Assembly: GCF_001458415.1 (NCBI RefSeq) | Contig: NZ_CYSD01000042.1 | Span: forward strand, 248,001-312,000 | DNA length: 64,000 nucleotides | DNA from: Tritonibacter multivorans | Lineage (GTDB): Bacteria > Pseudomonadota > Alphaproteobacteria > Rhodobacterales > Rhodobacteraceae | Reading direction: 5' to 3' | In this document: one piece after another, positions 1-64,000 of the stretch | Layout: each line of letters opens with the position of its first letter | How positions within the stretch are numbered: position 1 is the first letter of the stretch | The notes under the pieces: model-generated | The model's input: the letters and a program-made list of their open reading frames with translations, nothing else | What the model was told of the DNA's origin: nothing | Databases searched by the model: none | Position numbers and translations under genes: made by a program

Positions 1-1588
1 TGCGGTGACCGGAGACGTTGATCACGTCGTCGACGCGGCCCGTGATCCAGTAATCACCATCTGCGTCGCGGCGGCAGCCGTCCCCGGTGAAGTAATAGCC
101 TTTGTAGTCCGAGAAATAGGTCTTCTCGAAGCGTTCGTGATCGCCCCAGACGGTGCGCATCTGGCCGGGCCAGCTGCTTTTGATACACAGGACACCTTCG
201 ACGCCATTGCCGGTGATCTCTTCGCCCGATTGCGGGTCCAGAACCACAGGCTCCACCCCGAAGAAGGGTTTCATCGCAGCACCCGGTTTGGTGGCATGCG
301 CGCCCGGCAGCGGGGTCATCAGATGGCCGCCGGTTTCGGTCTGCCACCAGGTGTCGATGATCGGGCAGCGACCTTTGCCGACCACATCATTGTACCAGTT
401 CCAGGCCTCGGGGTTGATGGGTTCACCCACGGTGCCCAGCAGGCGCAGGTCCGACAGGTCGTATTTTTCGACAAATTCGGTGCCCTGACCCATCAGCGCG
501 CGGATCGCGGTCGGCGCGGTGTAGAACTGGTTCACCTTGTGCTTTTCGCAGACCGCCCAGAACCGCCCCGCATCGGGGTAGGTGGGGGTGCCCTCAAACA
601 TCAGCGTGGTCGCACCATTGGCCAGCGGCCCATAGACGATATAGCTGTGGCCCGTAACCCAGCCCACATCCGCCGTACACCAGTAGATGTCGCCTTCGTG
701 GTAATCAAAGCTGATCTCATGGGTCAGCGCCGCATAGGTCAGGTAACCGCCGGTGGAATGCACGACGCCTTTGGGCTGACCCGTCGAGCCCGAGGTATAG
801 AGGATAAACAGCGGATCCTCGGCGTTCATCTCGGCCGGTTTGCAGTAGTCGTTGGCTTCCAGCACCATCTCATTGTAGTCGAAGTCGCGGTCCTCGATCC
901 AAGAGATCTGGCCCTTGGTGCGGCGCACCACCAGACATTTCACCGTGTCCTTGCAGTGCAGCAGGGCGGCATCCGCATTGGATTTCAGCGGGGTTACACG
1001 ACCGCCACGCGGCGCCTCATCAGCGGTGATCAGCACCTTGGCGTCACAGCCGTTCACACGGGCTGCCAGCGCGTCGGGGGAAAAGCCCGCAAACACGATA
1101 GAGTGGATCGCACCAATGCGCGCGCAGGCCAGCATGGCATAAGCCGCTTCGGGGATCATCGGCAGATAGATCACCACCCGGTCGCCTTTGCGCACGCCCA
1201 GCGTTTCCAGCACGTTCGCCATACGGCAAGTGCGGCGGTGCAGCTCGCTATAGGTGATGTGCTGCGCAGGCTCGTCGGGGTTGTCGGGTTCCCAGATGAT
1301 CGCGGTCTGGTCACCGCGGGTTTCCAGATGTCGGTCAATACAGTTCGACGAGACGTTCAAAACACCGTCTTCAAACCATTTGATTGACACCTGACCAAAG
1401 CTGAAATCGCTGTTTTTGACCTTGGTGAAGGGTTTGATCCAATCGAGCCGTTCCCCCGCGCGGGCCCAGAAGCCCTCCGGGTCATTGATCGACTCTGCGT
1501 ACATGCTGTCATATTTCGCCGCGTTCACATGGGCGTTGGCAACCATTTCCTCGGACGGCGGGTAGACCTTGCTCGTTGGCTCGGACAT
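1..1588 (-). CDS. acs: Acetyl-CoA synthetase (C-terminus cut off by window edge)
   Basis: AMP-forming acetate:CoA ligase, which activates acetate to acetyl-CoA through acetyl-AMP in the cytoplasm. The reverse strand is open from an ATG at 1588 (N-terminus [16 protein letters not shown]) to the left edge, giving 529 of the roughly 650 residues usual for Acs. The AMP-binding signature [11 protein letters not shown] is read at about 770-805. The N-terminal '[20 protein letters not shown]' region is typical of Acs rather than of medium-chain ligases. The start is preceded by an AGGAG-like stretch. The acetylatable C-terminal lysine region lies outside the window. Confidence 0.95.
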
Positions 1589-1712
1589 GGGGCTCCTCCT
1601 CTTATGTCTCTCCTTGCGTCAATCCCCGCATGGCAAGGGGCGGATGTCAAACGGTTTTCGCCTGAAAATCAGCGGTAAAACCAGTTTGGCACGAGATGGC
1701 AGAAGACTGGCA

Positions 1713-2597
1713 TTAGAGGCGATTGATCGGCAGTTTTAGAACCGGCGCGCCACTGTCGTCGCGGGGCAGTTCGCCTGCACGCATATTGACCTGCAGCGCA
1801 GGCAGGATCAGCCGTGGCATGGCCAGCTGGGCATCGCGTTCGGTGCGGAATTTCACGAAATCGTCCCGCGTCTTGCCGCCGCCCACGTGGATATTGTTCG
1901 CCCTTTCTTCTGCCACGGTGGTTTCCCACTGAATGTCGCGGCCACCGGGGGCATAATCGTGGCACATGAACAGCCGCATGGCGTCGGGCAGGGCGAGGAT
2001 CTTTTGGATCGAGTCATAAAGTTCACCCGCATCGCCCCCAGGAAAATCTGCCCGCGCCGAGCCCCCATCGGGCATGAACAGCGTATCCCCCACAAAGGCC
2101 GCATTGCCCATGACATGAACCATGCAGGCAGGTGTATGACCGGGGGTGGCCATGGCAAAACAGGTCATCTCACCGACCAGATAGGTGTCGCCATCTTCAA
2201 ACAGCGCGTCAAACTGGCTGCCGTCGCGCTGGAATTCGGTGCCTTCATTGAAGATTTTGCCAAAGGTGTGCTGCACCTCCATGATCTTTGCGCCAATGCC
2301 AATTCGGCCACCGAGCTGGTCCTGAAGATAGGGCGCCGCACTCAGATGGTCGGCGTGCACATGGCTTTCGATAATCCATTCAAGCCGCAGTCCACGGTCT
2401 GTGATGCGCTGAATGATCTGATCCGCATGGGTGTGGGTGATCCGCCCCGCCGCGAGATCAATATCCATGACACTGTCCAGCACCGCACAGGCCTCCGAGG
2501 CGGGGTCTTTGATCAGATAGGTGATTGTATTGCTGTCGCCATCAAAGAAGCCCTCCACCTCGGGCGTGCAGTCAAGAGAGACAGGATAGTCAGACAT
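1713..2597 (-). CDS. MBL-fold metallo-hydrolase, ETHE1/persulfide dioxygenase-like
   Basis: 294-residue metallo-beta-lactamase-fold protein. The metal-binding motif HVHADH is at residues 79-84, with further ligands in TPGH (H154), GDT (D171) and CHDY (H213). This spacing, and the pattern of a single-domain enzyme with the second His-rich motif, resembles the ETHE1/Blh group (persulfide dioxygenases or sulfur-linked hydrolases) rather than glyoxalase II. The start ATG has AGGAG seven bases upstream. Its substrate cannot be read from sequence: persulfide dioxygenase is the best guess, and a generic thioester hydrolase is the alternative. It lies between acs and nagA on the same strand, but the gaps of about 90-125 bp make a shared operon uncertain. 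Confidence 0.8.
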   Translation of the reverse strand: MSDYPVSLDCTPEVEGFFDGDSNTITYLIKDPASEACAVLDSVMDIDLAAGRITHTHADQIIQRITDRGLRLEWIIESHVHADHLSAAPYLQDQLGGRIGIGAKIMEVQHTFGKIFNEGTEFQRDGSQFDALFEDGDTYLVGEMTCFAMATPGHTPACMVHVMGNAAFVGDTLFMPDGGSARADFPGGDAGELYDSIQKILALPDAMRLFMCHDYAPGGRDIQWETTVAEERANNIHVGGGKTRDDFVKFRTERDAQLAMPRLILPALQVNMRAGELPRDDSGAPVLKLPINRL

Positions 2598-2688
2598 CTG
2601 CGGCTCCTCATGCGGAACGGGGATTTGCGGCGCAGTCTGCGGTGCTGGTTCCGTTTGCGCAAGAGGGTGGGGGAGGTTGTTCTGAAAA

Positions 2689-3843
2689 TTAGCGATTACT
2701 CGGAACGTTGTTTCCTTGTCCCTCGAGCGGATAAAAACAATCGAACTGCGGCGACAGTTTTAGGAAGTTCGTGACAGGTCGGCCAAGCAGGGATTGTTTG
2801 CGCCCAATCAGCGCCAAAGGCCCGGTGGTCGCGGCCCGCAAGGCGCGCTGGGCGGGCAGGCCAACCTGATCGATCAGAACGTGCACGGCGCGCAGCATAT
2901 CCAGATCGGCCCCAGCTAAGGTGCCGTCCTCCAGGGTCAGGCGCCCATCGCCGCGCAGCACCTTGCGGCCATTGAGCATAAACTCCCCGGCATCAGAACC
3001 AGCAACGGCCATGGCATCACTGACCAGAAAAACCTCGCCCTCAGCACGGCCCTTGGCGGCAAAGGCCAGCTGCATCATCTGGGGGTGCACATGCACCCCA
3101 TCTGCGATCAGCCCAGCCCACAGCCCGTCAATCCCAAGGGCTGCGCCCACCACACCGGGTTCGCGCCCCCTCATCTGGCTTTGGGCATTGAACAAATGGG
3201 TCACACAGCGCGCGCCAGCCTGCTGATAGGCCTGACAGGTGGCAAAATCGGTGTCTGTATGGCCAAGGCTCACCAGAACACCCGCCTGCGCCAGAACGCG
3301 CACCTGTTCGGGGGTGACATTTTCGGGCGCGATGGTGACCTTCAGCAGCGGCAGATTGCGCGCGGCCTGCAGCAGAAGCTGAAGATCGCGGTCTTCCATA
3401 GGGCGGATAAAGTCGCCTTTATGAGCCCCCTTGCGGGCAAGCGACAGATGCGGGCCTTCCAGATGCAGGCCAATCACACCGGGCGCGCCTGCGGCAATGG
3501 CGGCTTTGACCGCTTGGATGGCGGCCTGTGTGACCTCAAAGGTGTCGGTGATCAGCGTCGGCAGAAGCGCGCGGGTGCCAAGGCGCCAATGGGCCGTGGC
3601 GATCCGCGCAACGGTTTCAGATGTTGGGGCATCGTTCAGCAGCACGCCGCCGCCGCCATTGACCTGCAGATCGGTAAAGCCGGGGCACAGGATCACATCC
3701 CCGCAGTCCTCGACAGTCTGACCGTTCGCTATGTCTGACGCGGGCAGGATGGCGTCCAGCCCCTCCGTGCCAAAGATCAAGGCGTGGTCTGTCAGCAGCT
3801 CTGTCCCGTCAAAGACTTTGGCGGCGCGGAATATACCGGTCAT
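2689..3843 (-). CDS. nagA: N-acetylglucosamine-6-phosphate deacetylase
   Basis: 384-residue amidohydrolase that deacetylates GlcNAc-6-P to glucosamine-6-P in amino-sugar and peptidoglycan recycling. Family motifs seen are the early PGFTDLQVNGGGG segment, HLEGPHL, the LGHTDTD segment, THLFNAQSQM, and the C-terminal VSDAMAVAGSD region with the catalytic Asp. I chose the ATG at 3843 because it forms an ATGA overlap with the upstream kinase stop; a GTG two codons earlier (3849) is also possible. Translational coupling with the kinase gives a two-step GlcNAc phosphorylation/deacetylation module. Confidence 0.93.
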   Translation of the reverse strand: MTGIFRAAKVFDGTELLTDHALIFGTEGLDAILPASDIANGQTVEDCGDVILCPGFTDLQVNGGGGVLLNDAPTSETVARIATAHWRLGTRALLPTLITDTFEVTQAAIQAVKAAIAAGAPGVIGLHLEGPHLSLARKGAHKGDFIRPMEDRDLQLLLQAARNLPLLKVTIAPENVTPEQVRVLAQAGVLVSLGHTDTDFATCQAYQQAGARCVTHLFNAQSQMRGREPGVVGAALGIDGLWAGLIADGVHVHPQMMQLAFAAKGRAEGEVFLVSDAMAVAGSDAGEFMLNGRKVLRGDGRLTLEDGTLAGADLDMLRAVHVLIDQVGLPAQRALRAATTGPLALIGRKQSLLGRPVTNFLKLSPQFDCFYPLEGQGNNVPSNR

Positions 3844-4721
3844 GGACACAGCTCCTCGGCCCAGCGGCGCGCCAGCAGGATCGCGCCCTCAAGCGGGGCG
3901 GCTTTGGCGGGCCGTAGTGCGGCCTGCATGGGCGTTGGCAGGAAAGCCCCCAGATGCGAGGCAAGACCACCGGTGGGGCAGATCGCCTCTCCCTGCCAAC
4001 CCAGCGTGGTTAGCGTGTCGGCAAAATAGCTGGCGGCGCGGGTCAGGATGTCCTGCGTCTGCGGATCTGCGCTGTGCTCCAGCAGCAAAGGCGCAAGCGC
4101 GGCAATGTCACCCGGCGTGGCCTCCGAAGCAAACGTGATCGCCCCGGACGCGCCCCCGAACCGGTCCAGAACAGACTGCCCCAACGTGGAGGCGGGCCAG
4201 AGCCCATCAGACAGCGCCAGCCCTGCCCGCAGAATTTCGCGGCCCACCCAATGAGCAGAACCCTCATCGCCCAGTTTCGGACCCCAGCCACCCACACAGT
4301 GCAATGCGTTGCCCCGGCGCAGCGCCACAAAAGAGCCGGTGCCTGCGTGCATCACCGCCCCATCGTCCAGACCCAGCGCGCCGGTTACAGCGGCGGCGCG
4401 GTCTTCCTCGACGCGGGCATGGTCCAAAGGCAAGGCGGCGGCAAAGCGCTGGGCCTGATCTGCGTCGCAAATCCCAGCAAGCCCGAAATAGGCGGGCAGG
4501 GGGCGCAGATCTTCCTGTGGCATCCCGGCCTGAGAGGCCAGCTGCGCCAGTCCCTCGCGGCAGGTCGCAAGCGCGCCGTCAAAATCCGACGTCGCATTGG
4601 CCGCGCCCAGTTCGACCCGCAGATCCAGACCCTCGCCCACCAGGGCCATACGACAGCGACTTCCACCGCCGTCTACGGCGATCACTTTGGTCTTGCCAAC
4701 CGGTTTGATGTTTTCTTCCAT
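3840..4721 (-). CDS. BadF/BadG-family ATPase, probable N-acetylglucosamine kinase
   Basis: 293-residue sugar kinase of the ASKHA fold. The phosphate-1 motif VDGGGSRCRMALV is near the N-terminus, GTGSFVAL and a GWGPKLGDEGSAHWVG segment are central, and the adenosine loop region is near ICPTGGLASHLG. These are characteristic of GlcNAc/glucosamine kinases of the BadF/BadG/BcrA/BcrD family. The long open frame extends upstream to 4883, but the family N-terminus fits the ATG at 4721. The stop overlaps the nagA start as ATGA, so the pair most likely phosphorylates and then deacetylates GlcNAc. Substrate specificity is inferred from this context. Confidence 0.85.
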   Translation of the reverse strand: MEENIKPVGKTKVIAVDGGGSRCRMALVGEGLDLRVELGAANATSDFDGALATCREGLAQLASQAGMPQEDLRPLPAYFGLAGICDADQAQRFAAALPLDHARVEEDRAAAVTGALGLDDGAVMHAGTGSFVALRRGNALHCVGGWGPKLGDEGSAHWVGREILRAGLALSDGLWPASTLGQSVLDRFGGASGAITFASEATPGDIAALAPLLLEHSADPQTQDILTRAASYFADTLTTLGWQGEAICPTGGLASHLGAFLPTPMQAALRPAKAAPLEGAILLARRWAEELCP

Positions 4722-4895
4722 ACCCCTAGCGATGCACCAGAACCCGGCCCCGTGCAATGGGATTTGGGCCAGGCCTGAAAGCGTTTTTTGCACGTTCCGC
4801 GCAAGAAGAGGCTGGCGGTTCGTCGGTGTATCTGGGACATGCAGAGGCAGCGCTTCACATAGGGGGCGCAGGATGAACAACAACGAAGCAGTGTC

Positions 4896-6671
4896 ATGTC
4901 TCAGGCCCAGGAAACCATCGCCCCGTTCTTAGAGGCGCATGTCAAACGCTGTCAGCAGGTGCTGCTGGGGGACCTCAGCCTTGCCTCGGTGGTCCGTGAT
5001 CTACGGCAGGCCGTGGCCGGGCAAGACGACGCCCGTGCGCGCACGGATCTGCTGCGGGCGCTTGCCAGCAAAGAACGCAAGCCCTTCAAACGGGCCGCGA
5101 TGCGCGCCATTGACCGTATCCTGCCCGCAGGTGGCGACGGGACGCCGGCCGCGCAACTGGCCACCAATGCCTCGTTGCGGAATTTTGTCTCTGTTGTCAC
5201 CCCAAACATTCGCCTGCGCGCCCGTGCCGGGGCGGGGAAGTCGACGGCGATCGTGATCAAATGTGATTTCCTGATCCGTGAACTGGGGATCGCACCAGAG
5301 AGCATTCAGGTTCTGACCTTCAATAAGAAAGCCGCCGAAGACCTGTCGGCCAAGATGGTCGACGCGCTGGGCCCCGATCTTGGCAAACGTGTGGGGGTCA
5401 ATACCTTTCACAGTCTCGCCTTTCACGTGCTGCGCCGCGCGCCTGAAACCGCGCAGGCCACCCTGAACTTCAAAGCGGACGATGCCGAACTCAGCGCCGA
5501 TGGCCATGCAGAGGCTTCATTGATGTTTCGTGCGCAGAAGGCTGCGACCCGCGACCATGATATCCGCATGTACAAACAGCGTTTTGAAGGGACACGCCAT
5601 GCCTATATGGCCGAACGCGATGATTTTGAGGACAGCCTGCGCAGTCTGACGCTGAATGCTGCATCGCTGCTGCGGGCGCGCCGGGGCACGCCCGGTGGTC
5701 TGCGCCGCACCCCTGTCACCGCGCATCTGGCCCGAGTGGTCGATGACTACGAGGCGCGTCTGGAAAAGGCCCGCAGTCTTGATGGCCAAACAGGTCTGCG
5801 CAAAGCAGCCGAGATCCTGTCGGGGGACCAGCCACTGGACGGGTTCCGGCGGCTCAGCGGCACGCTGCGCTATCTGTTTGTGGATGAATATCAGGATTTC
5901 TCGGCTGCGTTCGAGGCTTTGGTGCAAGGCGTGATGGCCCGCAATCCCAACTGCGTGCTGAATGCGGTCGGGGATGACTGGCAGTCGATCAATGGTTTCA
6001 TGGGGGCCGCGCCGGTGTTTTTCGAAACCTTCCGCAAACGCTACCCGGCCTCTCTGCATCTGCCGCTGCAGGTGAACTGGCGCTGCGGCAAGCGCATTGT
6101 CGCGCTGGGCAATGCGGTGATGGAGGCCACCGCGGCGGAAGAAGCCGTGGCCGGGCTGCCGCATGAGGGCAAGATCCGGGTCAAGGTGGGCCGGATTGTC
6201 GTGCACAAATACAACAAAGCGGCCTGGCACGAGGACGCGCGTGATTTTCTCGAGGCGCAGCTTGTCAGAATGGCCGGGCTTGCCTGGGACGACGACGCAC
6301 GCGCTGGGCGCGAAGCCGGGTCGATGGTTCTCTTGGCGGGCAAACGCAAACCCTTCGGGCGCGATCTTCTGGCCTATGCCGCCCATATTGAAGACGCGCA
6401 TGGTATTCGGGTCGCCACCAGCACCTGCCACAGCGCCAAGGGGCTGCAATGGGATCATGTCATCCTGCTGGATGGGATCACCACCGAATACCCGGCCGCT
6501 CATCCTGCGGACCCCATTCAACGGGACCTGATCAGCAAAGCCGAAAAAGAAGCCGAAAGTCACCGGCTGTTGTATGTGGCAGTGACACGGGCAAAGCAGT
6601 CGCTGACCCTTTTGGCACCGACAGAGCTGCACGCGCGGCTGACGCCTGCGGTTGCGCTGGCCAAGGTCTGA
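4896..6671 (+). CDS. UvrD/Rep-family superfamily 1 DNA helicase
   Basis: 591-residue SF1A helicase. Visible motifs are Walker A RAGAGKST (about residues 110-117), motif Ia TFNKKAAEDL, Walker B/II VDEYQDFS (about 329-336), motif III GDDWQSINGF, motif V HSAKGLQWDHVILLDG and motif VI YVAVTRAKQSL. The order and the DEYQ box place it with helicase IV/UvrD-like enzymes. It is shorter than UvrD (about 720 aa), with a roughly 100-residue N-terminal extension of unknown role. It is divergent from the nag pair across a 174 bp spacer. A DNA repair or replication-restart role is expected from the family; no partner nuclease is adjacent. Confidence 0.9.
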   Translation: MSQAQETIAPFLEAHVKRCQQVLLGDLSLASVVRDLRQAVAGQDDARARTDLLRALASKERKPFKRAAMRAIDRILPAGGDGTPAAQLATNASLRNFVSVVTPNIRLRARAGAGKSTAIVIKCDFLIRELGIAPESIQVLTFNKKAAEDLSAKMVDALGPDLGKRVGVNTFHSLAFHVLRRAPETAQATLNFKADDAELSADGHAEASLMFRAQKAATRDHDIRMYKQRFEGTRHAYMAERDDFEDSLRSLTLNAASLLRARRGTPGGLRRTPVTAHLARVVDDYEARLEKARSLDGQTGLRKAAEILSGDQPLDGFRRLSGTLRYLFVDEYQDFSAAFEALVQGVMARNPNCVLNAVGDDWQSINGFMGAAPVFFETFRKRYPASLHLPLQVNWRCGKRIVALGNAVMEATAAEEAVAGLPHEGKIRVKVGRIVVHKYNKAAWHEDARDFLEAQLVRMAGLAWDDDARAGREAGSMVLLAGKRKPFGRDLLAYAAHIEDAHGIRVATSTCHSAKGLQWDHVILLDGITTEYPAAHPADPIQRDLISKAEKEAESHRLLYVAVTRAKQSLTLLAPTELHARLTPAVALAKV

Positions 6672-6867
6672 AACCAAGCCGATACTTGCGGATTTTTCCG
6701 CCGCCGTTAACCAAATGAAATCCTTCGGTGTGCACAGTCTCTGCCACCGATTGCGCCGCTATTTTGCGCCACGGTCGGTGGTCTGTTTTTGCGTGCGATT
6801 TTTTTTAAAACACTCTGACCCTGTGCTGCGGGTTTGGGCAGGATTAAGACGACTAAGGAACGATTTG

Positions 6868-7605
6868 ATGCGCACAGTTTTCCCCACATTGCTTGCGATT
6901 TTGGCCCTGGCTCCGACCCTCCTCTGGGCGGACAGCGGTGTGCGGCGTCCCTCCCTTGCGGGGATAGCGCTGGGCATGTCCTACGAGGAGGCCCGTACCG
7001 TTCTGATCGCCCGCGACATGAAACCCGCCCGTTCGTCCGCAGGGGGATTTGAGGATCGTGTCAAAGGCCTGCGGGCAAAGACCCATTCGGCCCGCGCCAA
7101 GGGGGTGCAGGGGGATCTGATCCCCGTGGCCGTGACCTTTCCTTTTACGTCCAAAGCTTCCGGCGCGCTTGAGGTCACCTTTGTCACCGATGACAGTGGC
7201 TGGTTCGTCGGCGCGGTCACCACGCGCCGCCGTTATGGCACATCCTACCCCGAAGCCTTTGAAACCATCCAAAACCTGAAAGAGGCTTTCGGGTTTCGCA
7301 AATCCAGTTGCACCAGCCGGGGGCAGTTTGGGTTTCACAGCAATGTCTGGAACCGCAAGGTGGTGAGAATGCGCAACACCAAAACCTGCCTGAAGGGGCT
7401 GGATTTTGACCAGATGTCAGACTGGAAGACCTTCTTTCAAGAAGTCGGCGGGGCCTACAATATGGATCATGGGGTGACGTTGAAACTGTCCAACAGCGGC
7501 GCGGCGCCGCTGGGGTACGTTGACAGGATCGAGACTCGTCTGGTCGACTACACCCGCAGCATAAAAGCCATTGAGACCAAACTTGAAATCGGTGCGGGCA
7601 CCTAG
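6868..7605 (+). CDS. Hypothetical secreted protein, 245 aa
   Basis: No family recognised. The ATG at 6868 is chosen over an upstream frame extension because TAAGGAA precedes it and it opens a clear signal peptide (MRTVFPTLLAILALAPTLLWA followed by D). The mature part begins with PSLAGIALGMSYEEARTVL, a pattern common in small periplasmic proteins where an 'I.LGMS..E' motif precedes a conserved core. It contains two Cys about 30 residues apart (near SSCTSRG and TKTCLKG) that could form a disulfide. It is a single gene between the helicase and dusA, with a roughly 196 bp spacer on each side. Confidence 0.7.
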   Translation: MRTVFPTLLAILALAPTLLWADSGVRRPSLAGIALGMSYEEARTVLIARDMKPARSSAGGFEDRVKGLRAKTHSARAKGVQGDLIPVAVTFPFTSKASGALEVTFVTDDSGWFVGAVTTRRRYGTSYPEAFETIQNLKEAFGFRKSSCTSRGQFGFHSNVWNRKVVRMRNTKTCLKGLDFDQMSDWKTFFQEVGGAYNMDHGVTLKLSNSGAAPLGYVDRIETRLVDYTRSIKAIETKLEIGAGT

Positions 7606-7802
7606 GCCAACTGCGACATTGCTCGCAGTCAAGGGTGTGATGTGTGCTGCGTCGGAACAGACGCGCAGCCGCCGATGGATATGCGCCCCTTTGCCCGCTT
7701 GGTACGGAGCTTGCGTCAAAAACCCTTGAATGTCTCTTGAAATACAGGGAAAACGCCGCAAATCCCGAAACTGCGCTGTCTGGTCGATATGGAGCTCCCG
7801 CG

Positions 7803-8795
7803 TTGAATAGTTTTGTAGAAAAAGCGGCGCGGCTGTCTGTGGCTCCGATGATGGACTGGACCGACCGTCATTGTCGGATGTTCCATCGTCTGCTGAGCCG
7901 CGAAACGCTGCTTTATACGGAAATGGTCACGGCCCCCGCTTTGGTGCGGGGCGGTGCGTTGCATCTGCTGGAGTTTTCCGCGCCTGAACACCCGATTGCG
8001 CTGCAGCTGGGCGGCTCTGACCCCGTGGAACTGGCAGCGGCGGCCAAGCTGGGGGCCGCGGCGGGCTATGATGAGATCAACCTCAACTGCGGCTGCCCCA
8101 GCGACCGGGTGCAATCTGGCGCCTTTGGCGCGGTCCTGATGCAAAGCCCCGACGTTGTTGCCGACTGTATGGCCGCAATGGCAGAGGCCGTAGAGGTTGA
8201 GGTCACTGTGAAATGCCGCATTGGTGTGGACGATCAGGACCCTGAAACGGTGTTGCCGGACTTTCTTGAAAAAATCCGTGCAGCTGGCGTCAAACGCGTG
8301 ACCATTCACGCGCGCAAAGCCTGGCTGCAGGGGCTCAGCCCGAAAGAGAACCGCGATATCCCGCCGCTGGACTATGATCTGGTCCACCGCATGAAAGCGG
8401 CGTTTCCGGACATGCATGTGTCGATCAATGGCGGCATTGCCACCCTGGCCGAAGCCAAAGCGCAGCTGGACGCGGGGTTGGACGGGGTGATGGTTGGGCG
8501 CGCCGCCTATCACCAACCCAGCGATATCCTCTGTGCCGCCGACCCCGTGATCTTTGGCTCGGGCGCGGTAACGGACCCGTTTGACGCGGTGCGGGCGATG
8601 CTGCCTTATATCGAAGATGAAATGACCAAAGGCGCGCGTCTGCATCAGATCACCCGCCATATGCTGGGTGCATTCGCGGGCCGTCCGGGCGCGCGGCACT
8701 GGCGACGTCACCTCTCCGAAGGCGCGCCCCGCGCAGGTGTCGGCCCCGAACTGGTGGAAGAGGCGCTGGCCTTGGTCGAAGCGCGTGCAGCCTGA
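7803..8795 (+). CDS. dusA: tRNA-dihydrouridine(20/20a) synthase
   Basis: FMN-dependent reductase that forms dihydrouridine at positions 20/20a of tRNA. Signature segments are SVAPMMDWTDRHCR at the N-terminus, LNCGCPSDRVQSGAFGA with the catalytic Cys, KCRIGVDDQD, HARKAWLQGLSPKENR and INGGIA...GVMVGRAAY. KAWLQGLSPKENR marks the DusA subfamily. The frame is open to 7644, but a TTG at 7803 with GGAG about eight bases upstream gives the usual 330-residue length, so I prefer it. The downstream PhyH-type gene starts inside the last codons of dusA. Confidence 0.93.
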   Translation: MNSFVEKAARLSVAPMMDWTDRHCRMFHRLLSRETLLYTEMVTAPALVRGGALHLLEFSAPEHPIALQLGGSDPVELAAAAKLGAAAGYDEINLNCGCPSDRVQSGAFGAVLMQSPDVVADCMAAMAEAVEVEVTVKCRIGVDDQDPETVLPDFLEKIRAAGVKRVTIHARKAWLQGLSPKENRDIPPLDYDLVHRMKAAFPDMHVSINGGIATLAEAKAQLDAGLDGVMVGRAAYHQPSDILCAADPVIFGSGAVTDPFDAVRAMLPYIEDEMTKGARLHQITRHMLGAFAGRPGARHWRRHLSEGAPRAGVGPELVEEALALVEARAA

Positions 8796-9582
8796 GACCC
8801 TGCTGCAGACGCGCGGCTGGGTGCGGTTCGATCACGACGCGGCGACCCATGCATGGGCCGATCATGCGCGCTGCGCCGGGCGGCTGGCGCTTAATGATCC
8901 GGCACATGCCGAATGGCACCAATGCGAAGGCACCTGGTTTGTCGGTGTCGATGCTTTGGCTACAAATGCCGCCGGACAACTGTCAGACGGCCCTGCGCTC
9001 GCCGGGCCCGCGATTGACTTTCTGCGTCAGGTCTATGGTCCGATCCCGCCTCTGCATCCCGCGCAGCTTTCGGTGATGTTCCCGGGCTACCCACGTCCCA
9101 AAGGGGACGAAAGCGATGTGGCCTTTGGCTACCGCCTGCGCCGGGACGCGGCGCATGTGGATGGGGTCAAGATGTTCGGCGAAAACCGTCGCCGCCGGGT
9201 CGAAGAACCCCACGCCTGGGTTCTGGGGCTGCCGCTGAACGTCTCCTCGCCCGACGCCAGCCCGCTGGTGATCTGGGAGGGCAGCCACAAAATCATGCGC
9301 CGCGCCTTTCTGGACGCCTTCAAAGGTACAGCGCAGGCCCAATGGCATAAGGTTGATGTCACCGACATCTATTCCGCCGCCCGCCGCGAGGTGTTTGAAA
9401 CCTGTCCACGCATCACCGTGCACGCCCAGCCGGGGGAGGCCTATGTGATGCACCGCCTGTGTCTGCACGGGGTTGCACCTTGGGCCGAAGGGGCCACCGC
9501 GCCCGACGGGGAAGGGCGCATGATCGCCTACTTCCGGCCTGAAGTCGCGGATTGGACGCAAAACTGGTTGCGCGATATCTGA
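8785..9582 (+). CDS. Phytanoyl-CoA dioxygenase-like (PhyH) protein
   Basis: 265-residue protein with the pattern of Fe(II)/2-oxoglutarate oxygenases: an HxD pair (HVDG, residues 124-126) and a distal histidine in MHRLCLHGVAPW (H223 or H228), followed by GEGRMIAYFRPE, which could supply the 2OG-binding Arg. The start is inferred as a GTG at 8785, overlapping the end of dusA by 11 bp, which implies translational coupling. The open frame extends into dusA, but that part reads as a shadow. Substrate unknown. The distance from classical PhyH proteins means the oxygenase function is an inference from the ligand pattern. Confidence 0.7.
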   Translation: MQPETLLQTRGWVRFDHDAATHAWADHARCAGRLALNDPAHAEWHQCEGTWFVGVDALATNAAGQLSDGPALAGPAIDFLRQVYGPIPPLHPAQLSVMFPGYPRPKGDESDVAFGYRLRRDAAHVDGVKMFGENRRRRVEEPHAWVLGLPLNVSSPDASPLVIWEGSHKIMRRAFLDAFKGTAQAQWHKVDVTDIYSAARREVFETCPRITVHAQPGEAYVMHRLCLHGVAPWAEGATAPDGEGRMIAYFRPEVADWTQNWLRDI

Positions 9583-9690
9583 CAAAATCGGCACACGCGC
9601 GACACGCTGCAAGTCTTTACAGGCTCTTGCGCCGGGAACGATGTGCCATCAGTCAATCTATGGCTTGGGCCATTTGCGCGGTTCCCGGTT

Positions 9691-9737
9691 TCTTTTGGCC
9701 CCAAATACTCCCGCCGGAGGCTGCGGGCGCAAGCCCG
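9691..9737 (+). repeat. Intergenic repeat element, copy A
   Basis: Core TCTTTTGGCCCCAAATACTC followed by CCGCCGGAGG and then a GCGGGC/GCCCGC hairpin. It lies between two convergent genes. The same core recurs at about 13586, 22533, 26981 and 42757. Confidence 0.75.
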
Positions 9738-9739
9738 CT

Positions 9740-9973
9740 TCAGCTGCGCTTCAACCGGGCAGACCGTCCGCCACGACGCCCTTTCGGGGCAGCGGAGCGG
9801 TTGGGCAGCTCTTCCATGATTGCGCGGCGTTCGTCGTGGCTCATCCGCGACCAGCTGCCGATTTCATCAATGGAACGCGCGCAGCCGGTGCACAGGCGTG
9901 TCTCTGGATGGATCACGCAGATCTTGATGCAGGGGCTTTCGATCTCTGCCCGTTTCCAGACCTCATCCGTCAT
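9740..9973 (-). CDS. DUF1289 domain protein
   Basis: 77-residue protein with the DUF1289 cysteine pattern: SPCIKICVIHP...LCTGCARS, i.e. CxxxC then CxxC, followed by IDEIGSWSRMSHDERRAIM. The Cys arrangement suggests a small metal- or Fe-S-binding fold, but no biochemical role is established to my knowledge. The start ATG at 9973 was chosen because it begins MTDEVWKRAEIESPC; the frame runs further upstream into ruvX. It follows ruvX by 4 bp and is probably its operon partner. Confidence 0.85.
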   Translation of the reverse strand: MTDEVWKRAEIESPCIKICVIHPETRLCTGCARSIDEIGSWSRMSHDERRAIMEELPNRSAAPKGRRGGRSARLKRS

Positions 9974-9977
9974 GGTC

Positions 9978-10451
9978 TCAGCCCTCTCGCATATGGCGCA
10001 GCCGGTCCAGCGCACCTTGCAGGATATAAGAGGCCGCCACATGGTCAATCAATTCCGCACGTTTGGCGCGGGATGTATCGGCCTCCAGCAGCGCACGTTC
10101 GGCGGCCACGGTGGACAGGCGTTCATCCCAGAACCCAATCGGCAGGTCGGTCACGCGCGACAGGTTGCGGGCAAAGGCGCGGGTGGATTGGCAGCGCGGT
10201 CCTTCAGACCCATCCATATTGCGCGGCAGGCCCAGCACCAATCCGCCGACCTCGCGGGCTGTACAGATCTCAAGCAGGCGGGCGGAATCCAGGCCGAACT
10301 TCTTGCGGCGGATGGTCTCCTGCGGCGTCGCCACAGACAGCAGGCTGTCCGAGAGCGCCACACCAATGGTCTTTTCCCCAAAGTCGAGCCCGACCAGCGC
10401 CCGCATGGGCGGCAGGCTTGCGGCGTAGTCATCAAAGTCGTCGTGTATCAT
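9978..10451 (-). CDS. ruvX: YqgF/RuvX family putative Holliday junction resolvase (pre-16S rRNA nuclease)
   Basis: 157-residue RNase H-fold nuclease. Motifs are [15 protein letters not shown] (first catalytic Asp), [27 protein letters not shown] (catalytic Glu) and the C-terminal [10 protein letters not shown] with the final Asp. In the family the enzyme processes the 5' end of 16S rRNA, and it was earlier named as a putative Holliday junction resolvase. The ATG overlaps the stop of ccmI (ATGA), and DUF1289 follows, so ccmI-ruvX-DUF1289 is probably one transcript. Confidence 0.92.
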
Positions 10452-11695
10452 TCTGAAAGCCCTGCGGATTTTGCCGCTGCCGACAGCAGTGCCATAGCCT
10501 GTGTATCCTCGGCGAATTGGCCCTGCGCTTCTGTCAGGATTGCGGCAGCGCGGTCCTTTTCGCCTAGAACGCCCAAAGACGCAATGAGGCGCGCCCAGTC
10601 TTGCGCGGTGCCCCCTTCGGTCGCAAGGCGATCAGACAGCTGTTGCACCATGCCCTGGATCATGGCCATGCGGTCTTCGGGCGCCATGTCGGCGGCGGCT
10701 GCGACGTCCTCCTGAGAGGGGCCGGAGTTTGCAAAAGGGGCCGCGGCCGGCGCAGGCGGCGTGATCGGCGTGTAGTTCACCCCGGCAAGCGCTGCCATCT
10801 CGGGCATCTGCGCTTCAATCCGGCGGATCCACGGCGCACCGGCGGGGCCGTGTTTCAGGGTGTCAGCCCAGATGTTGAACCCCTGATCGGGGCGGCCGAT
10901 CTGGCCCATCAGCAGCCCAAAGTAATAGCGCGCCATGCCATTGCTGCTTTCGGCAAACAGCACACGCCGGATCAGATCTTCAGCTTCGGGCGACACATAG
11001 CCACCAGCAGCGAGCACCATCAGCTCTGCCATCTGCATAAAGTCCTGCCCGTCCACATCGCCACCCTGCAGGTCAATATAGCGCTGCTTGGCTTCATAAG
11101 CGTCTTTGAAATTGCCAAGGTTCGCCTCGTGTTCGGACAGCAGCTGAAATCCGCGCGGATCTTCCGGGCGTTTTTCCATCGTCGTGCGCAGCTGCGCCAC
11201 AAGGTTGAGGTAATCGGGATTGACCTGCGGCGTTGGCATTGGCGGCATGTCGGCTTCGGCCTCTTGCTGGCTGGGGCGGTCTGTTGCCCGCTCTTCTGCG
11301 GCGGCAATGCGCGCCTGCAGGGGCAGGTCGCCATATCCGGCTGATCCAAGATGGGCGTAAAGCGCAACAGAGCCTGCAACAATCGCCGCCGACATAATCA
11401 CAACCGCCCCCCGGCTAAAGCTGCGGGGCTGGGCGTCACCGGTCGCCGCCGCCTTCATCTGTGCGTCGGCCGCCAAAATGCGACGGGCGATTTCGGTGCG
11501 CAGCCGTTCGCCATCCTCGGCACTGACCACACCGCGCGCCTGATCGCGGTCCACTTCGTCCAGCTGCGCGCGATAGACCCTCAGATCATAGGCTGCTGCC
11601 GGTTCAGCGTCAAATTGGCGATGGCGCAGCAGGGCCAGCCCCAGAAGGGCAGCAACGGCAAGGGCAACAAGGGCGGCCAAAATCCAGAAGGTCAT
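10448..11695 (-). CDS. ccmI: Cytochrome c biogenesis protein CcmI
   Basis: 415-residue membrane-anchored TPR protein that presents apocytochrome c to the haem ligation machinery in System I. An N-terminal TM segment is followed by a cytoplasmic loop with the CcmI signature [19 protein letters not shown] second TM segment ([20 protein letters not shown]) precedes the periplasmic TPR part, which starts near [20 protein letters not shown]. The start has GGAGAACCT upstream. Other ccm genes (ccmABCDG) lie 32 kb away, so the maturation genes are split in this genome. Confidence 0.9.
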
Positions 11696-11916
11696 AGGTT
11701 CTCCGATCGTTGCTTTCCATCTATAGGGCAGGGGGCGCGGAAAAAAGGGGCAAGTGGCCGCACCATTTCTAATCGCGTCCGGTGCAAGTGGTGTATTTTT
11801 TTAACACCAGATTCACCGCGTGTCGCAAAAGCCGTCAAAGAGGGCGAATTGCGGCATGAGGCTGTCATGCGGTCGTTGCATACCAGATTTCGAAAACCCT
11901 AGTTCGGATTCGTAAG

Positions 11917-13161
11917 ATGAAACGCTATTCAGCCTTTGCTGTCGCGCGGGAGGCCCTGCGCTACCACATGGGGTGGGAACGTGCCTGGACCTCTCCTGCG
12001 CCCAAACGTCACTATGATGTGATTATTGTTGGCGCCGGTGGTCACGGTCTCGCTACCGCCTATTACCTCGGCAAGAATTACGGCATTACCAATGTCGCAA
12101 TTCTGGAAAAAGGCTGGTTGGGGGGCGGCAATACGGGCCGCAACACCACGATCATCCGGTCCAACTACCTGCAAGATCCCTCTGCGGCGATCTACGAGAA
12201 GGCGCGCTCCCTCTATGAGGACATGAGCCAGGACCTCAACTACAACGTGATGTTCTCCCCCCGTGGCGTCATCATGCTGGCCCAGACCGAGCACGAAGTG
12301 CGCGGCTACAAGCGCACCGCACATGCCAACGCGCTGCAGGGCGTGCCGACCGAATGGATCGACCCCAAGCGCGTCAAAGAGCTGGTGCCGATCATCAACC
12401 TCGAAGGTCCGCGCTACCCGGTTCTGGGTGGCCTGTGGCAGGAACGCGGCGGCACCGCCCGTCACGATGCTGTGGCCTGGGGCTATGCGCGTGCCTGTTC
12501 CGCAATGGGTATGGATATTATCCAGCAGTGCGAAGTCACTGGCGTGCGCAGCGAGAATGGCCGCGTTGTGGGGGTGAACACCACCAAAGGGTCGATCGAC
12601 TGCGACAAGCTGGGCATGGTGGTTGCGGGCAATTGTTCGCATCTGTCGGACATGGCAGGCTTCCGTCTGCCGGTTGAATCAGTTGCCCTGCAAGCGCTGG
12701 TCTCCGAGCCGATCAAACCCTGCATGGATGTGGTTGTGATGGCCAACACCGTGCACGGCTATATGTCGCAGTCCGACAAGGGCGAGATGGTGATTGGCGG
12801 CGGTACAGACGCCTTCAACAACTACACCCAGCGTGGCTCCTTCCACCACATCGAGGAAACCGTTCGCGCGCTGAACGAAACCTTCCCGATGGTCTCCCGT
12901 CTGAAGATGCTGCGCCAGTGGGGCGGTATTGTGGATGTCACCGGTGACCGTTCGCCGCTGATCTCCAAGACGCCGGTGAACAATATCTTCGTGAACGCAG
13001 GCTGGGGCACCGGCGGCTTTAAAGCGATCCCGGGCTCTGGCTGGGCGATGGCGGAACTGATGGCAACCGGGCATTCCCCGCTGGCCGAAGAGTTCTCCAT
13101 GAACCGCTTCAAAGAAGGCAAGTTCATCGATGAATCCGTTGCTGCAGGGGTGGCGCACTAA
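11917..13161 (+). CDS. soxB: Sarcosine oxidase, subunit beta
   Basis: 414-residue FAD/FMN subunit of heterotetrameric sarcosine oxidase, which oxidatively demethylates sarcosine to glycine. Rossmann motif YDVIIVGAGGHGLATAYYLG is at about residues 33-52, and EKGWLGGGNTGRNTTIIRSNY follows. RGGTARHDAVAWGYA around residue 183 matches the segment whose His carries covalent FMN in characterised enzymes (family knowledge). The C-terminal INVDVTGDRSP-like region and GWGTGGFKAIPGSG complete the DAO fold. It is first gene of soxBDAG, divergent from ccmI. Confidence 0.95.
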   Translation: MKRYSAFAVAREALRYHMGWERAWTSPAPKRHYDVIIVGAGGHGLATAYYLGKNYGITNVAILEKGWLGGGNTGRNTTIIRSNYLQDPSAAIYEKARSLYEDMSQDLNYNVMFSPRGVIMLAQTEHEVRGYKRTAHANALQGVPTEWIDPKRVKELVPIINLEGPRYPVLGGLWQERGGTARHDAVAWGYARACSAMGMDIIQQCEVTGVRSENGRVVGVNTTKGSIDCDKLGMVVAGNCSHLSDMAGFRLPVESVALQALVSEPIKPCMDVVVMANTVHGYMSQSDKGEMVIGGGTDAFNNYTQRGSFHHIEETVRALNETFPMVSRLKMLRQWGGIVDVTGDRSPLISKTPVNNIFVNAGWGTGGFKAIPGSGWAMAELMATGHSPLAEEFSMNRFKEGKFIDESVAAGVAH

Positions 13162-13244
13162 TGGGCGCGCTCTTCACCTGTTCTGACATGCTGGCGCGGC
13201 TGGTCACAGCCCGCGCCCCCGAAGAAGGCCAAAGCCAATGCTGA
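13161..13244 (+). CDS. 27-codon ORF bridging soxB and soxD
   Basis: An ATG inside TAATG overlaps the soxB stop by one base. The frame runs 27 codons (begins MGALFTCSDMLARLV, ends EGQSQC) and stops at TGA within the first codons of soxD, whose ATG is at 13238. The result is an unbroken chain of overlapping reading frames from soxB to soxD. It could be a real microprotein, or simply a coupling device that carries ribosomes to soxD. No homolog is recognised. Confidence 0.4.
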   Translation: MGALFTCSDMLARLVTARAPEEGQSQC

Positions 13245-13570
13245 TGCTTCATTGCCCTTTTTGTGATGAATACGTCGAAGAAACCGAACTGCAGGCGGGT
13301 GGCGAAGCGCACCTGAAGCGTTTCGGTCCCGGCTCCTCGGACGACGAATTCCACGACTACCTGTTCACCCGCGAAAACCCCAAAGGGGTCCATTTCGAGC
13401 TGTGGCGCCACATAAATGGCTGCGGCAAATGGTTCATCGCGGCGCGCTGCACCGTCACACTCGAGGTGTTCGGCACATATCCGGCCAACTGCACCGAGCC
13501 GCCACAGTGGATCAAGGACAAAATCTCTGAAAAACGCCCAGGCTGGACCTGGCGCGAATTTGCAGGGTGA
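13238..13570 (+). CDS. soxD: Sarcosine oxidase, subunit delta
   Basis: 110-residue small subunit. The N-terminal CPFC and a later H-x3-C in WRHINGCGKWF match the zinc site of the delta subunit in heterotetrameric sarcosine oxidases (Cys, Cys, His, Cys). The N-terminus MLMLHCPFCDEYVEETEL and the acidic FGPGSSDDEFHDYLF segment are typical of the family. It follows soxB through the bridging 27-codon ORF and precedes soxA by 76 bp, where a repeat element sits. Confidence 0.93.
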   Translation: MLMLHCPFCDEYVEETELQAGGEAHLKRFGPGSSDDEFHDYLFTRENPKGVHFELWRHINGCGKWFIAARCTVTLEVFGTYPANCTEPPQWIKDKISEKRPGWTWREFAG

Positions 13571-13585
13571 GCGTCCCATGTTTCA

Positions 13586-13615
13586 TCTTTTCTCAAATAT
13601 CCCCGCCGGAGGCTC
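13586..13615 (+). repeat. Intergenic repeat element, copy B (inside sox operon)
   Basis: TCTTTTCTCAAATATCCCCG followed by CCGGAGGCTC. It matches copy A with a small deletion in the GGCC part and lacks a strong following hairpin. It is unusual because it lies between soxD and soxA within an operon, rather than at its 3' end. Confidence 0.6.
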
Positions 13616-13646
13616 CCAGACCTCCACTGCCGAAAGGTCCGTTTAA

Positions 13647-16600
13647 ATGAGCACGCGCCTTGCAAAACAGGGTCGTCTGATCGACCGCTCCAAACAAGTT
13701 GAGTTCACCTTCAACGGCACCACGCTCAAGGGCTATGAAGGCGACACGCTTGCCTCTGCCCTGCTGGCAAACGACCAGATGCTGGTGGGCCGCTCGTTCA
13801 AATACCACCGTCCGCGCGGCATCGTTGCCTCCGGCGCGGAAGAGCCGAACGCGCTGGTGGGCCTTGGGTCCAACCGCCGCTACGAGCCGAACCAGCGCGC
13901 CACCACCACCGAGCTGTTCGCCGGTCTGGAAGCGAAATCGCAAAACCACTGGCCGAGCCTCGAGTTCGACGTGGGCGAGATCAACTCCAAACTTTTCGCG
14001 CGCTTCCTGCCCGCGGGCTTCTATTACAAGATGTTCATCCATCCGAAGCCCTTCTGGAAGCACGTCTATGAACCCTTCATCCGCAAATCCGCGGGTCTGG
14101 GTGCGGCACCGGACAAAGAGCTGGTGGACGCCGACACCTATGAACACTTCTATTTCTTCACCGATGTTCTGGTGATTGGTGGCGGTGTTGCTGGTCTGCA
14201 GGCGGCAAAAACTGCTGCAGCAACGGGTGCTAAGGTTCTGGTTCTGGAAGAAAAATCCTTCTGGGGTGGTCGCGCACCTGTGGATGGCGGCGAAATCGAA
14301 GGCCTGGCCGCCGAGGACTGGATTGCCAAGACCCTCGAAGAGCTGGGCGCGATGGACAATGTCACCCTGCGCGACCGTTGCATGGGCGCGGGCGTCTATG
14401 ACCACGGCTATGTGCTGGGATATGAGCGTCTGACCGACCACGCCCCCGAAGCCGGTGGCCCCCGTCATCGCCTGTGGCGCATCCGCGCAACCCAAGTTGT
14501 CACCGCAACCGGCGCCATTGAACGCCCGCTGTCCTTTGCTGGCAACGATGTGCCCGGTGTCATGCTGGCAGCCTCCATGCGCGACTATATCGTTAACTGG
14601 GGTGTGATGCCCGGCCAGAAGGTCGTGATCGCCACCAACAACGACGACGCATACCGTACCGCGCTGGCTGTTCACGCTGCCGGTGGTGAGGTTGTCCGTG
14701 TGGTTGACGCCCGTGAAAACGGTGGCGGCAAGCTGGCCGATGAGGTCCGTGCGCTGGGGATCCGTGTTGAAAACGGCCGTGCGATCGCCAAGGTCAAAGA
14801 CGGCAAACGCGTCACCAAAGTTGCGCTCTGTGCCCAAAACGGTGAGGGCGGTGCCCGCGAAGAGATCGAGGCAGACGCCGTGGCCATGTCCGGCGGCTGG
14901 TCCCCGGTTGTCCACCTGTGGTCCCACTGTGGCGGCAAGCTGAACTGGGACGCTGCAAACGCCCATTTCGCACCTGATCCGGACCGCGCGCCGACCTCGC
15001 ATGACGGCAAGCCCTTTGTGGTCACCGCCGGTTCTGCCTCTGGCCCCTTGGGTCTGGGCGCTGTGATGGCGGATGCCGCCGCAGCCGGTGCAAAGGCCGC
15101 CGAGGCCGCAGGCCGTCCGGCGCAGGCCGTGGCTGAGATCGCGACCAACGACGTGGCTGAGGCCCAGATGGAAGCCGTCTGGTTCATGCCCGCCAAGGCT
15201 GATATCCAACTGCGGATGAAGTCCTGGCTGGACTATCAGAACGACGTCAAAGTGTCGGATGTGCAGCTGGCGGCCCGTGAAGGCTACGAGAGCGTTGAGC
15301 ACACCAAGCGTTACACCACGCTGGGTATGGCGACCGATCAGGGCAAACTGTCCAACATCAACGGCCTCGCGGTTCTGGCAGACAGCCTGAATTCCGAGAT
15401 CCCGCAGGTTGGCACCACCACCTTCCGCCCGCCGTATCACCCGATTTCCATGGGTGCCATCGGGGGCGAAGCCCGCGGTGAGGTGTTCCAGCCGCTGCGT
15501 CGCACGCCGATGCACGACTGGCACGAAGCCAATGGTGCGGACTTTGAACCGGTTGGTCACTGGCGCCGTCCCTACGCCTTTGTGCGCGGTGGCGAAAGCG
15601 TGCATGACGCGGTCAACCGCGAAGTGCGCAACACCCGTGAAAACCTTGGCCTGCTGGACGCATCCACCCTTGGTAAGCTCGTGGTCAAAGGCCCCGATGC
15701 TGGCAAGTTCCTCGACATGATGTACACCAACATGATGTCGAACCTGAAGATCGGCAAATGCCGCTATGGTCTGATGTGTTCCGAGAACGGCTTCCTGATG
15801 GACGATGGCGTGGTTGCACGTATCGATGAGGACACCTGGCTCTGTCACACCACCACCGGTGGCGCGGAACGCATCCATGGTCACATGGAAGAGTGGCTGC
15901 AGACCGAATGGTATGACTGGAAAGTCTATGTCACCAACGTGACCGAGCAGCTGGCGCAGGTTGCTGTGGTTGGCCCCAACGCCCGCAAGGTGCTGGAGAA
16001 GCTGAACGCACAAGCGGGCGGCGGTATGGATGTCTCCAAAGAGGCGCTGCCCTTCATGGAATGGCGCGACGGTGAGATCGGCGGCTTCAAAGCACGGGCC
16101 TATCGCATCTCCTTCTCGGGCGAGCTGTCCTACGAGATCGCGGTTTCCGCATCCGAGGGTCAGGCCTTCTGGAACGCGCTGTATGAGGCGGGCAAAGAGT
16201 TCGGCGTGATGCCTTACGGCACCGAAGCGCTGCACATTCTGCGGGCCGAGAAGGGCTTCATCATGATTGGTGATGAAACCGACGGCACCGTGATCCCGCA
16301 GGACCTCAACCTGCAGTGGGCGCTGTCGAAGAAGAAAGAGGACTTCCTCGGCAAACGCGCACACACGCGGTCCCATATGGCGGATCCGGATCGCTGGAAA
16401 CTGGTGGGTCTGGAAACCGTGGATGGCTCTGTCCTGCCGGATGGCGCTTATGCGGTGGGCAATGGCGTCAATGCCAATGGCCAGAAGAACACCATCGGTC
16501 GCGTGACCTCGACCTATTACTCGGCGAACCTGGGTCGTGGCATTGCCATGGGTCTGGTGAAGCACGGGCCCAAACGTATGGGCGAGATCATCGAGTTCCC

Positions 16601-16682
16601 GGGCACCGACGGCACCATCTACAAGGCCAAGATCGTCGATCCGGTCTTCTACGACAAAGAAGGGGAAAAGCAGAATGTCTGA
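13647..16682 (+). CDS. soxA: Sarcosine oxidase, subunit alpha
   Basis: 1011-residue large subunit. The N-terminal part has a ferredoxin-like fold segment (FTFNGTTLKGYEGDTLASAL). A Rossmann dinucleotide-binding motif follows (DVLVIGGGVAGLQAAKTAA, about residues 172-190). The C-terminal about 380 residues form a GcvT-like folate-binding domain (NLGLLDASTLGKLVVKGPDA, then SGELSYEIAVS and EKGFIMIGDETDGT). In the family this subunit binds NAD+, and tetrahydrofolate accepts the one-carbon unit as methylene-THF. An AAAGG lies 13 bases upstream of the ATG. It overlaps soxG by 8 bp. Confidence 0.95.
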   Translation: MSTRLAKQGRLIDRSKQVEFTFNGTTLKGYEGDTLASALLANDQMLVGRSFKYHRPRGIVASGAEEPNALVGLGSNRRYEPNQRATTTELFAGLEAKSQNHWPSLEFDVGEINSKLFARFLPAGFYYKMFIHPKPFWKHVYEPFIRKSAGLGAAPDKELVDADTYEHFYFFTDVLVIGGGVAGLQAAKTAAATGAKVLVLEEKSFWGGRAPVDGGEIEGLAAEDWIAKTLEELGAMDNVTLRDRCMGAGVYDHGYVLGYERLTDHAPEAGGPRHRLWRIRATQVVTATGAIERPLSFAGNDVPGVMLAASMRDYIVNWGVMPGQKVVIATNNDDAYRTALAVHAAGGEVVRVVDARENGGGKLADEVRALGIRVENGRAIAKVKDGKRVTKVALCAQNGEGGAREEIEADAVAMSGGWSPVVHLWSHCGGKLNWDAANAHFAPDPDRAPTSHDGKPFVVTAGSASGPLGLGAVMADAAAAGAKAAEAAGRPAQAVAEIATNDVAEAQMEAVWFMPAKADIQLRMKSWLDYQNDVKVSDVQLAAREGYESVEHTKRYTTLGMATDQGKLSNINGLAVLADSLNSEIPQVGTTTFRPPYHPISMGAIGGEARGEVFQPLRRTPMHDWHEANGADFEPVGHWRRPYAFVRGGESVHDAVNREVRNTRENLGLLDASTLGKLVVKGPDAGKFLDMMYTNMMSNLKIGKCRYGLMCSENGFLMDDGVVARIDEDTWLCHTTTGGAERIHGHMEEWLQTEWYDWKVYVTNVTEQLAQVAVVGPNARKVLEKLNAQAGGGMDVSKEALPFMEWRDGEIGGFKARAYRISFSGELSYEIAVSASEGQAFWNALYEAGKEFGVMPYGTEALHILRAEKGFIMIGDETDGTVIPQDLNLQWALSKKKEDFLGKRAHTRSHMADPDRWKLVGLETVDGSVLPDGAYAVGNGVNANGQKNTIGRVTSTYYSANLGRGIAMGLVKHGPKRMGEIIEFPGTDGTIYKAKIVDPVFYDKEGEKQNV

Positions 16683-17241
16683 TCCTGTAAGCGCACTCAA
16701 AGGCGCCCGTCACGCAGGTCTGGTCGAGGTCCGGGAAACCGGCCTCGGCGGCATGATCACCCTGCGCGGGGACCTCGACTCAGATGCGATCAAATCCGCA
16801 GTGAAGTCTGTCACTGGCGCGGATGTTCCAGCGCTGCGCAAAATCGCCCTGGGCGATGCGGGCGCAGCCGCCTGGATGAGCCCGGACGAGCTGCTTCTGT
16901 TGGTGGATTACGCCGAAGCCGACGCAGTGGTTGCCAAGCTGGATGAGGCCCTCGTGGGCACGCATTACATGGCGACAAACGTCTCGGACGCGCGCGCGTG
17001 TTTCTCCGTCTCTGGCGAAGCAGCCCGCGAAGTCATGGGCAAACTGGCCCCGGTTGATTTCTCGGCCGCCAAATTTGGCGCAGGTGATTTCCGCCGGTCG
17101 CGTCTGGCACAGGTCGCAGCCGCCTTCTGGATGGATGATGCTGGCGCGTTCCACATCGTCTGCTTCCGGTCCGTGGGTCAGTACATGTTCGACCTCCTGA
17201 AGGTTGCAAGCCACCCGCAATCTGCGGTGGGTGTGTACTAA
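16675..17241 (+). CDS. soxG: Sarcosine oxidase, subunit gamma
   Basis: 188-residue GcvT-like gamma subunit. MSPDELLLLVD, THYMATNVSDARACFSVSGEAAREVMGKLAPVDF and FRRSRLAQVAAAFW are the family landmarks. It overlaps the end of soxA by 8 bp and closes the operon, with a strong terminator about 20 bp later. The downstream folate genes (folD, purU, glyA) often attached to sox operons are absent here, so C1 transfer enzymes must be encoded elsewhere. Confidence 0.92.
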   Translation: MSDPVSALKGARHAGLVEVRETGLGGMITLRGDLDSDAIKSAVKSVTGADVPALRKIALGDAGAAAWMSPDELLLLVDYAEADAVVAKLDEALVGTHYMATNVSDARACFSVSGEAAREVMGKLAPVDFSAAKFGAGDFRRSRLAQVAAAFWMDDAGAFHIVCFRSVGQYMFDLLKVASHPQSAVGVY

Positions 17242-17261
17242 GGTCACTATGACGCAAAGAA

Positions 17262-17300
17262 ACAAAACGGCTCTCCTTGCGGAGGGCCGTTTTGTGTTTA
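17262..17300 (+). terminator. Rho-independent terminator of soxBDAG
   Basis: A 15-bp near-perfect stem, ACAAAACGGCTCTCC / GGAGGGCCGTTTTGT (one G-T wobble), has loop TTGC. The 3' arm itself carries TTTTGT and is followed by GTTTAG. It lies 20 bp after the soxG stop. Confidence 0.85.
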
Positions 17301-17345
17301 GGGTTGTGTTTCGATAATACCACGTAGCTGAATTTTGGATTTTCC

Positions 17346-17762
17346 ATGAAGACATTTACAAAAGCCGCCGGATCGCTCCTGCTGATAGGATCCCTTGGGC
17401 TCGCTTCCGCAGCACAGGCTGGACAGACCCTGACCTGTGATTTTTCGGATCCCGGACGTAACCACGTGATTCCGGCCAAGGTTGTTGTGACCTTTGCCGA
17501 TGACGGCACCACCGCAATGGTCGAAGATCGCATGATCCTGCGTGAAAAACGCAAACCGATTGAGGCGAAGTTTGTGAAGCTGACCTCCAAGCTGTACCGC
17601 GTGCGCTGGGAGCTTCTGGACGTGGAAGGCAGCGGCGGTGCCTTGGCGGATCTGGAGTATCGTCTGTACTACAAACCCAAGAAGGGCAAAGCGCATCTGG
17701 ATTTCAGCGCGCGTGGCTATCCGAATACCGACCGTGGCAACGGCACCTGCGACCTGAAATAA
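17346..17762 (+). CDS. Hypothetical exported protein, 138 aa
   Basis: The signal peptide MKTFTKAAGSLLLIGSLGLA ends at SAAQAG. The roughly 112-residue mature part has two Cys (near LTCDFSD and the C-terminal NGTCDLK) that could pair, and is beta-rich in composition. No family recognised. No Shine-Dalgarno site is obvious before the ATG. It stands alone between the sox terminator and sodB, so co-function with either is not implied. Confidence 0.75.
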   Translation: MKTFTKAAGSLLLIGSLGLASAAQAGQTLTCDFSDPGRNHVIPAKVVVTFADDGTTAMVEDRMILREKRKPIEAKFVKLTSKLYRVRWELLDVEGSGGALADLEYRLYYKPKKGKAHLDFSARGYPNTDRGNGTCDLK

Positions 17763-17892
17763 AGCGGATCCATTTGGGGCGGGTTTTCCGTCGGTGCAGA
17801 GCGCGAATTTAACCAATCGCGCTCTTGACCTAGAGCTTTCATCGCCTCATTTATCCCTCAGGAAACGCAAACTTAAATGACAGGGGGCCACC

Positions 17893-18492
17893 ATGGCTTT
17901 TGAACTTCCCGATCTTCCCTATGCCCACGATGCACTGGCAGCCAAAGGCATGTCCGCAGAGACCATGGAATTCCACCATGACCTGCACCACAAAGCCTAT
18001 GTCGACAACGGCAACAAGCTGATCGCCGGCACCGAGTGGGAAGGCAAATCCCTGGAAGAGATCATTGTCGGCACCTACGACAAAGCCGCTGTTGCGCAAA
18101 ACGGCATCTTCAACAACATCTCCCAGCTGTGGAACCACAACCAGTTCTGGGAAATGATGGGCCCGAACGGCGACGTCATGCCGACCGAGCTGGAAAAAGC
18201 GCTGGTTGAATCCTTTGGCTCCGTTGAAGAGTTCAAATCCCAGTTCTCCGCCGCTGGCGCAGGTCAGTTCGGCTCTGGCTGGGCCTGGCTGGTGAAAGAC
18301 ACCGACGGTGGCCTGAAAGTGACCAAAACCGAGAACGGCGTGAACCCGCTGTGCTTTGGTCAGACCGCGCTCTTGGGCTGCGACGTGTGGGAGCATTCCT
18401 ACTACATCGATTTCCGCAACAAGCGTCCGGCCTACCTGTCGAACTTCCTCGACAACCTGGTCAACTGGGAAAACGTGGCGTCTCGCCTGTGA
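17893..18492 (+). CDS. sodB: Superoxide dismutase, Fe/Mn family (probably Fe)
   Basis: 199-residue cytosolic SOD. The N-terminus FELPDLPYAHDALAAKGMSAETMEFHHDLHH carries the first His ligand (H28). NNISQLWNHNQFW carries the second His, and DVWEHSYYIDF the Asp and the third His. The short length and the FELPDLPY start are typical of SodB-type iron enzymes, although metal choice cannot be proven from sequence. It has its own GGGGG-containing leader. It is followed by the metallophosphoesterase after 24 bp, with a small GGTCC/GGACC hairpin between. Confidence 0.93.
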   Translation: MAFELPDLPYAHDALAAKGMSAETMEFHHDLHHKAYVDNGNKLIAGTEWEGKSLEEIIVGTYDKAAVAQNGIFNNISQLWNHNQFWEMMGPNGDVMPTELEKALVESFGSVEEFKSQFSAAGAGQFGSGWAWLVKDTDGGLKVTKTENGVNPLCFGQTALLGCDVWEHSYYIDFRNKRPAYLSNFLDNLVNWENVASRL

Positions 18493-18516
18493 GCCTAGCG
18501 GTCCAAGGACCGGCTT

Positions 18517-19406
18517 ATGATTGATCGCCGCTCGGTGATCAAAGGCCTGTTGGGAGTGATCCTGACAGGCCTTTTTGCTGCAACATATGGGTTTTTCATT
18601 GAACCGGCGCTGCGCCTTCGGGTGAAACGCTGGCGGATCAAACGGGAAGGTTGGGCGGCGGTGCCGCTGCGGATAGCCGTCATCAGCGATCTGCACGCAG
18701 GCGCGCCGACTGTCCCGCTGTCGCGGGTTCAGCAGGTGGTGCGCCGCACCAATGCCTTGCAGGCTGATGTGATCGTCCTGTTAGGGGATTTCACGGCGTC
18801 GCATCCATTTGTGGGGGCAAGGTTCCGTTTGACCAGATTGCCGATACCTTCACCCAACTGAGGGCGCGGGACGGCGTCCATGCGGTTCTGGGCAACCATG
18901 ATTGGTGGGATGACGTCGCGGCACAGAAACGCGGGGCAGGGCCGAATATCTATGCCCAAGCTTTGGAAGCGCGCGGCATCCCTGTGCTGCCCAATCAGGC
19001 GGTCTGGTTGCCCGGCGCGGGCGTCTGGCTTGCGGGTCTTGAGGATCAACTGGCGTTGCGACGGGCAGGGCGGGGCTTTGTCGGTCTAGATGATCTGGGG
19101 CGTACACTGGGGCAGGTGCCCGATGATGGGCATCCCTGTGTTCTGCTGGCCCATGAACCAGATGTGTTTCCCACGGTCCCGGATCGGGTTGATCTCACAC
19201 TGTCGGGCCATACCCACGGCGGGCAGATCCGCCTGTTTGGCTGGTCGCCTCGGGTGCCGTCCCGATTTGGCAACCGTTACGCCTATGGTCACGTGCGCGA
19301 AGGCGGGCGGGATCTGGTGGTGTCAGGTGGGATCGGCTGTTCTATTCTTCCTGTACGGTTTGGTGTGGTTCCTGAAATCACCCTTGTTGAAATCAGCGCC
19401 GTTTGA
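18517..19406 (+). pseudogene. Metallophosphoesterase with twin-arginine signal, disrupted by a 1-base frameshift
   Basis: Two frames together encode one calcineurin-like phosphoesterase. Frame 1 (18517-18861) begins with a Tat-like MIDRRSVIKG signal and contains metal motifs SDLHAG and LLGDF. The other frame continues with VPFDQIADTF, GNHDWWDD, LAHEPD, SGHTHGGQI and the C-terminus at 19406. The shift occurs in a run of five G at 18813-18817: one extra G would read FVGGKVPFDQIADT and restore the whole protein (about 296 aa). Either a recent inactivating deletion, a phase-variable tract or a sequencing error. Family members near Tat signals are often periplasmic lipid or phosphodiester hydrolases. 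Confidence 0.85.
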
Positions 19407-19535
19407 GCGGTCCTGCGCAGGCCAAGAGAGCGCCAGGCGCGATTTGCGGTTCAATTGGCACGACATGCGACTGAAGTTCCCAAGCGCAGCCCCTATCTTG
19501 ATAGGATCCGAGTTGAACCCCAAAGAGGTGCCCCC

Positions 19536-20498
19536 ATGGCCCGTCACATTCTTCATTGCGATACGGAGACCCTGTCCAAGGATCTCTCTGCTAAGACCTA
19601 TATTGTCACCGGTGCGAACTCGGGCGTGGGGCTGGAAACCACACGTCAGCTCGTCAAACAGGGCGCACATGTGGTTATGGCCTGCCGCCGCGTGGCCGCA
19701 GGCGAGGCCGAAGCCCAGTCTTTTGCCGGGCTCGCGGGCACCTATGAGGTCTCTGAATGTGATCTTGCGGACCTCGCTAGTGTGCGTGGCTTTGTGAACC
19801 GCTTTCTGGCCAGCCACAGCCGCTTGGATGGGCTGATGTGCAATGCCGGCATGGTCGCCATGGGCAACGCCGCAGCCTACACAAAGGACGGGTTTGAGAG
19901 CACAATTGGTGTCAGCTATTTTGGCCACTTCCTGATGATCGAGATGCTGCTCGATACCCTCAAGGCGTCGGCGCCGTCGCGGATTGGCCTGCTGTCGTCC
20001 GTGGTCCACGCGGGCAATCCGAAGAACCGCTATCAGGTCAATCTGGAGGATCTGAACTGGAAAACCCGAAAATACAATGCCTTCACCGCCTATGGTGAGG
20101 CCAAGGTTGCCAATGTCCTCTATGCCATGGAACTGGCGGATCGTCTGCAGGGCACTGGGGTCACCACGGCGTCGATTCACCCCGGCTGGGCGCGGTCCAA
20201 CTTTGGCGGCAATGGGCTGTTGATGCGGGTGATGCGCGTCTTGATGAAACCGTTCCAGTCGCGGTTCACCGATAGCAATGAAACCTCGGCGCAGACCTCT
20301 TTGCATGTGCTGCTGTCCGATGATGCGCCCAATCACAATGGCGCCTATTTCAGCCAGTCGAGCGTTCTGTACCGCGATCCGGGCTGCAAGGATGGCGGCT
20401 GGCCGCTGGCCTCGCCCAACCCCCATGCCACCGATATGACCGCAGCCAAAGCACTGGTGGCAAAATCTTATGGGCTGGTTGGCCTGACCGCAGGCTAG
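19536..20498 (+). CDS. Short-chain dehydrogenase/reductase (protochlorophyllide-reductase/retinol-dehydrogenase type)
   Basis: 320-residue SDR. NAD(P)-binding TGANSGVG, the CRR basic segment after beta2 (which suggests NADP), NAG, and the catalytic YGEAK (YxxxK) are visible. The extended length and the RYQVNLEDLNWKTRKYNAFTAYGEAK segment resemble the light-dependent protochlorophyllide reductase/retinol dehydrogenase branch, but LPOR-specific residues are not evident. The ATG at 19536 has AGAGG eight bases upstream; a longer frame starts at 19455. Substrate unknown. It is convergent with the LysR gene. Confidence 0.85.
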   Translation: MARHILHCDTETLSKDLSAKTYIVTGANSGVGLETTRQLVKQGAHVVMACRRVAAGEAEAQSFAGLAGTYEVSECDLADLASVRGFVNRFLASHSRLDGLMCNAGMVAMGNAAAYTKDGFESTIGVSYFGHFLMIEMLLDTLKASAPSRIGLLSSVVHAGNPKNRYQVNLEDLNWKTRKYNAFTAYGEAKVANVLYAMELADRLQGTGVTTASIHPGWARSNFGGNGLLMRVMRVLMKPFQSRFTDSNETSAQTSLHVLLSDDAPNHNGAYFSQSSVLYRDPGCKDGGWPLASPNPHATDMTAAKALVAKSYGLVGLTAG

Positions 20499-20503
20499 GG
20501 GCC

Positions 20504-21412
20504 TTAGGCCGACAAACCCATCTGTCTGGAGGCCCGTCGCAGGGTTTCGGCCATAAGCGACAGGCCGTCACCGGGCCGGTCGCTGCGGCGCGCAAGAAGC
20601 GCCACATCCCGGTCCGCGTTCACGGCCTCCAGCGGCCGCACCACCACCTCGCTGCGGTGCATGGCATGGCGGCGGGCAAACAGCTCTGGCAGAACGGCAA
20701 CGCCGGCCCCGGTCGCTGCCATCAGCAGCAGGGAATCCATCGACGTCCCTTCGTAATCATCCGACACCTCGCCGCCGCATTCCGCTGCCAGCGCATAGAC
20801 GATCCGCGACAGACGGTGGCTCTGATCCAGCGTCAATAGCCGCCGCCGATCCAGATCTACAGCCCGCGCAGGCCCGTCTTGTGTCGCCAAAGGATCGTCA
20901 ATTGCGACCGCTATCCACAGGCTTTCATTAAACAATCTTTCCTGCTGGGTGTTGGGGTGATCCTCGGGAGTTGAGATGATCAGATCAAACCGCCCCGATG
21001 TCAGGCCGTCTTCCAGATCGCGGGTGTTCTCCTCGCGCACCAACACCCGCAGGCCCGGTTGGGCCGCGTGGATGTCGCGCACCGCCTGCGGCAGAAGATA
21101 AGGTCCGATTGAGGGCAGAACCCCCAATCGCAGTCGCCCTGCAAAGGGCAGGTCTGACGCCATCGCGGCCCGCAGATCCTCCACCTCGCGCAGAATGATC
21201 TGGGCACGGCGGACAAAATCCTCGCCTTTGGCAGTGGTCTGAACGCCCCCCCGGCTGCGGTCAAACAAGCGCACGCCCAAATCGTCTTCGACGGCGGCAA
21301 TCTGCGCCGACAGGCTGGGCTGGCTGACGTTCAGAACATCTGCGGCAAGGCCAAAGCGACCCAGTCGCTGCACCGCGACGATGTATTCGAGCTGACGGAG
21401 CGTAGGGCGCAT
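20504..21412 (-). CDS. LysR-family transcriptional regulator (OxyR-like)
   Basis: 302-residue regulator. The N-terminal winged helix is clear (LRQLEYIVAVQRLGRFGLAA, then SQPSLSAQIAAVEDDLGVRLFDR). A substrate-binding domain follows. RPTLRQLEYIVAV and the domain LRLGVLPSIGPYLLP resemble the OxyR subgroup, but the peroxide-sensing Cys pair is not obvious: a single Cys appears in AAECGGEV. It is divergent from the SbtA-like transporter, with palindromes in the shared 108 bp spacer, so it most likely controls that gene. Confidence 0.9.
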   Translation of the reverse strand: MRPTLRQLEYIVAVQRLGRFGLAADVLNVSQPSLSAQIAAVEDDLGVRLFDRSRGGVQTTAKGEDFVRRAQIILREVEDLRAAMASDLPFAGRLRLGVLPSIGPYLLPQAVRDIHAAQPGLRVLVREENTRDLEDGLTSGRFDLIISTPEDHPNTQQERLFNESLWIAVAIDDPLATQDGPARAVDLDRRRLLTLDQSHRLSRIVYALAAECGGEVSDDYEGTSMDSLLLMAATGAGVAVLPELFARRHAMHRSEVVVRPLEAVNADRDVALLARRSDRPGDGLSLMAETLRRASRQMGLSA

Positions 21413-21415
21413 TGC

Positions 21416-21462
21416 ATAGTCTCAGGCTATGAAAACTTCACAAATATAATATTGGGATTATA
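21416..21462. promoter_or_regulatory. Two inverted repeats in the LysR/SbtA divergent promoter
   Basis: ATAG-N7-CTAT spans 21416-21430 and TATAAT-N6-ATTATA spans 21445-21462. Both have LysR-type T-N11-A geometry, and the second is a perfect 6-bp dyad and AT-rich. They lie in the 108 bp between divergent starts and are therefore candidate binding sites for the adjacent regulator. Confidence 0.55.
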
Positions 21463-21520
21463 CCCAAGCACAAGGCATCAGTCGCGGCGAATTGACCCTT
21501 TGGGACGCCACGAGAGAAAA

Positions 21521-22495
21521 ATGCCCGGAATTCTTGACACTTTGGCCAGCAACCTGCTGGTGCCAACCATCCTGTTCTTCGCCCTTGGCCTGATGGCGGC
21601 CTTTTTGCGCAGTGATCTGTCGATCCCCGAGGGGGCGGCGAAGTTCATGTCGCTCTATCTGCTTTTGGCCATCGGGTTTAAAGGTGGCGCGAGCCTGGCT
21701 GAACACGGGCTTGATATCTCGATCCTCAAAGCCATGCTGGGCGGGATTGCCCTGTCCTTCCTCATTCCTTTTGCCGCCTTTGCGCTGCTGCGGGTGATGA
21801 CACGGCTGAACCCGCTGAATGCGGCGGCGGTGGCGGGGCACTATGGGTCGATCTCGATTGTGACCTTTGTGACGGCGATCAGCCTTCTGGACCTGACCGG
21901 CATGACCCATGACGGCTATATGGTGGCAGTGGCTGCCGCGATGGAAGTCCCCGCGATCCTGTCGGCGCTTTGGCTGGCGCATAAAAAGGGCGGCGAAGGG
22001 GCGGTCAAAGGCGAAGGCAAACTGTGGCGCGACCTGCTGGCGAACGGTTCTATCGTGCTGCTGACGGGGGCCTTTGCCATTGGCGCGGTCACCGGCGGCA
22101 AGGGGATGCAAATGATCGCGCCCTTCATTGTCACGCCGTTCACCGGCATTCTCTGCCTGTTTCTCCTGGACATGGGGCTGTCGGCTGGGCGCAGCCTGCT
22201 CAAGAACCGCCACATGCTGAGCCTTGGCCTCTTTGCCTTTGGCCTGCTGATGCCAATGGTTGGTGCCAGCATGGCTTGGGGAATGGGCACTGTGATTGGC
22301 TTGCAGGGCGGCAGTCTGTTCCTGCTTATGGTGCTGGCGGCCTCGGCCTCCTATATTGCGGTGCCCGCCGCGATGAAAATCGCGCTGCCGCAAGCAGAAA
22401 GCGGGATTTACCTCACCCTCTCGCTGGGTGTCTCCTTCCCGTTCAATATCACCGTAGGTCTGCCGCTCTATCTTTGGCTCGCAACCCTTGGGTAA
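21521..22495 (+). CDS. SbtA-like sodium-dependent bicarbonate transporter
   Basis: 324-residue integral membrane protein with about ten hydrophobic segments in two halves. The first begins PTILFFALGLMAAFLRSDLSIPEGAAKFMSLYLLLAIGFKGG, the typical opening of the SbtA (DUF897) family, and the second half repeats the fold after LANGSIVLLTGAFAIG. A charged cytoplasmic loop (AHKKGGEGAVKGEGKLWRD) separates the halves, as in SbtA. Cyanobacterial SbtA is a Na+/HCO3- symporter; the substrate here is inferred. No SbtB PII-like gene is adjacent. ATG 21521 was chosen because the hydrophobic core starts just after it. Confidence 0.85.
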   Translation: MPGILDTLASNLLVPTILFFALGLMAAFLRSDLSIPEGAAKFMSLYLLLAIGFKGGASLAEHGLDISILKAMLGGIALSFLIPFAAFALLRVMTRLNPLNAAAVAGHYGSISIVTFVTAISLLDLTGMTHDGYMVAVAAAMEVPAILSALWLAHKKGGEGAVKGEGKLWRDLLANGSIVLLTGAFAIGAVTGGKGMQMIAPFIVTPFTGILCLFLLDMGLSAGRSLLKNRHMLSLGLFAFGLLMPMVGASMAWGMGTVIGLQGGSLFLLMVLAASASYIAVPAAMKIALPQAESGIYLTLSLGVSFPFNITVGLPLYLWLATLG

Positions 22496-22497
22496 TA

Positions 22498-22540
22498 AAG
22501 GCGCGCTATAGGGTCGCCGCGCGCCTTGTGTTTCTTTTGG
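22498..22540 (+). terminator. Terminator after the SbtA-like gene
   Basis: Stem AAGGCGCGC / GCGCGCCTT (22498-22506 and 22519-22527) has a 12-base loop and is followed by GTGTTTCTTTT, which is also the start of repeat copy C. Confidence 0.75.
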
Positions 22541-22575
22541 CCCAAAATACTCCGGGGTGCGGGGCAGCGCCCCGC
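22533..22575 (+). repeat. Intergenic repeat element, copy C
   Basis: Core TCTTTTGGCCCAAAATACTC, then CGGGGT and a GCGGGGC-AGC-GCCCCGC hairpin. It lies between two convergent genes (SbtA-like and LOG). Confidence 0.8.
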
Positions 22576-22580
22576 AGCTG

Positions 22581-23144
22581 TCACCGCAGCGCAGAGATTG
22601 CCTCTGCTGCGGTGTCGACCCAGATCAAAGACCGGGCCACATCTGCGCCGGCGAATTCCTCGGCAATGATGTGGTCGATCAGGGCGCGCAACGGGGTCCA
22701 GTACCCATTGATGTTCAGGATCACAATGGGTTTGTCATGCAGCCCCAGCTGGCGCCAGGTGATGGCCTCGAACAGCTCATCCAGCGACCCCATGCCACCG
22801 GGCAGAACAACAACCGCATCGCTGTTATACAGCATGACCTTTTTGCGCTCGTGCATGGTTTCTGTCACAACAAAGGTCGCCAGATCCCGCTTTGCCACTT
22901 CGCGTTTCACCAGATGCTGGGGGATGACACCAAAGGTTTCTCCGCCTGCGTCCTGACAGGCACGGGCAACAGTGCCCATAAGGCCGACATCCCCTGCGCC
23001 ATAGACCAGACGCACGCCAGCCGCTGCGAGCCCCTGACCCAGCGCGGTGGCAGCTTGCGAATAGGCGGGATCCGCCCCAGTGCGGGCACCGCAGTAGACA
23101 CAGACCGAGGCAATTGCGGTTTCAGTAGGGGGGGCTGCTGACAT
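22581..23144 (-). CDS. LOG-family protein (cytokinin riboside 5'-monophosphate phosphoribohydrolase-like)
   Basis: 187-residue Rossmann-fold TIGR00730-type protein. The motif PGGMGSLDELFEAITWRQLG is the family PGGxGTxxE signature, with S in place of T, and VCVYCGARTGADPAY is the usual N-terminus. Characterised members hydrolyse nucleoside monophosphates to base and ribose-5-phosphate. ATG 23144 has AAGG nearby; the frame extends nine codons further. The physiological substrate in bacteria is unsettled. Confidence 0.88.
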   Translation of the reverse strand: MSAAPPTETAIASVCVYCGARTGADPAYSQAATALGQGLAAAGVRLVYGAGDVGLMGTVARACQDAGGETFGVIPQHLVKREVAKRDLATFVVTETMHERKKVMLYNSDAVVVLPGGMGSLDELFEAITWRQLGLHDKPIVILNINGYWTPLRALIDHIIAEEFAGADVARSLIWVDTAAEAISALR

Positions 23145-23285
23145 GGCGTGCCTTTTTCTCTTTGAGACCAATGGGAAAAAACTGAAAGCTTTGACCCGTG
23201 ATAGCCCTATTGCTAGGTTTGCTCAACCGAGCACGGGACAACATCGTGTCGGAAGGGACGGGACGAAGAAAGATCGGAATAGACC

Positions 23286-24956
23286 ATGACGAAGGTTTCG
23301 ACGCCAGGCTGGGCCTGGATGATCGGTGGTGCCGCAGCGGCCGGAGTGAGTGCACTGGCGCTCGGGGTCGGGTATGTGTGGTGGCAGCAGCAGAGCCCCC
23401 CAGTGCCGCTGCCGCAAGTGGAGACGGCTGGAACCACAGCGTCTGTACAGCCGCAACCAGAGGCCCCTCTGGCCGAGGCTGAACCTGTGTCGACGACGGC
23501 CACACCGGATGTGGGGGCGTCCTTGGCTGAGGGCGGGACCGAAGAACAGACGGACCACCAGGAGGCCGCCGCTGCGGCTGTCGCAAGCGGCGCTTCGGCG
23601 GAGACGCCTGCGGCAACGGCGCTTTCTGCGCCGGTCTTGGATGTTGTGCGTGTGGATCCCGAGGGCTCTGCGGTGGTGGCGGGATCTGGTCAGGACGGCA
23701 GCGTCGTGATTGTGCTGCTGGATGACACAGAAGCCAGTCGGGCCGAAATTGGACCTGATGGGGAGTTTGTGATCTTCCTGCCCGTGCCGCCGGGAGAGAA
23801 GGCGCAGGTTCTGAGCCTGCGCGCGGAGCTGGACGGGCAGGCGCGCGCGTCCGAGGACAGTTTCATTCTGGCACCTGTCCCGCAGCCGGCGGTTGAGGTG
23901 ACGGCCATCGCCGAGACTGCGCAGGGCGGGCAAGAGACAACCCAGCCTGCATTGGCGCCGACCGTGACACCGCAACCGCAAGCCGCAATCCAGCAGGCCG
24001 CGGAAGAAACAGGCCAGTCGCAGGGCGCAGAGATTGCGCACTCTGAAGCCGCGACTGGCGAAAGCGCCCCGGTGGAGACTGTTGCCGAAACAGCCGTGGA
24101 AACGGCGCTGGCCCCTGTTGTGGACACAGAGGTGCCACAGGAACCGGTACCCTCCACCCAGGCGGCAGAGCGTGCTGCGGTGCAGGTGGTGCAGGATGTG
24201 GCCACAGGTGAAAGCAAAACAGAAGCCAAACCCGTCGAACCTTCAGGGCCGACAGAATTAACCAGCGCACCAGCAGCTGAAGGCACGGAGGCTCCGGTCA
24301 CCGTCAACGCAGCGCTGGTCGCCTCCGCAGATGCAGAACCCACCGTTCAACTGTCAGAAGCCACGGAGCCAGAGGAGGCTGTGACCCGCGCGCCCGCGGC
24401 CCCGCAGGTTGCCGTGCTCAAAGCGGATGAAACGGGCATTTCGGTCGTGCAGCCAGCGACGCCAGCGGTGCCCGAACTGGTGGGGAAAGTGGTGCTGGAT
24501 ACCATCAGTTACACGCCCGCAGGTGAAGTCCTGCTCAAGGGGCGTTCGCGTCCGGATGCCTTGGTGCGGGTCTATCTGGACAATGCCCCAGTGGCCGAGA
24601 TTTCCAGCGCAGGTGATGGCAGCTGGGATGCCGAACTGTCCGATGTGGTGCCGGGGATCTATACACTGCGTCTGGATGAAATCGAACCAACAGTGGGGCG
24701 TGTGCTGAGCCGGATTGAGACCCCGTTCAAGCGTGAAACCCCTGAAGTTCTGGCCCAAAGCGGTGCAGGGGACGCAACTCCGGATCGGCCGCGATTGCAG
24801 GCGGTGACCGTGCAGCAGGGGGATACGCTCTGGGCGATTTCGGACACGATCTATGGCGATGGTTTGCTGTTTGTGCGTGTCTTTGAGGCCAATCGGGATC
24901 AGATCCGCAATCCGGACCTGATCTATCCCGGGCAGATCTTTAATCTGCCCGAATAA
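23286..24956 (+). CDS. Membrane-anchored LysM protein with Ala/Pro/Glu-rich linker
   Basis: 556 residues. An N-terminal TM anchor (about residues 10-30, WAWMIGGAAAAGVSALALG) is followed by a long low-complexity Ala/Glu/Thr/Pro-rich stretch to about residue 375. A short Ig-like/beta module sits inside it (LDVVRVDPEGSAVVAGSG) and another before the end (GEVLLKGRSRPDALVRVYLDNAP). The C-terminal LysM domain is VTVQQGDTLWAISDTIYGDG...DLIYPGQIFNLP (about 506-556), which binds peptidoglycan. The layout suggests a tether between inner membrane and murein. The linker length is unusual. Confidence 0.85.
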   Translation: MTKVSTPGWAWMIGGAAAAGVSALALGVGYVWWQQQSPPVPLPQVETAGTTASVQPQPEAPLAEAEPVSTTATPDVGASLAEGGTEEQTDHQEAAAAAVASGASAETPAATALSAPVLDVVRVDPEGSAVVAGSGQDGSVVIVLLDDTEASRAEIGPDGEFVIFLPVPPGEKAQVLSLRAELDGQARASEDSFILAPVPQPAVEVTAIAETAQGGQETTQPALAPTVTPQPQAAIQQAAEETGQSQGAEIAHSEAATGESAPVETVAETAVETALAPVVDTEVPQEPVPSTQAAERAAVQVVQDVATGESKTEAKPVEPSGPTELTSAPAAEGTEAPVTVNAALVASADAEPTVQLSEATEPEEAVTRAPAAPQVAVLKADETGISVVQPATPAVPELVGKVVLDTISYTPAGEVLLKGRSRPDALVRVYLDNAPVAEISSAGDGSWDAELSDVVPGIYTLRLDEIEPTVGRVLSRIETPFKRETPEVLAQSGAGDATPDRPRLQAVTVQQGDTLWAISDTIYGDGLLFVRVFEANRDQIRNPDLIYPGQIFNLPE

Positions 24957-25027
24957 TGCGCCAGCAGCGGCGCGCGCAATGACAAGCCTGCGCCTCTGCG
25001 CTACATAAGATAAAAGCCAGTTTCAGG

Positions 25028-25057
25028 GACGCGCCCGCTGCAGGGCGCGTCTTTTTT
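25028..25057 (+). terminator. Terminator after the LysM gene
   Basis: Perfect 9-bp stem GACGCGCCC / GGGCGCGTC with loop GCTGCA, followed directly by TTTTTT. Confidence 0.88.
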
Positions 25058-25127
25058 GCGCAGATTTTTGCACTGGGATTTGGCCCGGTGCCTGCTGAAC
25101 AGCCGCCGAATAGCTAAGGAATTCCAG

Positions 25128-26963
25128 ATGACTGCACCCGCTGAACCAACGCAAGCCGCCACGCCGGAACCCACGGCCCGCCAAGAGCGGGCATCGGGGC
25201 TGCGCGTGTTGCGCCGGGTCTGGCCCTATGTCTGGCCACAATCGCTGCCCTGGATCAAGGCACGGGTTGTTCTTGCGCTGGGGATGCTGGTTCTGGCCAA
25301 GCTGATCGCGCTTTATACGCCGTTCCTTTACAAAGGCGCGGTTGACGCGCTGGCGAAGGAACCCGGCGCCAATATGCTGATGCTGGGCGCGGTGGGGCTG
25401 ACGGTGGCCTATGGCGGGGCGCGGGTGCTGAACATTGGCTTTCAGCAGCTGCGCGATGTGATTTTTGCCCCTGTCACGCAACGGGCGCTGCGGCGGCTGG
25501 CGCTGGAGACCTTTGAACACATCCACCGCATGTCGATGCGCTATCACATCACCCGCAAGACCGGGGGGCTAAGCCGGATCGTTGAGCGCGGCGTGAAGGG
25601 TGTGGAATTTCTGCTGCGGTTTCTTGTGTTGTCGATTGGCCCGCTGGTCTTGGAACTGACCATGGTGGCGATCCTGCTCGCGGTGATTTTTGACATCTGG
25701 TATCTGGTCGCGGTGGTGGTCACGGTCCTTTTGTATGTCTGGTTCACCTTTGCGGTGACCGAGTGGCGGGTGAAGCTGCGGCGCGAAATGAACACCCAGG
25801 ACACGGATGCCAATCAGAAAGCCATCGACAGTCTGCTGAACTATGAAACGGTGAAATACTTCGGCGCGGAAGGGCGCGAGGCGGCGCGTTATGACAGCGC
25901 GATGAAGGGCTATGCACGGGCGGCGTTGAAGACGGCCTATTCGCTGGGGGCGCTGAACTTTGGCCAGAGCCTGATTATCACCGGCGGGTTGATCGCCGTT
26001 ATGGTCATGGCGGCGCGCGGGGTTGAGGCGGGCACCATGACGGTCGGCGATTTTGTTATGGTCAACGCCTATATGATCCAGATCACGGTGCCGCTGAATT
26101 TCCTTGGCACGGTTTACCGCGAAATCCGTCAGAGCCTTGTGGACATGGGGGAAATGTTCGATCTGCTGGGCCAGCCCGCCGATGTGCAGGACAAGGCCGG
26201 AGCGGGTGCACTGCAGGTGACGGGCGGGGAAATCCGTCTGGAGGACGTGCGTTTCGCCTATGAACCCGAACGCGAAATCCTTAAGGGTGTGTCGTTGCAG
26301 GCAGGTGCCGGGCAGACGGTGGCGATTGTCGGCTCTACCGGGTCGGGAAAGTCCACCATCGGGCGGTTGTTGTTCCGCTTTTATGATGTCACCGGGGGGC
26401 GGCTGACCATTGATGGGCAGGATGTGCGGGATGTGACGCAGGACAGCCTGCATGCCGCCATTGGTGTGGTGCCGCAGGACACCGTGCTGTTCAATGACAC
26501 CATCCGCTACAATATTGCCTATGGCCGTGCCGGTGCAACCGAGGCCGAGATTGAGCAGGCCGCGCGGGATGCGCAGATCCATGACTTCATCCTCAGCCTG
26601 CCCGAGGGTTATGACACCACTGTCGGCGAGCGCGGTGTGAAACTGTCGGGGGGCGAAAAACAGCGGGTGGGGATCGCGCGCACGCTGTTGAAGAACCCGC
26701 CCATCCTGCTGCTGGACGAGGCGACCTCGGCGCTGGATACGGACACCGAACAGGAGATCAAGGAAGCGCTGTCGCGTGCCGCGCAGGGGCGGACGGTGAT
26801 CACCATTGCGCACCGCCTGTCGACCATTGCGGAGGCGGATCAGATCGTGGTTCTGGAGCAGGGCGAGATTGCCGAAGTGGGCAACCACGACGCGCTGGTC
26901 GCGCGCGACGGACGTTATGCGCATCTGTGGCAGCGTCAGCAATCAGATCTTGAGGCGGGGTAA
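25128..26963 (+). CDS. ABC exporter, Atm1/ABCB7-like half-transporter
   Basis: 611-residue half-transporter with fused membrane and ATPase domains. The TMD covers about residues 30-330, and the NBD has Walker A GSTGSGKST, a Q-loop (VPQDTVLF), signature LSGGEKQR, Walker B ILLLDEATSALD and an H-loop (AHRLST). The N-terminal cytoplasmic extension and the segment VYREIRQSLVDMGEMFDLL match Atm1-type exporters, which move glutathione-linked sulfur or metal conjugates in homologs. ATG 25128 has TAAGGA upstream. It probably works as a homodimer. Confidence 0.88.
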   Translation: MTAPAEPTQAATPEPTARQERASGLRVLRRVWPYVWPQSLPWIKARVVLALGMLVLAKLIALYTPFLYKGAVDALAKEPGANMLMLGAVGLTVAYGGARVLNIGFQQLRDVIFAPVTQRALRRLALETFEHIHRMSMRYHITRKTGGLSRIVERGVKGVEFLLRFLVLSIGPLVLELTMVAILLAVIFDIWYLVAVVVTVLLYVWFTFAVTEWRVKLRREMNTQDTDANQKAIDSLLNYETVKYFGAEGREAARYDSAMKGYARAALKTAYSLGALNFGQSLIITGGLIAVMVMAARGVEAGTMTVGDFVMVNAYMIQITVPLNFLGTVYREIRQSLVDMGEMFDLLGQPADVQDKAGAGALQVTGGEIRLEDVRFAYEPEREILKGVSLQAGAGQTVAIVGSTGSGKSTIGRLLFRFYDVTGGRLTIDGQDVRDVTQDSLHAAIGVVPQDTVLFNDTIRYNIAYGRAGATEAEIEQAARDAQIHDFILSLPEGYDTTVGERGVKLSGGEKQRVGIARTLLKNPPILLLDEATSALDTDTEQEIKEALSRAAQGRTVITIAHRLSTIAEADQIVVLEQGEIAEVGNHDALVARDGRYAHLWQRQQSDLEAG

Positions 26964-26980
26964 AAGGCGGTCCGTTGGAA

Positions 26981-27023
26981 CGAGGCTCTGCCTCGTGCTC
27001 CGGAGTATTTTGGGCCAAAAGAA
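26981..27023 (-). repeat. Intergenic repeat element, copy D (reverse orientation)
   Basis: Read on the minus strand: TCTTCTTTTGGCCCAAAATA, then CTCCGGAGCA, ending in a CGAGGC-AGA-GCCTCG hairpin. It lies between the convergent ABC exporter and RND genes. Confidence 0.8.
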
Positions 27024-27037
27024 GATTGGCCAAACGG

Positions 27038-27075
27038 AAACGGCCCGGCTGCGGAAGCCGGGCCGTTTCTTTTTA
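27038..27075 (+). terminator. Bidirectional-type terminator between ABC and RND genes
   Basis: Perfect 13-bp stem AAACGGCCCGGCT / AGCCGGGCCGTTT with a 5-base loop. The plus strand ends CTTTTTAA; the minus strand ends in a shorter T-rich stretch. Confidence 0.85.
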
Positions 27076-27106
27076 AGTGGTGTGTCGTTGTTGATATTCC
27101 GCGCGG

Positions 27107-30100
27107 TTATTCTGCGGCGCGCAGTTTCGGGTCGTGCTTGGCCGGGTGGGCGTCGCCTTCGGGGCCGTGCGGATGATCTGCCGGTGGGGTTTCCGCATCC
27201 AGACCGGTCCAGTCGATTTCCGTCGAAGGCAGCTGGCGGGCCTTGCGGCGCAGTTGCATATCGCGGGCAATCCGGCTGGAGGCGCCGCGGGTGGCGCGGG
27301 CCATGCCACGGCCCATGGCGAACCAATAGGTCGAGGCCCAGACCCGGATCGCCAGCAGCGAGGGTGTCACCACCAGTGTCAGCACGGTGGCAATGCCAAG
27401 ACCAAAGACCACGGCGGTGGCCAGCTGTTTCCACCACAGCGCGGTGGGGCTGTCGATGGTGTAGCCACCGCCAAAGAAGTCGAGGCTGATGCCGAACATC
27501 ATTGGCGCAAGACCGGCCATTGTGGTGATGGTGGTCAGCAGAACCGGGCGGATACGCGCCTGGGCGGTGCGAATGATCGCTTCGATCCGCGGCATATGCT
27601 GCGAAAACTCCTGATAGGTGTCGATCAGAACAATATTGTTGTTCACCACAATCCCCGCCAGCGCCACGATGCCGGTGCCGGTCATAATGATCGAGAAGGG
27701 CTGCTGCATGACCATCATGCCGATCAGCACGCCGGTGGTGGACAGAACCACCGCCAGCAAAACCAGCACAGCATTGTAGAAGCTGTTGAACTGCGCCAGC
27801 AGGATCACGAACATCAGCGCAAGTGCACCGGCAAAGGCCTTGGACAGGAAGGCCCCGGATTCGGCCTGTTCTTCCTGATCCCCGGTCCATTCCCAGGTGA
27901 TATTGGCGCCAAAGGGGGTGGTGTCGAGCCATGTGGTCAGCGTGGCAATGCGTTCATTGGCATTGATCGGCACCAACTGGCTGCTGTCGCTTTCCAGAGC
28001 CGTGGACAGGGCCTCCGGCGTTTCCGCGCCTGTCAGGGCAAAGACTTCGGTCACAGAGCCATTGGGTAGGGTAAAGGTCTGTCCCTTGGGGACGGTGCCT
28101 TCTGGCACGTCCTTCAGGATGGCCAGCGACTGCGGGGTCTCGCCAGATGTGTCCATCACTTGCGTCAGGCCGGGTTCAATGTCGGCCTTTACATCGAAAT
28201 AACGCTGCTGTTCGGTGCGCGAAATGGTGGCGAGCTTGGGCACCGGCTGGCGGGTGACAAAGTTCGACAGCGGCACAAGCCCTTCGGACGTGCGCAGTTT
28301 CAGATTGTCCAATGTGGACAGCACACGCTGGTCTTCCGGAAGGCGCAGGCGGATTTCGATTTCCTCGTCCGAGCTGTCGACCCGCATGGTGTCCAGCAAG
28401 ATCCCACGGGTGACAAGCTGCACCATTGCCCCAACAGAGGCCACGTCAGAGCCGTAACGACCCGCTTTGGCCACATCGACGTCGATTTCCCAGTCAATGC
28501 CGGGCAGGGGGAGGCTGTCTTCGATCTGCACCAGACCGGCGGTCTCCTCGAACTGAGTGCGGGCCGCAACTGTGGCTTCGGTCAGGGTTGCCCAGTCGTC
28601 GCCTTTGATGCGCAGATGCACCGGTTTGCCGGACGCAGGGCCACCTGCGATGGCGCGGACTTCGACTTCGAAGCCCGGCAGGCTGTCGACAGCGGCCTGC
28701 AGCTGCTCCAGCACCAGATCGCCATCGTAATCGTCTGCGGTCACTTCGCGCGACATCAGACCGCCGAGGATGGGTTCTTCCTGTGTTGGGCGATCTTCCC
28801 ATGGGATGATCTCGAACTGGACCTGACCAATGGTGTCTGGCGGTGTGCTGGCGCCAGAGCTGTCTGTGTTCAGACCGCCATCGCCCGCAAAGGAGAACAC
28901 ATTGGTGACGGCCTTATGTTCCATGATCAGGTTTTCAGTGGCCCGCACCATGGCGTCTTTTTCGCGCAACGACAGGTTGCCGCGGACGTAAGCCGTGGCC
29001 TGTTCGGGTTCCTGTTCGACAAAGAATTCAACGCCATAGTTGTTCTGGCTGAAGGTCTGGAACACGGTGGCAATACCAAAGCCAACAACCGCGAGGGTCA
29101 CCAGCGGCATGATCGGGTTGCCCGCGATCATTTTGATGATCCAGCCAAAAAGACCCAGGCGATTGCGCGCAGTGACGGTGTTTTCAGTGCGGCGCCATTC
29201 GGCCGCGCCCAAGGCCACAGAAGCAAAAAGAGCGGAAAAGATGAACAGGGCGATGCCAGCGATCATCGGGCCGACGCCTTCGGCCTCGGTGAACAGATAG
29301 TTGGGGTTCAGCATCTGCATTGCACCGGTAAACATGCACCACAGGGCCAGCGGCACCAGAGCGGCCCGCACGACCCACGGGAGGCTTGCCCGCAATGCGT
29401 CCGAGATATAGCCGATGGTGCGCGAGATGCGGCCCGTCACACCGCCCATCACGGGCAGGTAGACCAGTGCCACCACCAGTGAAGCCGACAGAACAAAGAT
29501 CAGCGTCACCGGCAGCATGCCCATGAATTCGCCCGGAACGCCGGGCCAGAACAGCATTGGCAAAAACGCACAAAGTGTGGTCGCGGTGGAAGAAATAATC
29601 GGCCAGAACATTCGTTGCGCGGCCTCGACATAGGCATGCATCGGGCCGGTGCCTTCAGAGATGCGCTTATCGGCGTATTCCACAACCACAATCGCGCCGT
29701 CGACCAGCATGCCGACCGCAAGGATCAGGCCAAACATCACGATGTTGGAGATGGAGATATCCATCAGCGCCAGAAGGGCGAAACACAACAGGAAAGAGGT
29801 CGGGATCGAGAAACCCACCAGCAGCGCGGCGCGGCTGCCAAGGGCGGCCAGTACAACGATCATCACCAGCGCAATCGCCGTCAGGACCGACCCCTCAAGC
29901 TGGCTGACCATCGAGCCAACAACGCGGCTCTGGTCGTTGGAGGTGCCAAGCGTCACGGCCGCCTGAAGCTCCGGCGGCCATTTGGCCTGTGCGGCGGCAA
30001 GGGTGGCTTTGACCTCGTCCACGGTGTCGATCAGGTTGAAGCCTTTGCGTTTCACCACCTGCAGTGCCACGGTATCATTGCCGTCAAACCGGGCGGTGCC

Positions 30101-30904
30101 TTCACGGTCTTCAAAGGTGAAATTGATCTGCGCCAGTTCGCCCAATGTGACCACGCGGTCGCCATTTGTTTTGACGGGCAGGGCATAGATGTCTTCGACA
30201 CTGTCGAAAGACGAGGGGATCTTGACCGAGAAAGCGCCCTGATTGCTGTCCACTTCGCCCGCGGCGATCAGCTGGTTGTTGTTCTGAACCACGGTGATCA
30301 GTTCGAGCGCGGTGACGTTATAGGCCTCGAGCTTCAGCGGATCGATCAGCACTTCGACCATTTCGTCACGGTTGCCCGCGATCCCGGCCTCCAGCACGCT
30401 GTCCAGCGCCTCGATCTCGTCCTGTAGGTCTTTGGCCAGACGCGCCATGGTCCGTTCGGGGACCGGACCGGTGAGGTTCACAATGACAATCGGGAACTCG
30501 GAAAAGTTGATCTCGGTGATCGAATATTTCTCGGCCCCTTCCGGGAACTCGGCTTCGGCGGTGTCCATCGCGTCACGCACTTCGGCGAGCACGGCAGCCT
30601 TGTCCCAGCCAAAATCAAACTCCAGCGCCACACCGGCATAGCCTTCGGCAGCGGTGGCGGACATTTTGTCGAGCCCGTCAAGATCGGCAAGCTCGGTCTC
30701 CATCACCTTGACCAGCAGGGTTTCGCTGTCCTCGGCCGAGATGCCAGGGAAAGAGACAGAGATGAAGAGCGCGGGGATTTCAATGTCCGGCTCGCCCTCT
30801 TTGGGCAGGCTGACATAGGCGAAACCGCCGACCAGCAGGGAAATGGCGATGAACGCCAGAACCATCCGGGCGCGCGAGGCGGCCCAGTCGACGATGCCCA
30901 TCAT
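27107..30904 (-). CDS. RND efflux permease (AcrB/HAE-like)
   Basis: 1265-residue inner-membrane proton-driven efflux pump. It has the N-terminal TM helix, the periplasmic porter domain (EKYSITEINFSEFPIVIVNLTGP), the conserved first TM cluster with GLILAVGMLVDGAIVVVEYADKR (proton-relay Asp in TM4 region) and the second-half repeat ending in GTGIVALAGIVVNNNIVLIDTY. It is longer than AcrB (about 1050) because of extra length between the TM clusters and a charged C-terminal tail. The start overlaps the adaptor stop by 4 bp. Substrate unknown. Confidence 0.93.
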   Translation of the reverse strand: MMGIVDWAASRARMVLAFIAISLLVGGFAYVSLPKEGEPDIEIPALFISVSFPGISAEDSETLLVKVMETELADLDGLDKMSATAAEGYAGVALEFDFGWDKAAVLAEVRDAMDTAEAEFPEGAEKYSITEINFSEFPIVIVNLTGPVPERTMARLAKDLQDEIEALDSVLEAGIAGNRDEMVEVLIDPLKLEAYNVTALELITVVQNNNQLIAAGEVDSNQGAFSVKIPSSFDSVEDIYALPVKTNGDRVVTLGELAQINFTFEDREGTARFDGNDTVALQVVKRKGFNLIDTVDEVKATLAAAQAKWPPELQAAVTLGTSNDQSRVVGSMVSQLEGSVLTAIALVMIVVLAALGSRAALLVGFSIPTSFLLCFALLALMDISISNIVMFGLILAVGMLVDGAIVVVEYADKRISEGTGPMHAYVEAAQRMFWPIISSTATTLCAFLPMLFWPGVPGEFMGMLPVTLIFVLSASLVVALVYLPVMGGVTGRISRTIGYISDALRASLPWVVRAALVPLALWCMFTGAMQMLNPNYLFTEAEGVGPMIAGIALFIFSALFASVALGAAEWRRTENTVTARNRLGLFGWIIKMIAGNPIMPLVTLAVVGFGIATVFQTFSQNNYGVEFFVEQEPEQATAYVRGNLSLREKDAMVRATENLIMEHKAVTNVFSFAGDGGLNTDSSGASTPPDTIGQVQFEIIPWEDRPTQEEPILGGLMSREVTADDYDGDLVLEQLQAAVDSLPGFEVEVRAIAGGPASGKPVHLRIKGDDWATLTEATVAARTQFEETAGLVQIEDSLPLPGIDWEIDVDVAKAGRYGSDVASVGAMVQLVTRGILLDTMRVDSSDEEIEIRLRLPEDQRVLSTLDNLKLRTSEGLVPLSNFVTRQPVPKLATISRTEQQRYFDVKADIEPGLTQVMDTSGETPQSLAILKDVPEGTVPKGQTFTLPNGSVTEVFALTGAETPEALSTALESDSSQLVPINANERIATLTTWLDTTPFGANITWEWTGDQEEQAESGAFLSKAFAGALALMFVILLAQFNSFYNAVLVLLAVVLSTTGVLIGMMVMQQPFSIIMTGTGIVALAGIVVNNNIVLIDTYQEFSQHMPRIEAIIRTAQARIRPVLLTTITTMAGLAPMMFGISLDFFGGGYTIDSPTALWWKQLATAVVFGLGIATVLTLVVTPSLLAIRVWASTYWFAMGRGMARATRGASSRIARDMQLRRKARQLPSTEIDWTGLDAETPPADHPHGPEGDAHPAKHDPKLRAAE

Positions 30905-32154
30905 TGGTCAGATCCTTCCGCCAGAGTGCGATAGGTGGCCTCGACCGGGACACCAGCGGTGACAAAATCCTGCCCGACGACGATAACATCGGCTTCTTCC
31001 GGCAAGCCGCCGAGCCAGACACCTTCGGCGGTGTCGCGCAGCATCTCGACGGGCACAAAACCTGCTGTCTGGTCGTCGTTTACAATGCGCACACCCAGAC
31101 GGCCGGCATTGTCAAGGGTCAGGGCCGATTGCGGCAGTTGGTGCGCCTTGGTGCCTTCGGCGCCGATCATGATTTCGGCGGTCTGACCGTCGCGAATGGC
31201 AAGATCCGCGTTTGGAACGGTGATTTCGACCTCAAAGGTGCGGGTGTTCTCATCGGCGGAGCGGCTGATGAAGGTCACATTGCCCTGAACCTGCTGGCCG
31301 GTGGCCAGACGGGCACCCGCCAGCGACCCCAATGTGACGCGGCTGACTTGGGTTTCAGGCACAAAGCCCACCAGTTTGATGGTGTCCAGCTGGATTACGG
31401 TGGCACAGAGGCTGCCGGGCTGCAGCAGGCTGCCAATCTCGGCGGTGTCGCTTTCCAGAAGGCCAGCAAAGGGCGCTTTCAGGACCAGATGCTCCATCTC
31501 TTTCTTGGCGGCGGCCACTTCGGCGCGGGCGCTTTCGATGCCGGCCTTTGTGGTTTCCAGACCGCTGAGCCCCGAAGCGATCGATGCATGAGCCGCGCGT
31601 TCTGTGGCCTGTGCAGCCGCCAGACGGGTTTCCGACGCATAGCCCCCTTCGGACAGTTTCGAGGCGGCGGTCAGGTTGATTTCCGCCTCATGCAGGCGGG
31701 CCTGCGCTTCGGCGATGCGGGCCTGCGCTTCGGGGACGCGGGCTTCGGCTTCTTTCAGGTGCGCTTCGGCTTCCAGCAGGGCCGCAGGGCGGGTGCCGGG
31801 GTCCAGCTCGCACAGGATGTCGCCTTTATTGACCGCAACACCCTTGCGCAATGGTTCCGAGATAACGGTCGAAGAGGTCTCGGCGCGCACGTCCACTTCG
31901 CGCATCGCGCGGGTCTGGCCCCGCAGGATCACCGCATTGTCGATGTTGCGGGCGCTCGACCGCAGCGCCACAACGCCCACGCGGGAAATCGCCTCTGCCT
32001 CGGTCGCGACCTCTGCCTCTGTAGCCGCTGTTTCGGTTTCACCTGCGGAGGCGTCTTCGCCACGGGCAAAGGCCATCAGGCTGTCGCGTTCCATAATCAG
32101 GCCGAACAATAGGGCGCTGACCGCAACGGCGGTGAGGGGTGGAATGATACGCAT
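30901..32154 (-). CDS. RND efflux periplasmic adaptor (HlyD/MFP family)
   Basis: 417-residue membrane fusion protein. An N-terminal TM anchor (MRIIPPLTAVAVSALLFGLI) is followed by a split lipoyl/barrel domain and a long alpha-hairpin of Ala/Glu-rich heptads (EAHLKEAEARVPEAQARIAE). A C-terminal beta-barrel follows, with GFVPETQVSRVTLGSLAGARLATGQQVQG recognisable as the MFP barrel. ATG 32154 has GGAG nine bases upstream, and the longer frame to 32376 is not credible. Coupled (ATGA) to the permease. No outer-membrane factor gene is adjacent. Palindromes upstream suggest regulation. Confidence 0.9.
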   Translation of the reverse strand: MRIIPPLTAVAVSALLFGLIMERDSLMAFARGEDASAGETETAATEAEVATEAEAISRVGVVALRSSARNIDNAVILRGQTRAMREVDVRAETSSTVISEPLRKGVAVNKGDILCELDPGTRPAALLEAEAHLKEAEARVPEAQARIAEAQARLHEAEINLTAASKLSEGGYASETRLAAAQATERAAHASIASGLSGLETTKAGIESARAEVAAAKKEMEHLVLKAPFAGLLESDTAEIGSLLQPGSLCATVIQLDTIKLVGFVPETQVSRVTLGSLAGARLATGQQVQGNVTFISRSADENTRTFEVEITVPNADLAIRDGQTAEIMIGAEGTKAHQLPQSALTLDNAGRLGVRIVNDDQTAGFVPVEMLRDTAEGVWLGGLPEEADVIVVGQDFVTAGVPVEATYRTLAEGSDQ

Positions 32155-32176
32155 GACGGTCTCCGTCTGAATGACT

Positions 32177-32190
32177 CGTCTAAATAGACG
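32177..32190. promoter_or_regulatory. Palindrome CGTCTA-AA-TAGACG upstream of the RND operon
   Basis: Perfect 6-bp dyad with a 2-base centre, 23 bp from the adaptor start. Size and position fit a TetR-type repressor operator, which is common for RND pumps, but no TetR gene is visible in the window. Confidence 0.45.
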
Positions 32191-32227
32191 TCTTTTTCGA
32201 TCAATACCCTGTGAAGTGCAGGTGATA

Positions 32228-32245
32228 CTGTGATTTAGGTCACAG
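32228..32245. promoter_or_regulatory. CRP-type palindrome CTGTGA-N6-TCACAG
   Basis: Both half-sites match the TGTGA-N6-TCACA consensus exactly, within a perfect 6-bp dyad (spacer TTTAGG). The centre lies 82 bp upstream of the adaptor start on the minus strand. A CRP/FNR-superfamily regulator would be expected to bind. Confidence 0.6.
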
Positions 32246-32622
32246 AAAGGTGACCTTACGTCGCCAATTGCCCTGCGTTTGCGCATTTTCGGCGCGCTCT
32301 GGTGTTGGGCGGGCAATGGCAGCGCTGTGCTCTCCCTCTGATATAGGGCGAAGCTGGGCGCGTGCCAAAAGCCCAATGGTCGCAGGCCCGAGAAAGTTTC
32401 GAAACATCAGGCAGATGTTTCCGGCGCGCAACGGTTTTACGCAGCAGGACCGCCCAGCAGGACCAGACGCGCGGCAGATCAGCGGTGATCCCCGTTTGCT
32501 AAGGCTTGGCTTGCGACGGTCAAGCGGCTATGACAAGCCGGAGATTAAGTTTTTCAGCGCGCCTGCGCGCCGGAAATGAAAGACGTTTGGCGACTGCCAA
32601 CACGAAGTTAAGGGCCAAAGAC
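32246..32622. other. Gene-free interval with no recognised coding function
   Basis: About 377 bp between the palindromes and the YfgM-like gene. The longest plus-strand frame here (32250-32579, 109 codons) resembles no family and has the mixed Arg/Ala/Ser composition of a GC-rich chance frame. I see no tRNA, terminator or clear RNA hairpin. It probably holds the promoter of the YfgM-like/bamB/der block. Confidence 0.5.
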
Positions 32623-33306
32623 ATGAGCGATACCGACAGTTTCATCGAAGAGGTGACCGAGGAAGTCCGGCGGGATCGCCTGTTCCTCATGCTGCGGCGC
32701 TATGGCTGGATTGGCGTGGCCGGTGTTCTGCTGATTGTGGGCGGGGCCACCTGGCGTGAAATTCAGCGCTCTGCCGATCAGGACGCGGCGCAGGCGCTGG
32801 GGGATCAGATGACCGCCGCGCTGGAACAAAACAGCCCCGAAGCCCGCGCCGCCGCGCTGGCCGAGGTTCAGGCCACAGGCCCTGCCGCCCAGGCACTTCT
32901 GCGCATGGCGGAAGCGGGCGCCTTGGTGGAAGCTGGCGACAAGGCCGCGGCCGCCGACATGCTGAAGGCGCTGGCGTCAAACGGCGCGCTGGATCAGGTC
33001 TACCGCGACCTTGCTGCGTTCAAGGCGCTGGGTCTGCAATCTGATATCCTGAGTGTCGATGAACGCCGCCTTGCCTACGAGGCGCTCGCCCGTCCCGGTG
33101 CCCCGCTTTACCTGCTGTCGCAGGAACAGCTGGCGCTCCTTGAGATTGAAACCGGCGACATTGACGCAGCTGTGGCGCGTCTGCGTGAAATTTCCCTCTC
33201 GGCTGGTGTGTCTCGGGACTTGCAAGACCGTGTTCGGCAAGTGATTGTAGCGCTTGGTGGTTCGCTGGAAAGCGGGTCTGAGGCAGAGGTCTCTCAGGAC
33301 GGCTAA
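32623..33306 (+). CDS. YfgM-like inner-membrane tetratricopeptide protein
   Basis: 227 residues. A cytoplasmic N-terminus (MSDTDSFIEEVTEEVRRDRLFLMLRRYG), one TM helix (WIGVAGVLLIVGGATW, about 29-44), then a periplasmic alpha-helical TPR-like part. Its location directly before bamB and der matches the conserved yfgM-bamB-der order, where YfgM helps periplasmic folding near the Sec translocon. ATG 32623 is the start of the recognisable N-terminus; the frame runs further upstream. Confidence 0.82.
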   Translation: MSDTDSFIEEVTEEVRRDRLFLMLRRYGWIGVAGVLLIVGGATWREIQRSADQDAAQALGDQMTAALEQNSPEARAAALAEVQATGPAAQALLRMAEAGALVEAGDKAAAADMLKALASNGALDQVYRDLAAFKALGLQSDILSVDERRLAYEALARPGAPLYLLSQEQLALLEIETGDIDAAVARLREISLSAGVSRDLQDRVRQVIVALGGSLESGSEAEVSQDG

Positions 33307-33388
33307 TACACGCTGACCAGCCGGTCGGAACGGGGGGATTGACGCCCCGCCGACGGCGGATGGGAAGATCAAAAGTAAGGGCAGGGGC

Positions 33389-34741
33389 ATGGCGACAATG
33401 TTCGCGGGACAGATTTTCAAAACCAGCGTGAACGCGCGCAAAGGGATGCGGGCGGTGCTGATGGCAACGGCCCTCACGGCACTGGTTGCAGGCTGCGCAG
33501 AAGAAGAAGAGATCCTGCGCGGCGTGCGCGAAGAAATTCGCCCCGATGCCCTTTTGGAAGTCGAAAACAAATCCGTTGCCTTCGCCGCTCCGAAACAGGT
33601 CGCGAACCGCAGCTGGGCGCAAAGCCCGGGGCAGGCGGATGCGCGCACCGACAATGCCGCCCTGTCGCAGGCCCCGGCGCTGCTGTGGTCGGTGAACATT
33701 GGCCAAGGCGACAGCCGCAAACAACGGATCACCGCAGCGCCTATTGTGGCGGGCGGTTTGATTTACACGCTCGACAGCGGCGCGCGGGTGAGCGCGGTTT
33801 CCCCCGAGGGGGCGGTGGTGTGGCAGAAACTGGTTTTGCCCCCCAATGACGATGAAACACAGGCCACCGGCGGTGGCATGGCCTATGCGGATGGCGTGAT
33901 TTACGTGTCTTCGGGCTTTGGCCTGTTGACGGCGCTGAACGCAGAAACCGGCGCACAGATCTGGCAGCAGAAACTGGGCGGTACCGGGTCGGGCCAGCCA
34001 ACCGTCCACGGCGGGCTGGTGTATCTGGTATCCGGCGATGCCAAGGGCTGGGCAGTCAATACCAAGGATGGCCGCATTGCCTGGCAGATCGAAGCGACCG
34101 AGACCCCGTCGAATGTTCTGGGCGCACCAGCACCGGTTGTGACCTCGGATCTGTCGATCTTTGCCTTTGGTTCGGGTGACATTGTCGCGACCTTCAAGCG
34201 CGGCGGCTTCCGTCGCTGGGGCGCGGCTGTGTCCGGGCGCCGCGAAGGCAGCGTGATCGCGCAGGTGGGCGATGTCACAGGCGCGCCCTTTGTGCAGGGC
34301 AGCCGCATGTATGTGGCCAACCAGTCGGGCCGCACGGTGGCCTTTGATGTGGACAAGGGCACCCGCATCTGGACCGCGCCCGAAGGCGCCACGGGTCCTT
34401 TGTGGGCGGCCGGCGACAGCGTGTTCCTGGTCAGTGACCTGAACAACCTGCTGCGTCTGTCGGCGTCGACAGGGGAAATCATCTGGTCCCAGCCGCTGGC
34501 GCGGTTCCTGAAGGACAAGCCCGGCAAGCGCGCCGCGATTGTGGCCCATCACGGGCCTATTCTGACCGGTGGTCAGTTGGCGGTGGCCTCGGGCGATGGG
34601 GCGCTGCGCTTCTTTGATCCCAAAGATGGCAGCCTGACTCATAGTGTCGCGGTCAAAGGCGGCGCCACCACAGAACCGGTTGTGGCAGGACGCACGCTTT
34701 ATGTTGTGACCCGCGACGGCGATCTGGCGGCCTATCGCTAA
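33389..34741 (+). CDS. bamB: Outer-membrane protein assembly factor BamB (lipoprotein)
   Basis: 450-residue PQQ-like beta-propeller lipoprotein of the BAM complex. The lipobox VAGC ends a signal region (RAVLMATALTALVAGC). Propeller blades show the repeated AxxG-x-W motif: LDSGARVSAVSPEGAVVWQ, LNAETGAQIWQQ, VNTKDGRIAWQI, VDKGTRIWTAPEG and SASTGEIIWSQ. The N-terminal Met choice is uncertain (33389 or internal Met). It sits between the YfgM-like gene and der. Confidence 0.9.
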   Translation: MATMFAGQIFKTSVNARKGMRAVLMATALTALVAGCAEEEEILRGVREEIRPDALLEVENKSVAFAAPKQVANRSWAQSPGQADARTDNAALSQAPALLWSVNIGQGDSRKQRITAAPIVAGGLIYTLDSGARVSAVSPEGAVVWQKLVLPPNDDETQATGGGMAYADGVIYVSSGFGLLTALNAETGAQIWQQKLGGTGSGQPTVHGGLVYLVSGDAKGWAVNTKDGRIAWQIEATETPSNVLGAPAPVVTSDLSIFAFGSGDIVATFKRGGFRRWGAAVSGRREGSVIAQVGDVTGAPFVQGSRMYVANQSGRTVAFDVDKGTRIWTAPEGATGPLWAAGDSVFLVSDLNNLLRLSASTGEIIWSQPLARFLKDKPGKRAAIVAHHGPILTGGQLAVASGDGALRFFDPKDGSLTHSVAVKGGATTEPVVAGRTLYVVTRDGDLAAYR

Positions 34742-34878
34742 GGGGCTTTGACGGCCCAATAAATTGCGAAATCTCTGGCTCTGCAGCGCAGGTTGCATAG
34801 CTCCTTTGTGCAGAAAACACTGGCCCCTTGTCCCGAGATGCGCTATGCGCGCGTCTCAAATCACGGAAAGTCGTACCC

Positions 34879-36351
34879 ATGTCTTTTACCCTCGCCATCG
34901 TTGGGCGCCCCAACGTGGGCAAGTCCACCTTGTTCAACCGTCTTGTCGGCAAGAAGCTGGCGCTGGTCGATGACCAGCCCGGTGTAACGCGCGACCTGCG
35001 CGAGGGCGAGGCACGTCTGGGCGATCTGCGGTTCACGGTTGTGGACTCTGCCGGTCTGGAAGATGCCACCGACAACAGCCTTGAAGGCCGCATGCGCCGC
35101 CTGACCGAGCGCGCGGTGGAAATGGCTGATGTCTGCCTGTTCATGATCGACGCGCGTGTGGGGGTGACCCCAACCGATGAGATCTTTGCCGATATCCTGC
35201 GCAAGAAGAACTCTCATGTGATCCTTGCTGCCAATAAATCCGAAAGCAATGCTGCGGATGCAGGCGTGCTGGAGGCCTGGAACCTTGGCTTGGGCGAACC
35301 CATCCGCCTGTCGGGCGAACATGGCGAGGGTCTGAATGACCTCTACTCCCAGCTGCTGCCGATCTCCGAGAAGTTCGAAGAAATGGCCGAAGAGACCGGT
35401 CCAGAAACCGATGTGAGCCTCGACGACGACGACTTTGAGGATGACGAAGAGGTCGAATACGAAATTCCGATGCCCACCGACCACAAGCCGCTTCAGGTGG
35501 CTGTGGTGGGGCGTCCGAACGCCGGGAAGTCCACGCTGATCAACAAGATCCTTGGCGAAGACCGTCTGCTGACCGGCCCCGAAGCCGGGATCACCCGCGA
35601 CGCGATTTCTTTGCGGATCAACTGGAACGACACGCCGATGCGGATCTTTGACACCGCCGGCATGCGCAAAAAAGCCAAAGTACAGGAAAAGCTGGAAAAA
35701 CTATCGGTCTCTGACGGTCTGCGCGCGGTGAAATTTGCTGAGGTTGTGGTGGTCCTGCTCGACGCCGCAATTCCGTTTGAACAGCAAGACCTGCGTATTG
35801 CGGATCTGGCCGAACGCGAAGGCCGCGCGGTGATCATCGCCGTGAACAAGTGGGATATCGAAGACGAAAAGCAGGAAAAGTTGAAGAACCTGAAAGAGGC
35901 CTTCAACCGTCTGCTGCCACAGCTACGTGGCGCGCCGCTGATTACGGTCTCTGCCAAAACCGGTCGCGGTCTGGACCGCCTGCATGATGCGATCATGCGC
36001 GCTTATACCACCTGGAACCGCCGTGTGCCGACCTCGGCACTGAACCGCTGGCTCGCAGGCATGCTCGAACAGCACCCGCCGCCCGCGCCGCAAGGCAAGC
36101 GTATTAAACTGCGCTATATGACCCAGGCCAAAAGCCGTCCCCCGGGGTTTGTGGTGATGTGTTCGCATCCCGACAAAATGCCCGACAGCTATTCGCGGTA
36201 TCTGGTCAATGGCCTGCGGGAAAGCTTTGATATGCCCGGTACGCCCATTCGCCTCTATATGCGCGGGCAGGGGGATCAGAACCCCTACAAGGGCAAAAAG
36301 AAATCCACGCCCTCGCGGCTGCGCAAGCACCTCGAAGGGCGCAAGTCCTGA
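34879..36351 (+). CDS. der: Ribosome biogenesis GTPase Der (EngA)
   Basis: 490-residue double-GTPase required for 50S subunit assembly. The first G domain has GRPNVGKST, the second GRPNAGKST (both Walker A/G1). G3 appears as DSAGLED and DTAGMRK, and G4 as ANKSE and NKWD. The acidic linker ([18 protein letters not shown]) is characteristic, and the C-terminal KH-like domain starts near [17 protein letters not shown] 34879 begins [14 protein letters not shown]; the 17 codons upstream are not family-like. Confidence 0.96.
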
Positions 36352-36356
36352 ACAAG

Positions 36357-36392
36357 ACCCCTCTCGGATGACAATCCGGGAGGGGTTTTTCT
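36357..36392 (+). terminator. Terminator after der
   Basis: Interrupted stem ACCCCTC-CGGAT / ATCCGG-GAGGGGT, four-base loop, then TTTTCTTG. It begins 6 bp after the der stop. Confidence 0.8.
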
Positions 36393-36539
36393 TGTGCGCT
36401 TGCCCTTTGCGGGATGTTGCGCAACACTTATCTCTGTGTAGCGATTTTCGGCCCCTTTGCACAAAAGGCATAGTTTGTGTTTTCACGACGGTGTCACAGT
36501 AGCATTCTAGGGGGGTATTCAGTTTATCAGGGACAGGAC

Positions 36540-37493
36540 ATGGATCTAAGGACCTATACCCGTCAATACGCCACGCCCGACAACCGTCTGGCGTCTCTCA
36601 GCTATTTTGGTACGTTTGCGGTTTATTTCACCGCGCTAGGGGTGGCCATTTCCCAGTCGGACACATGGTATCTGATGTGGCCTGCGGGGGTGGTTTTTGC
36701 CTTTGCGGCGGTGCGGCTTTACGTTTTGCAGCATGACACCGGGCACCACAGCCTTTTTGAAACACGGCGCCAGAACGAATGGGCGGGCCATGCGCTGTCG
36801 CCGTTTACCTTTGCGCCGTTCGAGGTGATGAAGCAGAACCACAATCTGCACCATGCCAATGTCGGCAACCTAGAACATCGCGAGACCGGTGAGATCCACA
36901 CAATGACCGTGGCAGAGTGGGACCGCGCCGGGGTGGCGGAACGTCTGTTCTACCGCTTGTATCGCAACCCTTTTGTGCTGGTACCGCTTGGGGCGGCCTT
37001 CACCTATTTCATCCGCTATCGTTGGCCCAAGAACACGGTTCAGTTCGGTATGTGGCAGGTGCTGGCGCATAATCTGGTGATCATTGCGCTGCTTTATGTG
37101 CTCTATGTGATTGCAGGCAGCGAAGGGCTGCTGATCTGGCTTGGGTTCTCGTTCCTTGGGGGCATGATCGGCGTTTTCCTTGTCTATCTGCAGCATAATT
37201 TCGAGGACACCTACTGGGACCGCCGCCCGGATCTGAAGCCTCAGATCGCAGCCCTTCAGGGGTCATCCTGTCTCGATTTTGGCTGGTTTTTTGATTTCGC
37301 CGTGGCCAATATCACCTTGCATGACATCCACCATTTCAACGCCCGGATTCCGTCCTATCGCCTGCGCCAATGTCATCACAATATGCCAGAAGACTGGGGC
37401 CTGCGCCGGATCAAATTCGCAGAAGCCATCCGTGCTTTGGGGCTGAAACTTTGGGATGAAGAGGCAAAGCGGCTGGTTCCCTTTCCGAAATAG
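36540..37493 (+). CDS. Fatty acid desaturase (membrane di-iron)
   Basis: 317-residue integral membrane desaturase. Three histidine clusters characteristic of the family: HDTGHHSLF, HNLHHANVG and HDIHHFN. At least four TM segments flank them (ex. YFGTFAVYFTALGVA, WPAGVVFAFAAVRLYV, VIIALLYVLYVIAG, GGMIGVFLVYLQH). ATG 36540 has GGGACAGGAC just upstream. It probably introduces a double bond into an acyl chain or a related lipid; the regiochemistry is not readable. Confidence 0.88.
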   Translation: MDLRTYTRQYATPDNRLASLSYFGTFAVYFTALGVAISQSDTWYLMWPAGVVFAFAAVRLYVLQHDTGHHSLFETRRQNEWAGHALSPFTFAPFEVMKQNHNLHHANVGNLEHRETGEIHTMTVAEWDRAGVAERLFYRLYRNPFVLVPLGAAFTYFIRYRWPKNTVQFGMWQVLAHNLVIIALLYVLYVIAGSEGLLIWLGFSFLGGMIGVFLVYLQHNFEDTYWDRRPDLKPQIAALQGSSCLDFGWFFDFAVANITLHDIHHFNARIPSYRLRQCHHNMPEDWGLRRIKFAEAIRALGLKLWDEEAKRLVPFPK

Positions 37494-37559
37494 ACAAAGT
37501 GTATATACAGTGTTAGATGTATGTATTGATAAACAAAGGAAAAAGAACAGGAAGATTGA

Positions 37560-38168
37560 ATGACCCCAATTCTCAGACTGACAGGTGTAGGCCCGGCACT
37601 GGCCAAAGCCCTGCAGAGTAATGGCATCAAAGCCGTTGAAGACATTGCAAAACTTTCCGCTGAGGACCTGTGCAAGGTCCCCGGAATTGGGGTCAACCGA
37701 GCGGCGAAATTACTTGCGGCGACTCAGGTTATGATTGGCACTGTGGCCAAGGCGGATCCTGTTGCACCGGCCGCGAAAACCACGCCCGCGGCACGCAAAA
37801 CCACAAAATCTTCCACACCGTCGCCCAAGACCGCCAAAGCGGTGACAAAACCAGCCGCCAAAGCCGCATCTCAACCCGCTGCCAAGCCAGCCGAGCCAAA
37901 GGTGGCTGAGCCCAAACCCACCAAAGCCGAGCTGAAAGCCGCCAAGGTCAAAGCCAAGGCGAAAAAATCTGCAAAGAAAGCGGAAGAGCTGGAAGCCGAA
38001 TTTGCCGCGGCCAAGGGCAAGGCCAAAGAAAAGGCCAAAAAGAAGAAAGCCAAGGCCAAGAAGGAAATCGCCAAAGAGAAGCTGCGCGAAAAGAAGATCC
38101 TTGCGGCGAAAGGCAAAAAAGACGGCAAAGGGAAATCCGAAAAGCCGAAGGGCAAAAAGGGAAAGTAA
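37560..38168 (+). CDS. Helix-hairpin-helix protein with histone-H1-like Lys/Ala/Pro tail
   Basis: 202 residues. The N-terminal about 55 residues contain two HhH motifs (LRLTGVGPALAKALQSNGI and LCKVPGIGVNRAAKLLAA), a non-specific DNA-binding fold. The remainder is a long Lys/Ala/Pro-rich low-complexity tail (SAKKAEELEAEF, KAKEKAKKKKAKAKKE, KGKSEKPKGKKGK) like the C-terminal domain of H1-type proteins. AGGA lies ten bases before the ATG, and an AT-rich promoter-like stretch lies upstream. A nucleoid-associated role is plausible but unproven. Confidence 0.7.
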   Translation: MTPILRLTGVGPALAKALQSNGIKAVEDIAKLSAEDLCKVPGIGVNRAAKLLAATQVMIGTVAKADPVAPAAKTTPAARKTTKSSTPSPKTAKAVTKPAAKAASQPAAKPAEPKVAEPKPTKAELKAAKVKAKAKKSAKKAEELEAEFAAAKGKAKEKAKKKKAKAKKEIAKEKLREKKILAAKGKKDGKGKSEKPKGKKGK

Positions 38169-38186
38169 CCCTTACCCTGAATTGAA

Positions 38187-38227
38187 AAAACCGGCGCTGC
38201 GGGATCGCCCGAGCGCCGGTTTTCTTC
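38187..38227. terminator. Bidirectional terminator between the HhH gene and serS
   Basis: 12-bp stem AAAACCGGCGCT / AGCGCCGGTTTT with a 13-base loop. T/A-rich arms at both ends suit the two convergent genes. Confidence 0.85.
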
Positions 38228-38246
38228 TGTCTGGCAGGGACGGCGT

Positions 38247-39539
38247 TTAGGCCAGTTTGCCCTCTGCGGTCAGGGTCAGCTTGCCGCCCAGATAGGGCGC
38301 CAGCGCTGCGGGCAGTTTCACCGATCCATCCGCCTGTTGGCCGTTCTCCAGTACCGCAATCAGGCAGCGCCCCACAGCCAGGCCAGAGCCATTCAGCGTG
38401 TGCACAAACTCGGGCTTGCCGCCACCTGCGGGTTTGAAGCGGGCGTTCATACGGCGCGCCTGGAATTCACCGGTGGTCGAAACGGAAGAGATTTCGCGGT
38501 AGGTGTTCTGACCCGGCACCCAGGCTTCGATGTCATAGGTGCGGCGCGCGCCAAAGCCCATGTCGCCGGTGCAAAGCACGACCGTGCGGTAAGCAATGCC
38601 CAGCTTTTCCAGGATACCCTCGGCGCAGCCCAGCATGCGTTTTTGTTCTTCGTCGGAATTGTCCGGGTGCACGATCGACACCATCTCGACCTTCTCGAAC
38701 TGGTGCTGACGCAGCATGCCCGAGGTGTCCTTGCCCGCAGACCCGGCCTCCGAACGGAAACACAGCGTGTGCGCGGTCATGCGGATCGGCAGGGCGCTTT
38801 CTTCCAGCGTGTCACCGGCAACCGAATAAGTCAGCGGCACCTCAGAGGTCGGAACCAGCCACCAGCCATTGGTGGTCTGATAGCTGTCTTCGCCGAATTT
38901 GGGCAGCTTGTCGGTGCCATACATCGCCTCATCGCGCACCAGCACGGGAGAGTTCACCTCGGTCAGGCCGTTCTCGTCCACATGGGTGTCGATCATGAAT
39001 TGCGCCAGTGCGCGGTGGATACGGGCCACGGCGCCCTTCAGCAGCACAAAACGCGCGCCCGAGATTTTGGCGGCGGTTTCAAAATCCATCGCCGCGGCAA
39101 CGCCAGCGATTTCAAAATGCTCTTTCGGCTGGAAGGTGAATTCGGGCTTTTCGCCCCAGACCTTCACCTCGACATTGTCGTCCTCATCTTCACCCGCGGG
39201 CACATCGTCGGCGGGCGCGTTGGGGATCCGTGCAAGCATATCTGTCAGCTTCGCGTCCAGTTCCTTGGCTTCTGTCTGCATGGCAGCGACTTCAGCCTTC
39301 TTCTCGGACACAGCGGCCCGCAGGCGTTCGAATTCGGCGTCATCGCCTTTGGCCTTGGCCGCACCAATCGCCTTGGCGGCGCGGTTCTGTTCGGCTTGTG
39401 CCTCTTCGGCGGCCTGGATCTTGGCGCGGCGCTGCTCATCAAGGGACAGAACAGAGGACGACAGGGCAGCATCTCCACGGCGGGCGAGGGCTGCGTCAAA
39501 GGCGGCCGGGTTTTCGCGGATTGCACGGATGTCATGCAT
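38247..39539 (-). CDS. serS: Serine-tRNA ligase
   Basis: 430-residue class II synthetase. An N-terminal coiled-coil arm spans about residues 35-100 ([15 protein letters not shown]). Class II motif 2 ([35 protein letters not shown]) and motif 3 ([17 protein letters not shown]) are clear. Start has AGGAG upstream. Divergent from yajC. Confidence 0.97.
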
Positions 39540-39768
39540 GGGTCTGCTCCTGTGTCATGCAGTTGGTGTTCAATGTGTCTCCTATGCCCCAAGGCGGGGG
39601 CGAGGGGAAGGGGAGAGGCCCCTGAAAACCACTTCAAGTGGCAATCTGACGGGGATGTTGCACTCGGGTCGCCGCTTGTCTTGCATTGGCCTGTGTCAAC
39701 GCATAGGTTCCTCAGCAAAATCCGGGCACAAATCCTTGTGCCTCAATGACGAAAAAGGAACTCGTTTA

Positions 39769-40053
39769 ATGGACGGCAACGCAATCGCCCAGTTTATCCC
39801 TCTTATTCTGATCTTTGGTATCATGTACTTCCTGCTGATCCGCCCGCAGCAGAAGAAGATGAAAGAGCATCAGAACATGGTTGAAGCCCTGCGTCGTGGC
39901 GACCAAGTCGTGACCCAAGGCGGCATGATCGGCAAGGTTGCCAAGGTCAAGGAAGACGGCGAAGTTGAGGTGGAAATCGCAGAGGGCGTCAAAGTCCGCG
40001 TTGTGAAATCCACCATTGCCCAGGTTCTGAACAAGACCGAACCCGCGAAGTAA
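39769..40053 (+). CDS. yajC: Preprotein translocase accessory subunit YajC
   Basis: 94-residue single-TM protein. N-terminal TM (AIAQFIPLILIFGIMYFLLI), then RPQQKKMKEHQNMVEALRRGDQVVTQGGMIGKV, the family signature. AAGGAA precedes the ATG. Followed by secD after 33 bp, the conserved order. Confidence 0.95.
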   Translation: MDGNAIAQFIPLILIFGIMYFLLIRPQQKKMKEHQNMVEALRRGDQVVTQGGMIGKVAKVKEDGEVEVEIAEGVKVRVVKSTIAQVLNKTEPAK

Positions 40054-40086
40054 CTTCGCGCGTTAAGCTATTATAAAGGCAGGGTA

Positions 40087-41751
40087 ATGCTGCAAATTGA
40101 TACCTGGAAAAGGGTTCTCATCTGGCTCGCCTGTGTGGCGGGCCTTTTGGCTGCCCTGCCCAACGCGTTTTATACGCGTGTGGAGCAACACAATGATGCC
40201 GTCGCCGCAATCGAACTGGGGGCGGATACGTCCGAGAACCAGGCGATGGCGGGCCAATGGCCAAACTGGATGCCGTCGGGCCTTGTGAACCTTGGTCTGG
40301 ACCTGCGCGGCGGTGCGCATCTGCTGGCCGAAGTGAAGGTCGAAGACGTCTATGAGGCGCGCATGGATGCGCTCTGGCCCGAGGTGCGCAACAGCTTGCG
40401 CGGGGAACGTGCCACCATCGGCACCTTCCGCCGCGATCCAGAGGCCCCGGTGGATCAGATTCGTCTGCGGATCTCCAAACCCGAAGGGCTGGATCAGGCG
40501 ATGCAGATCCTGCGCGGTCTGGCCAATCCGATCCAGACGCTGACAGGCGCGGGCGCCAATGACATTGAGATCACCGGTTCCGGCAACACCATCACCGTGC
40601 AGCTGTCGGACGCGGAAAAGATCGCCACCGACGACCGCACCGTGCGCCAGTCGCTGGAAATCATCCGTCGCCGGATTGACGAGGTTGGCACCCGCGAACC
40701 CACGATCCAACGTCAGGGCGCGGACCGCATTCTGATTCAGGTGCCGGGCATTGGCTCTGCGGCGGAACTGAAGGCGATCATTGGCACCACCGCACAGTTG
40801 ACCTTTAACCCGGTTGTGGGCCGTGCCTCCAGCGCCGAGGAACGCGCAGGCGTCGGCAACAAAGTGGTGCCTTCGCTCGATCAGGTTGGCACCTTCTACG
40901 TGATCGAAGCTGCGCCGGTTGTGACGGGCGAAGAACTGGTCGATGCGCAGCCTGCGTTTGACCAGAACGGCCGTCCGGCGGTGAACTTCCGCTTCAACAC
41001 CTCGGGTGCGCGCAAGTTTGGCGACTACACCCTTGAAAACATCGGCCAGCCCTTTGCGATTGTGCTGGATGACGAGGTCATCTCCGCGCCCGTGATCCAA
41101 TCCCATATTCCGGGCGGGTCGGGTATTATCACCGGCAACTTCTCGGTCGAGGAAAGCACCAATCTGGCGATCCTGCTGCGGGCTGGCGCCCTGCCGGCCG
41201 AGCTGGAATTCCTCGAGGAACGCACCATTGGCCCGGAATTGGGTCAGGACAGCATTGAGGCAGGCCGTGTAGCCACCGCCGTTGCTTTTGTCGGCGTGCT
41301 GGTCTTTATGGTGCTGAGCTATGGTCTGTTTGGCATCTTTGCCAATGTGGCGCTGATCATCAACGTCTGCCTGATCTTTGGTGTGCTGAGCACCATTGGC
41401 GGCACGCTGACCCTGCCGGGCATTGCCGGTATCGTCCTGACGGTCGGTATGGCGGTGGATGCCAATGTGCTAATCTTTGAGCGGATCCGCGAAGAGATCA
41501 AAGCAGGCCGTGGCCCGGCGAAGGCCATTGACGAGGGCTACAACAAAGCGCTGAGCGCGATTGTGGATGCCAATATCACCACCTTCATCACCGCTGTGAT
41601 CCTGTTTGCCATGGGCTCTGGCCCGGTGCGCGGCTTTGCGATCACGCTGGGGCTGGGGATTGTGACGTCGGTCTTCACTGCGATCTTTGTAACGCGCCTT
41701 TTGGTGGTGATGTGGTTTGAACGCCGCCGCCCGAAAACGATCGAGGTTTAA
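40087..41751 (+). CDS. secD: Protein translocase subunit SecD
   Basis: 554-residue SecD. TM1 is followed by the large periplasmic domain (LDLRGGAHLLAEV at the P1 base, IQVPGIGSAAELKAIIG) and TM2-6, with GIVLTVGMAVDANVLIFERIREE carrying the conserved Asp in the proton-coupled TM4 region. It has three bases before secF. Confidence 0.95.
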   Translation: MLQIDTWKRVLIWLACVAGLLAALPNAFYTRVEQHNDAVAAIELGADTSENQAMAGQWPNWMPSGLVNLGLDLRGGAHLLAEVKVEDVYEARMDALWPEVRNSLRGERATIGTFRRDPEAPVDQIRLRISKPEGLDQAMQILRGLANPIQTLTGAGANDIEITGSGNTITVQLSDAEKIATDDRTVRQSLEIIRRRIDEVGTREPTIQRQGADRILIQVPGIGSAAELKAIIGTTAQLTFNPVVGRASSAEERAGVGNKVVPSLDQVGTFYVIEAAPVVTGEELVDAQPAFDQNGRPAVNFRFNTSGARKFGDYTLENIGQPFAIVLDDEVISAPVIQSHIPGGSGIITGNFSVEESTNLAILLRAGALPAELEFLEERTIGPELGQDSIEAGRVATAVAFVGVLVFMVLSYGLFGIFANVALIINVCLIFGVLSTIGGTLTLPGIAGIVLTVGMAVDANVLIFERIREEIKAGRGPAKAIDEGYNKALSAIVDANITTFITAVILFAMGSGPVRGFAITLGLGIVTSVFTAIFVTRLLVVMWFERRRPKTIEV

Positions 41752-41754
41752 GAC

Positions 41755-42723
41755 ATGCGACTGAAACTAGTACCTGAAAAAACCTCTTTCGATTTCTTCA
41801 GCCGCTGGAAGCTGTGGCTGGGCCTGTCGGCGGTTCTGATGGTGGTGGGCTTTGTGTCCTTTGCCATTCAGGGGCTGAACTTTGGCATCGACTTCCGCGG
41901 TGGCACCACCATCCGGACCGAGGCCACAACAGCCATTGATGTGGGCCAGTACCGTGACGCCATTGCGCAGCTGGATCTGGGCGATGTGTCCATCACCGAG
42001 GTCTTTGACCCCTCTTTTGCCGCCGACCAGCATGTGGGCATGATCCGCATTCAGGCCCAGGCCGGTGGTGAAGCCCTGAGCAGCGACGTGATCGCTGCGG
42101 TGCAATCGGCACTGGATGCGGTGGCGCCGGGGATCAAATTTGTCTCTGTCGAAAGCGTTGGACCGAAGGTCTCGGGCGAACTGGTGCAAACCGCTGTTCT
42201 GGCTGTTCTGCTCGCGATTGGCGCGGTTCTGGTCTATATCTGGCTGCGGTTTGAATGGCAGTTTGCCGTCGGCGCTGTGGTGGCGCTGGTGCACGATGTG
42301 ATCCTGACCATTGGCATCTTCTCCGAACTACAAATCAAATTTGACCTCGCAATTATTGCCGCACTGCTGACCATTGTTGGCTACTCGCTCAATGACACCG
42401 TGGTTGTGTTTGACCGCGTGCGCGAAAACCTGCGCCGCTACAAGAAAAAGCCACTGGCCGAGGTTCTGAATATCTCGATCAATGAAACCCTCAGCCGCAC
42501 GATGATGACATCTGTGACCACTTTGCTGGCGCTGATCTCGCTTTATGTGCTGGGTGGGGATGTGATCCGGGGCTTTGTCTTTGCAATGATCTGTGGCGTG
42601 GTCTTTGGCACCTATTCCTCGGTCTTTGTTGCCTCCACCATCCTGTTGTGGCTGGGCGTCAAACGCGACTGGTCGAAACCCACGACCCCCACCGGCAACC
42701 AATTTGCCAATGTGGATGCATAA
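41755..42723 (+). CDS. secF: Protein translocase subunit SecF
   Basis: 322-residue SecF. Family markers include GIDFRGGTTI, the second TM block with ALVHDVILTIGIFSEL, and TIVGYSLNDTVVVFDRVRENLR. It follows secD directly and ends with a strong terminator, so yajC-secD-secF forms one unit. Confidence 0.96.
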   Translation: MRLKLVPEKTSFDFFSRWKLWLGLSAVLMVVGFVSFAIQGLNFGIDFRGGTTIRTEATTAIDVGQYRDAIAQLDLGDVSITEVFDPSFAADQHVGMIRIQAQAGGEALSSDVIAAVQSALDAVAPGIKFVSVESVGPKVSGELVQTAVLAVLLAIGAVLVYIWLRFEWQFAVGAVVALVHDVILTIGIFSELQIKFDLAIIAALLTIVGYSLNDTVVVFDRVRENLRRYKKKPLAEVLNISINETLSRTMMTSVTTLLALISLYVLGGDVIRGFVFAMICGVVFGTYSSVFVASTILLWLGVKRDWSKPTTPTGNQFANVDA

Positions 42724-42729
42724 ATGATC

Positions 42730-42765
42730 AAGGGCCGCGGCGAACACCGCGGCCCTTCTTCTTTT
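42730..42765 (+). terminator. Terminator after secF
   Basis: 11-bp perfect stem AAGGGCCGCGG / CCGCGGCCCTT with loop CGAACA, then CTTCTTTT. It starts 7 bp after the secF stop. Confidence 0.9.
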
Positions 42766-42790
42766 GGCCCAAAAATACTCTGGAGCCACC
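42757..42790 (+). repeat. Intergenic repeat element, copy E
   Basis: TTCTTCTTTTGGCCCAAAAA, then TACTCTGGAGCC. It fuses directly to the secF terminator T-tract, so the first bases of the element may act as part of that terminator. A GGGCAGAGCC fragment follows about 15 bp later. Confidence 0.75.
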
Positions 42791-42866
42791 GGTTTGAAAA
42801 ACGGGGCAGAGCCTCGCATTTCGCCCCCCAAGATGCTAGGTCGAACAAAAGCCAAAGGAGAGCCCC

Positions 42867-43220
42867 ATGCGCCTGAACGAGGTCCAATACACTGACGCCA
42901 AACCAATTGACGGCTATGGTCCGGGGTTCTTTCGTGTGGGCGGGGACCTGTTTGAAGGCGCCATGCTGACCGACACCACCGGCACGCGGGCTTGGGGCGG
43001 TTACGGGGATGCTGAGACCCTGCTTGCCTTGGCCGGTCAGGTCGATGTGCTGTTCATCGGCACCGGCGCTGAGATCGCCCATATTCCCGCTGACCTGCGC
43101 AGCGCGCTCGAAGCGGCCGGGCTCGGGGTCGAGATCATGAATTCCCCCGCCGCCTGCCGGACTTACAATGTGCTGCTCTCCGAAGGGCGCCGCATTGCAC
43201 TGGCGGCACTGCCGGTTTGA
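42867..43220 (+). CDS. Mth938-like domain protein (DUF498)
   Basis: 117 residues. Core YGPGFFRVGGDLFEGAMLTDTTG, VDVLFIGTGAEIAHIPADLRSALEAAGLGVEIMNSPAACRTYNVLLSEGRRIALAALPV is characteristic of the Mth938/AMMECR-like fold present beside the secDF-ccm block in many alphaproteobacteria (related to NDUFAF3 in mitochondria). Role in bacteria uncertain. AGGAG lies about seven bases upstream. Confidence 0.85.
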   Translation: MRLNEVQYTDAKPIDGYGPGFFRVGGDLFEGAMLTDTTGTRAWGGYGDAETLLALAGQVDVLFIGTGAEIAHIPADLRSALEAAGLGVEIMNSPAACRTYNVLLSEGRRIALAALPV

Positions 43221-43228
43221 CCCCTTCC

Positions 43229-43262
43229 AAAGGGCAGGCAAAAATGTGCCTTTTCCTTTGGC
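43229..43262 (+). terminator. Possible weak terminator after the Mth938-like gene
   Basis: Stem AAAGGGCA / TGCCTTTT (one G-T wobble) with a 10-base loop, followed by CCTTTGG. Competing pairings (CCAAAGG/CCTTTGG) make the structure uncertain. Confidence 0.4.
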
Positions 43263-43347
43263 CGCGACCTGTGGTTTGATCCAGCGCAAGGAAAGACGCG
43301 TCGGTTTCAGCTTTTAAGGCGCTGCAACAAAGGGATAAGCCGGTTTC

Positions 43348-43968
43348 ATGACATTGCAGATCACCGATCTGAGCCTTGCGCGCGGCGGCGTGCCGGTGCT
43401 GGCAGGGCTGAGCTTTACGCTCGGACCGGGGCGCGCGCTGATCCTGCGCGGTCCCAATGGTGTGGGCAAGACAACCCTGCTGCGCACCGTGGCCGGGCTG
43501 CAGCCGCCCTTGGCCGGCACGATCACCGGGGCCGAAGACCAGATCGCCTATGGCGGCCACTCTGATGGGCTGAAGCTCGGCCTGACTGTGACCGAGAACT
43601 TGCGGTTTTGGGCTCAGATTTTTGGGCAGCGTGATTTTGAACCCGCGCTGGAGGCGTTCAATTTGGCTGAGCTGCGCGACCGGCCCGCAGGCGGCCTGTC
43701 GGCAGGGCAGAAGCGCCGCCTGTCGCTGGCGCGGCTGATGGTCACCAGGCGGCCGATCTGGGTGCTCGATGAACCCACCGTCAGTCTGGATGCGGCGTCG
43801 GTGCAGCTGTTCGCGGCCAGCGTTGAGGCCCATCTTGCAGCGGGCGGTTCGGCGCTGATGGCAACCCATATTGATCTTGGCCTCGACGGGGATGTTCTGG
43901 ACCTTGGGCCGTTTAAGGCCAAAGCCACAGCGCCCGTGGCCGATGGGTTTGACGAGGTGTTCCTGTGA
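43348..43968 (+). CDS. ccmA: Haem exporter ATP-binding protein CcmA
   Basis: 206-residue ABC ATPase of System I cytochrome c maturation. Walker [10 protein letters not shown] (about 34-42), signature-like [14 protein letters not shown], Walker [14 protein letters not shown] and H-loop ATHID. Overlaps ccmB by 4 bp. Confidence 0.93.
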
Positions 43969-44621
43969 TTGCGCTGCTTCTTCGGGATCTGCAACTGGCG
44001 TTCCGGGCAGGCGGGGGCTTTGGCCTTGGGCTGGCGTTCTTCTTGATCGTCACAGTGATGGTGCCGTTCTCGGTCGGGCCAAATTCGACCACATTGGGCA
44101 CCATCGCTCCCGGCGTCCTATGGCTTGGTGCGCTCTTGGCCTGTCTGTTGTCATTGGACCGACTGCTGGCGCTGGATTGGGAAGATGGCAGCCTTGATCT
44201 GCTGGCCACGGCACCGCTGCCGCTGGAGGGGGTGCTGGCGGTAAAAGCGCTGGCGCATTGGATCACCACCGGCTTGCCCTTGGTCCTTGTCGCACCGGTT
44301 CTGGGCGTTCTGCTGAACCTCGCACCGGCGGGGTTTTTCTGGATCACCCTGTCGCTCTTGATCGGCACACCGGCGCTGTCGATGATCGGCACCTTTGGCG
44401 CGGCGCTGACCGTCGGCCTGCGGCGCGGGGGGCTGTTGCTGTCGCTGCTGGTCATGCCGCTCTATGTGCCGACTTTGATTTTTGGCGCCGAGGTTGCGCG
44501 CCGGGGCGCTGCGGGCTTTGCGACGGAGACACCGCTTTTGATGCTGGCAGGTATTACCGCGGGCACCCTTGCGTTTATGCCGTTTGCCGCCGCCGCCGTC
44601 CTGCGCGTCAATTTGCGCTAG
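43965..44621 (+). CDS. ccmB: Haem exporter permease CcmB
   Basis: 218-residue membrane protein with six hydrophobic segments. [36 protein letters not shown] is the CcmB signature. ATGA-type overlap with ccmA. Works with CcmA and CcmC to release holo-CcmE. Confidence 0.93.
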
Positions 44622-44664
44622 GGCGGGCATTGAGATGACACTTGGGGAGAGCTAAATAGCCATC

Positions 44665-45396
44665 ATGTCGATCTGGGAATACGCTAATCCGACCAAGTTC
44701 CTGCGCACCTCCGCGCGGGTGATGCCGATGCTTTGGGTGGCCTCTGCGGTGTTGATCATTGGCGGGCTGATCTGGGGTTTTTTCTTTACCCCGGATGACT
44801 ACCGGCAGGGATCCACCGTGAAGATCATCTATCTGCATGTGCCTTCTGCGTTGATGGCGATCAATGCCTGGTTCATGATGCTGGTGGCCTCGCTCATCTG
44901 GGTGATCCGCCGCCATCACGTGAGCGCGCTGGCGGCCAAGGCCGCAGCGCCTGTGGGCATTGTGATGACGCTGATTGCGCTGATTACCGGGGCGATCTGG
45001 GGGCAACCGATGTGGGGCACCTGGTGGGCCTGGGACCCGCGGCTGACATCCTTTCTGGTGCTGTTCCTGTTCTACCTTGGTTATGTCGCGCTGTGGGAGG
45101 CCATCGACAATCCTGACACCGCTGCAGACCTGACGTCGATCCTCTGTCTGGTGGGGTCCGTCTTTGCGGTTCTGTCGCGCTATGCCGTCAATTTTTGGAA
45201 CCAGGGTCTGCATCAGGGGGCGTCGCTTTCCTTGGACAAGGAAGAGAATGTCGCGGATATTTTTGCCTACCCCTTATGGACTTGCATGGCGGGTTTCATT
45301 CTGTTGTTCATCGTTTTGGTTCTGTATCGCACCGGAACCGAGATCCGCCAGCGCCGCATTCAGGCGCTGGTCGCACGCGAAAGGCTGGAAGCATAA
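44665..45396 (+). CDS. ccmC: Haem exporter protein CcmC
   Basis: 243-residue six-TM protein. The tryptophan-rich periplasmic motif WGQPMWGTWWAWDPRLTSFLVLFLFYLGYVALW is the haem-handling WWD domain. KIIYLHVPSALMAI and a later NFWNQGLHQGASLS carry the flanking haem-binding His. TAATG overlap with ccmD. Confidence 0.95.
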   Translation: MSIWEYANPTKFLRTSARVMPMLWVASAVLIIGGLIWGFFFTPDDYRQGSTVKIIYLHVPSALMAINAWFMMLVASLIWVIRRHHVSALAAKAAAPVGIVMTLIALITGAIWGQPMWGTWWAWDPRLTSFLVLFLFYLGYVALWEAIDNPDTAADLTSILCLVGSVFAVLSRYAVNFWNQGLHQGASLSLDKEENVADIFAYPLWTCMAGFILLFIVLVLYRTGTEIRQRRIQALVARERLEA

Positions 45397-45551
45397 TGCC
45401 GGAACTTGGGAAATACGCTGACACGGTTCTATCGGCCTATGGTGCATCGCTGACGCTGTTGATTGGCCTTGTGGTCTGGACGCTGGTGCGGGGGCGCCGC
45501 GTGCAGTCGCAGTTGAAAGAGGTCGAGCAAAGGAGACGCTCTGATGGCTAA
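45396..45551 (+). CDS. ccmD: Small haem exporter protein CcmD
   Basis: 51-residue single-TM protein: short N-terminus, TM (about residues 18-32, ASLTLLIGLVVWTLVRG), basic C-terminus (RRVQSQLKEVEQRRR). Its start overlaps the ccmC stop by one base and its end overlaps the ccmG start by 8 bp, the tight spacing typical of ccmCDG. Confidence 0.9.
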   Translation: MPELGKYADTVLSAYGASLTLLIGLVVWTLVRGRRVQSQLKEVEQRRRSDG

Positions 45552-46083
45552 GGTGTCGCCACTGATGGCTGTGCCGCTTCTGGTTTTTTCGGGCTTTGTT
45601 GGCCTTGCTGTGATCGGCATGGGGCGTGATGACCCGGATGCCTTGCCGTCGGCACTGGCAGGGCGCGCAGCGCCGACCATTGCCTTTGACGCCTTCCCGG
45701 AAAAAGCAGGATTTGACGATGCCACATTGCGCAATGGTCAGGTCAAGCTGGTGAATTTCTGGGCCAGCTGGTGCGGTCCCTGTCGGGTAGAACACCCCAA
45801 TCTTCAGGCTCTGGCGGACGAAGGCATTGCTGTCTACGGCGTCAATTACAAAGACCAGCTGGGCAATGCCGCAAGCTTCCTTGAGGAACTGGGTGACCCC
45901 TATGCCGGGCTCATGCGCGACGAAGGCGGGCGACGATCTATTGAATGGGGGCTTTATGGCGTGCCCGAGACCTATGTGATCGACGGCGACGGCAATGTGG
46001 TGCTGCGCCACGCCGGGCCTGTGACCCAACGCGTCATTCAGGAAACCCTGCGCGCGGCACTGGAAAACGCGGCGACGAACTGA
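45544..46083 (+). CDS. ccmG: Thiol:disulfide interchange protein CcmG (DsbE)
   Basis: 179-residue thioredoxin-fold protein, N-terminally anchored (PLMAVPLLVFSGFVGLAVIG), with the active site WASWCGPCRVEHP at about residues 74-86. It reduces apocytochrome haem-binding Cys pairs in the periplasm. Last gene of ccmABCDG; ccmE, ccmF and ccmH are not in the window, while ccmI is at 10.4 kb. Confidence 0.94.
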   Translation: MAKVSPLMAVPLLVFSGFVGLAVIGMGRDDPDALPSALAGRAAPTIAFDAFPEKAGFDDATLRNGQVKLVNFWASWCGPCRVEHPNLQALADEGIAVYGVNYKDQLGNAASFLEELGDPYAGLMRDEGGRRSIEWGLYGVPETYVIDGDGNVVLRHAGPVTQRVIQETLRAALENAATN

Positions 46084-46087
46084 TCGC

Positions 46088-46429
46088 TTAGCCGCCTTTT
46101 TTAACCCGAGTGGTCAGCGCGCAGGCTTCTGCGCTGTCCTGCAGGTCGTCCTGCGCAAAAGTTTTGAACGAGGGCTCATCCATGAGCCATCTCGAAAAGA
46201 AATCAAAATCACCGCTGCTCGCTCTGGTTTCGAGGTAGTGGTCAAGCGCCGCGATGCTGTCCCAGTTATGGGTCACGAAAATCTGGTAGCTGCCGATGTC
46301 GCGCGTCATAGACGCCCCAAGGCAGCCGGGAAAAACCTTTGTTTCCTCAATCATGTCCGCAATATGCGCGACCACGTCCCCGTAATGTTCGAGCTGGGGG
46401 CGCACAGTCACTTCTACAACTTGGGGCAA
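46088..46429 (-). CDS. ABM-fold (antibiotic biosynthesis monooxygenase-like) protein 1
   Basis: About 113 residues. The ferredoxin-like ABM pattern is clear: VVEVTVRPQLEHYGDVVAHIADMIEETKVFPGCLGASMTRDI, then YQIFVTHNWDSIAALDHYLETR. The start appears to be TTG with only a weak Shine-Dalgarno site, so the N-terminus is uncertain. Family members often act on quinols or as stress-induced small enzymes. It converges with ccmG. Confidence 0.65.
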   Translation of the reverse strand: MPQVVEVTVRPQLEHYGDVVAHIADMIEETKVFPGCLGASMTRDIGSYQIFVTHNWDSIAALDHYLETRASSGDFDFFSRWLMDEPSFKTFAQDDLQDSAEACALTTRVKKGG

Positions 46430-46462
46430 TATTCCGCTTCTCGATGGTTTTACGATGCTGAC

Positions 46463-46478
46463 CTTACCTTATGGTAGG
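46463..46478 (-). promoter_or_regulatory. CTTACCTTATG motif upstream of ABM protein 1
   Basis: CTTACCTTATG (46463-46473) within TACC-TTAT-GGTA, 34-44 bp upstream of the ABM gene. The same 11-mer recurs at 46957-46967 upstream of the second ABM gene. Candidate shared operator. Confidence 0.35.
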
Positions 46479-46559
46479 AACAGGCAACACCAATCCAACT
46501 TTCGCAGAAAACTGACTCTGTGACTCTTTGGTCAGCTTTTTGCTTACTCAAGGTTGAGT

Positions 46560-46859
46560 TTAGTCTTCTCCCAAAGGTTCCGGTGCGAAGACCTGCACCT
46601 GCATTTCCTGTTCCAGAACGCGGCCCTGATCGGCAAAAGCGCCTTGGTCAATGGCGGCATTCATGAAGGCGTAGAAGGCTTCTTCGTTGGTCCAGGTGCT
46701 ATAGGCGCGGATCAGACTTTCGTCGCGGTTCGAGAACAGGCGCGTTTCCAGCCGGTCAGGGTTCTTAAGATCCGCCGAGATAAAGGTTTGAATGCGTTTT
46801 AGGACATCGTCGAAGCATTCTTTGACCGGATTATATGTGATGTGAAAAGAAACAGTCAT
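46560..46859 (-). CDS. ABM-fold protein 2
   Basis: 99 residues: SFHITYNPVKECFDDVLKRIQTFISADLKNPDRLETRLFSNRDESLIRAYSTWTNEEAFYAFMNA. The same ferredoxin-like ABM layout as its neighbour but only distantly similar. Start ATG with no clear Shine-Dalgarno site. A 130 bp spacer separates it from ABM protein 1. Substrate unknown. Confidence 0.65.
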   Translation of the reverse strand: MTVSFHITYNPVKECFDDVLKRIQTFISADLKNPDRLETRLFSNRDESLIRAYSTWTNEEAFYAFMNAAIDQGAFADQGRVLEQEMQVQVFAPEPLGED

Positions 46860-47155
46860 TGGATGTAATACTTTGTGGAGGAGGGCGCATCCGGCTTTGA
46901 AACGGATAAGGAATCACCGAATGAGCTGGATATATTGTCTTCTTTTGCTAAGTGCACTTACCTTATGACGTTAAAATTCAGTAAAATAGGGGATGTCTTC
47001 AAAAATCAATCCCATTCTGAGTGGTTCCAATCAGGAAACAACGCTGTGGTCAGCCGCCCTGTGACAGGCGGGATCACCGGCTCTCAAGAATGATTGATTG
47101 GCCAGTGCGACACAGAATGCTTAAACCAGAAGCCCTAACAAAAGGGTAGCAACGC

Positions 47156-47875
47156 ATGCGACGTACTGGACAATCCTTGGGCCTGATTTTGGCAGCGCTG
47201 ACCGCGAGTTTTGCCGTCCCATCCTGGGCCGAGCCGACGCGTCATGGCCCGGTGGTGGTAGAGCTTTTTACTTCGCAGGGCTGTTCGTCCTGTCCGCCTG
47301 CGGATGCGTTGCTGCATGATTTGCAGGACAGCCCCGATGTGCTGCCGCTTGCGCTGCATGTGGACTACTGGGATTACATTGGCTGGAAAGACAGTTTTGC
47401 GCGCCCCGCACATGCGGATCGGCAGCGGGTCTATGCCCATCACGGCGGCCGCAATATGATCTACACACCGCAGATGGTGATTATGGGGCAACAGGACGTG
47501 GTCGGGGCAGATGTCAGGGCGCTGCGCGCCGCGATAGCGGTCCACGACGGGCAGGCCGCTCCTGTCGCAATGGAGCTGAAGGGCGCCAGCAATGAGCTGC
47601 TTCTGACCCCTGCGCCGGGCGCTGCCGCATTGCCGGCTCTGGACGTTGTTCTGGTGCGGTATGCCCGCGCCCAGAGCGTCAAGATCCTGCGCGGAGAGCT
47701 GGCCGGCCACGAGCTGAGCTATGCCAATATTGTCACCGATATGGTTCCACTGGCCCGCTGGGATGGGCAGAGCGACCTGTCAGTGGCATTGGAGCCCGCG
47801 GCTGATGGGCTGGAAGAGGCCGTTTTCATTCAGGAAGCAGGGGGCGGGCGCATTCTTCTGTCCGCGCGCCGCTGA
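47156..47875 (+). CDS. Exported DUF1223 protein (thioredoxin-like, PPADALL motif)
   Basis: 239 residues. An N-terminal signal peptide (LGLILAALTASFAVPSWA) is followed by VVVELFTSQGCSSCPPADALLHDL with a CxxC (residues around 43-46), then LALHVDYWDYIGWKDSFARP and RNMIYTPQMVIMG. This is the DUF1223 family. A thiol-disulfide role in the periplasm is inferred from the CxxC. AGGG lies before the ATG. Confidence 0.85.
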   Translation: MRRTGQSLGLILAALTASFAVPSWAEPTRHGPVVVELFTSQGCSSCPPADALLHDLQDSPDVLPLALHVDYWDYIGWKDSFARPAHADRQRVYAHHGGRNMIYTPQMVIMGQQDVVGADVRALRAAIAVHDGQAAPVAMELKGASNELLLTPAPGAAALPALDVVLVRYARAQSVKILRGELAGHELSYANIVTDMVPLARWDGQSDLSVALEPAADGLEEAVFIQEAGGGRILLSARR

Positions 47876-47881
47876 TCGGGC

Positions 47882-48784
47882 TTAGCCCGCTTTGCGTTGC
47901 GCGGCTTTCCAGCGGCGGTGGATCCAGAACCATTGCCCCATATGGTCCCGCGCGACCTCTTCGAGATCCTGAAGCACGGCACGGGTCATGGTTTCAGCGT
48001 CCGATGCCGGGACTTCGGCATTCATGCGCACCTCAAAGTCCAGACCGTTTTCCTTGCGGATGCCATAGACCGGGATGAAAGCCGCATTGTACTTGAGCGC
48101 CAGCTCTGCGGGCACCAGCGAGGTTTCGGCCGCTTGGCCAAAAAACGGAAGCTCCACCCCGCCATAGGTATGCACATCGGCGACAATGGCGATAATGCCG
48201 CCTTTCTTGAGGTGGCGCACCAGCTCCACCATCCCGCGTTTTCCCTGCTCAAACATGGGCTTGCCGGTGGCTTCAATGGCTTCCACGTAATGTGCGTTGA
48301 AATAGGGGTTGGCCATACGCCGATACAGCGACCCCATGGGGTGCCCCATCTGCGTCAATTTAGAACGCGCCGCGTCGTAGTTGCCAAAATGTGCCGTCAC
48401 CAAAACCACAGGACGCCCCGCCGCGCGCGCGGCCTCGAAGGCTGCGAACCCGTCACCGGTGATCTGCGCCTGCGCTGCACGTTTGCGAAAGGGCGCGCCT
48501 GCATAGAGCTCGGACAGGGTGCGGCCAACATTGTCGCAGACTTCAGCTGTGATGCGATTGACCTCTGCCGGGCTCAACTGCGGAGACGTCAGCGCAAGGT
48601 TTTCACGCACCCGTTTGTCGTAACCCGCAACCGGGGCCGCAAGGCGCATAATGCGTCCCATCATTGGAACACGCCATTCATAGGGCAGCAGGCCAATCCC
48701 GCCAATCAAGGTGCGGAGGGCAAGGTTCTCCACATAATAGCGGGCCTTTTCCTTGCGGGTCAGCAGGGCGGGATCTTTGGGCAT
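47882..48784 (-). CDS. Lysophospholipid/lauroyl acyltransferase, LpxL/LpxM-like
   Basis: 300-residue membrane-associated acyltransferase. The catalytic HX4D is in VTAHFGNYDAARSKL (about residue 128). GSLYRRMANPYFNAHYVEAIEATGKPMFEQGKRGMVELVRHLKKGG and DVHTYGGVELPFFGQAAETSLVPAELALKYNAAFIPVY are the conserved LPLAT blocks. It probably adds a secondary acyl chain to lipid A. The start has no strong Shine-Dalgarno site. Confidence 0.85.
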   Translation of the reverse strand: MPKDPALLTRKEKARYYVENLALRTLIGGIGLLPYEWRVPMMGRIMRLAAPVAGYDKRVRENLALTSPQLSPAEVNRITAEVCDNVGRTLSELYAGAPFRKRAAQAQITGDGFAAFEAARAAGRPVVLVTAHFGNYDAARSKLTQMGHPMGSLYRRMANPYFNAHYVEAIEATGKPMFEQGKRGMVELVRHLKKGGIIAIVADVHTYGGVELPFFGQAAETSLVPAELALKYNAAFIPVYGIRKENGLDFEVRMNAEVPASDAETMTRAVLQDLEEVARDHMGQWFWIHRRWKAAQRKAG

Positions 48785-48949
48785 AGGGACGGCCTGGTTC
48801 GTTTGTGAAAGTCAGGCGTTTTTACAGGGCGCGCGTGCCCGGGTTTCGGCCTGTTCAGGGGCTGCACAATAAGCGCAAGCTGTCCGGTGTACAAGAAACC
48901 ACAGCGCCAATTTTGCGACCTGCGCCGATGTGCGCGCACCACAAAGCCG

Positions 48950-48980
48950 CGCGCTCCGGACCGCAAGGGCCCGAAGCGCG
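48950..48980 (-). terminator. Possible terminator after fliG
   Basis: CGCGCT / AGCGCG outer stem with a partly paired GGGCCC/GGTCC-like interior, about 7-37 bp beyond the fliG stop. The T-tract is weak (GGCTTTGTGG). Confidence 0.4.
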
Positions 48981-48986
48981 AGAGGC

Positions 48987-50099
48987 TTATTCTTCTTCTT
49001 CTTCGTCGGACTTCAGTTCGATGTCGCCATTGGTGACCAGTTCGCGCAGCATCGACACGATCATCGCAAAGGCCGCTTCGCCCGTGGCTTTCTTCACCTT
49101 GCCCAGCTGGCCTGCTTCTTCGCGCAGGTTGGCGGCCATACGACCCGACATATTGGCCAGCAGGAATTCGCTGGTGGCAATGTCTTCTTCGTCGGTGGCA
49201 TAGGCAATGGCAGTGGTCAGATCCTGCGGGGTAACCGCGCGGATGACCTTCTGGACGTCCATCTTGTCGACCTTCTTGGCGATCAGCGCATAGGTGAAGA
49301 CGGATTTGCGCACGTCGGCGGCGAATTCTTCGTCTTCTTCGTCCAGCGCGGTCAGCACTTCTTCGCGCTTTTCCGACTGCGACTGGGTCAGGATCGATCC
49401 CAAACGCTGGCCCGGTGTTTCGTCAAAGGCGATGTCAGGACGGGCCTCGACCTGTGCGGCCAGTGCGGTGCCAATCTTGTCGACGGTGTCCGGGCTGACA
49501 CTGCCGGTCTGGCTGACCGCATAGGTGATGCGGCGGGCAACCGGGCCAGGCAGGGACTGCAGCATCAGGGCCGCTTTGCCGGTGTCCAGTTTGGACAGCA
49601 TGACGGCGGCAACCTCGGTGCTTTCGGCCATGGCGATTTTGGCCAGTTCTTCGGCATCCAGTTTGCGCAGGCGATCCCATGGGTCGCCAAACTGGCGCAC
49701 GCCCGCTTCGCGGCGCAGCCGTGAATAGGTGTGGCGCGAGATTTTGCCTTCCATCGCATTCAGCGCACCGGCCAGACCGTCTGGAAAGGACAGGCCCACA
49801 TTGTCCAGTTGGCTGGCAAATTCTTCGGCAACTGCATTCAGGGTCTGACGATCCACAAGGCGCATTTCGCCCATTTGTTTGGTCAGTTCCAGTTGCAGGT
49901 CTTCAGGCAGAGACTCCAATGGAATCTCTGCGCCGTCGTTTAGAAGCAGACGCACGACGATGGCGGCTTTGGCTTTGCCGGAAAGCTGTGTACTGCCACC
50001 AGAGGTGGCAGGTAGTCCGGGAGAGGCAGGCGCCAGATCCGGAAGGCCCCCAAGATCGGGGCCCCCCATGGGCAGCGCCAGGGCTGTAGATTGTTCCAT
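48987..50099 (-). CDS. fliG: Flagellar motor switch protein FliG
   Basis: 370 residues. GSTQLSGKAKAAIVVRLLLNDGAEIPLESLPEDLQLELTKQMGEMRLVDRQTL is the FliG N-domain. Middle and C-domain helices follow, with VFTYALIAKKVDKMDVQKVIRAVTPQDLTTAIAYATDEEDIATSEFLLANMSGRMAANLREEAGQLG holding the torque-generating charged ridge. The C-terminus is very acidic (SDEEEEE). It lies alone, without other flagellar genes within the window. Confidence 0.9.
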   Translation of the reverse strand: MEQSTALALPMGGPDLGGLPDLAPASPGLPATSGGSTQLSGKAKAAIVVRLLLNDGAEIPLESLPEDLQLELTKQMGEMRLVDRQTLNAVAEEFASQLDNVGLSFPDGLAGALNAMEGKISRHTYSRLRREAGVRQFGDPWDRLRKLDAEELAKIAMAESTEVAAVMLSKLDTGKAALMLQSLPGPVARRITYAVSQTGSVSPDTVDKIGTALAAQVEARPDIAFDETPGQRLGSILTQSQSEKREEVLTALDEEDEEFAADVRKSVFTYALIAKKVDKMDVQKVIRAVTPQDLTTAIAYATDEEDIATSEFLLANMSGRMAANLREEAGQLGKVKKATGEAAFAMIVSMLRELVTNGDIELKSDEEEEE

Positions 50100-50176
50100 T
50101 CTTGAACCTTATCCCAAAAAGATTCTCTTTCTGTCAGGGTTCAAGATAGACAGGCAGCCGTAAAGAAAGGCTGAAG

Positions 50177-50737
50177 TTAGTAGTTAATTGTCTGCCCAGT
50201 TTCGATTGCCTGACGCAACGAGACCTCGGCCCAGGTTCCCTCACCGCCGCGGGCGCGAATTTCTTTCCATTCACGCAGGGCTTCGACGTATTTACCTTCG
50301 GAAACAAACCCTTGCGCCATATAGCTGCGGGCAAGGATATTGTCGGGGTTCTGGGCGATGGCCTGCTGGTAGAACCCGTTCGCAAGGTCAGTGCGACCCA
50401 GCTTTCGGTTGGTAAATCCCCAATAGGTCAGGACGCGGTCATTCTTTTGATCCGGGTGCGCCGCCAGCACGGCCTGGGCGTCTTCGAACCGGTCCAGATA
50501 GGCCAGCTCGCGCGCGGTTTCCAGCAGTTCGTCGGCGTTCATCGAGGACTTCTCGGGCTTCACACATTTGCCGAGTTCTTTGTCAAAGACACGTTTGCCC
50601 CAGCATTTTTTGGTGTCAGCCGACGGCTTGGGCGGGGTGGAGGTGTCGCCACCGGCGGCAAATACCGGCGCGGCAACAGTCAGCGCGGGCAGGACAAGGG
50701 CCAGTGTGGCGGCATGAGCAAAGGCTGAAATACGCAT
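50177..50737 (-). CDS. Exported tetratricopeptide-repeat protein
   Basis: 186 residues with a signal peptide (MRISAFAHAATLALVLPALTVA, then APVFA). Three TPR-like repeats span about residues 75-165 (ex. DRVLTYWGFTNRKLGRTDLANGFYQQAIAQNPDNILARSYMAQGFVSEGKYVEALREWKEI). A short Cys-containing KKCWGKRVFDKELGKCVKPE segment precedes them. Periplasmic scaffold, function unknown. GGAG lies 11 bases before the ATG. Confidence 0.75.
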   Translation of the reverse strand: MRISAFAHAATLALVLPALTVAAPVFAAGGDTSTPPKPSADTKKCWGKRVFDKELGKCVKPEKSSMNADELLETARELAYLDRFEDAQAVLAAHPDQKNDRVLTYWGFTNRKLGRTDLANGFYQQAIAQNPDNILARSYMAQGFVSEGKYVEALREWKEIRARGGEGTWAEVSLRQAIETGQTINY

Positions 50738-50830
50738 GGGGTCAGATCTCCAATGAGTTATCTAAGTTGCTTGTACTTAGTGAACACGGCAAATTGGAAA
50801 AACCAATCATCACGGGTGCGTGATTTCGTA

Positions 50831-50856
50831 AAAAAACCTGCCGCGTGTGCGGCAGG
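50831..50856 (-). terminator. Terminator after purB
   Basis: On the minus strand, perfect 8-bp stem CCTGCCGC / GCGGCAGG with loop ACAC, followed by TTTTTT. It begins 29 bp after the purB stop. Confidence 0.88.
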
Positions 50857-50884
50857 CTTCTGTTTTCTGGCAAGAGGGGCGAAA

Positions 50885-52189
50885 TTATTCGCCGAACACG
50901 CGTTTGAAAATCGTGTCCACGTGTTTGGTGTGATAGCCCATGTCGAACTTTTCGTTGATGCCATCGACACCCAGCGCTTTGACGACGTCTTCGTCACCCA
51001 GCAGCTCTTCGCGGAAGTCGGTGCGGAATTCCCAGACCTTCAGGGCGTTGCGCTGCACCATGACATAGGCGTCTTCGCGGGAAACGCCAGCTTGGGTCAG
51101 CGCCAGCAGCACGCGCTGCGACATCACCAGACCGGGGAACTTGTTCATGTTGTCGAGCATGTTTTCCGGGAAAACCAGCATCTTGTCGATCACACCGGTC
51201 AGACGCGCCAGCGCAAAATCCAGCGTCACACAGGCGTCCGGGCCAATCGCGCGCTCAACCGACGAGTGCGAGATATCACGCTCATGCCAGAGCGCGACGT
51301 TTTCCATCGCCGGGATCACGGCTGCGCGCACCAGACGGGCCAGACCTGTCAGGTTTTCGGTCAGAACCGGGTTCTTCTTATGCGGCATCGCCGAGGAGCC
51401 TTTTTGGCCCATGGAGAAGAACTCCGCACCTTCCAGAACTTCGGTCCGCTGCATGTGGCGGATTTCAATTGCGACGTTTTCAATAGACGACGCAATCACG
51501 CCGAGCGTCGCAAAGAACATCGCGTGACGGTCGCGCGGGATCACCTGGGTCGAGATCGGCTCTGCGATCAGGCCCAGTTTTTCGCAGACGTGCTGCTCAA
51601 CTGCCGGGTCGATATTGGCAAAGGTGCCAACCGCGCCGGAAATCGCACCGGTGGCGATCTCTTCGCGGGCCAGTTTCAGACGCGCAAGGTTGCGGTCCAT
51701 TTCAGCGTAGAAACGGGCAAATGTCAGACCCATGGTGGTGGGTTCGGCGTGGATGCCATGCGAACGGCCAACACGCACGGTGTCTTTGTGTTCGATCGCG
51801 CGCTTCTTCAGCGCCGCCAGGAGGGCGTCCATGTCCTTGATCAGGATGTCAGCAGAGCGCACCAGCTGCACGTTCAGGCAGGTGTCCAGCACATCTGAGG
51901 AGGTCATGCCCTGATGCACAAAGCGGGCTTCTTCGGAGCCTACGTGTTCGGCGAGATGCGTCAGAAACGCGATGACGTCGTGCTTGGTGACCGCTTCGAT
52001 TTCGTCAATGCGGGCGACGTCGAACTCTACGTCCTTGGCTTTCCATACCGCTTCCGCGTTCTCGCGCGGGATCACGCCCAGATCGGCCTGAGCGTCGCAG
52101 GCATGGGCCTCGATCTCGTACCAGATGCGGAACTTGGTTTCCGGGGACCAGATGGCCACCATTTCGGGGCGGGAGTAGCGGGGGATCAT
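50885..52189 (-). CDS. purB: Adenylosuccinate lyase
   Basis: 434-residue purine enzyme cleaving SAICAR and adenylosuccinate. The family signature SSAMPHKKNPVLTEN (signature loop) is present, plus HDVIAFLTHLAE and RSHGIHAEPTTMGL. I chose ATG 52189 (MIPRYSRPEM) since the GTG at 52201 overlaps the Shine-Dalgarno AGAGG itself. Confidence 0.96.
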   Translation of the reverse strand: MIPRYSRPEMVAIWSPETKFRIWYEIEAHACDAQADLGVIPRENAEAVWKAKDVEFDVARIDEIEAVTKHDVIAFLTHLAEHVGSEEARFVHQGMTSSDVLDTCLNVQLVRSADILIKDMDALLAALKKRAIEHKDTVRVGRSHGIHAEPTTMGLTFARFYAEMDRNLARLKLAREEIATGAISGAVGTFANIDPAVEQHVCEKLGLIAEPISTQVIPRDRHAMFFATLGVIASSIENVAIEIRHMQRTEVLEGAEFFSMGQKGSSAMPHKKNPVLTENLTGLARLVRAAVIPAMENVALWHERDISHSSVERAIGPDACVTLDFALARLTGVIDKMLVFPENMLDNMNKFPGLVMSQRVLLALTQAGVSREDAYVMVQRNALKVWEFRTDFREELLGDEDVVKALGVDGINEKFDMGYHTKHVDTIFKRVFGE

Positions 52190-52286
52190 GGGTGTAATCA
52201 CCTCTCTGTGAAGGAACAGCAGATGCGTGGCGTCTTAGAGGTTATGGGGGTAAGGGGCAAGAGACAGCTTTCGGAGGAATTTGAAA

Positions 52287-52625
52287 ATGCGGCTTTTCCT
52301 TGCATCCCTTTTGGGTTTCTGCGCCGTTTCCGTCCATGCCGATGACTGGCAACGGTTGGAAGGGGCAGCCATCTCTGCCGCGCTGACCGGGCGCACGGTC
52401 GAATATAGCAATGGCGCAACCCAGCGGTTCTCGGAAACGGGCTTTACCGAATACGACCATGGCGAACCCAGCTTTGGCAGCTGGGCCGTGCGCGGCGACC
52501 GGTACTGTTCGGTCTGGCCGCCCTCGGATGTCTGGGCCTGTTTTGACGTGGATGTCGCGGGTGAACGGCTGCGGTTCATGGGCGACCACGAAGATGTCAC
52601 CGAAGGGGTGTTTATTGCGCAGTGA
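52287..52625 (+). CDS. Small exported protein, 112 aa, unknown
   Basis: Signal peptide MRLFLASLLGFCAVSVHA, then DDWQRLEGAAISAALTGRTVEYSNGATQRFSETGFTEYDHG. Two Cys (YCSVWPPSDVWACFDV) probably pair. GGAGG sits nine bases before the ATG. This is a Rhodobacteraceae-type small exported protein with no function I recognise. It is divergent from purB and converges with the hydrolase-OsmC gene 2 bp away. Confidence 0.75.
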   Translation: MRLFLASLLGFCAVSVHADDWQRLEGAAISAALTGRTVEYSNGATQRFSETGFTEYDHGEPSFGSWAVRGDRYCSVWPPSDVWACFDVDVAGERLRFMGDHEDVTEGVFIAQ

Positions 52626-52627
52626 CC

Positions 52628-53869
52628 CTATGCCGGTGCAACAGGCGCAGGCATGGCCATCAGTTTGGTGGCCACCTCTGACTCGCGTTCAAGGGTGCGG
52701 TGCACGGGGCATTTGTCCGCGATTTCCAGTAGTTTTCTGTGCTGTTCTTCGGTGATGGCGCCTTCGATATGGATCTGACGTGTAAAGCGGTCCACCTGCG
52801 CGGGGCCGGTGGGTTGGATATCCTGCGCGTGGACCTTGTCATGGCTGACCTCGACGCAGATCTTGCCGATCCGCCAGCCTTTGCGGCGGATATACATGCG
52901 CAGGGTCATCGAGGTGCAGGCGCCAAGCCCCGCCGCGACGAACCCATAGGGCGACATGCCCTTGTTGGTGCCCCCGTAAGCACGCGGCTCATCCGCATAG
53001 GTGTGATGCTGGGGGCCGTGCTGCACATCCTGCAGGAACCCATCAGGGTCGGCTTCGCTGACGCGGATGATGCCCTCTGGCGCGCCGGGCGGCGGCGCGG
53101 GGCGGCGCATGGGCACGTAACGGCCGGCCCAGGCGGCAATCACCTCGGCGGCATATTCCGCATCCGCCTGATCGCTGATTAGGTGATCGGCATCATCCAG
53201 CGTCACAAAGCTCTTGGGGTGGCGGGCGCATTGAAAAATATCCGAGGCATTGTCGATGCCCACGGTGGCGTCGCGCGGGCTGTGCAGCACCAGCAGGGCG
53301 GCGTCTAGATTGTGGATCGCATCGCGCAAGTTCACACTGCGGATATCCTCAACAAAGGGTTTGCCAATCACAAAGGGTCGCCCGCCCAGCGAAACCTCGG
53401 CTTGGCCCTCCGCCATGATCTGATCCAGCGCGCCTTCAAAGTGATGCGCCACATGGCTGGGGTCAAAGGGCGCACCAAGGGTCGCCACGGCCTTCACACT
53501 GGGCAAACCCGCCCGCGCGCGCAGCACCGCCGCACCGCCCAGTGAATGGCCGATCAGCAGGTCCGGTGCCATGCCGCGCCCGGCCAGATATTGCCCGGCC
53601 GCAATCAGGTCTTCGACGTTGGATGTGAAAGAGGTATTGGCAAATTCGCCCTCGGAATGACCAAGCCCGGTGAAATCAAACCGCAGCACAGCAATCCCCA
53701 TGCCCGCCAGACGCGCGGCAACCCGGCGCGCGGCGGGGATGTCCTTGGAGCAGGTGAAACAATGGGCAAACAGCGCGGTCGCCAACACCGGGCCTTCGGG
53801 CAGGTCCAGCCGGGCGGCAAGCTGATGGCCCTTGTGGCCGGGAAAAGAGATCCGTTCGGTGGTGGACAT
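52628..53869 (-). CDS. Alpha/beta hydrolase-OsmC fusion protein
   Basis: 413 residues. The N-terminal about 250 residues form an alpha/beta hydrolase with the nucleophile motif GHSLGG (about residue 106) and RFDFTGLGHSEGEF, plus a later DHLISD-type Asp/His. The C-terminal about 140 residues are OsmC-like: AYGGTNKGMSPYGFVAAGLGACTSMTLRMYIRRKGW with the reactive Cys, then HIEGAITEEQHRKLLEIADKCPVHRTLERE (second Cys). This bifunctional architecture is known in proteobacteria; the OsmC half is probably an organic peroxide reductase. Confidence 0.88.
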   Translation of the reverse strand: MSTTERISFPGHKGHQLAARLDLPEGPVLATALFAHCFTCSKDIPAARRVAARLAGMGIAVLRFDFTGLGHSEGEFANTSFTSNVEDLIAAGQYLAGRGMAPDLLIGHSLGGAAVLRARAGLPSVKAVATLGAPFDPSHVAHHFEGALDQIMAEGQAEVSLGGRPFVIGKPFVEDIRSVNLRDAIHNLDAALLVLHSPRDATVGIDNASDIFQCARHPKSFVTLDDADHLISDQADAEYAAEVIAAWAGRYVPMRRPAPPPGAPEGIIRVSEADPDGFLQDVQHGPQHHTYADEPRAYGGTNKGMSPYGFVAAGLGACTSMTLRMYIRRKGWRIGKICVEVSHDKVHAQDIQPTGPAQVDRFTRQIHIEGAITEEQHRKLLEIADKCPVHRTLERESEVATKLMAMPAPVAPA

Positions 53870-54056
53870 GGCGGTCTCCTTTGAGCTGAGAGAGGGGCAA
53901 ACGGTGGCGCGGGTGCGGTGTCTGTCCTATAGAGTGGGCGGCCTCTGTGCAGGGTGCAACCTGCGGCTTTGGTTTTGACGAAAAGGTGATAGGCCTGCGC
54001 CTGCGGTTCACGAAATTCGCCTTTTGAATCGCACAAGTGTGTGCCTCGATGCGGGG

Positions 54057-54620
54057 ATGGGTTTTTGGCTTGAGAATGCAATGAAAGACATTGAAGAAAT
54101 TGGATATTTCTCCGCAGATGACGATGCGGACCACAGCCTCTGGGCCGCGCTGTCTGGGTTTGTGGCAACCGCAACGGATCCCTTTGGTCGCGACCCACAG
54201 GTGGGTCATGTCACCGGTTCGGCTTTTGTGCTGTCGCCGGATCGCGAGGCTGTGCTGCTGACCCATCACGCAAAGCTCCACATGTGGCTACAGCTGGGTG
54301 GCCATTGCGATGGCATTGCGGATGTGCCCTTTGTGGCCCTGAAAGAAGCCTACGAGGAAAGCGGATTGCGCCGGATCCAGCCTGTGGGCGATGCGCGCCG
54401 GGTGCTTGATATTGATATTCAGACGATCCCTGCCACAGCAAAAGAGCCAGAGCACCTGCATTACGATGTGCGCTATCTGTTTCTGGCGTCGGATCTGGAC
54501 TTCACGGTCAGCGCGGAAAGCAACGCGCTGCGCTGGGTGCCGCTGGGAGAGCTGGAGGCTTTCAACAACAGTGAAAGCCTGCTGCGGCTGCGCCAACGCA
54601 CCCTGGACTTCTTGTGCTAA
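54057..54620 (+). CDS. NUDIX hydrolase
   Basis: 187 residues from ATG 54057 (alternative ATG 54081). The Nudix box appears as LGGHCDGIADVPFVALKEAYEESGL, a GGHCDG variant in which Asp replaces the usual first Glu; the REXXEE core is KEAYEE. SAFVLSPDREAVLLTHHAKLHMWLQLG forms the preceding strands. It probably hydrolyses a nucleoside-diphosphate-linked compound; substrate unknown. It follows the OsmC gene divergently. Confidence 0.85.
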   Translation: MGFWLENAMKDIEEIGYFSADDDADHSLWAALSGFVATATDPFGRDPQVGHVTGSAFVLSPDREAVLLTHHAKLHMWLQLGGHCDGIADVPFVALKEAYEESGLRRIQPVGDARRVLDIDIQTIPATAKEPEHLHYDVRYLFLASDLDFTVSAESNALRWVPLGELEAFNNSESLLRLRQRTLDFLC

Positions 54621-54648
54621 CCCGCCCAGAGGGGCGGGCGCTGTTTTT
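54621..54648 (+). terminator. Terminator after the NUDIX gene
   Basis: CCCGCCC / GGGCGGG perfect 7-bp stem directly after the stop, loop AGAG, then CGCTGTTTTT. Confidence 0.85.
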
Positions 54649-54660
54649 CATGCTCGCCGT

Positions 54661-56016
54661 TTAGGTTTCGCCCATCAGCGCCGGGTCAAACGGATAGCTG
54701 ATCAGGTTCTCATAGCCGTCTTCGGTGATCAGAACCTGCTCTTCCAGTTTGATCGAGAAATCACCGCCGACCTCGCCCACGCAGGCTTCTACGCACAGGA
54801 CCATGCCGGGCTCCAGCGGGTAGTCATAGGCGCCCGCGACGGCCTCATCCGGGTAGGCAACCAGCGGCCATTCATCGCACAGGCCCACCCCATGCATCAG
54901 GCAGCTGTATTTCTGCGCCTGATATTTGTCGGCCAGCACATGGGCGTTTGCGGTCAGATCGGGGATCATGACGCCGGGCTTCAGCATCTCCATATTGGTC
55001 ATGATGTGTTCGTGGGCGTGTTTCATCGCCTCGACCATATCGGGACGCGGCGCCTGATCGCCGATCCACCAACTGCGCGAAATATCGACACAGATCCCGT
55101 AAGAGCCGATCAAATCGGTGTCGAAAGAGATGATCTCATTGCGCTGCACAACCCGCGGGCCGCATTCCTGAAACCACGGATTGGTGCGCGGTCCCGAGGC
55201 CAGAAGCCGGGTTTCGATCCATTCGCCGCCGCGACGGATGTTTTCGGCGTGCAGCACCGCCCAGATGTCATCTTCGGTGGTCTGACCATCGCCTGCATTG
55301 GCGCGGGCGAAATCCTCCATCGCCTGAACAGCGGCTTCGCAGGCATGAACCGCGCAGCGCATCGCCTTGATTTCATCCACACTTTTGATGGCGCGGGCTT
55401 TTTCCGTCAGCTCTTCGCCGGGCAGAACAGTGAAGCCGACGCCCTCCAGCGACCGCAGCCCGTGCAGCATGATCTTGTCGACGCCAAGGCGCATATTGTG
55501 GCCGCCGTGTTCGGCGATCAGATCCCGCACCTCTCTGGCAAAACGGTCGGCGGCATCCCCGATTTTATCCCCGCGATCAAAGTAAAACAGATCCGCCCCC
55601 GACCGCCGTTCGCGCACCAGCGGGTTAAATTCCGACAGGAAGGGCGCCACCTTATAGTCCCAGATCACCATATGCCCGTCGGCACAGACCAAGAGCGCCC
55701 GGAACGGGTTATGCGCGTTCCAAAGCTGCATATTGGTGCTGTCGGTGGCATAGCGAATGTTCAGCGGATCAAACAACAACAGCCCGCCCCAGCCGCGTTC
55801 GGCAATGCCTGCCACCAGCCGCTGCCAGCGATAGCGGCGCATGGTGTCCAGATTGGGCAGGTCCAGCCCCACAGCCGCCCATTCGCCAAGCGCCAGCGGC
55901 GTTGGCCCGATCTCCACGCGGTCATTGTCATTTGGGCTACCGTCAGCCAGAACCTCTCCGCGCGTTGGGTCAATTTTGCGCCGGTCGCGAAAAGGGGACG
56001 GAAAAACTTGCTGCAT
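54661..56016 (-). CDS. dddP: Dimethylsulfoniopropionate lyase DddP (M24 fold)
   Basis: 451-residue M24-peptidase-fold enzyme that cleaves DMSP to DMS and acrylate. It opens with DRRKIDPTRGEV, and DPLNIRYATDSTNMQLWNAHN is typical of DddP. Predicted metal ligands D299, D301, D311, H375, E410 and E425 lie at a constant +4 offset from the six reported for the Ruegeria lacuscaerulensis enzyme (D295, D297, D307, H371, E406, E421), and D381 lines up with its catalytic D377 (recalled from the literature). AAGGAGGAG precedes ATG 56016; the frame upstream (to 56130) is not family-like. A palindrome lies 58 bp upstream. Confidence 0.95.
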   Translation of the reverse strand: MQQVFPSPFRDRRKIDPTRGEVLADGSPNDNDRVEIGPTPLALGEWAAVGLDLPNLDTMRRYRWQRLVAGIAERGWGGLLLFDPLNIRYATDSTNMQLWNAHNPFRALLVCADGHMVIWDYKVAPFLSEFNPLVRERRSGADLFYFDRGDKIGDAADRFAREVRDLIAEHGGHNMRLGVDKIMLHGLRSLEGVGFTVLPGEELTEKARAIKSVDEIKAMRCAVHACEAAVQAMEDFARANAGDGQTTEDDIWAVLHAENIRRGGEWIETRLLASGPRTNPWFQECGPRVVQRNEIISFDTDLIGSYGICVDISRSWWIGDQAPRPDMVEAMKHAHEHIMTNMEMLKPGVMIPDLTANAHVLADKYQAQKYSCLMHGVGLCDEWPLVAYPDEAVAGAYDYPLEPGMVLCVEACVGEVGGDFSIKLEEQVLITEDGYENLISYPFDPALMGET

Positions 56017-56073
56017 GGCTCTCCTCCTTTGCCATGGTTGCTGTGTTTCCACACGTCCCCTCAGGGTCAAACA

Positions 56074-56093
56074 ATTGGTGCCATCTGACCAAT
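56074..56093. promoter_or_regulatory. Palindrome ATTGGT-N8-ACCAAT upstream of dddP
   Basis: Perfect 6-bp dyad, 58-77 bp upstream of the dddP start. GntR/FadR-type operators often contain TGGT-Nx-ACCA, so a GntR regulator is possible. No regulator gene is adjacent. Confidence 0.5.
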
Positions 56094-56244
56094 CCAGCGG
56101 CGACATCCGCGGGCTGAATTTATGTCGCAAATGAAACCTAAGCGGCGGTTTCGGGCCCGGATGTCAGGTATTCCATCGCCAAAAAGCGCGCCGCTGACCG
56201 CAGTTTGTCGGTTGATTCCCTAACATAAAGCGCAGCAGACGCAA

Positions 56245-56266
56245 AAAGCGCCCGGTGGGGCGCTTT
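56245..56266 (-). terminator. Terminator after the 329-aa membrane protein gene
   Basis: On the minus strand: AAAGCGCCC / GGGCGCTTT perfect 9-bp stem, loop CACC, then TTG. It begins about 29 bp after the stop. Confidence 0.8.
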
Positions 56267-56294
56267 GAGATTTCGATGTGGGTTTTTGCTGCGC

Positions 56295-57284
56295 TTACTG
56301 CAAGGCGGCCTGGACGATGCCGGTGCCCTGGATCAGGGCCACTAAAGACAGCACCACCAGCATCTGCGCCCCATAGCGCAGGTCGCGGCTGCGCAGCAGG
56401 GTGATGGCCACGGTGGTCAGCGCCAACGGCACAGACACCAGCCCCACAACCAAAGTGGTTGCCCAGGTTGCAACCTGATCCAGACGGTTGCCACGGTTTG
56501 CCCCAAAGAAAGACGCGCGCAGCGACGTGCCCTGTGTCGGCTCGCCAATTTGGGCCTCTGGCGGCGTCAAAGTGCTGGCCAGTTTTTCGCAATGCGCAGC
56601 AAGGTCATTAAAGGTGGCATCCACCGGCGCAAAGCGGGCGCGTTTCTTAGGCTGCTGGACGCGGTCAGTCGCCACTGGCGCCATATCGAGCACCAGCTCT
56701 TCGATCTCGCGACCTTCGGCGGCAACGGTATCCACAAAGGCGTCATAAGCTGCGATCGGGGTTGTGTTGTCTTCCAGCAAAGGGGCGTTCGTCTCATCAG
56801 AGGCCGCCACACCGGGCGCTTCAAACGCCGACATAAACATGGCGCAATCAATTTCTGCGGCGTTGTCGATCCAGGCAACAGTGGTCGCGGTCTCCATCTC
56901 GCAGATCAGATTGTGCAGCATCATAGCCAGCAGAAGTTCGGTGATTTCCTCGTCCAAGTGATCGGGGAAATGGGGGTTCACCAGGATTTCCAGCTGGCTT
57001 TTGCAGGCCTCGCCATCCGCTTGACGCAGGGGCGTGGGGCTGCGGCGGTGACGCAGGTCCAGACGGAAGCTGTCACAGTCCAATTCGACCCGGTGACCGG
57101 TCCGTGCATGGAACTGATCAACGTCATGGCCGTATTCTTCCAGCGTCCGCATAACAATAGCCGAGGCGACCGAGAGGGTATTCGTGGCCCTATCGCAAAA
57201 GCCCAGCTTGACAGAAATTTTGTCAGCGGCGTCGCGTCGCGAGAGCGTTTCAAAATTAGCTTGTGCTTTTGTCTCTGTAGTCAC
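56295..57284 (-). CDS. Hypothetical membrane protein, 329 aa
   Basis: No family recognised. The roughly 260-residue N-terminal part is soluble, with ISVKLGFCDRATNTLSVASAIVMRTLEEYGHDVDQFHARTGHRVELDC and a helical ITELLLAMMLHNLICEMETATTVAWIDNAAEIDCAMF segment. Two TM helices lie at the C-terminus (TWATTLVVGLVSVPLALTTVAITLL and GAQMLVVLSLVALIQG), so it is probably a tail-anchored inner-membrane protein facing the cytoplasm. It starts with GTG, with AAGGAGG upstream. It lies between dddP and the Hsp70-like gene, on the same strand as both. Confidence 0.65.
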   Translation of the reverse strand: MTTETKAQANFETLSRRDAADKISVKLGFCDRATNTLSVASAIVMRTLEEYGHDVDQFHARTGHRVELDCDSFRLDLRHRRSPTPLRQADGEACKSQLEILVNPHFPDHLDEEITELLLAMMLHNLICEMETATTVAWIDNAAEIDCAMFMSAFEAPGVAASDETNAPLLEDNTTPIAAYDAFVDTVAAEGREIEELVLDMAPVATDRVQQPKKRARFAPVDATFNDLAAHCEKLASTLTPPEAQIGEPTQGTSLRASFFGANRGNRLDQVATWATTLVVGLVSVPLALTTVAITLLRSRDLRYGAQMLVVLSLVALIQGTGIVQAALQ

Positions 57285-57547
57285 CGCTAGGATCCTCCTT
57301 CGGCTGTCGATACAGAGAAACTTAAAATTTGATCGAGTTTAAAGTTGGGCGGCTTTCGTGCAATCGCGGCCATCCTGTGAAAAATACTTTAAAATCCTGA
57401 CGTCGGTAAAATTAATTTAAAAACAGATGGTTATGGGGATTTGTTGCTGCAAGATTACCGGAATGGGGCCAAAAGGCGGCGGGGGTTTGTCGAAAGCGGC
57501 TTACCGAACGGTGAATTCAATACAACAATGGTCAAGATTGCGGCGAG

Positions 57548-58795
57548 TCAGTCAAATGCGGTTTCCGAGGCAAGCGCAAGACCGTCTGCAACCGCTGTCA
57601 TTGCGCGCTCGTCCTCCAGATCTGCGGCAGGACACAGGCTGCTGAGCGCCGCGCGTACATCGCCCAAAAGCCCAGAGCCGCCGACCATTACGCAGCGGGT
57701 GATGTCTGACGGTGACACTGAGGCCGCGCACAGGGTCTCTGCGGCGTGGCTGCGGATGTCCGCGACCATGGGCGCAAGCGTCCTGCCCATTTTCTGCTGA
57801 TCCAGCGGCGCAGACAGTCCACGGCGCAGGACAGCAAGATCAATCCCCGTATGGCTGTCAGAGCCATTGGCGCGGATCTTGCCTTTCTCCACCGCAAAGG
57901 CGAGGTCATGGCCAAGTTCGTCTTCCAGCACGTCGACCAGCAGGTTCAGCTTGTCCGGCTCTACCGCGTGTTTGGCCAGATCCTGAGCGGTGCGGCGGCC
58001 TTCTGCACTGTAGAGAAAGGGGATCATCTGCCATGTGGCCAGATCATTGAAGATCCGGTTTGGCGCGGGCAGGGTGCCACCGCCAAAACTGTTGCGGATG
58101 TCACTGCCACGACCCAGCAGGGGCATGGCGTGGTCAATCGACAGCTGCCGGTCAAAATCGGTGCCGCCCAGACGCAGGCCGTGGCTGGACAGGATTTCGG
58201 TTTTGCCCTCTGCGTTCTGATGGAAGCAGGTGAAGTCCGAGGTGCCGCCGCCAATATCGACAATCAGCCCAAGACCAGCCCGGGGCCGTGCGGCGCGCAA
58301 GGCGGCTTCGGGTTCGTTCATGAACGTCACGTCCTGAAAGCCTGCCTTTATATAACAGGTGCGCAGATCAACCTCGGCCTGTGCATTGCGGGCCGCGTCA
58401 GCAGAGTGGAACCGCACCGGGCGCCCCGACAGGGCATGGGTGAATTCCATCCGGGTGGTGTCCTCGGCGCGGCGTTTCACTTCAGCGAGGAAACGCGCGA
58501 TGATATCGGTGAAATCCAGAAGTTCCCCGCCAAGGCGCCGCTTTTCGTGCAGCAGCGATGTGCCCAGCAGGCTTTTGAGCGCCCGCATAAAGCGGCCTTC
58601 TTCGCCATCGATCAACGCGCGCGTGGCGCTGCGCCCGATCCGCAGACTGCGGCGGTTGCTGTCAAAGAAAACCGCCGTCGGCAGCGTGGTTTCGCCGGGT
58701 TCCAGCGGCACCAGAAACGGCGTCCCCCCCACAGCCACACCGGCGGCAGAGTTCGAGGTGCCAAAATCGATACCAAGGGTGCGGGGCTGGGTCAT
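57548..58795 (-). CDS. Hsp70-like protein (YegD/DnaK-related ATPase)
   Basis: 415-residue actin/Hsp70-fold ATPase without the C-terminal DnaK peptide-binding domain. LGIDFGTSNSAAGVAVGG (phosphate-1), GLGLIVDIGGGTSDFTCF (phosphate-2) and CVMVGGSGLLGDVRAALSS (adenosine region) are clear. This places it in the YegD group of truncated Hsp70 proteins, whose role is unsettled. AGGAG precedes the start. Confidence 0.9.
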   Translation of the reverse strand: MTQPRTLGIDFGTSNSAAGVAVGGTPFLVPLEPGETTLPTAVFFDSNRRSLRIGRSATRALIDGEEGRFMRALKSLLGTSLLHEKRRLGGELLDFTDIIARFLAEVKRRAEDTTRMEFTHALSGRPVRFHSADAARNAQAEVDLRTCYIKAGFQDVTFMNEPEAALRAARPRAGLGLIVDIGGGTSDFTCFHQNAEGKTEILSSHGLRLGGTDFDRQLSIDHAMPLLGRGSDIRNSFGGGTLPAPNRIFNDLATWQMIPFLYSAEGRRTAQDLAKHAVEPDKLNLLVDVLEDELGHDLAFAVEKGKIRANGSDSHTGIDLAVLRRGLSAPLDQQKMGRTLAPMVADIRSHAAETLCAASVSPSDITRCVMVGGSGLLGDVRAALSSLCPAADLEDERAMTAVADGLALASETAFD

Positions 58796-58864
58796 TGCAG
58801 CATGCTCCTGCGCGGGAAGGGGGAGGCGTGGCGTACCCTATGTCATGTCTTGCTGCAACAGCAA

Positions 58865-58890
58865 AGGGGCGCCCTGTGGAAGGCGCCCCT
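58865..58890 (-). terminator. Possible terminator after the SDR gene
   Basis: AGGGGCGCC / GGCGCCCCT perfect 9-bp stem with an 8-base loop. The minus-strand tail TTTGCTGTTG is only moderately T-rich. Confidence 0.6.
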
Positions 58891-58962
58891 AAGATCTCAC
58901 GTGGTTGGTTTTCGGGGACCGGTACGTGAGTTTTCGTGTGAGTGGTTAGCAGCTTTGCGCCA

Positions 58963-59781
58963 TTAAAGGCCGAGTTGCGCCTTCATGCCACCGATAAAGG
59001 CCTCGTCATCGAGGTTTTTACGGTTGGTGAGAAGTTCCTCTGCATCCGCACCGGCACGGTAGCGCAAAGTGGCAGTGCCATCGGTGATCGCCGTCCAGAT
59101 CACGTCGGACACAACCGACGGCTGAGACACGGTGGTCAGGTTTTCGGGGCTCCAGGCTGCGAACAGTTTTTGCACAACCGGCTGGTATTCGGTCATCGAT
59201 TCGTCGTTGACGAAGTCGAAGGACCGGCCGCCAAAGTCGGTGGCAATAATGCCGGGTTCAACGATGGCAACTTTGATGCCAGCCGCTTCAAGCTCGTAGT
59301 GCAACGCTTCGGACAGGCCTTCAACGGCGAATTTGGTGCCGTGGTACAGGGTGCCCAGCGGGAAGGTCATCTGACCGCCGATGGAGGAAATGTTGACGAT
59401 GCAGCCGGTGCCACGTGCACGCATGTGCGGCACAACTGCTTTGGTCACTTCCAGCAGGCCGATCACATTGGTGTCGAACTGGCGGCGGATCCGCTCCAGC
59501 GGGAAAGCTTCGAGCGGGCCATAAGCGCCGTAACCTGCGTTGTTCAGCAGGGCGTCGATCGCGCCGAACTTTTCGATGCCTGCAGCAACGGCGGCTTCGA
59601 TCGATGCTGCGTCGGTCACATCCAGACGGGTGACCAGTACATTGTCGAGCTCTGCAAGCTCTGCGCCGTTTTCAACGGTGCGCATGGTGGCAATCACGTT
59701 CCAGCCTTTGGATTGGAACAGTTTTGCGGTTTCGCGGCCAATACCTGTGGAGGCGCCGGTGATGAGGATCGTTTGTGCCAT
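58963..59781 (-). CDS. Short-chain dehydrogenase/reductase
   Basis: 272-residue classical SDR. TGASTGIG (cofactor), NNAGYGAYGPLEAF, ISSIGG (catalytic Ser), YHGTKFAVEG (YxxxK). LSEALHYELEAAGIKVAIVEPGIIATDF follows. AAGGAGC precedes the ATG. Substrate unknown. It is divergent from the first gene of the tandem paralog array across 225 bp. Confidence 0.9.
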   Translation of the reverse strand: MAQTILITGASTGIGRETAKLFQSKGWNVIATMRTVENGAELAELDNVLVTRLDVTDAASIEAAVAAGIEKFGAIDALLNNAGYGAYGPLEAFPLERIRRQFDTNVIGLLEVTKAVVPHMRARGTGCIVNISSIGGQMTFPLGTLYHGTKFAVEGLSEALHYELEAAGIKVAIVEPGIIATDFGGRSFDFVNDESMTEYQPVVQKLFAAWSPENLTTVSQPSVVSDVIWTAITDGTATLRYRAGADAEELLTNRKNLDDEAFIGGMKAQLGL

Positions 59782-60006
59782 GGGAAGCTCCTTTGCGTCT
59801 TGAGGAGCAAATGGCGCTGATCGCGGTCAATATCAAACGCAGATCGTGCCAACTGACTTGCGGAGCGTGCCAATCCTGCCGTTGCGGTGCCAGGGCAGGC
59901 GCGTTTTTGGCTGAGGACAGCTCGAAAACCGGTCACCTCGCGGCAGAACAAACTGTTCCCCTCACGGTGGGCTTACGTTATCGTGGGGGTGTGTGTTGTT
60001 GATGAA

Positions 60007-60504
60007 TTGGGTTTTGGAGTTTTGGAAACAGCAAGTGACATCTCTCTGGCGCTTCTGCGAAACAGCGCGCAACCCTTGATGAATGGCGATTTTGCCAGTT
60101 TCTCGGCCTGTTTTAAACTTCCCCAGACCATCACAACCCCGCAAGGCATTCGAATGCTTAAAACAGCCGAAGATCTTCGTGTTCTCTTTGAGGAGGTGCG
60201 CGGCTATTTTGACAGCGAAGGGGTGAAGATGATCACCCGCAATTGCGTCAAGGCGGACTTCTCGGGGGAAGGGACCATTCTTTCGGTTCACGAAAGTTAT
60301 CTGCTCAGTCCCAAAGGGCTGCTGCGTCCGCCCTATCAGGTTTTTTCCATCCTGCAGCGCCATGCCGAAGGCTGGCATATCGCCTTCTCGGACTACGCGC
60401 TTGGTGACAGTCTTGAACATTGTCGCGCGCTCAGCACAGCGGGCGGCCCCCCAGAACCGAAGCCAGTCGCACCACATCCCCTCAGCCAGCAGAGCAGACG
60501 CTAG
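60007..60504 (+). CDS. Tandem paralog 1 (putative NTF2/SnoaL-like small protein)
   Basis: About 165 residues from a TTG at 60007; a GTG at 59989 is the alternative. The TTG is preferred because its first four residues (MGFG) align with MNFG in paralogs 2 and 3. Core: NSAQPLMNGDFASFSACFKLPQ, GIRMLKTAEDLRVLFEEV, VKADFSGEGTILSVHESYLLS, GWHIAFSDYALGDSLEHCRA. This order (paired helices, strand, helix, long beta-meander) fits the NTF2-like cone fold but is an inference. No signal peptide. It is closest to paralog 4 (FSDYALG). A Pro-rich C-terminal tail is unique to this copy. No Shine-Dalgarno site seen. Confidence 0.65.
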   Translation: MGFGVLETASDISLALLRNSAQPLMNGDFASFSACFKLPQTITTPQGIRMLKTAEDLRVLFEEVRGYFDSEGVKMITRNCVKADFSGEGTILSVHESYLLSPKGLLRPPYQVFSILQRHAEGWHIAFSDYALGDSLEHCRALSTAGGPPEPKPVAPHPLSQQSRR

Positions 60505-60617
60505 GGCGGGCAAAAAATGCGGGCAAAGTCGTCGGGGATAGGGCCAGTTTGTCGAAACTTTCGGTCTAGACGCAGACGGTCGTCGAAAACCTGACCCCAA
60601 AGCTGTATCTTTGCGAG

Positions 60618-61100
60618 ATGAATTTTGGTTCCAAATCAACAGGCGATTCAGCGGATGATATTGCGCTCGCGCTTCTCCATCGAAGCGCCGGCCCGTTGAT
60701 TTCCGGAGATTTTGAAAGCTTCGCGGCCTGCTTCCACCTGCCTCAGGCGATGGCAACGCCGTCTCGAATTCGAATTTTGAAAACCCGCGCGGATCTGCGC
60801 GAGCTCTTTGATGATCTGATGCAGTATTATCAGGTCAATGGCACCAAAATGGTCAGTCGCAGGTTGGTCAAAGCAGAGTTTATGGGCGAAGCCAGCGTGA
60901 TCTCGATCCACGAAAACATCCTGATCGGGAAGACCGGCGTCATCGCGCCCCCCTTGCAGCAGACGTCGGTGCTGCAGAAGAAAAACGGCAACTGGCGCGT
61001 GGGCTTCTGTGAATACACCCCGGCGGATGATCTCGATTTCTGCCGCGTTCTGGTCGGTGCGGCGGATGGCATGGCGCGGTCTTCGGCGCTGATGATTTAG
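60618..61100 (+). CDS. Tandem paralog 2 (putative NTF2/SnoaL-like small protein)
   Basis: 160 residues. ATG 60618 sits in AGATGAATTTTGG, an identical start context to paralog 3. Core: RSAGPLISGDFESFAACFHLPQ, RIRILKTRADLRELFDDLMQYY, RLVKAEFMGEASVISIHENILIG, NWRVGFCEYTPADDLDFCRVL. No signal peptide or TM. The stretch SAGPLISGDFESFAACFHLPQ is identical in paralog 3, yet the DNA there shows synonymous changes, so the duplication is old and the protein is under constraint. A 113 bp spacer separates it from paralog 1. Confidence 0.85.
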   Translation: MNFGSKSTGDSADDIALALLHRSAGPLISGDFESFAACFHLPQAMATPSRIRILKTRADLRELFDDLMQYYQVNGTKMVSRRLVKAEFMGEASVISIHENILIGKTGVIAPPLQQTSVLQKKNGNWRVGFCEYTPADDLDFCRVLVGAADGMARSSALMI

Positions 61101-61119
61101 GTTTGGGCCCGCGGCCTGA

Positions 61120-61144
61120 CCTGAAAACACATGCGTTTTTCAGG
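61120..61144. promoter_or_regulatory. Palindrome CCTGAAAA-N9-TTTTCAGG between paralogs 2 and 3
   Basis: Perfect 8-bp dyad 20 bp after the paralog 2 stop and about 113 bp before paralog 3. With no T-run after it, it could be an operator rather than a terminator, although TTTTCAGG leaves a terminator possible. Confidence 0.45.
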
Positions 61145-61256
61145 AATTACCTGGGTATTGGCGTCATTCCAGCACTGGTAAAAGTCGCGCAGATGGCGCA
61201 AACTTTCACCATTGGTTGTATCGATGACTGTGTAAAACGTGTTGAACGAGTGCGAC

Positions 61257-61712
61257 ATGAAGATGAATTTTGGACCGGACAGTGCAGCGGGTATCGCGCG
61301 GGGGCTTTTACACAAGAGTGCGGGGCCCTTGATTTCGGGTGATTTCGAAAGCTTCGCCGCCTGTTTCCATCTGCCGCAATCTTTTTCGACACCAGCGGGC
61401 ATTCGCATTCTGCGCACGCGGGCGGATCTGCGGTTGTTCTTCGACGATCTGGTGGATTTCTATCATCTCAGTGGCGCAAAGGTCATAAACCGCAAGCTGT
61501 TGCAGGCGGATTTTCTTGGCGAAGGCAGCGCGGTGTGCCTGCACGAAAACCGGCTGATTGGCAGCCGGGGCGTGATGCAGCAACCGGTTCGGGTGTTTTC
61601 GATCATGACGAAATGCGATCAGCACTGGGCTGTCAGCTATTGCGAATACACTCCTGCGGATAATTTGGATTACTGTCGCGCGCTGATGAGCCGACGGGAT
61701 TTCGCCCTTTGA
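61257..61712 (+). CDS. Tandem paralog 3 (putative NTF2/SnoaL-like small protein)
   Basis: 151 residues from ATG 61257 (MKMNFGPDSAAG); ATG 61263 is equally possible. Core: KSAGPLISGDFESFAACFHLPQ, GIRILRTRADLRLFFDDLVDFY, LLQADFLGEGSAVCLHENRLIG, HWAVSYCEYTPADNLDYCRAL. It pairs with paralog 2 (EYTPAD..D.CR). No signal peptide or TM. Spacers of 156 bp before and about 190 bp after. Confidence 0.82.
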   Translation: MKMNFGPDSAAGIARGLLHKSAGPLISGDFESFAACFHLPQSFSTPAGIRILRTRADLRLFFDDLVDFYHLSGAKVINRKLLQADFLGEGSAVCLHENRLIGSRGVMQQPVRVFSIMTKCDQHWAVSYCEYTPADNLDYCRALMSRRDFAL

Positions 61713-61767
61713 TGCCCTGTGTTGCGCGCGGAGTACAGGGCCGCATCTGGCGCGTTTCGCGCATTTA

Positions 61768-61784
61768 TTGAACGATCGTTTCAA
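61768..61784. promoter_or_regulatory. Near-palindrome TTGAACGATCGTTTCAA before paralog 4
   Basis: It contains the perfect 10-bp palindrome AACGATCGTT (61771-61780). The size fits a TetR-type operator or another dimeric regulator. It is 121 bp upstream of the paralog 4 start. Confidence 0.4.
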
Positions 61785-61904
61785 AAAATGTGGTAAGCTT
61801 GCCTGTGGCGCGGCCGGATCATGGGGCCTCAGTTGCGGACTGCCGGTGTGTTGTGTGGGGCGTCCCGGAAGGGCGACCTGAAGAGTGAGCGGGAGAGACA
61901 AGCC

Positions 61905-62411
61905 TTGGGGAACATGGGGCAGGGCGACCAGATTGCACAAGACCAATTGGTGAACCTTTTGGAAGGAACAGGCCGTTCCCTCTTGCAGGGCGGTTTTGAA
62001 GCCTTTGCTGCGTGTTTCCACCTGCCTCAGACGCTGACGACCACCGATGGGATGCGGATTATCCGAACCCGCGAGGAGCTGGAGCAGCTGTTTTACGACC
62101 TTCGCTCCTATTACAGTGAAATCGGTGTCCAGATGCTGACCCGCCAGCCGGTGAAGGCAGAGTTCACCAATGAATTCACCATTCTTGCGGTTCATCAGAC
62201 CTTTGTCATTGGTCAGCAGGGGTTGATGCGCGACCCCTACGAGGTGCTGACCATCCTGCAATATAAAGAAGGATCCTGGGCTGCGACTTTTTCCGATTAT
62301 GCGTTGGGGGGCGGGCTTCAGGAGTGTATTGAGCAAAGCCGCCTGCGCGCGCCGGGGCAGCTGCCGGTTTTCAACCCGCCGATCATTCGTGGCGCACGCC
62401 GCACGGGCTGA
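61905..62411 (+). CDS. Tandem paralog 4 (putative NTF2/SnoaL-like small protein)
   Basis: 168 residues from TTG 61905, nine bases after GGGAG; ATG 61914 is the alternative start. Core: GTGRSLLQGGFEAFAACFHLPQ, GMRIIRTREELEQLFYDLRSYY, PVKAEFTNEFTILAVHQTFVIG, SWAATFSDYALGGGLQECIE. Closest to paralog 1. A Pro/Arg-rich C-terminal tail of about 20 residues. It ends 117 bp from the convergent glnA. Confidence 0.8.
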   Translation: MGNMGQGDQIAQDQLVNLLEGTGRSLLQGGFEAFAACFHLPQTLTTTDGMRIIRTREELEQLFYDLRSYYSEIGVQMLTRQPVKAEFTNEFTILAVHQTFVIGQQGLMRDPYEVLTILQYKEGSWAATFSDYALGGGLQECIEQSRLRAPGQLPVFNPPIIRGARRTG

Positions 62412-62483
62412 CATTTGTGTGCCGGGGCCTTTGCTGGGGCGGCCACTGTCGGGGCCTGTTTCACTGTCTTTGGTCCAACACAA

Positions 62484-62507
62484 AAGGGCACCCGTTCGGG
62501 TGCCCTT
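62484..62507 (-). terminator. Terminator after glnA
   Basis: AAGGGCACCC / GGGTGCCCTT perfect 10-bp stem with a four-base loop (GTTC/GAAC). On the minus strand it ends TTTTGTG. It lies 21 bp after the glnA stop and could also end transcription from paralog 4. Confidence 0.85.
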
Positions 62508-62527
62508 CGTCTTTGATCCGCTGGGGA

Positions 62528-63934
62528 TTAGCAGCTGTAGTACAGCTGGTATTCCACCGGGTGCGGGGTGTGCTCGTAAGCTTCGACTTCTTCCATTTTG
62601 AGGTCGATGTAGCCTTCGATCTGGTCTTTGGTGAACACGTCGCCTGCCAGCAGGAATTCGTGGTCAGCTGCCAGGGATTCCAGAGCCTCACGCAGGGAGC
62701 CGCAAACGGTCGGGATATCGGCCAGTTCTTCTGCGGGCAGGTCGTAGAGGTTCTTGTCCATGGCTTCGCCCGGATCGATCTTGTTCTTGATACCGTCAAG
62801 ACCCGCCATCAGCAGTGCCGCAAAGCACAGGTAGGGGTTGGAGGACGGATCAGGGAAGCGCGCTTCGACGCGCTTTGCCTTCGGGGATTCGGTCCACGGA
62901 ATACGAACGCAGCCAGAGCGGTTACGTGCGGAATACGCGCGCAGAACGGGGGCTTCAAAGCCCGGGATCAGACGCTTGTAAGAGTTGGTGGACGGGTTGG
63001 TGAAGGCGTTCAGGGTCTTCGCGTGCTTCAGAACACCACCGATGAAGTACAGCGCTTCGTCGGAGAGGTCTGCGTATTTGTCACCAGCGAAAAGCGGCTT
63101 GCCGTCTTTCCAGATGGACATGTTCACGTGCATGCCGGTGCCGTTGTCGCCAGCGATCGGCTTCGGCATGAAGGTTGCAGATTTGCCGTACGCGTGTGCC
63201 ACATTGTGGATCACGTATTTGTACTTCTGCAGCTCGTCCGCTTGCTTGGTCAGGCTGTCAAAGATCAGGCCCAGCTCGTGCTGACAGGACGCAACCTCGT
63301 GGTGGTGCTTGTCCACTTTCATGCCCAGACGCTTCATGGTGGAGAGCATCTCGGAGCGCAGGTCCTGGGCTTCGTCGATCGGGTTGACCGGGAAGTAGCC
63401 GCCTTTGACACCCGGGCGGTGGCCCATGTTGCCGGTCTCAAACTCTGCATCGGTGTTCCAGGACGCGTCGGTTGCGTCAACTTCATAGGACACTTTGTTG
63501 ATGGAGTTGGAGAAGCGCACGTCGTCGAACAGGAAGAATTCTGCTTCCGGGCCCATGTAGGCCACGTCGCCGATGCCGGATGCTTTCAGGTAAGCTTCGG
63601 CTTTTTCGGCGGTGCCGCGCGGGTCACGCTCGTAGGCTTCGCCGGTGTCGGGCTCAACGATGGAGCAGTGGATGCAGATGGTTTTTTCCGCGTAGAACGG
63701 ATCAACATATGCGCTGTCGGTGTCCGGCATCAGTTTCATGTCGGAATTCTCGATGGATTTCCAACCTGCGATGGAGGAACCATCGAACATGAAGCCTTCT
63801 TCCAGGAAGTCTTCGTCGACCTGATCGGCCATTACGGTCACGTGCTGCAGTTTGCCGCGCGGATCGGTGAAGCGAATATCCACGTATTCTGCTTCTTCGT
63901 CCTTGACCAATTTCAGGAATGCTTCTGTAGTCAT
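62528..63934 (-). CDS. glnA: Glutamine synthetase type I
   Basis: 468-residue GSI. Landmarks: [11 protein letters not shown] near the N-terminus, [31 protein letters not shown] (ATP/Glu site), and the adenylylation loop NLYDLPAEE with the modified Tyr. It assimilates ammonium with glutamate to glutamine. A GGAGG precedes the start by 11 bases. Its upstream region, where glnB often lies, runs off the right edge. Confidence 0.96.
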
Positions 63935-64000
63935 TTGAAGTTTGTCCTCCGTCAGAAACTTGTAAGTCTTTGTTTTGTGTGTCTTAGAGAGCGTCCGATC

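Follow-up and report, generated by a model that had tools for sequence, protein, structure and literature searches.

What the four consecutive plus-strand open reading frames at 60007-62411 encode, how they arose, and whether their position beside glnA bears on their function are the questions raised by the window, i.e., the 64,000-nucleotide stretch of Tritonibacter multivorans DNA analyzed herein. The frames were present as the initial annotation had described them. Copy 1 (60007..60504, plus strand) encodes 165 aa from a TTG, the sole start codon at the point where its homologs begin, and its start is uncertain; the open frame extends farther upstream of 60007. Copy 2 (60618..61100, plus strand) encodes 160 aa, copy 3 (61239..61712, plus strand) 157 aa, or 151 aa from an in-frame ATG at 61257, and copy 4 (61914..62411, plus strand) 165 aa, or 196 aa from the first ATG of its frame, at 61821. 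In pairwise BLASTP, identity within the six copy pairs was 36-57% across 124-159 residues, with E values from 1.7e-33 to 2e-66, and the core motifs quoted in that annotation were found in the copies as stated. This similarity is far beyond chance, and the four copies are thus true paralogs.

Over the 149 shared codons, third positions differed most, and dN/dS was 0.18-0.34 in all six copy pairs, these ratios being rough since dS (1.5-2.7) was near saturation. The codon pattern and dN/dS are consistent with four constrained coding genes showing signs of purifying selection. Depending on the start codon chosen, the spacers within the array measure 113, 138 (or 156), and 108 (or 201) bp. The copies' upstream regions, 113-225 bp in length, had only 7-9 bases matching one another, and this near lack of likeness suggests that each copy may possess a separate control region; a promoter scan was uninformative (3 matches vs. 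1.2 expected).

Two of the proteins, copy 2 (pLDDT 71.7) and copy 4 (pLDDT 78.4), were modeled with AlphaFold; both models displayed helices followed by a curved mixed beta sheet, namely the NTF2-like cone, and structure searches with these models gave strong matches to solved superfamily members, including SgcJ, ketosteroid isomerase (KSI)-like proteins, and NTF2; matches missing from the result lists were not counted as exclusions. The NTF2/SnoaL-like fold that had been proposed for the array was thus supported. The best Foldseek matches were SgcJ and SgcE6 (PDB 4ovm and 4i4k; E 1.5e-8 for copy 2 and 5.7e-7 for copy 4), at only 11-23% identity, and NCBIfam TIGR02246 (the SgcJ/EcaC family) matched two of the 36 family members (E <= 0.01) but no array copy. 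In the sequence searches, solved relatives gave only weak matches, with a best E of 0.41 for a four-row profile and 0.056 for a 36-row profile. No Pfam or NCBIfam model claimed any of the four copies at its cut-off: DUF4440 (PF14534), which has the fold class in common with them, matched copy 2 weakly and below threshold (E 0.0011; 19.8 bits vs. the gathering cut-off of 25.2), and copies 1, 3, and 4 matched no Pfam family. Among the 36 family members, DUF4440, SnoaL_3 (PF13474), and SnoaL_4 (PF13577), the latter two likewise of this fold class, were matched by four, one, and three, respectively (E <= 0.01), and one weak match each to Hpt, RIO1, and SR1P (E 0.006-0.009) was taken as chance. The array had been put forward as an undescribed system, which holds insofar as none of the searched library models claims the four proteins and fails insofar as these belong to a well-known superfamily; the array is an interesting unnamed branch within it.

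Conservation was assessed over 97 family rows, using copy 1 numbering. Pro39 was conserved in all 97 rows and Trp123 in 94, and position 95 was His or Tyr in 90. Arg78 was present in 4/4 array rows and in 27/27, 29/32, and 32/34 rows of the other groups, while Tyr130 was common among the nearer relatives and replaced in a distant clade. Asp28 is retained in copies 1-3 and is Gly in copy 4, and among the family-conserved columns no acidic residue was common to all four copies, so that the ketosteroid isomerase mechanism is not pointed to. No catalytic correspondence was established with the ketosteroid isomerase-like proteins (3hx8 and 3bb9), LinA, and scytalone dehydratase. BaiE and SteC are described as NTF2-like dehydratases in lipid catabolism (PMC13101464). 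BaiE was 9-10% identical in the alignments, with no catalytic residue established as common.

The origin of the array was inferred from two trees, one of 97 domains, whose bootstrap had not settled, and one of 27 rows. In both, the four array copies formed a single clade (100/99), indicating that one ancestral gene gave rise to the four by tandem duplication, as the initial annotation had assumed for paralogy. Copy 2 was the sister of copy 3 (100/99 in both trees), and the 97-row tree joined copy 1 to this pair (100/71), followed by copy 4; support for the 1+2+3 group fell to 92/56 in the 27-row tree. The trees thus give the topology (4,(1,(2,3))), with a provisional order of copies 1 and 4. 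Of the two pairs that had been claimed, 2 with 3 was therefore upheld, and 1 with 4 was recovered in neither tree, though it was not rejected (AU p 0.49, 27-row tree); the further proposal of a nested duplication of an ancestral pair found no support. The FSDYALG motif had been taken as the mark of copies 1 and 4. Ala at position 131 occurs in 23/27 and 25/32 nearer relatives, and since YA also prevails across the family at large, it is a weaker sign of kinship and may be a retained ancestral trait. In the 97-row tree, with its unsettled bootstrap, the group nearest to the array was the first domain of six fusions located between fadA and fadB (97/88), a link that was lost in the 27-row tree, where it was not rejected (p 0.48).

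To what extent the family occurs elsewhere depended on the profile used, the first profile having missed, for instance, the copies between fadA and fadB in G061. The four-row profile matched 81 of 394 Rhodobacteraceae genomes, T. multivorans included, and the 36-row profile matched 141 of 390 genomes sampled across the order, from 56 of 139 genera. None of 24 genomes from other families of the class matched, and a class-wide sample yielded 4 matches in 289 genomes, two of them in Rhodobacteraceae (one being T. multivorans itself) and two weak ones outside (E 2.3e-7 and 1.7e-4). Judging from these searches, the NTF2-like family appears to be found mainly in Rhodobacteraceae, and evidence outside it is thin. 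Within the genus, T. multivorans alone (1/18 genomes) carries the family, which was absent from 17/17 congeners (G014 being only 67% complete), and its genome has a fifth, strongly diverged member on a different contig, next to a gene for a CtpA-type protease (named by eye).

The array lies in an interval of ~3.7 kb (58796..62510) bounded by two flanking genes that are conserved in congeners. On the left is an Hsp70-like gene (57548..58795, minus strand; Pfam HSP70, 9.3e-18), whose product is presumably of the YegD type, and on the right is glnA (glutamine synthetase; 62528..63934, minus strand), which is convergent to the array. The interval also contains a short-chain dehydrogenase/reductase (SDR) gene (58963..59781, minus strand; Pfam adh_short, 2e-49), which is transcribed away from the array. 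In the 15 of 17 congeners in which the interval could be counted (G001 was left out for a split glnA match and G014 for a contig ending before the Hsp70-like gene), the two bounding genes adjoin, with a gap of ~0.15-0.8 kb in nine and larger gaps of ~1.1, 1.1, 1.8, 3.8, 7.0, and 10.2 kb, occupied by other DNA, in six; these lengths are rounded because the Hsp70-like alignments begin at residues 1-6. None of these stretches yielded a family member. In the closest relative by GlnA (L100, 99% identical), the array was absent from the ~1 kb between glnA and the contig end. Given the differing gap sizes, the SDR gene and the array sit in a size-variable interval, and their gain in the T. multivorans lineage would be a simpler reading than loss elsewhere. 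As to other features, a transposase-like ORF (by eye) follows glnA in L100, and in L111 the 3' end of glnA is partly duplicated within the interval. No direct repeat longer than 21 nt was found within 58600-62800, nor any RNA element at Rfam gathering scores in 56000-64000. A phage origin (no relative in viral contigs; PHROGs matches no better than E 0.066), a plasmid origin (no match in a tblastn search of plasmids with copy 2), and a role in anti-phage defence (PADLOC models, 0 families for the 4 proteins up to E 1) were each considered and rejected.

The neighbors of the array suggest two explanations. That the copies are nitrogen-related accessory genes tied to glnA is favored by adjacency only. 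Copy 4 and glnA are convergent and separated by a terminator-like stem (62484..62507, plus strand), which is a consensus match alone, 9 such stems having been found in the region vs. 5.7 expected. All 18 genomes of the genus carry glnA vs. one with the family, the interval itself varies in size, and the other 62 loci carrying the family all lacked glnA. The nitrogen link was rejected on synteny and on the missing glnA at those loci, and we regard it as having scarcely any likelihood. The other explanation is a pathway in which reduction by the SDR would be coupled to an NTF2-like cyclase or dehydratase, by analogy with polyketide tailoring. It is favored by the location of the SDR gene and the array in one interval, with a common 225 bp divergent upstream region, by the lack of a close relative of either in congeners, and by L083, in which another SDR (27% identical) stands divergent beside a family member. 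The best-scoring congener match of the SDR was 39% identical (some shorter ones reached 46%), and its closest relatives outside the genus, in two other genera, were 79% identical. However, of the 32 other genomes in which a close SDR was found (E <= 1e-75), 11 were inspected around that gene (1.5 kb flanks) and none had the family there, and among the other 62 family loci an SDR (E <= 1e-10) occurred only in L083 and L155, both less than 29% identical. With no co-location at the examined SDR loci and only the distant SDR of L083 adjoining the family, this pathway was rejected as quite improbable.

The genomic context of the homologs gave a different picture. Examination of 63 loci from 54 genomes, picked by best score or array structure, placed the family between the beta-oxidation genes fadA and fadB in 32 loci from 32 genomes; owing to this selection, 32/63 is not a frequency. 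By profile and tree, the genes in this slot, from related genera, belong to the same family as the array and comprise 1-5 tandem or fused domains (one in 17 slots, two in five, three in seven, four in two, and five in one), two domains being fused in a single open frame in 14/32. They were co-directional with fadA and fadB and lay between both in 32/32 slots, and the first domain began 0-58 bp past the fadA stop codon in 31/32. The typical operon, whose Pfam names were taken from one representative each, comprises one or two MerR genes, an acyl-CoA dehydrogenase gene, a GST-like gene, fadA, a variable number of NTF2-like domains, often a cupin gene, and fadB. Among the titles and abstract openings searched in openly accessible literature, none dealt with an NTF2-like gene in the fadA-fadB slot. 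In contrast to the slot genes, the array consists of four separate genes located elsewhere, with no beta-oxidation gene as a neighbor, and together with the fifth copy it belongs to the 31/63 chosen loci away from fadA-fadB.

An unselected sample was drawn by matching FadA alone, giving 59 slots in 58 genomes, T. multivorans included (G063 was left out for a fragmentary fadA match, G036 and G071 gave none, and G079 had two slots). The family was present in 10 of these slots (one domain in seven, two in two, and three in one) and absent from 49, and is therefore dispensable at fadA-fadB. Of 21 long family-free slots, 14 contained a cupin gene and 2 a Fic/Doc-like ORF, both identified by eye from motifs, so that the slot may simply tolerate insertions. 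In T. multivorans the slot is empty, fadB starting 24 bp after fadA. On the tree, the context label required 11-12 changes, and context was clustered (11 changes vs. a mean of 29.2 in shuffles, 0/500 being as low), near-copies helping the clustering. The family domains also diverge fast, with a median identity of 32% vs. 86% for FadA and 77% for FadB over 342 common pairs, a comparison that used the best-scoring domain per locus and therefore includes some paralogs.

From these results, we tentatively favor the reading that the array arose in this lineage through relocation and tandem expansion of fast-evolving NTF2-like accessory proteins, which would bind acyl chains or acyl-CoA and might act as lyases or isomerases. 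As no fad gene lies near the array, its tie to fatty acids rests on homology. Each protein would be cytosolic and probably dimeric, its cone enclosing a cavity perhaps lined by Arg78, His95, Trp123, and Tyr130, their placement in the pocket being a guess, and would bind a fatty-acyl or acyl-CoA-derived molecule. The ligand might be held, the protein then carrying or sequestering it or acting allosterically on FadA/FadB, or might undergo a simple dehydration, isomerization, or hydrolysis, by analogy with BaiE and SteC on sterols. With four divergent copies, whose upstream regions are unrelated, several ligand preferences or expression conditions could be covered, and the array perhaps acts in trans for the gene missing from the fadA-fadB slot of T. 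multivorans itself. A bolder version, which is possible but doubtful, is that the family is an unnamed beta-oxidation accessory, the NTF2-like domains of which multiply and fuse within the fadA-fadB operon to tune the handling of unusual acyl chains, and which moved out here to form a four-member array. If true, Rhodobacteraceae would carry an undescribed part of fatty-acid breakdown whose copy number varies between species.

Two other readings were considered. The superfamily also includes ligand-binding, non-catalytic roles (PMC3924330), and it is conceivable, although rather unlikely, that the family consists of non-catalytic small-ligand sensors or hub domains that would bind FadA/FadB or another complex, with amplification leading to hetero-oligomers. 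Tandem growth, fusion, and fast divergence suit ligand diversification or hub assembly equally. The association domains of CaMKII and ligand-binding NTF2-like domains are precedents for such roles. However, Arg78, His95, and Tyr130 are polar and widely conserved, which suits an active pocket too, and fold matches by themselves reveal no function. The main objection is that both the fadA-fadB gap and the Hsp70-glnA interval may be permissive sites. In this case the family would be mobile, mostly neutral or niche cargo of such sites, the ribosomal operon and ctpA region among them, and the beta-oxidation link would be meaningless. The cupins, Fic/Doc-like ORFs, or nothing at all found in the fadA-fadB gap, the other DNA in the intervals of six congeners, homologs seen by eye within ribosomal protein operons or next to other housekeeping genes, and the number of context changes on the tree all speak for this reading, which nonetheless appears unlikely: the strand agreement, the tight spacing behind fadA, and the context clustering, partly through near-copies, argue for more than a permissive site, and the four array copies are maintained with dN/dS below 0.35.

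On the favored reading of accessory acyl-chain binders, attention shifts from nitrogen (glnA) to lipid metabolism, and the fadA-fadB position gives a family unnamed in the searched libraries a direct hint of function that can be tested. Rhodobacteraceae are common in the sea, and a scan of genome contigs returned one named locus, in an uncultured Rhodobacteraceae MAG.

The gap between the β-oxidation genes fadA and fadB, examined at 59 loci from 58 genomes, the host's included (L217-L275), looks like a swap slot with varying contents. The NTF2-like family was present in 10 of these slots, and some slots were empty. A cupin was found in 14 of the 21 long slots devoid of the family and Fic/Doc-like ORFs in two slots, both assigned by eye. 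One slot (L219) harbored a 158 aa ORF that may encode an additional, diverged NTF2-like protein, its match to the family profile being not significant (E = 0.16).

The host's fifth, much diverged NTF2-like copy, located on another contig (L120, 8023-8478), is the immediate neighbor of a ctpA-type gene. A homolog from another genus (L083, 7832-8287) lies about 1.7 kb from such a gene; this vicinity is possibly an old location common to both copies. The L083 copy is also flanked by a distantly related, divergently oriented SDR gene, the same arrangement as that of the SDR gene and the array in the window. NTF2-like copies were additionally observed within ribosomal protein operons, named by eye, of two genera (L082 and L098).

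The interval between the Hsp70-like gene and glnA (window 58796-62510 in the host) spans from about 0.15 to 10.2 kb across the genus. In one congener (L111), part of the 3' end of glnA is present there a second time (about 3320-3675), a trace that gene-end insertion might leave. Adjoining the Hsp70-like gene, a minus-strand gene (window 56295-57284) encodes a 329 aa protein, for which a Pfam search returned no match. Its relatives (27-38% identity) were encoded near the Hsp70-like gene in 12 of the 16 congener stretches, and the protein is a possible partner of the adjacent Hsp70-like protein.
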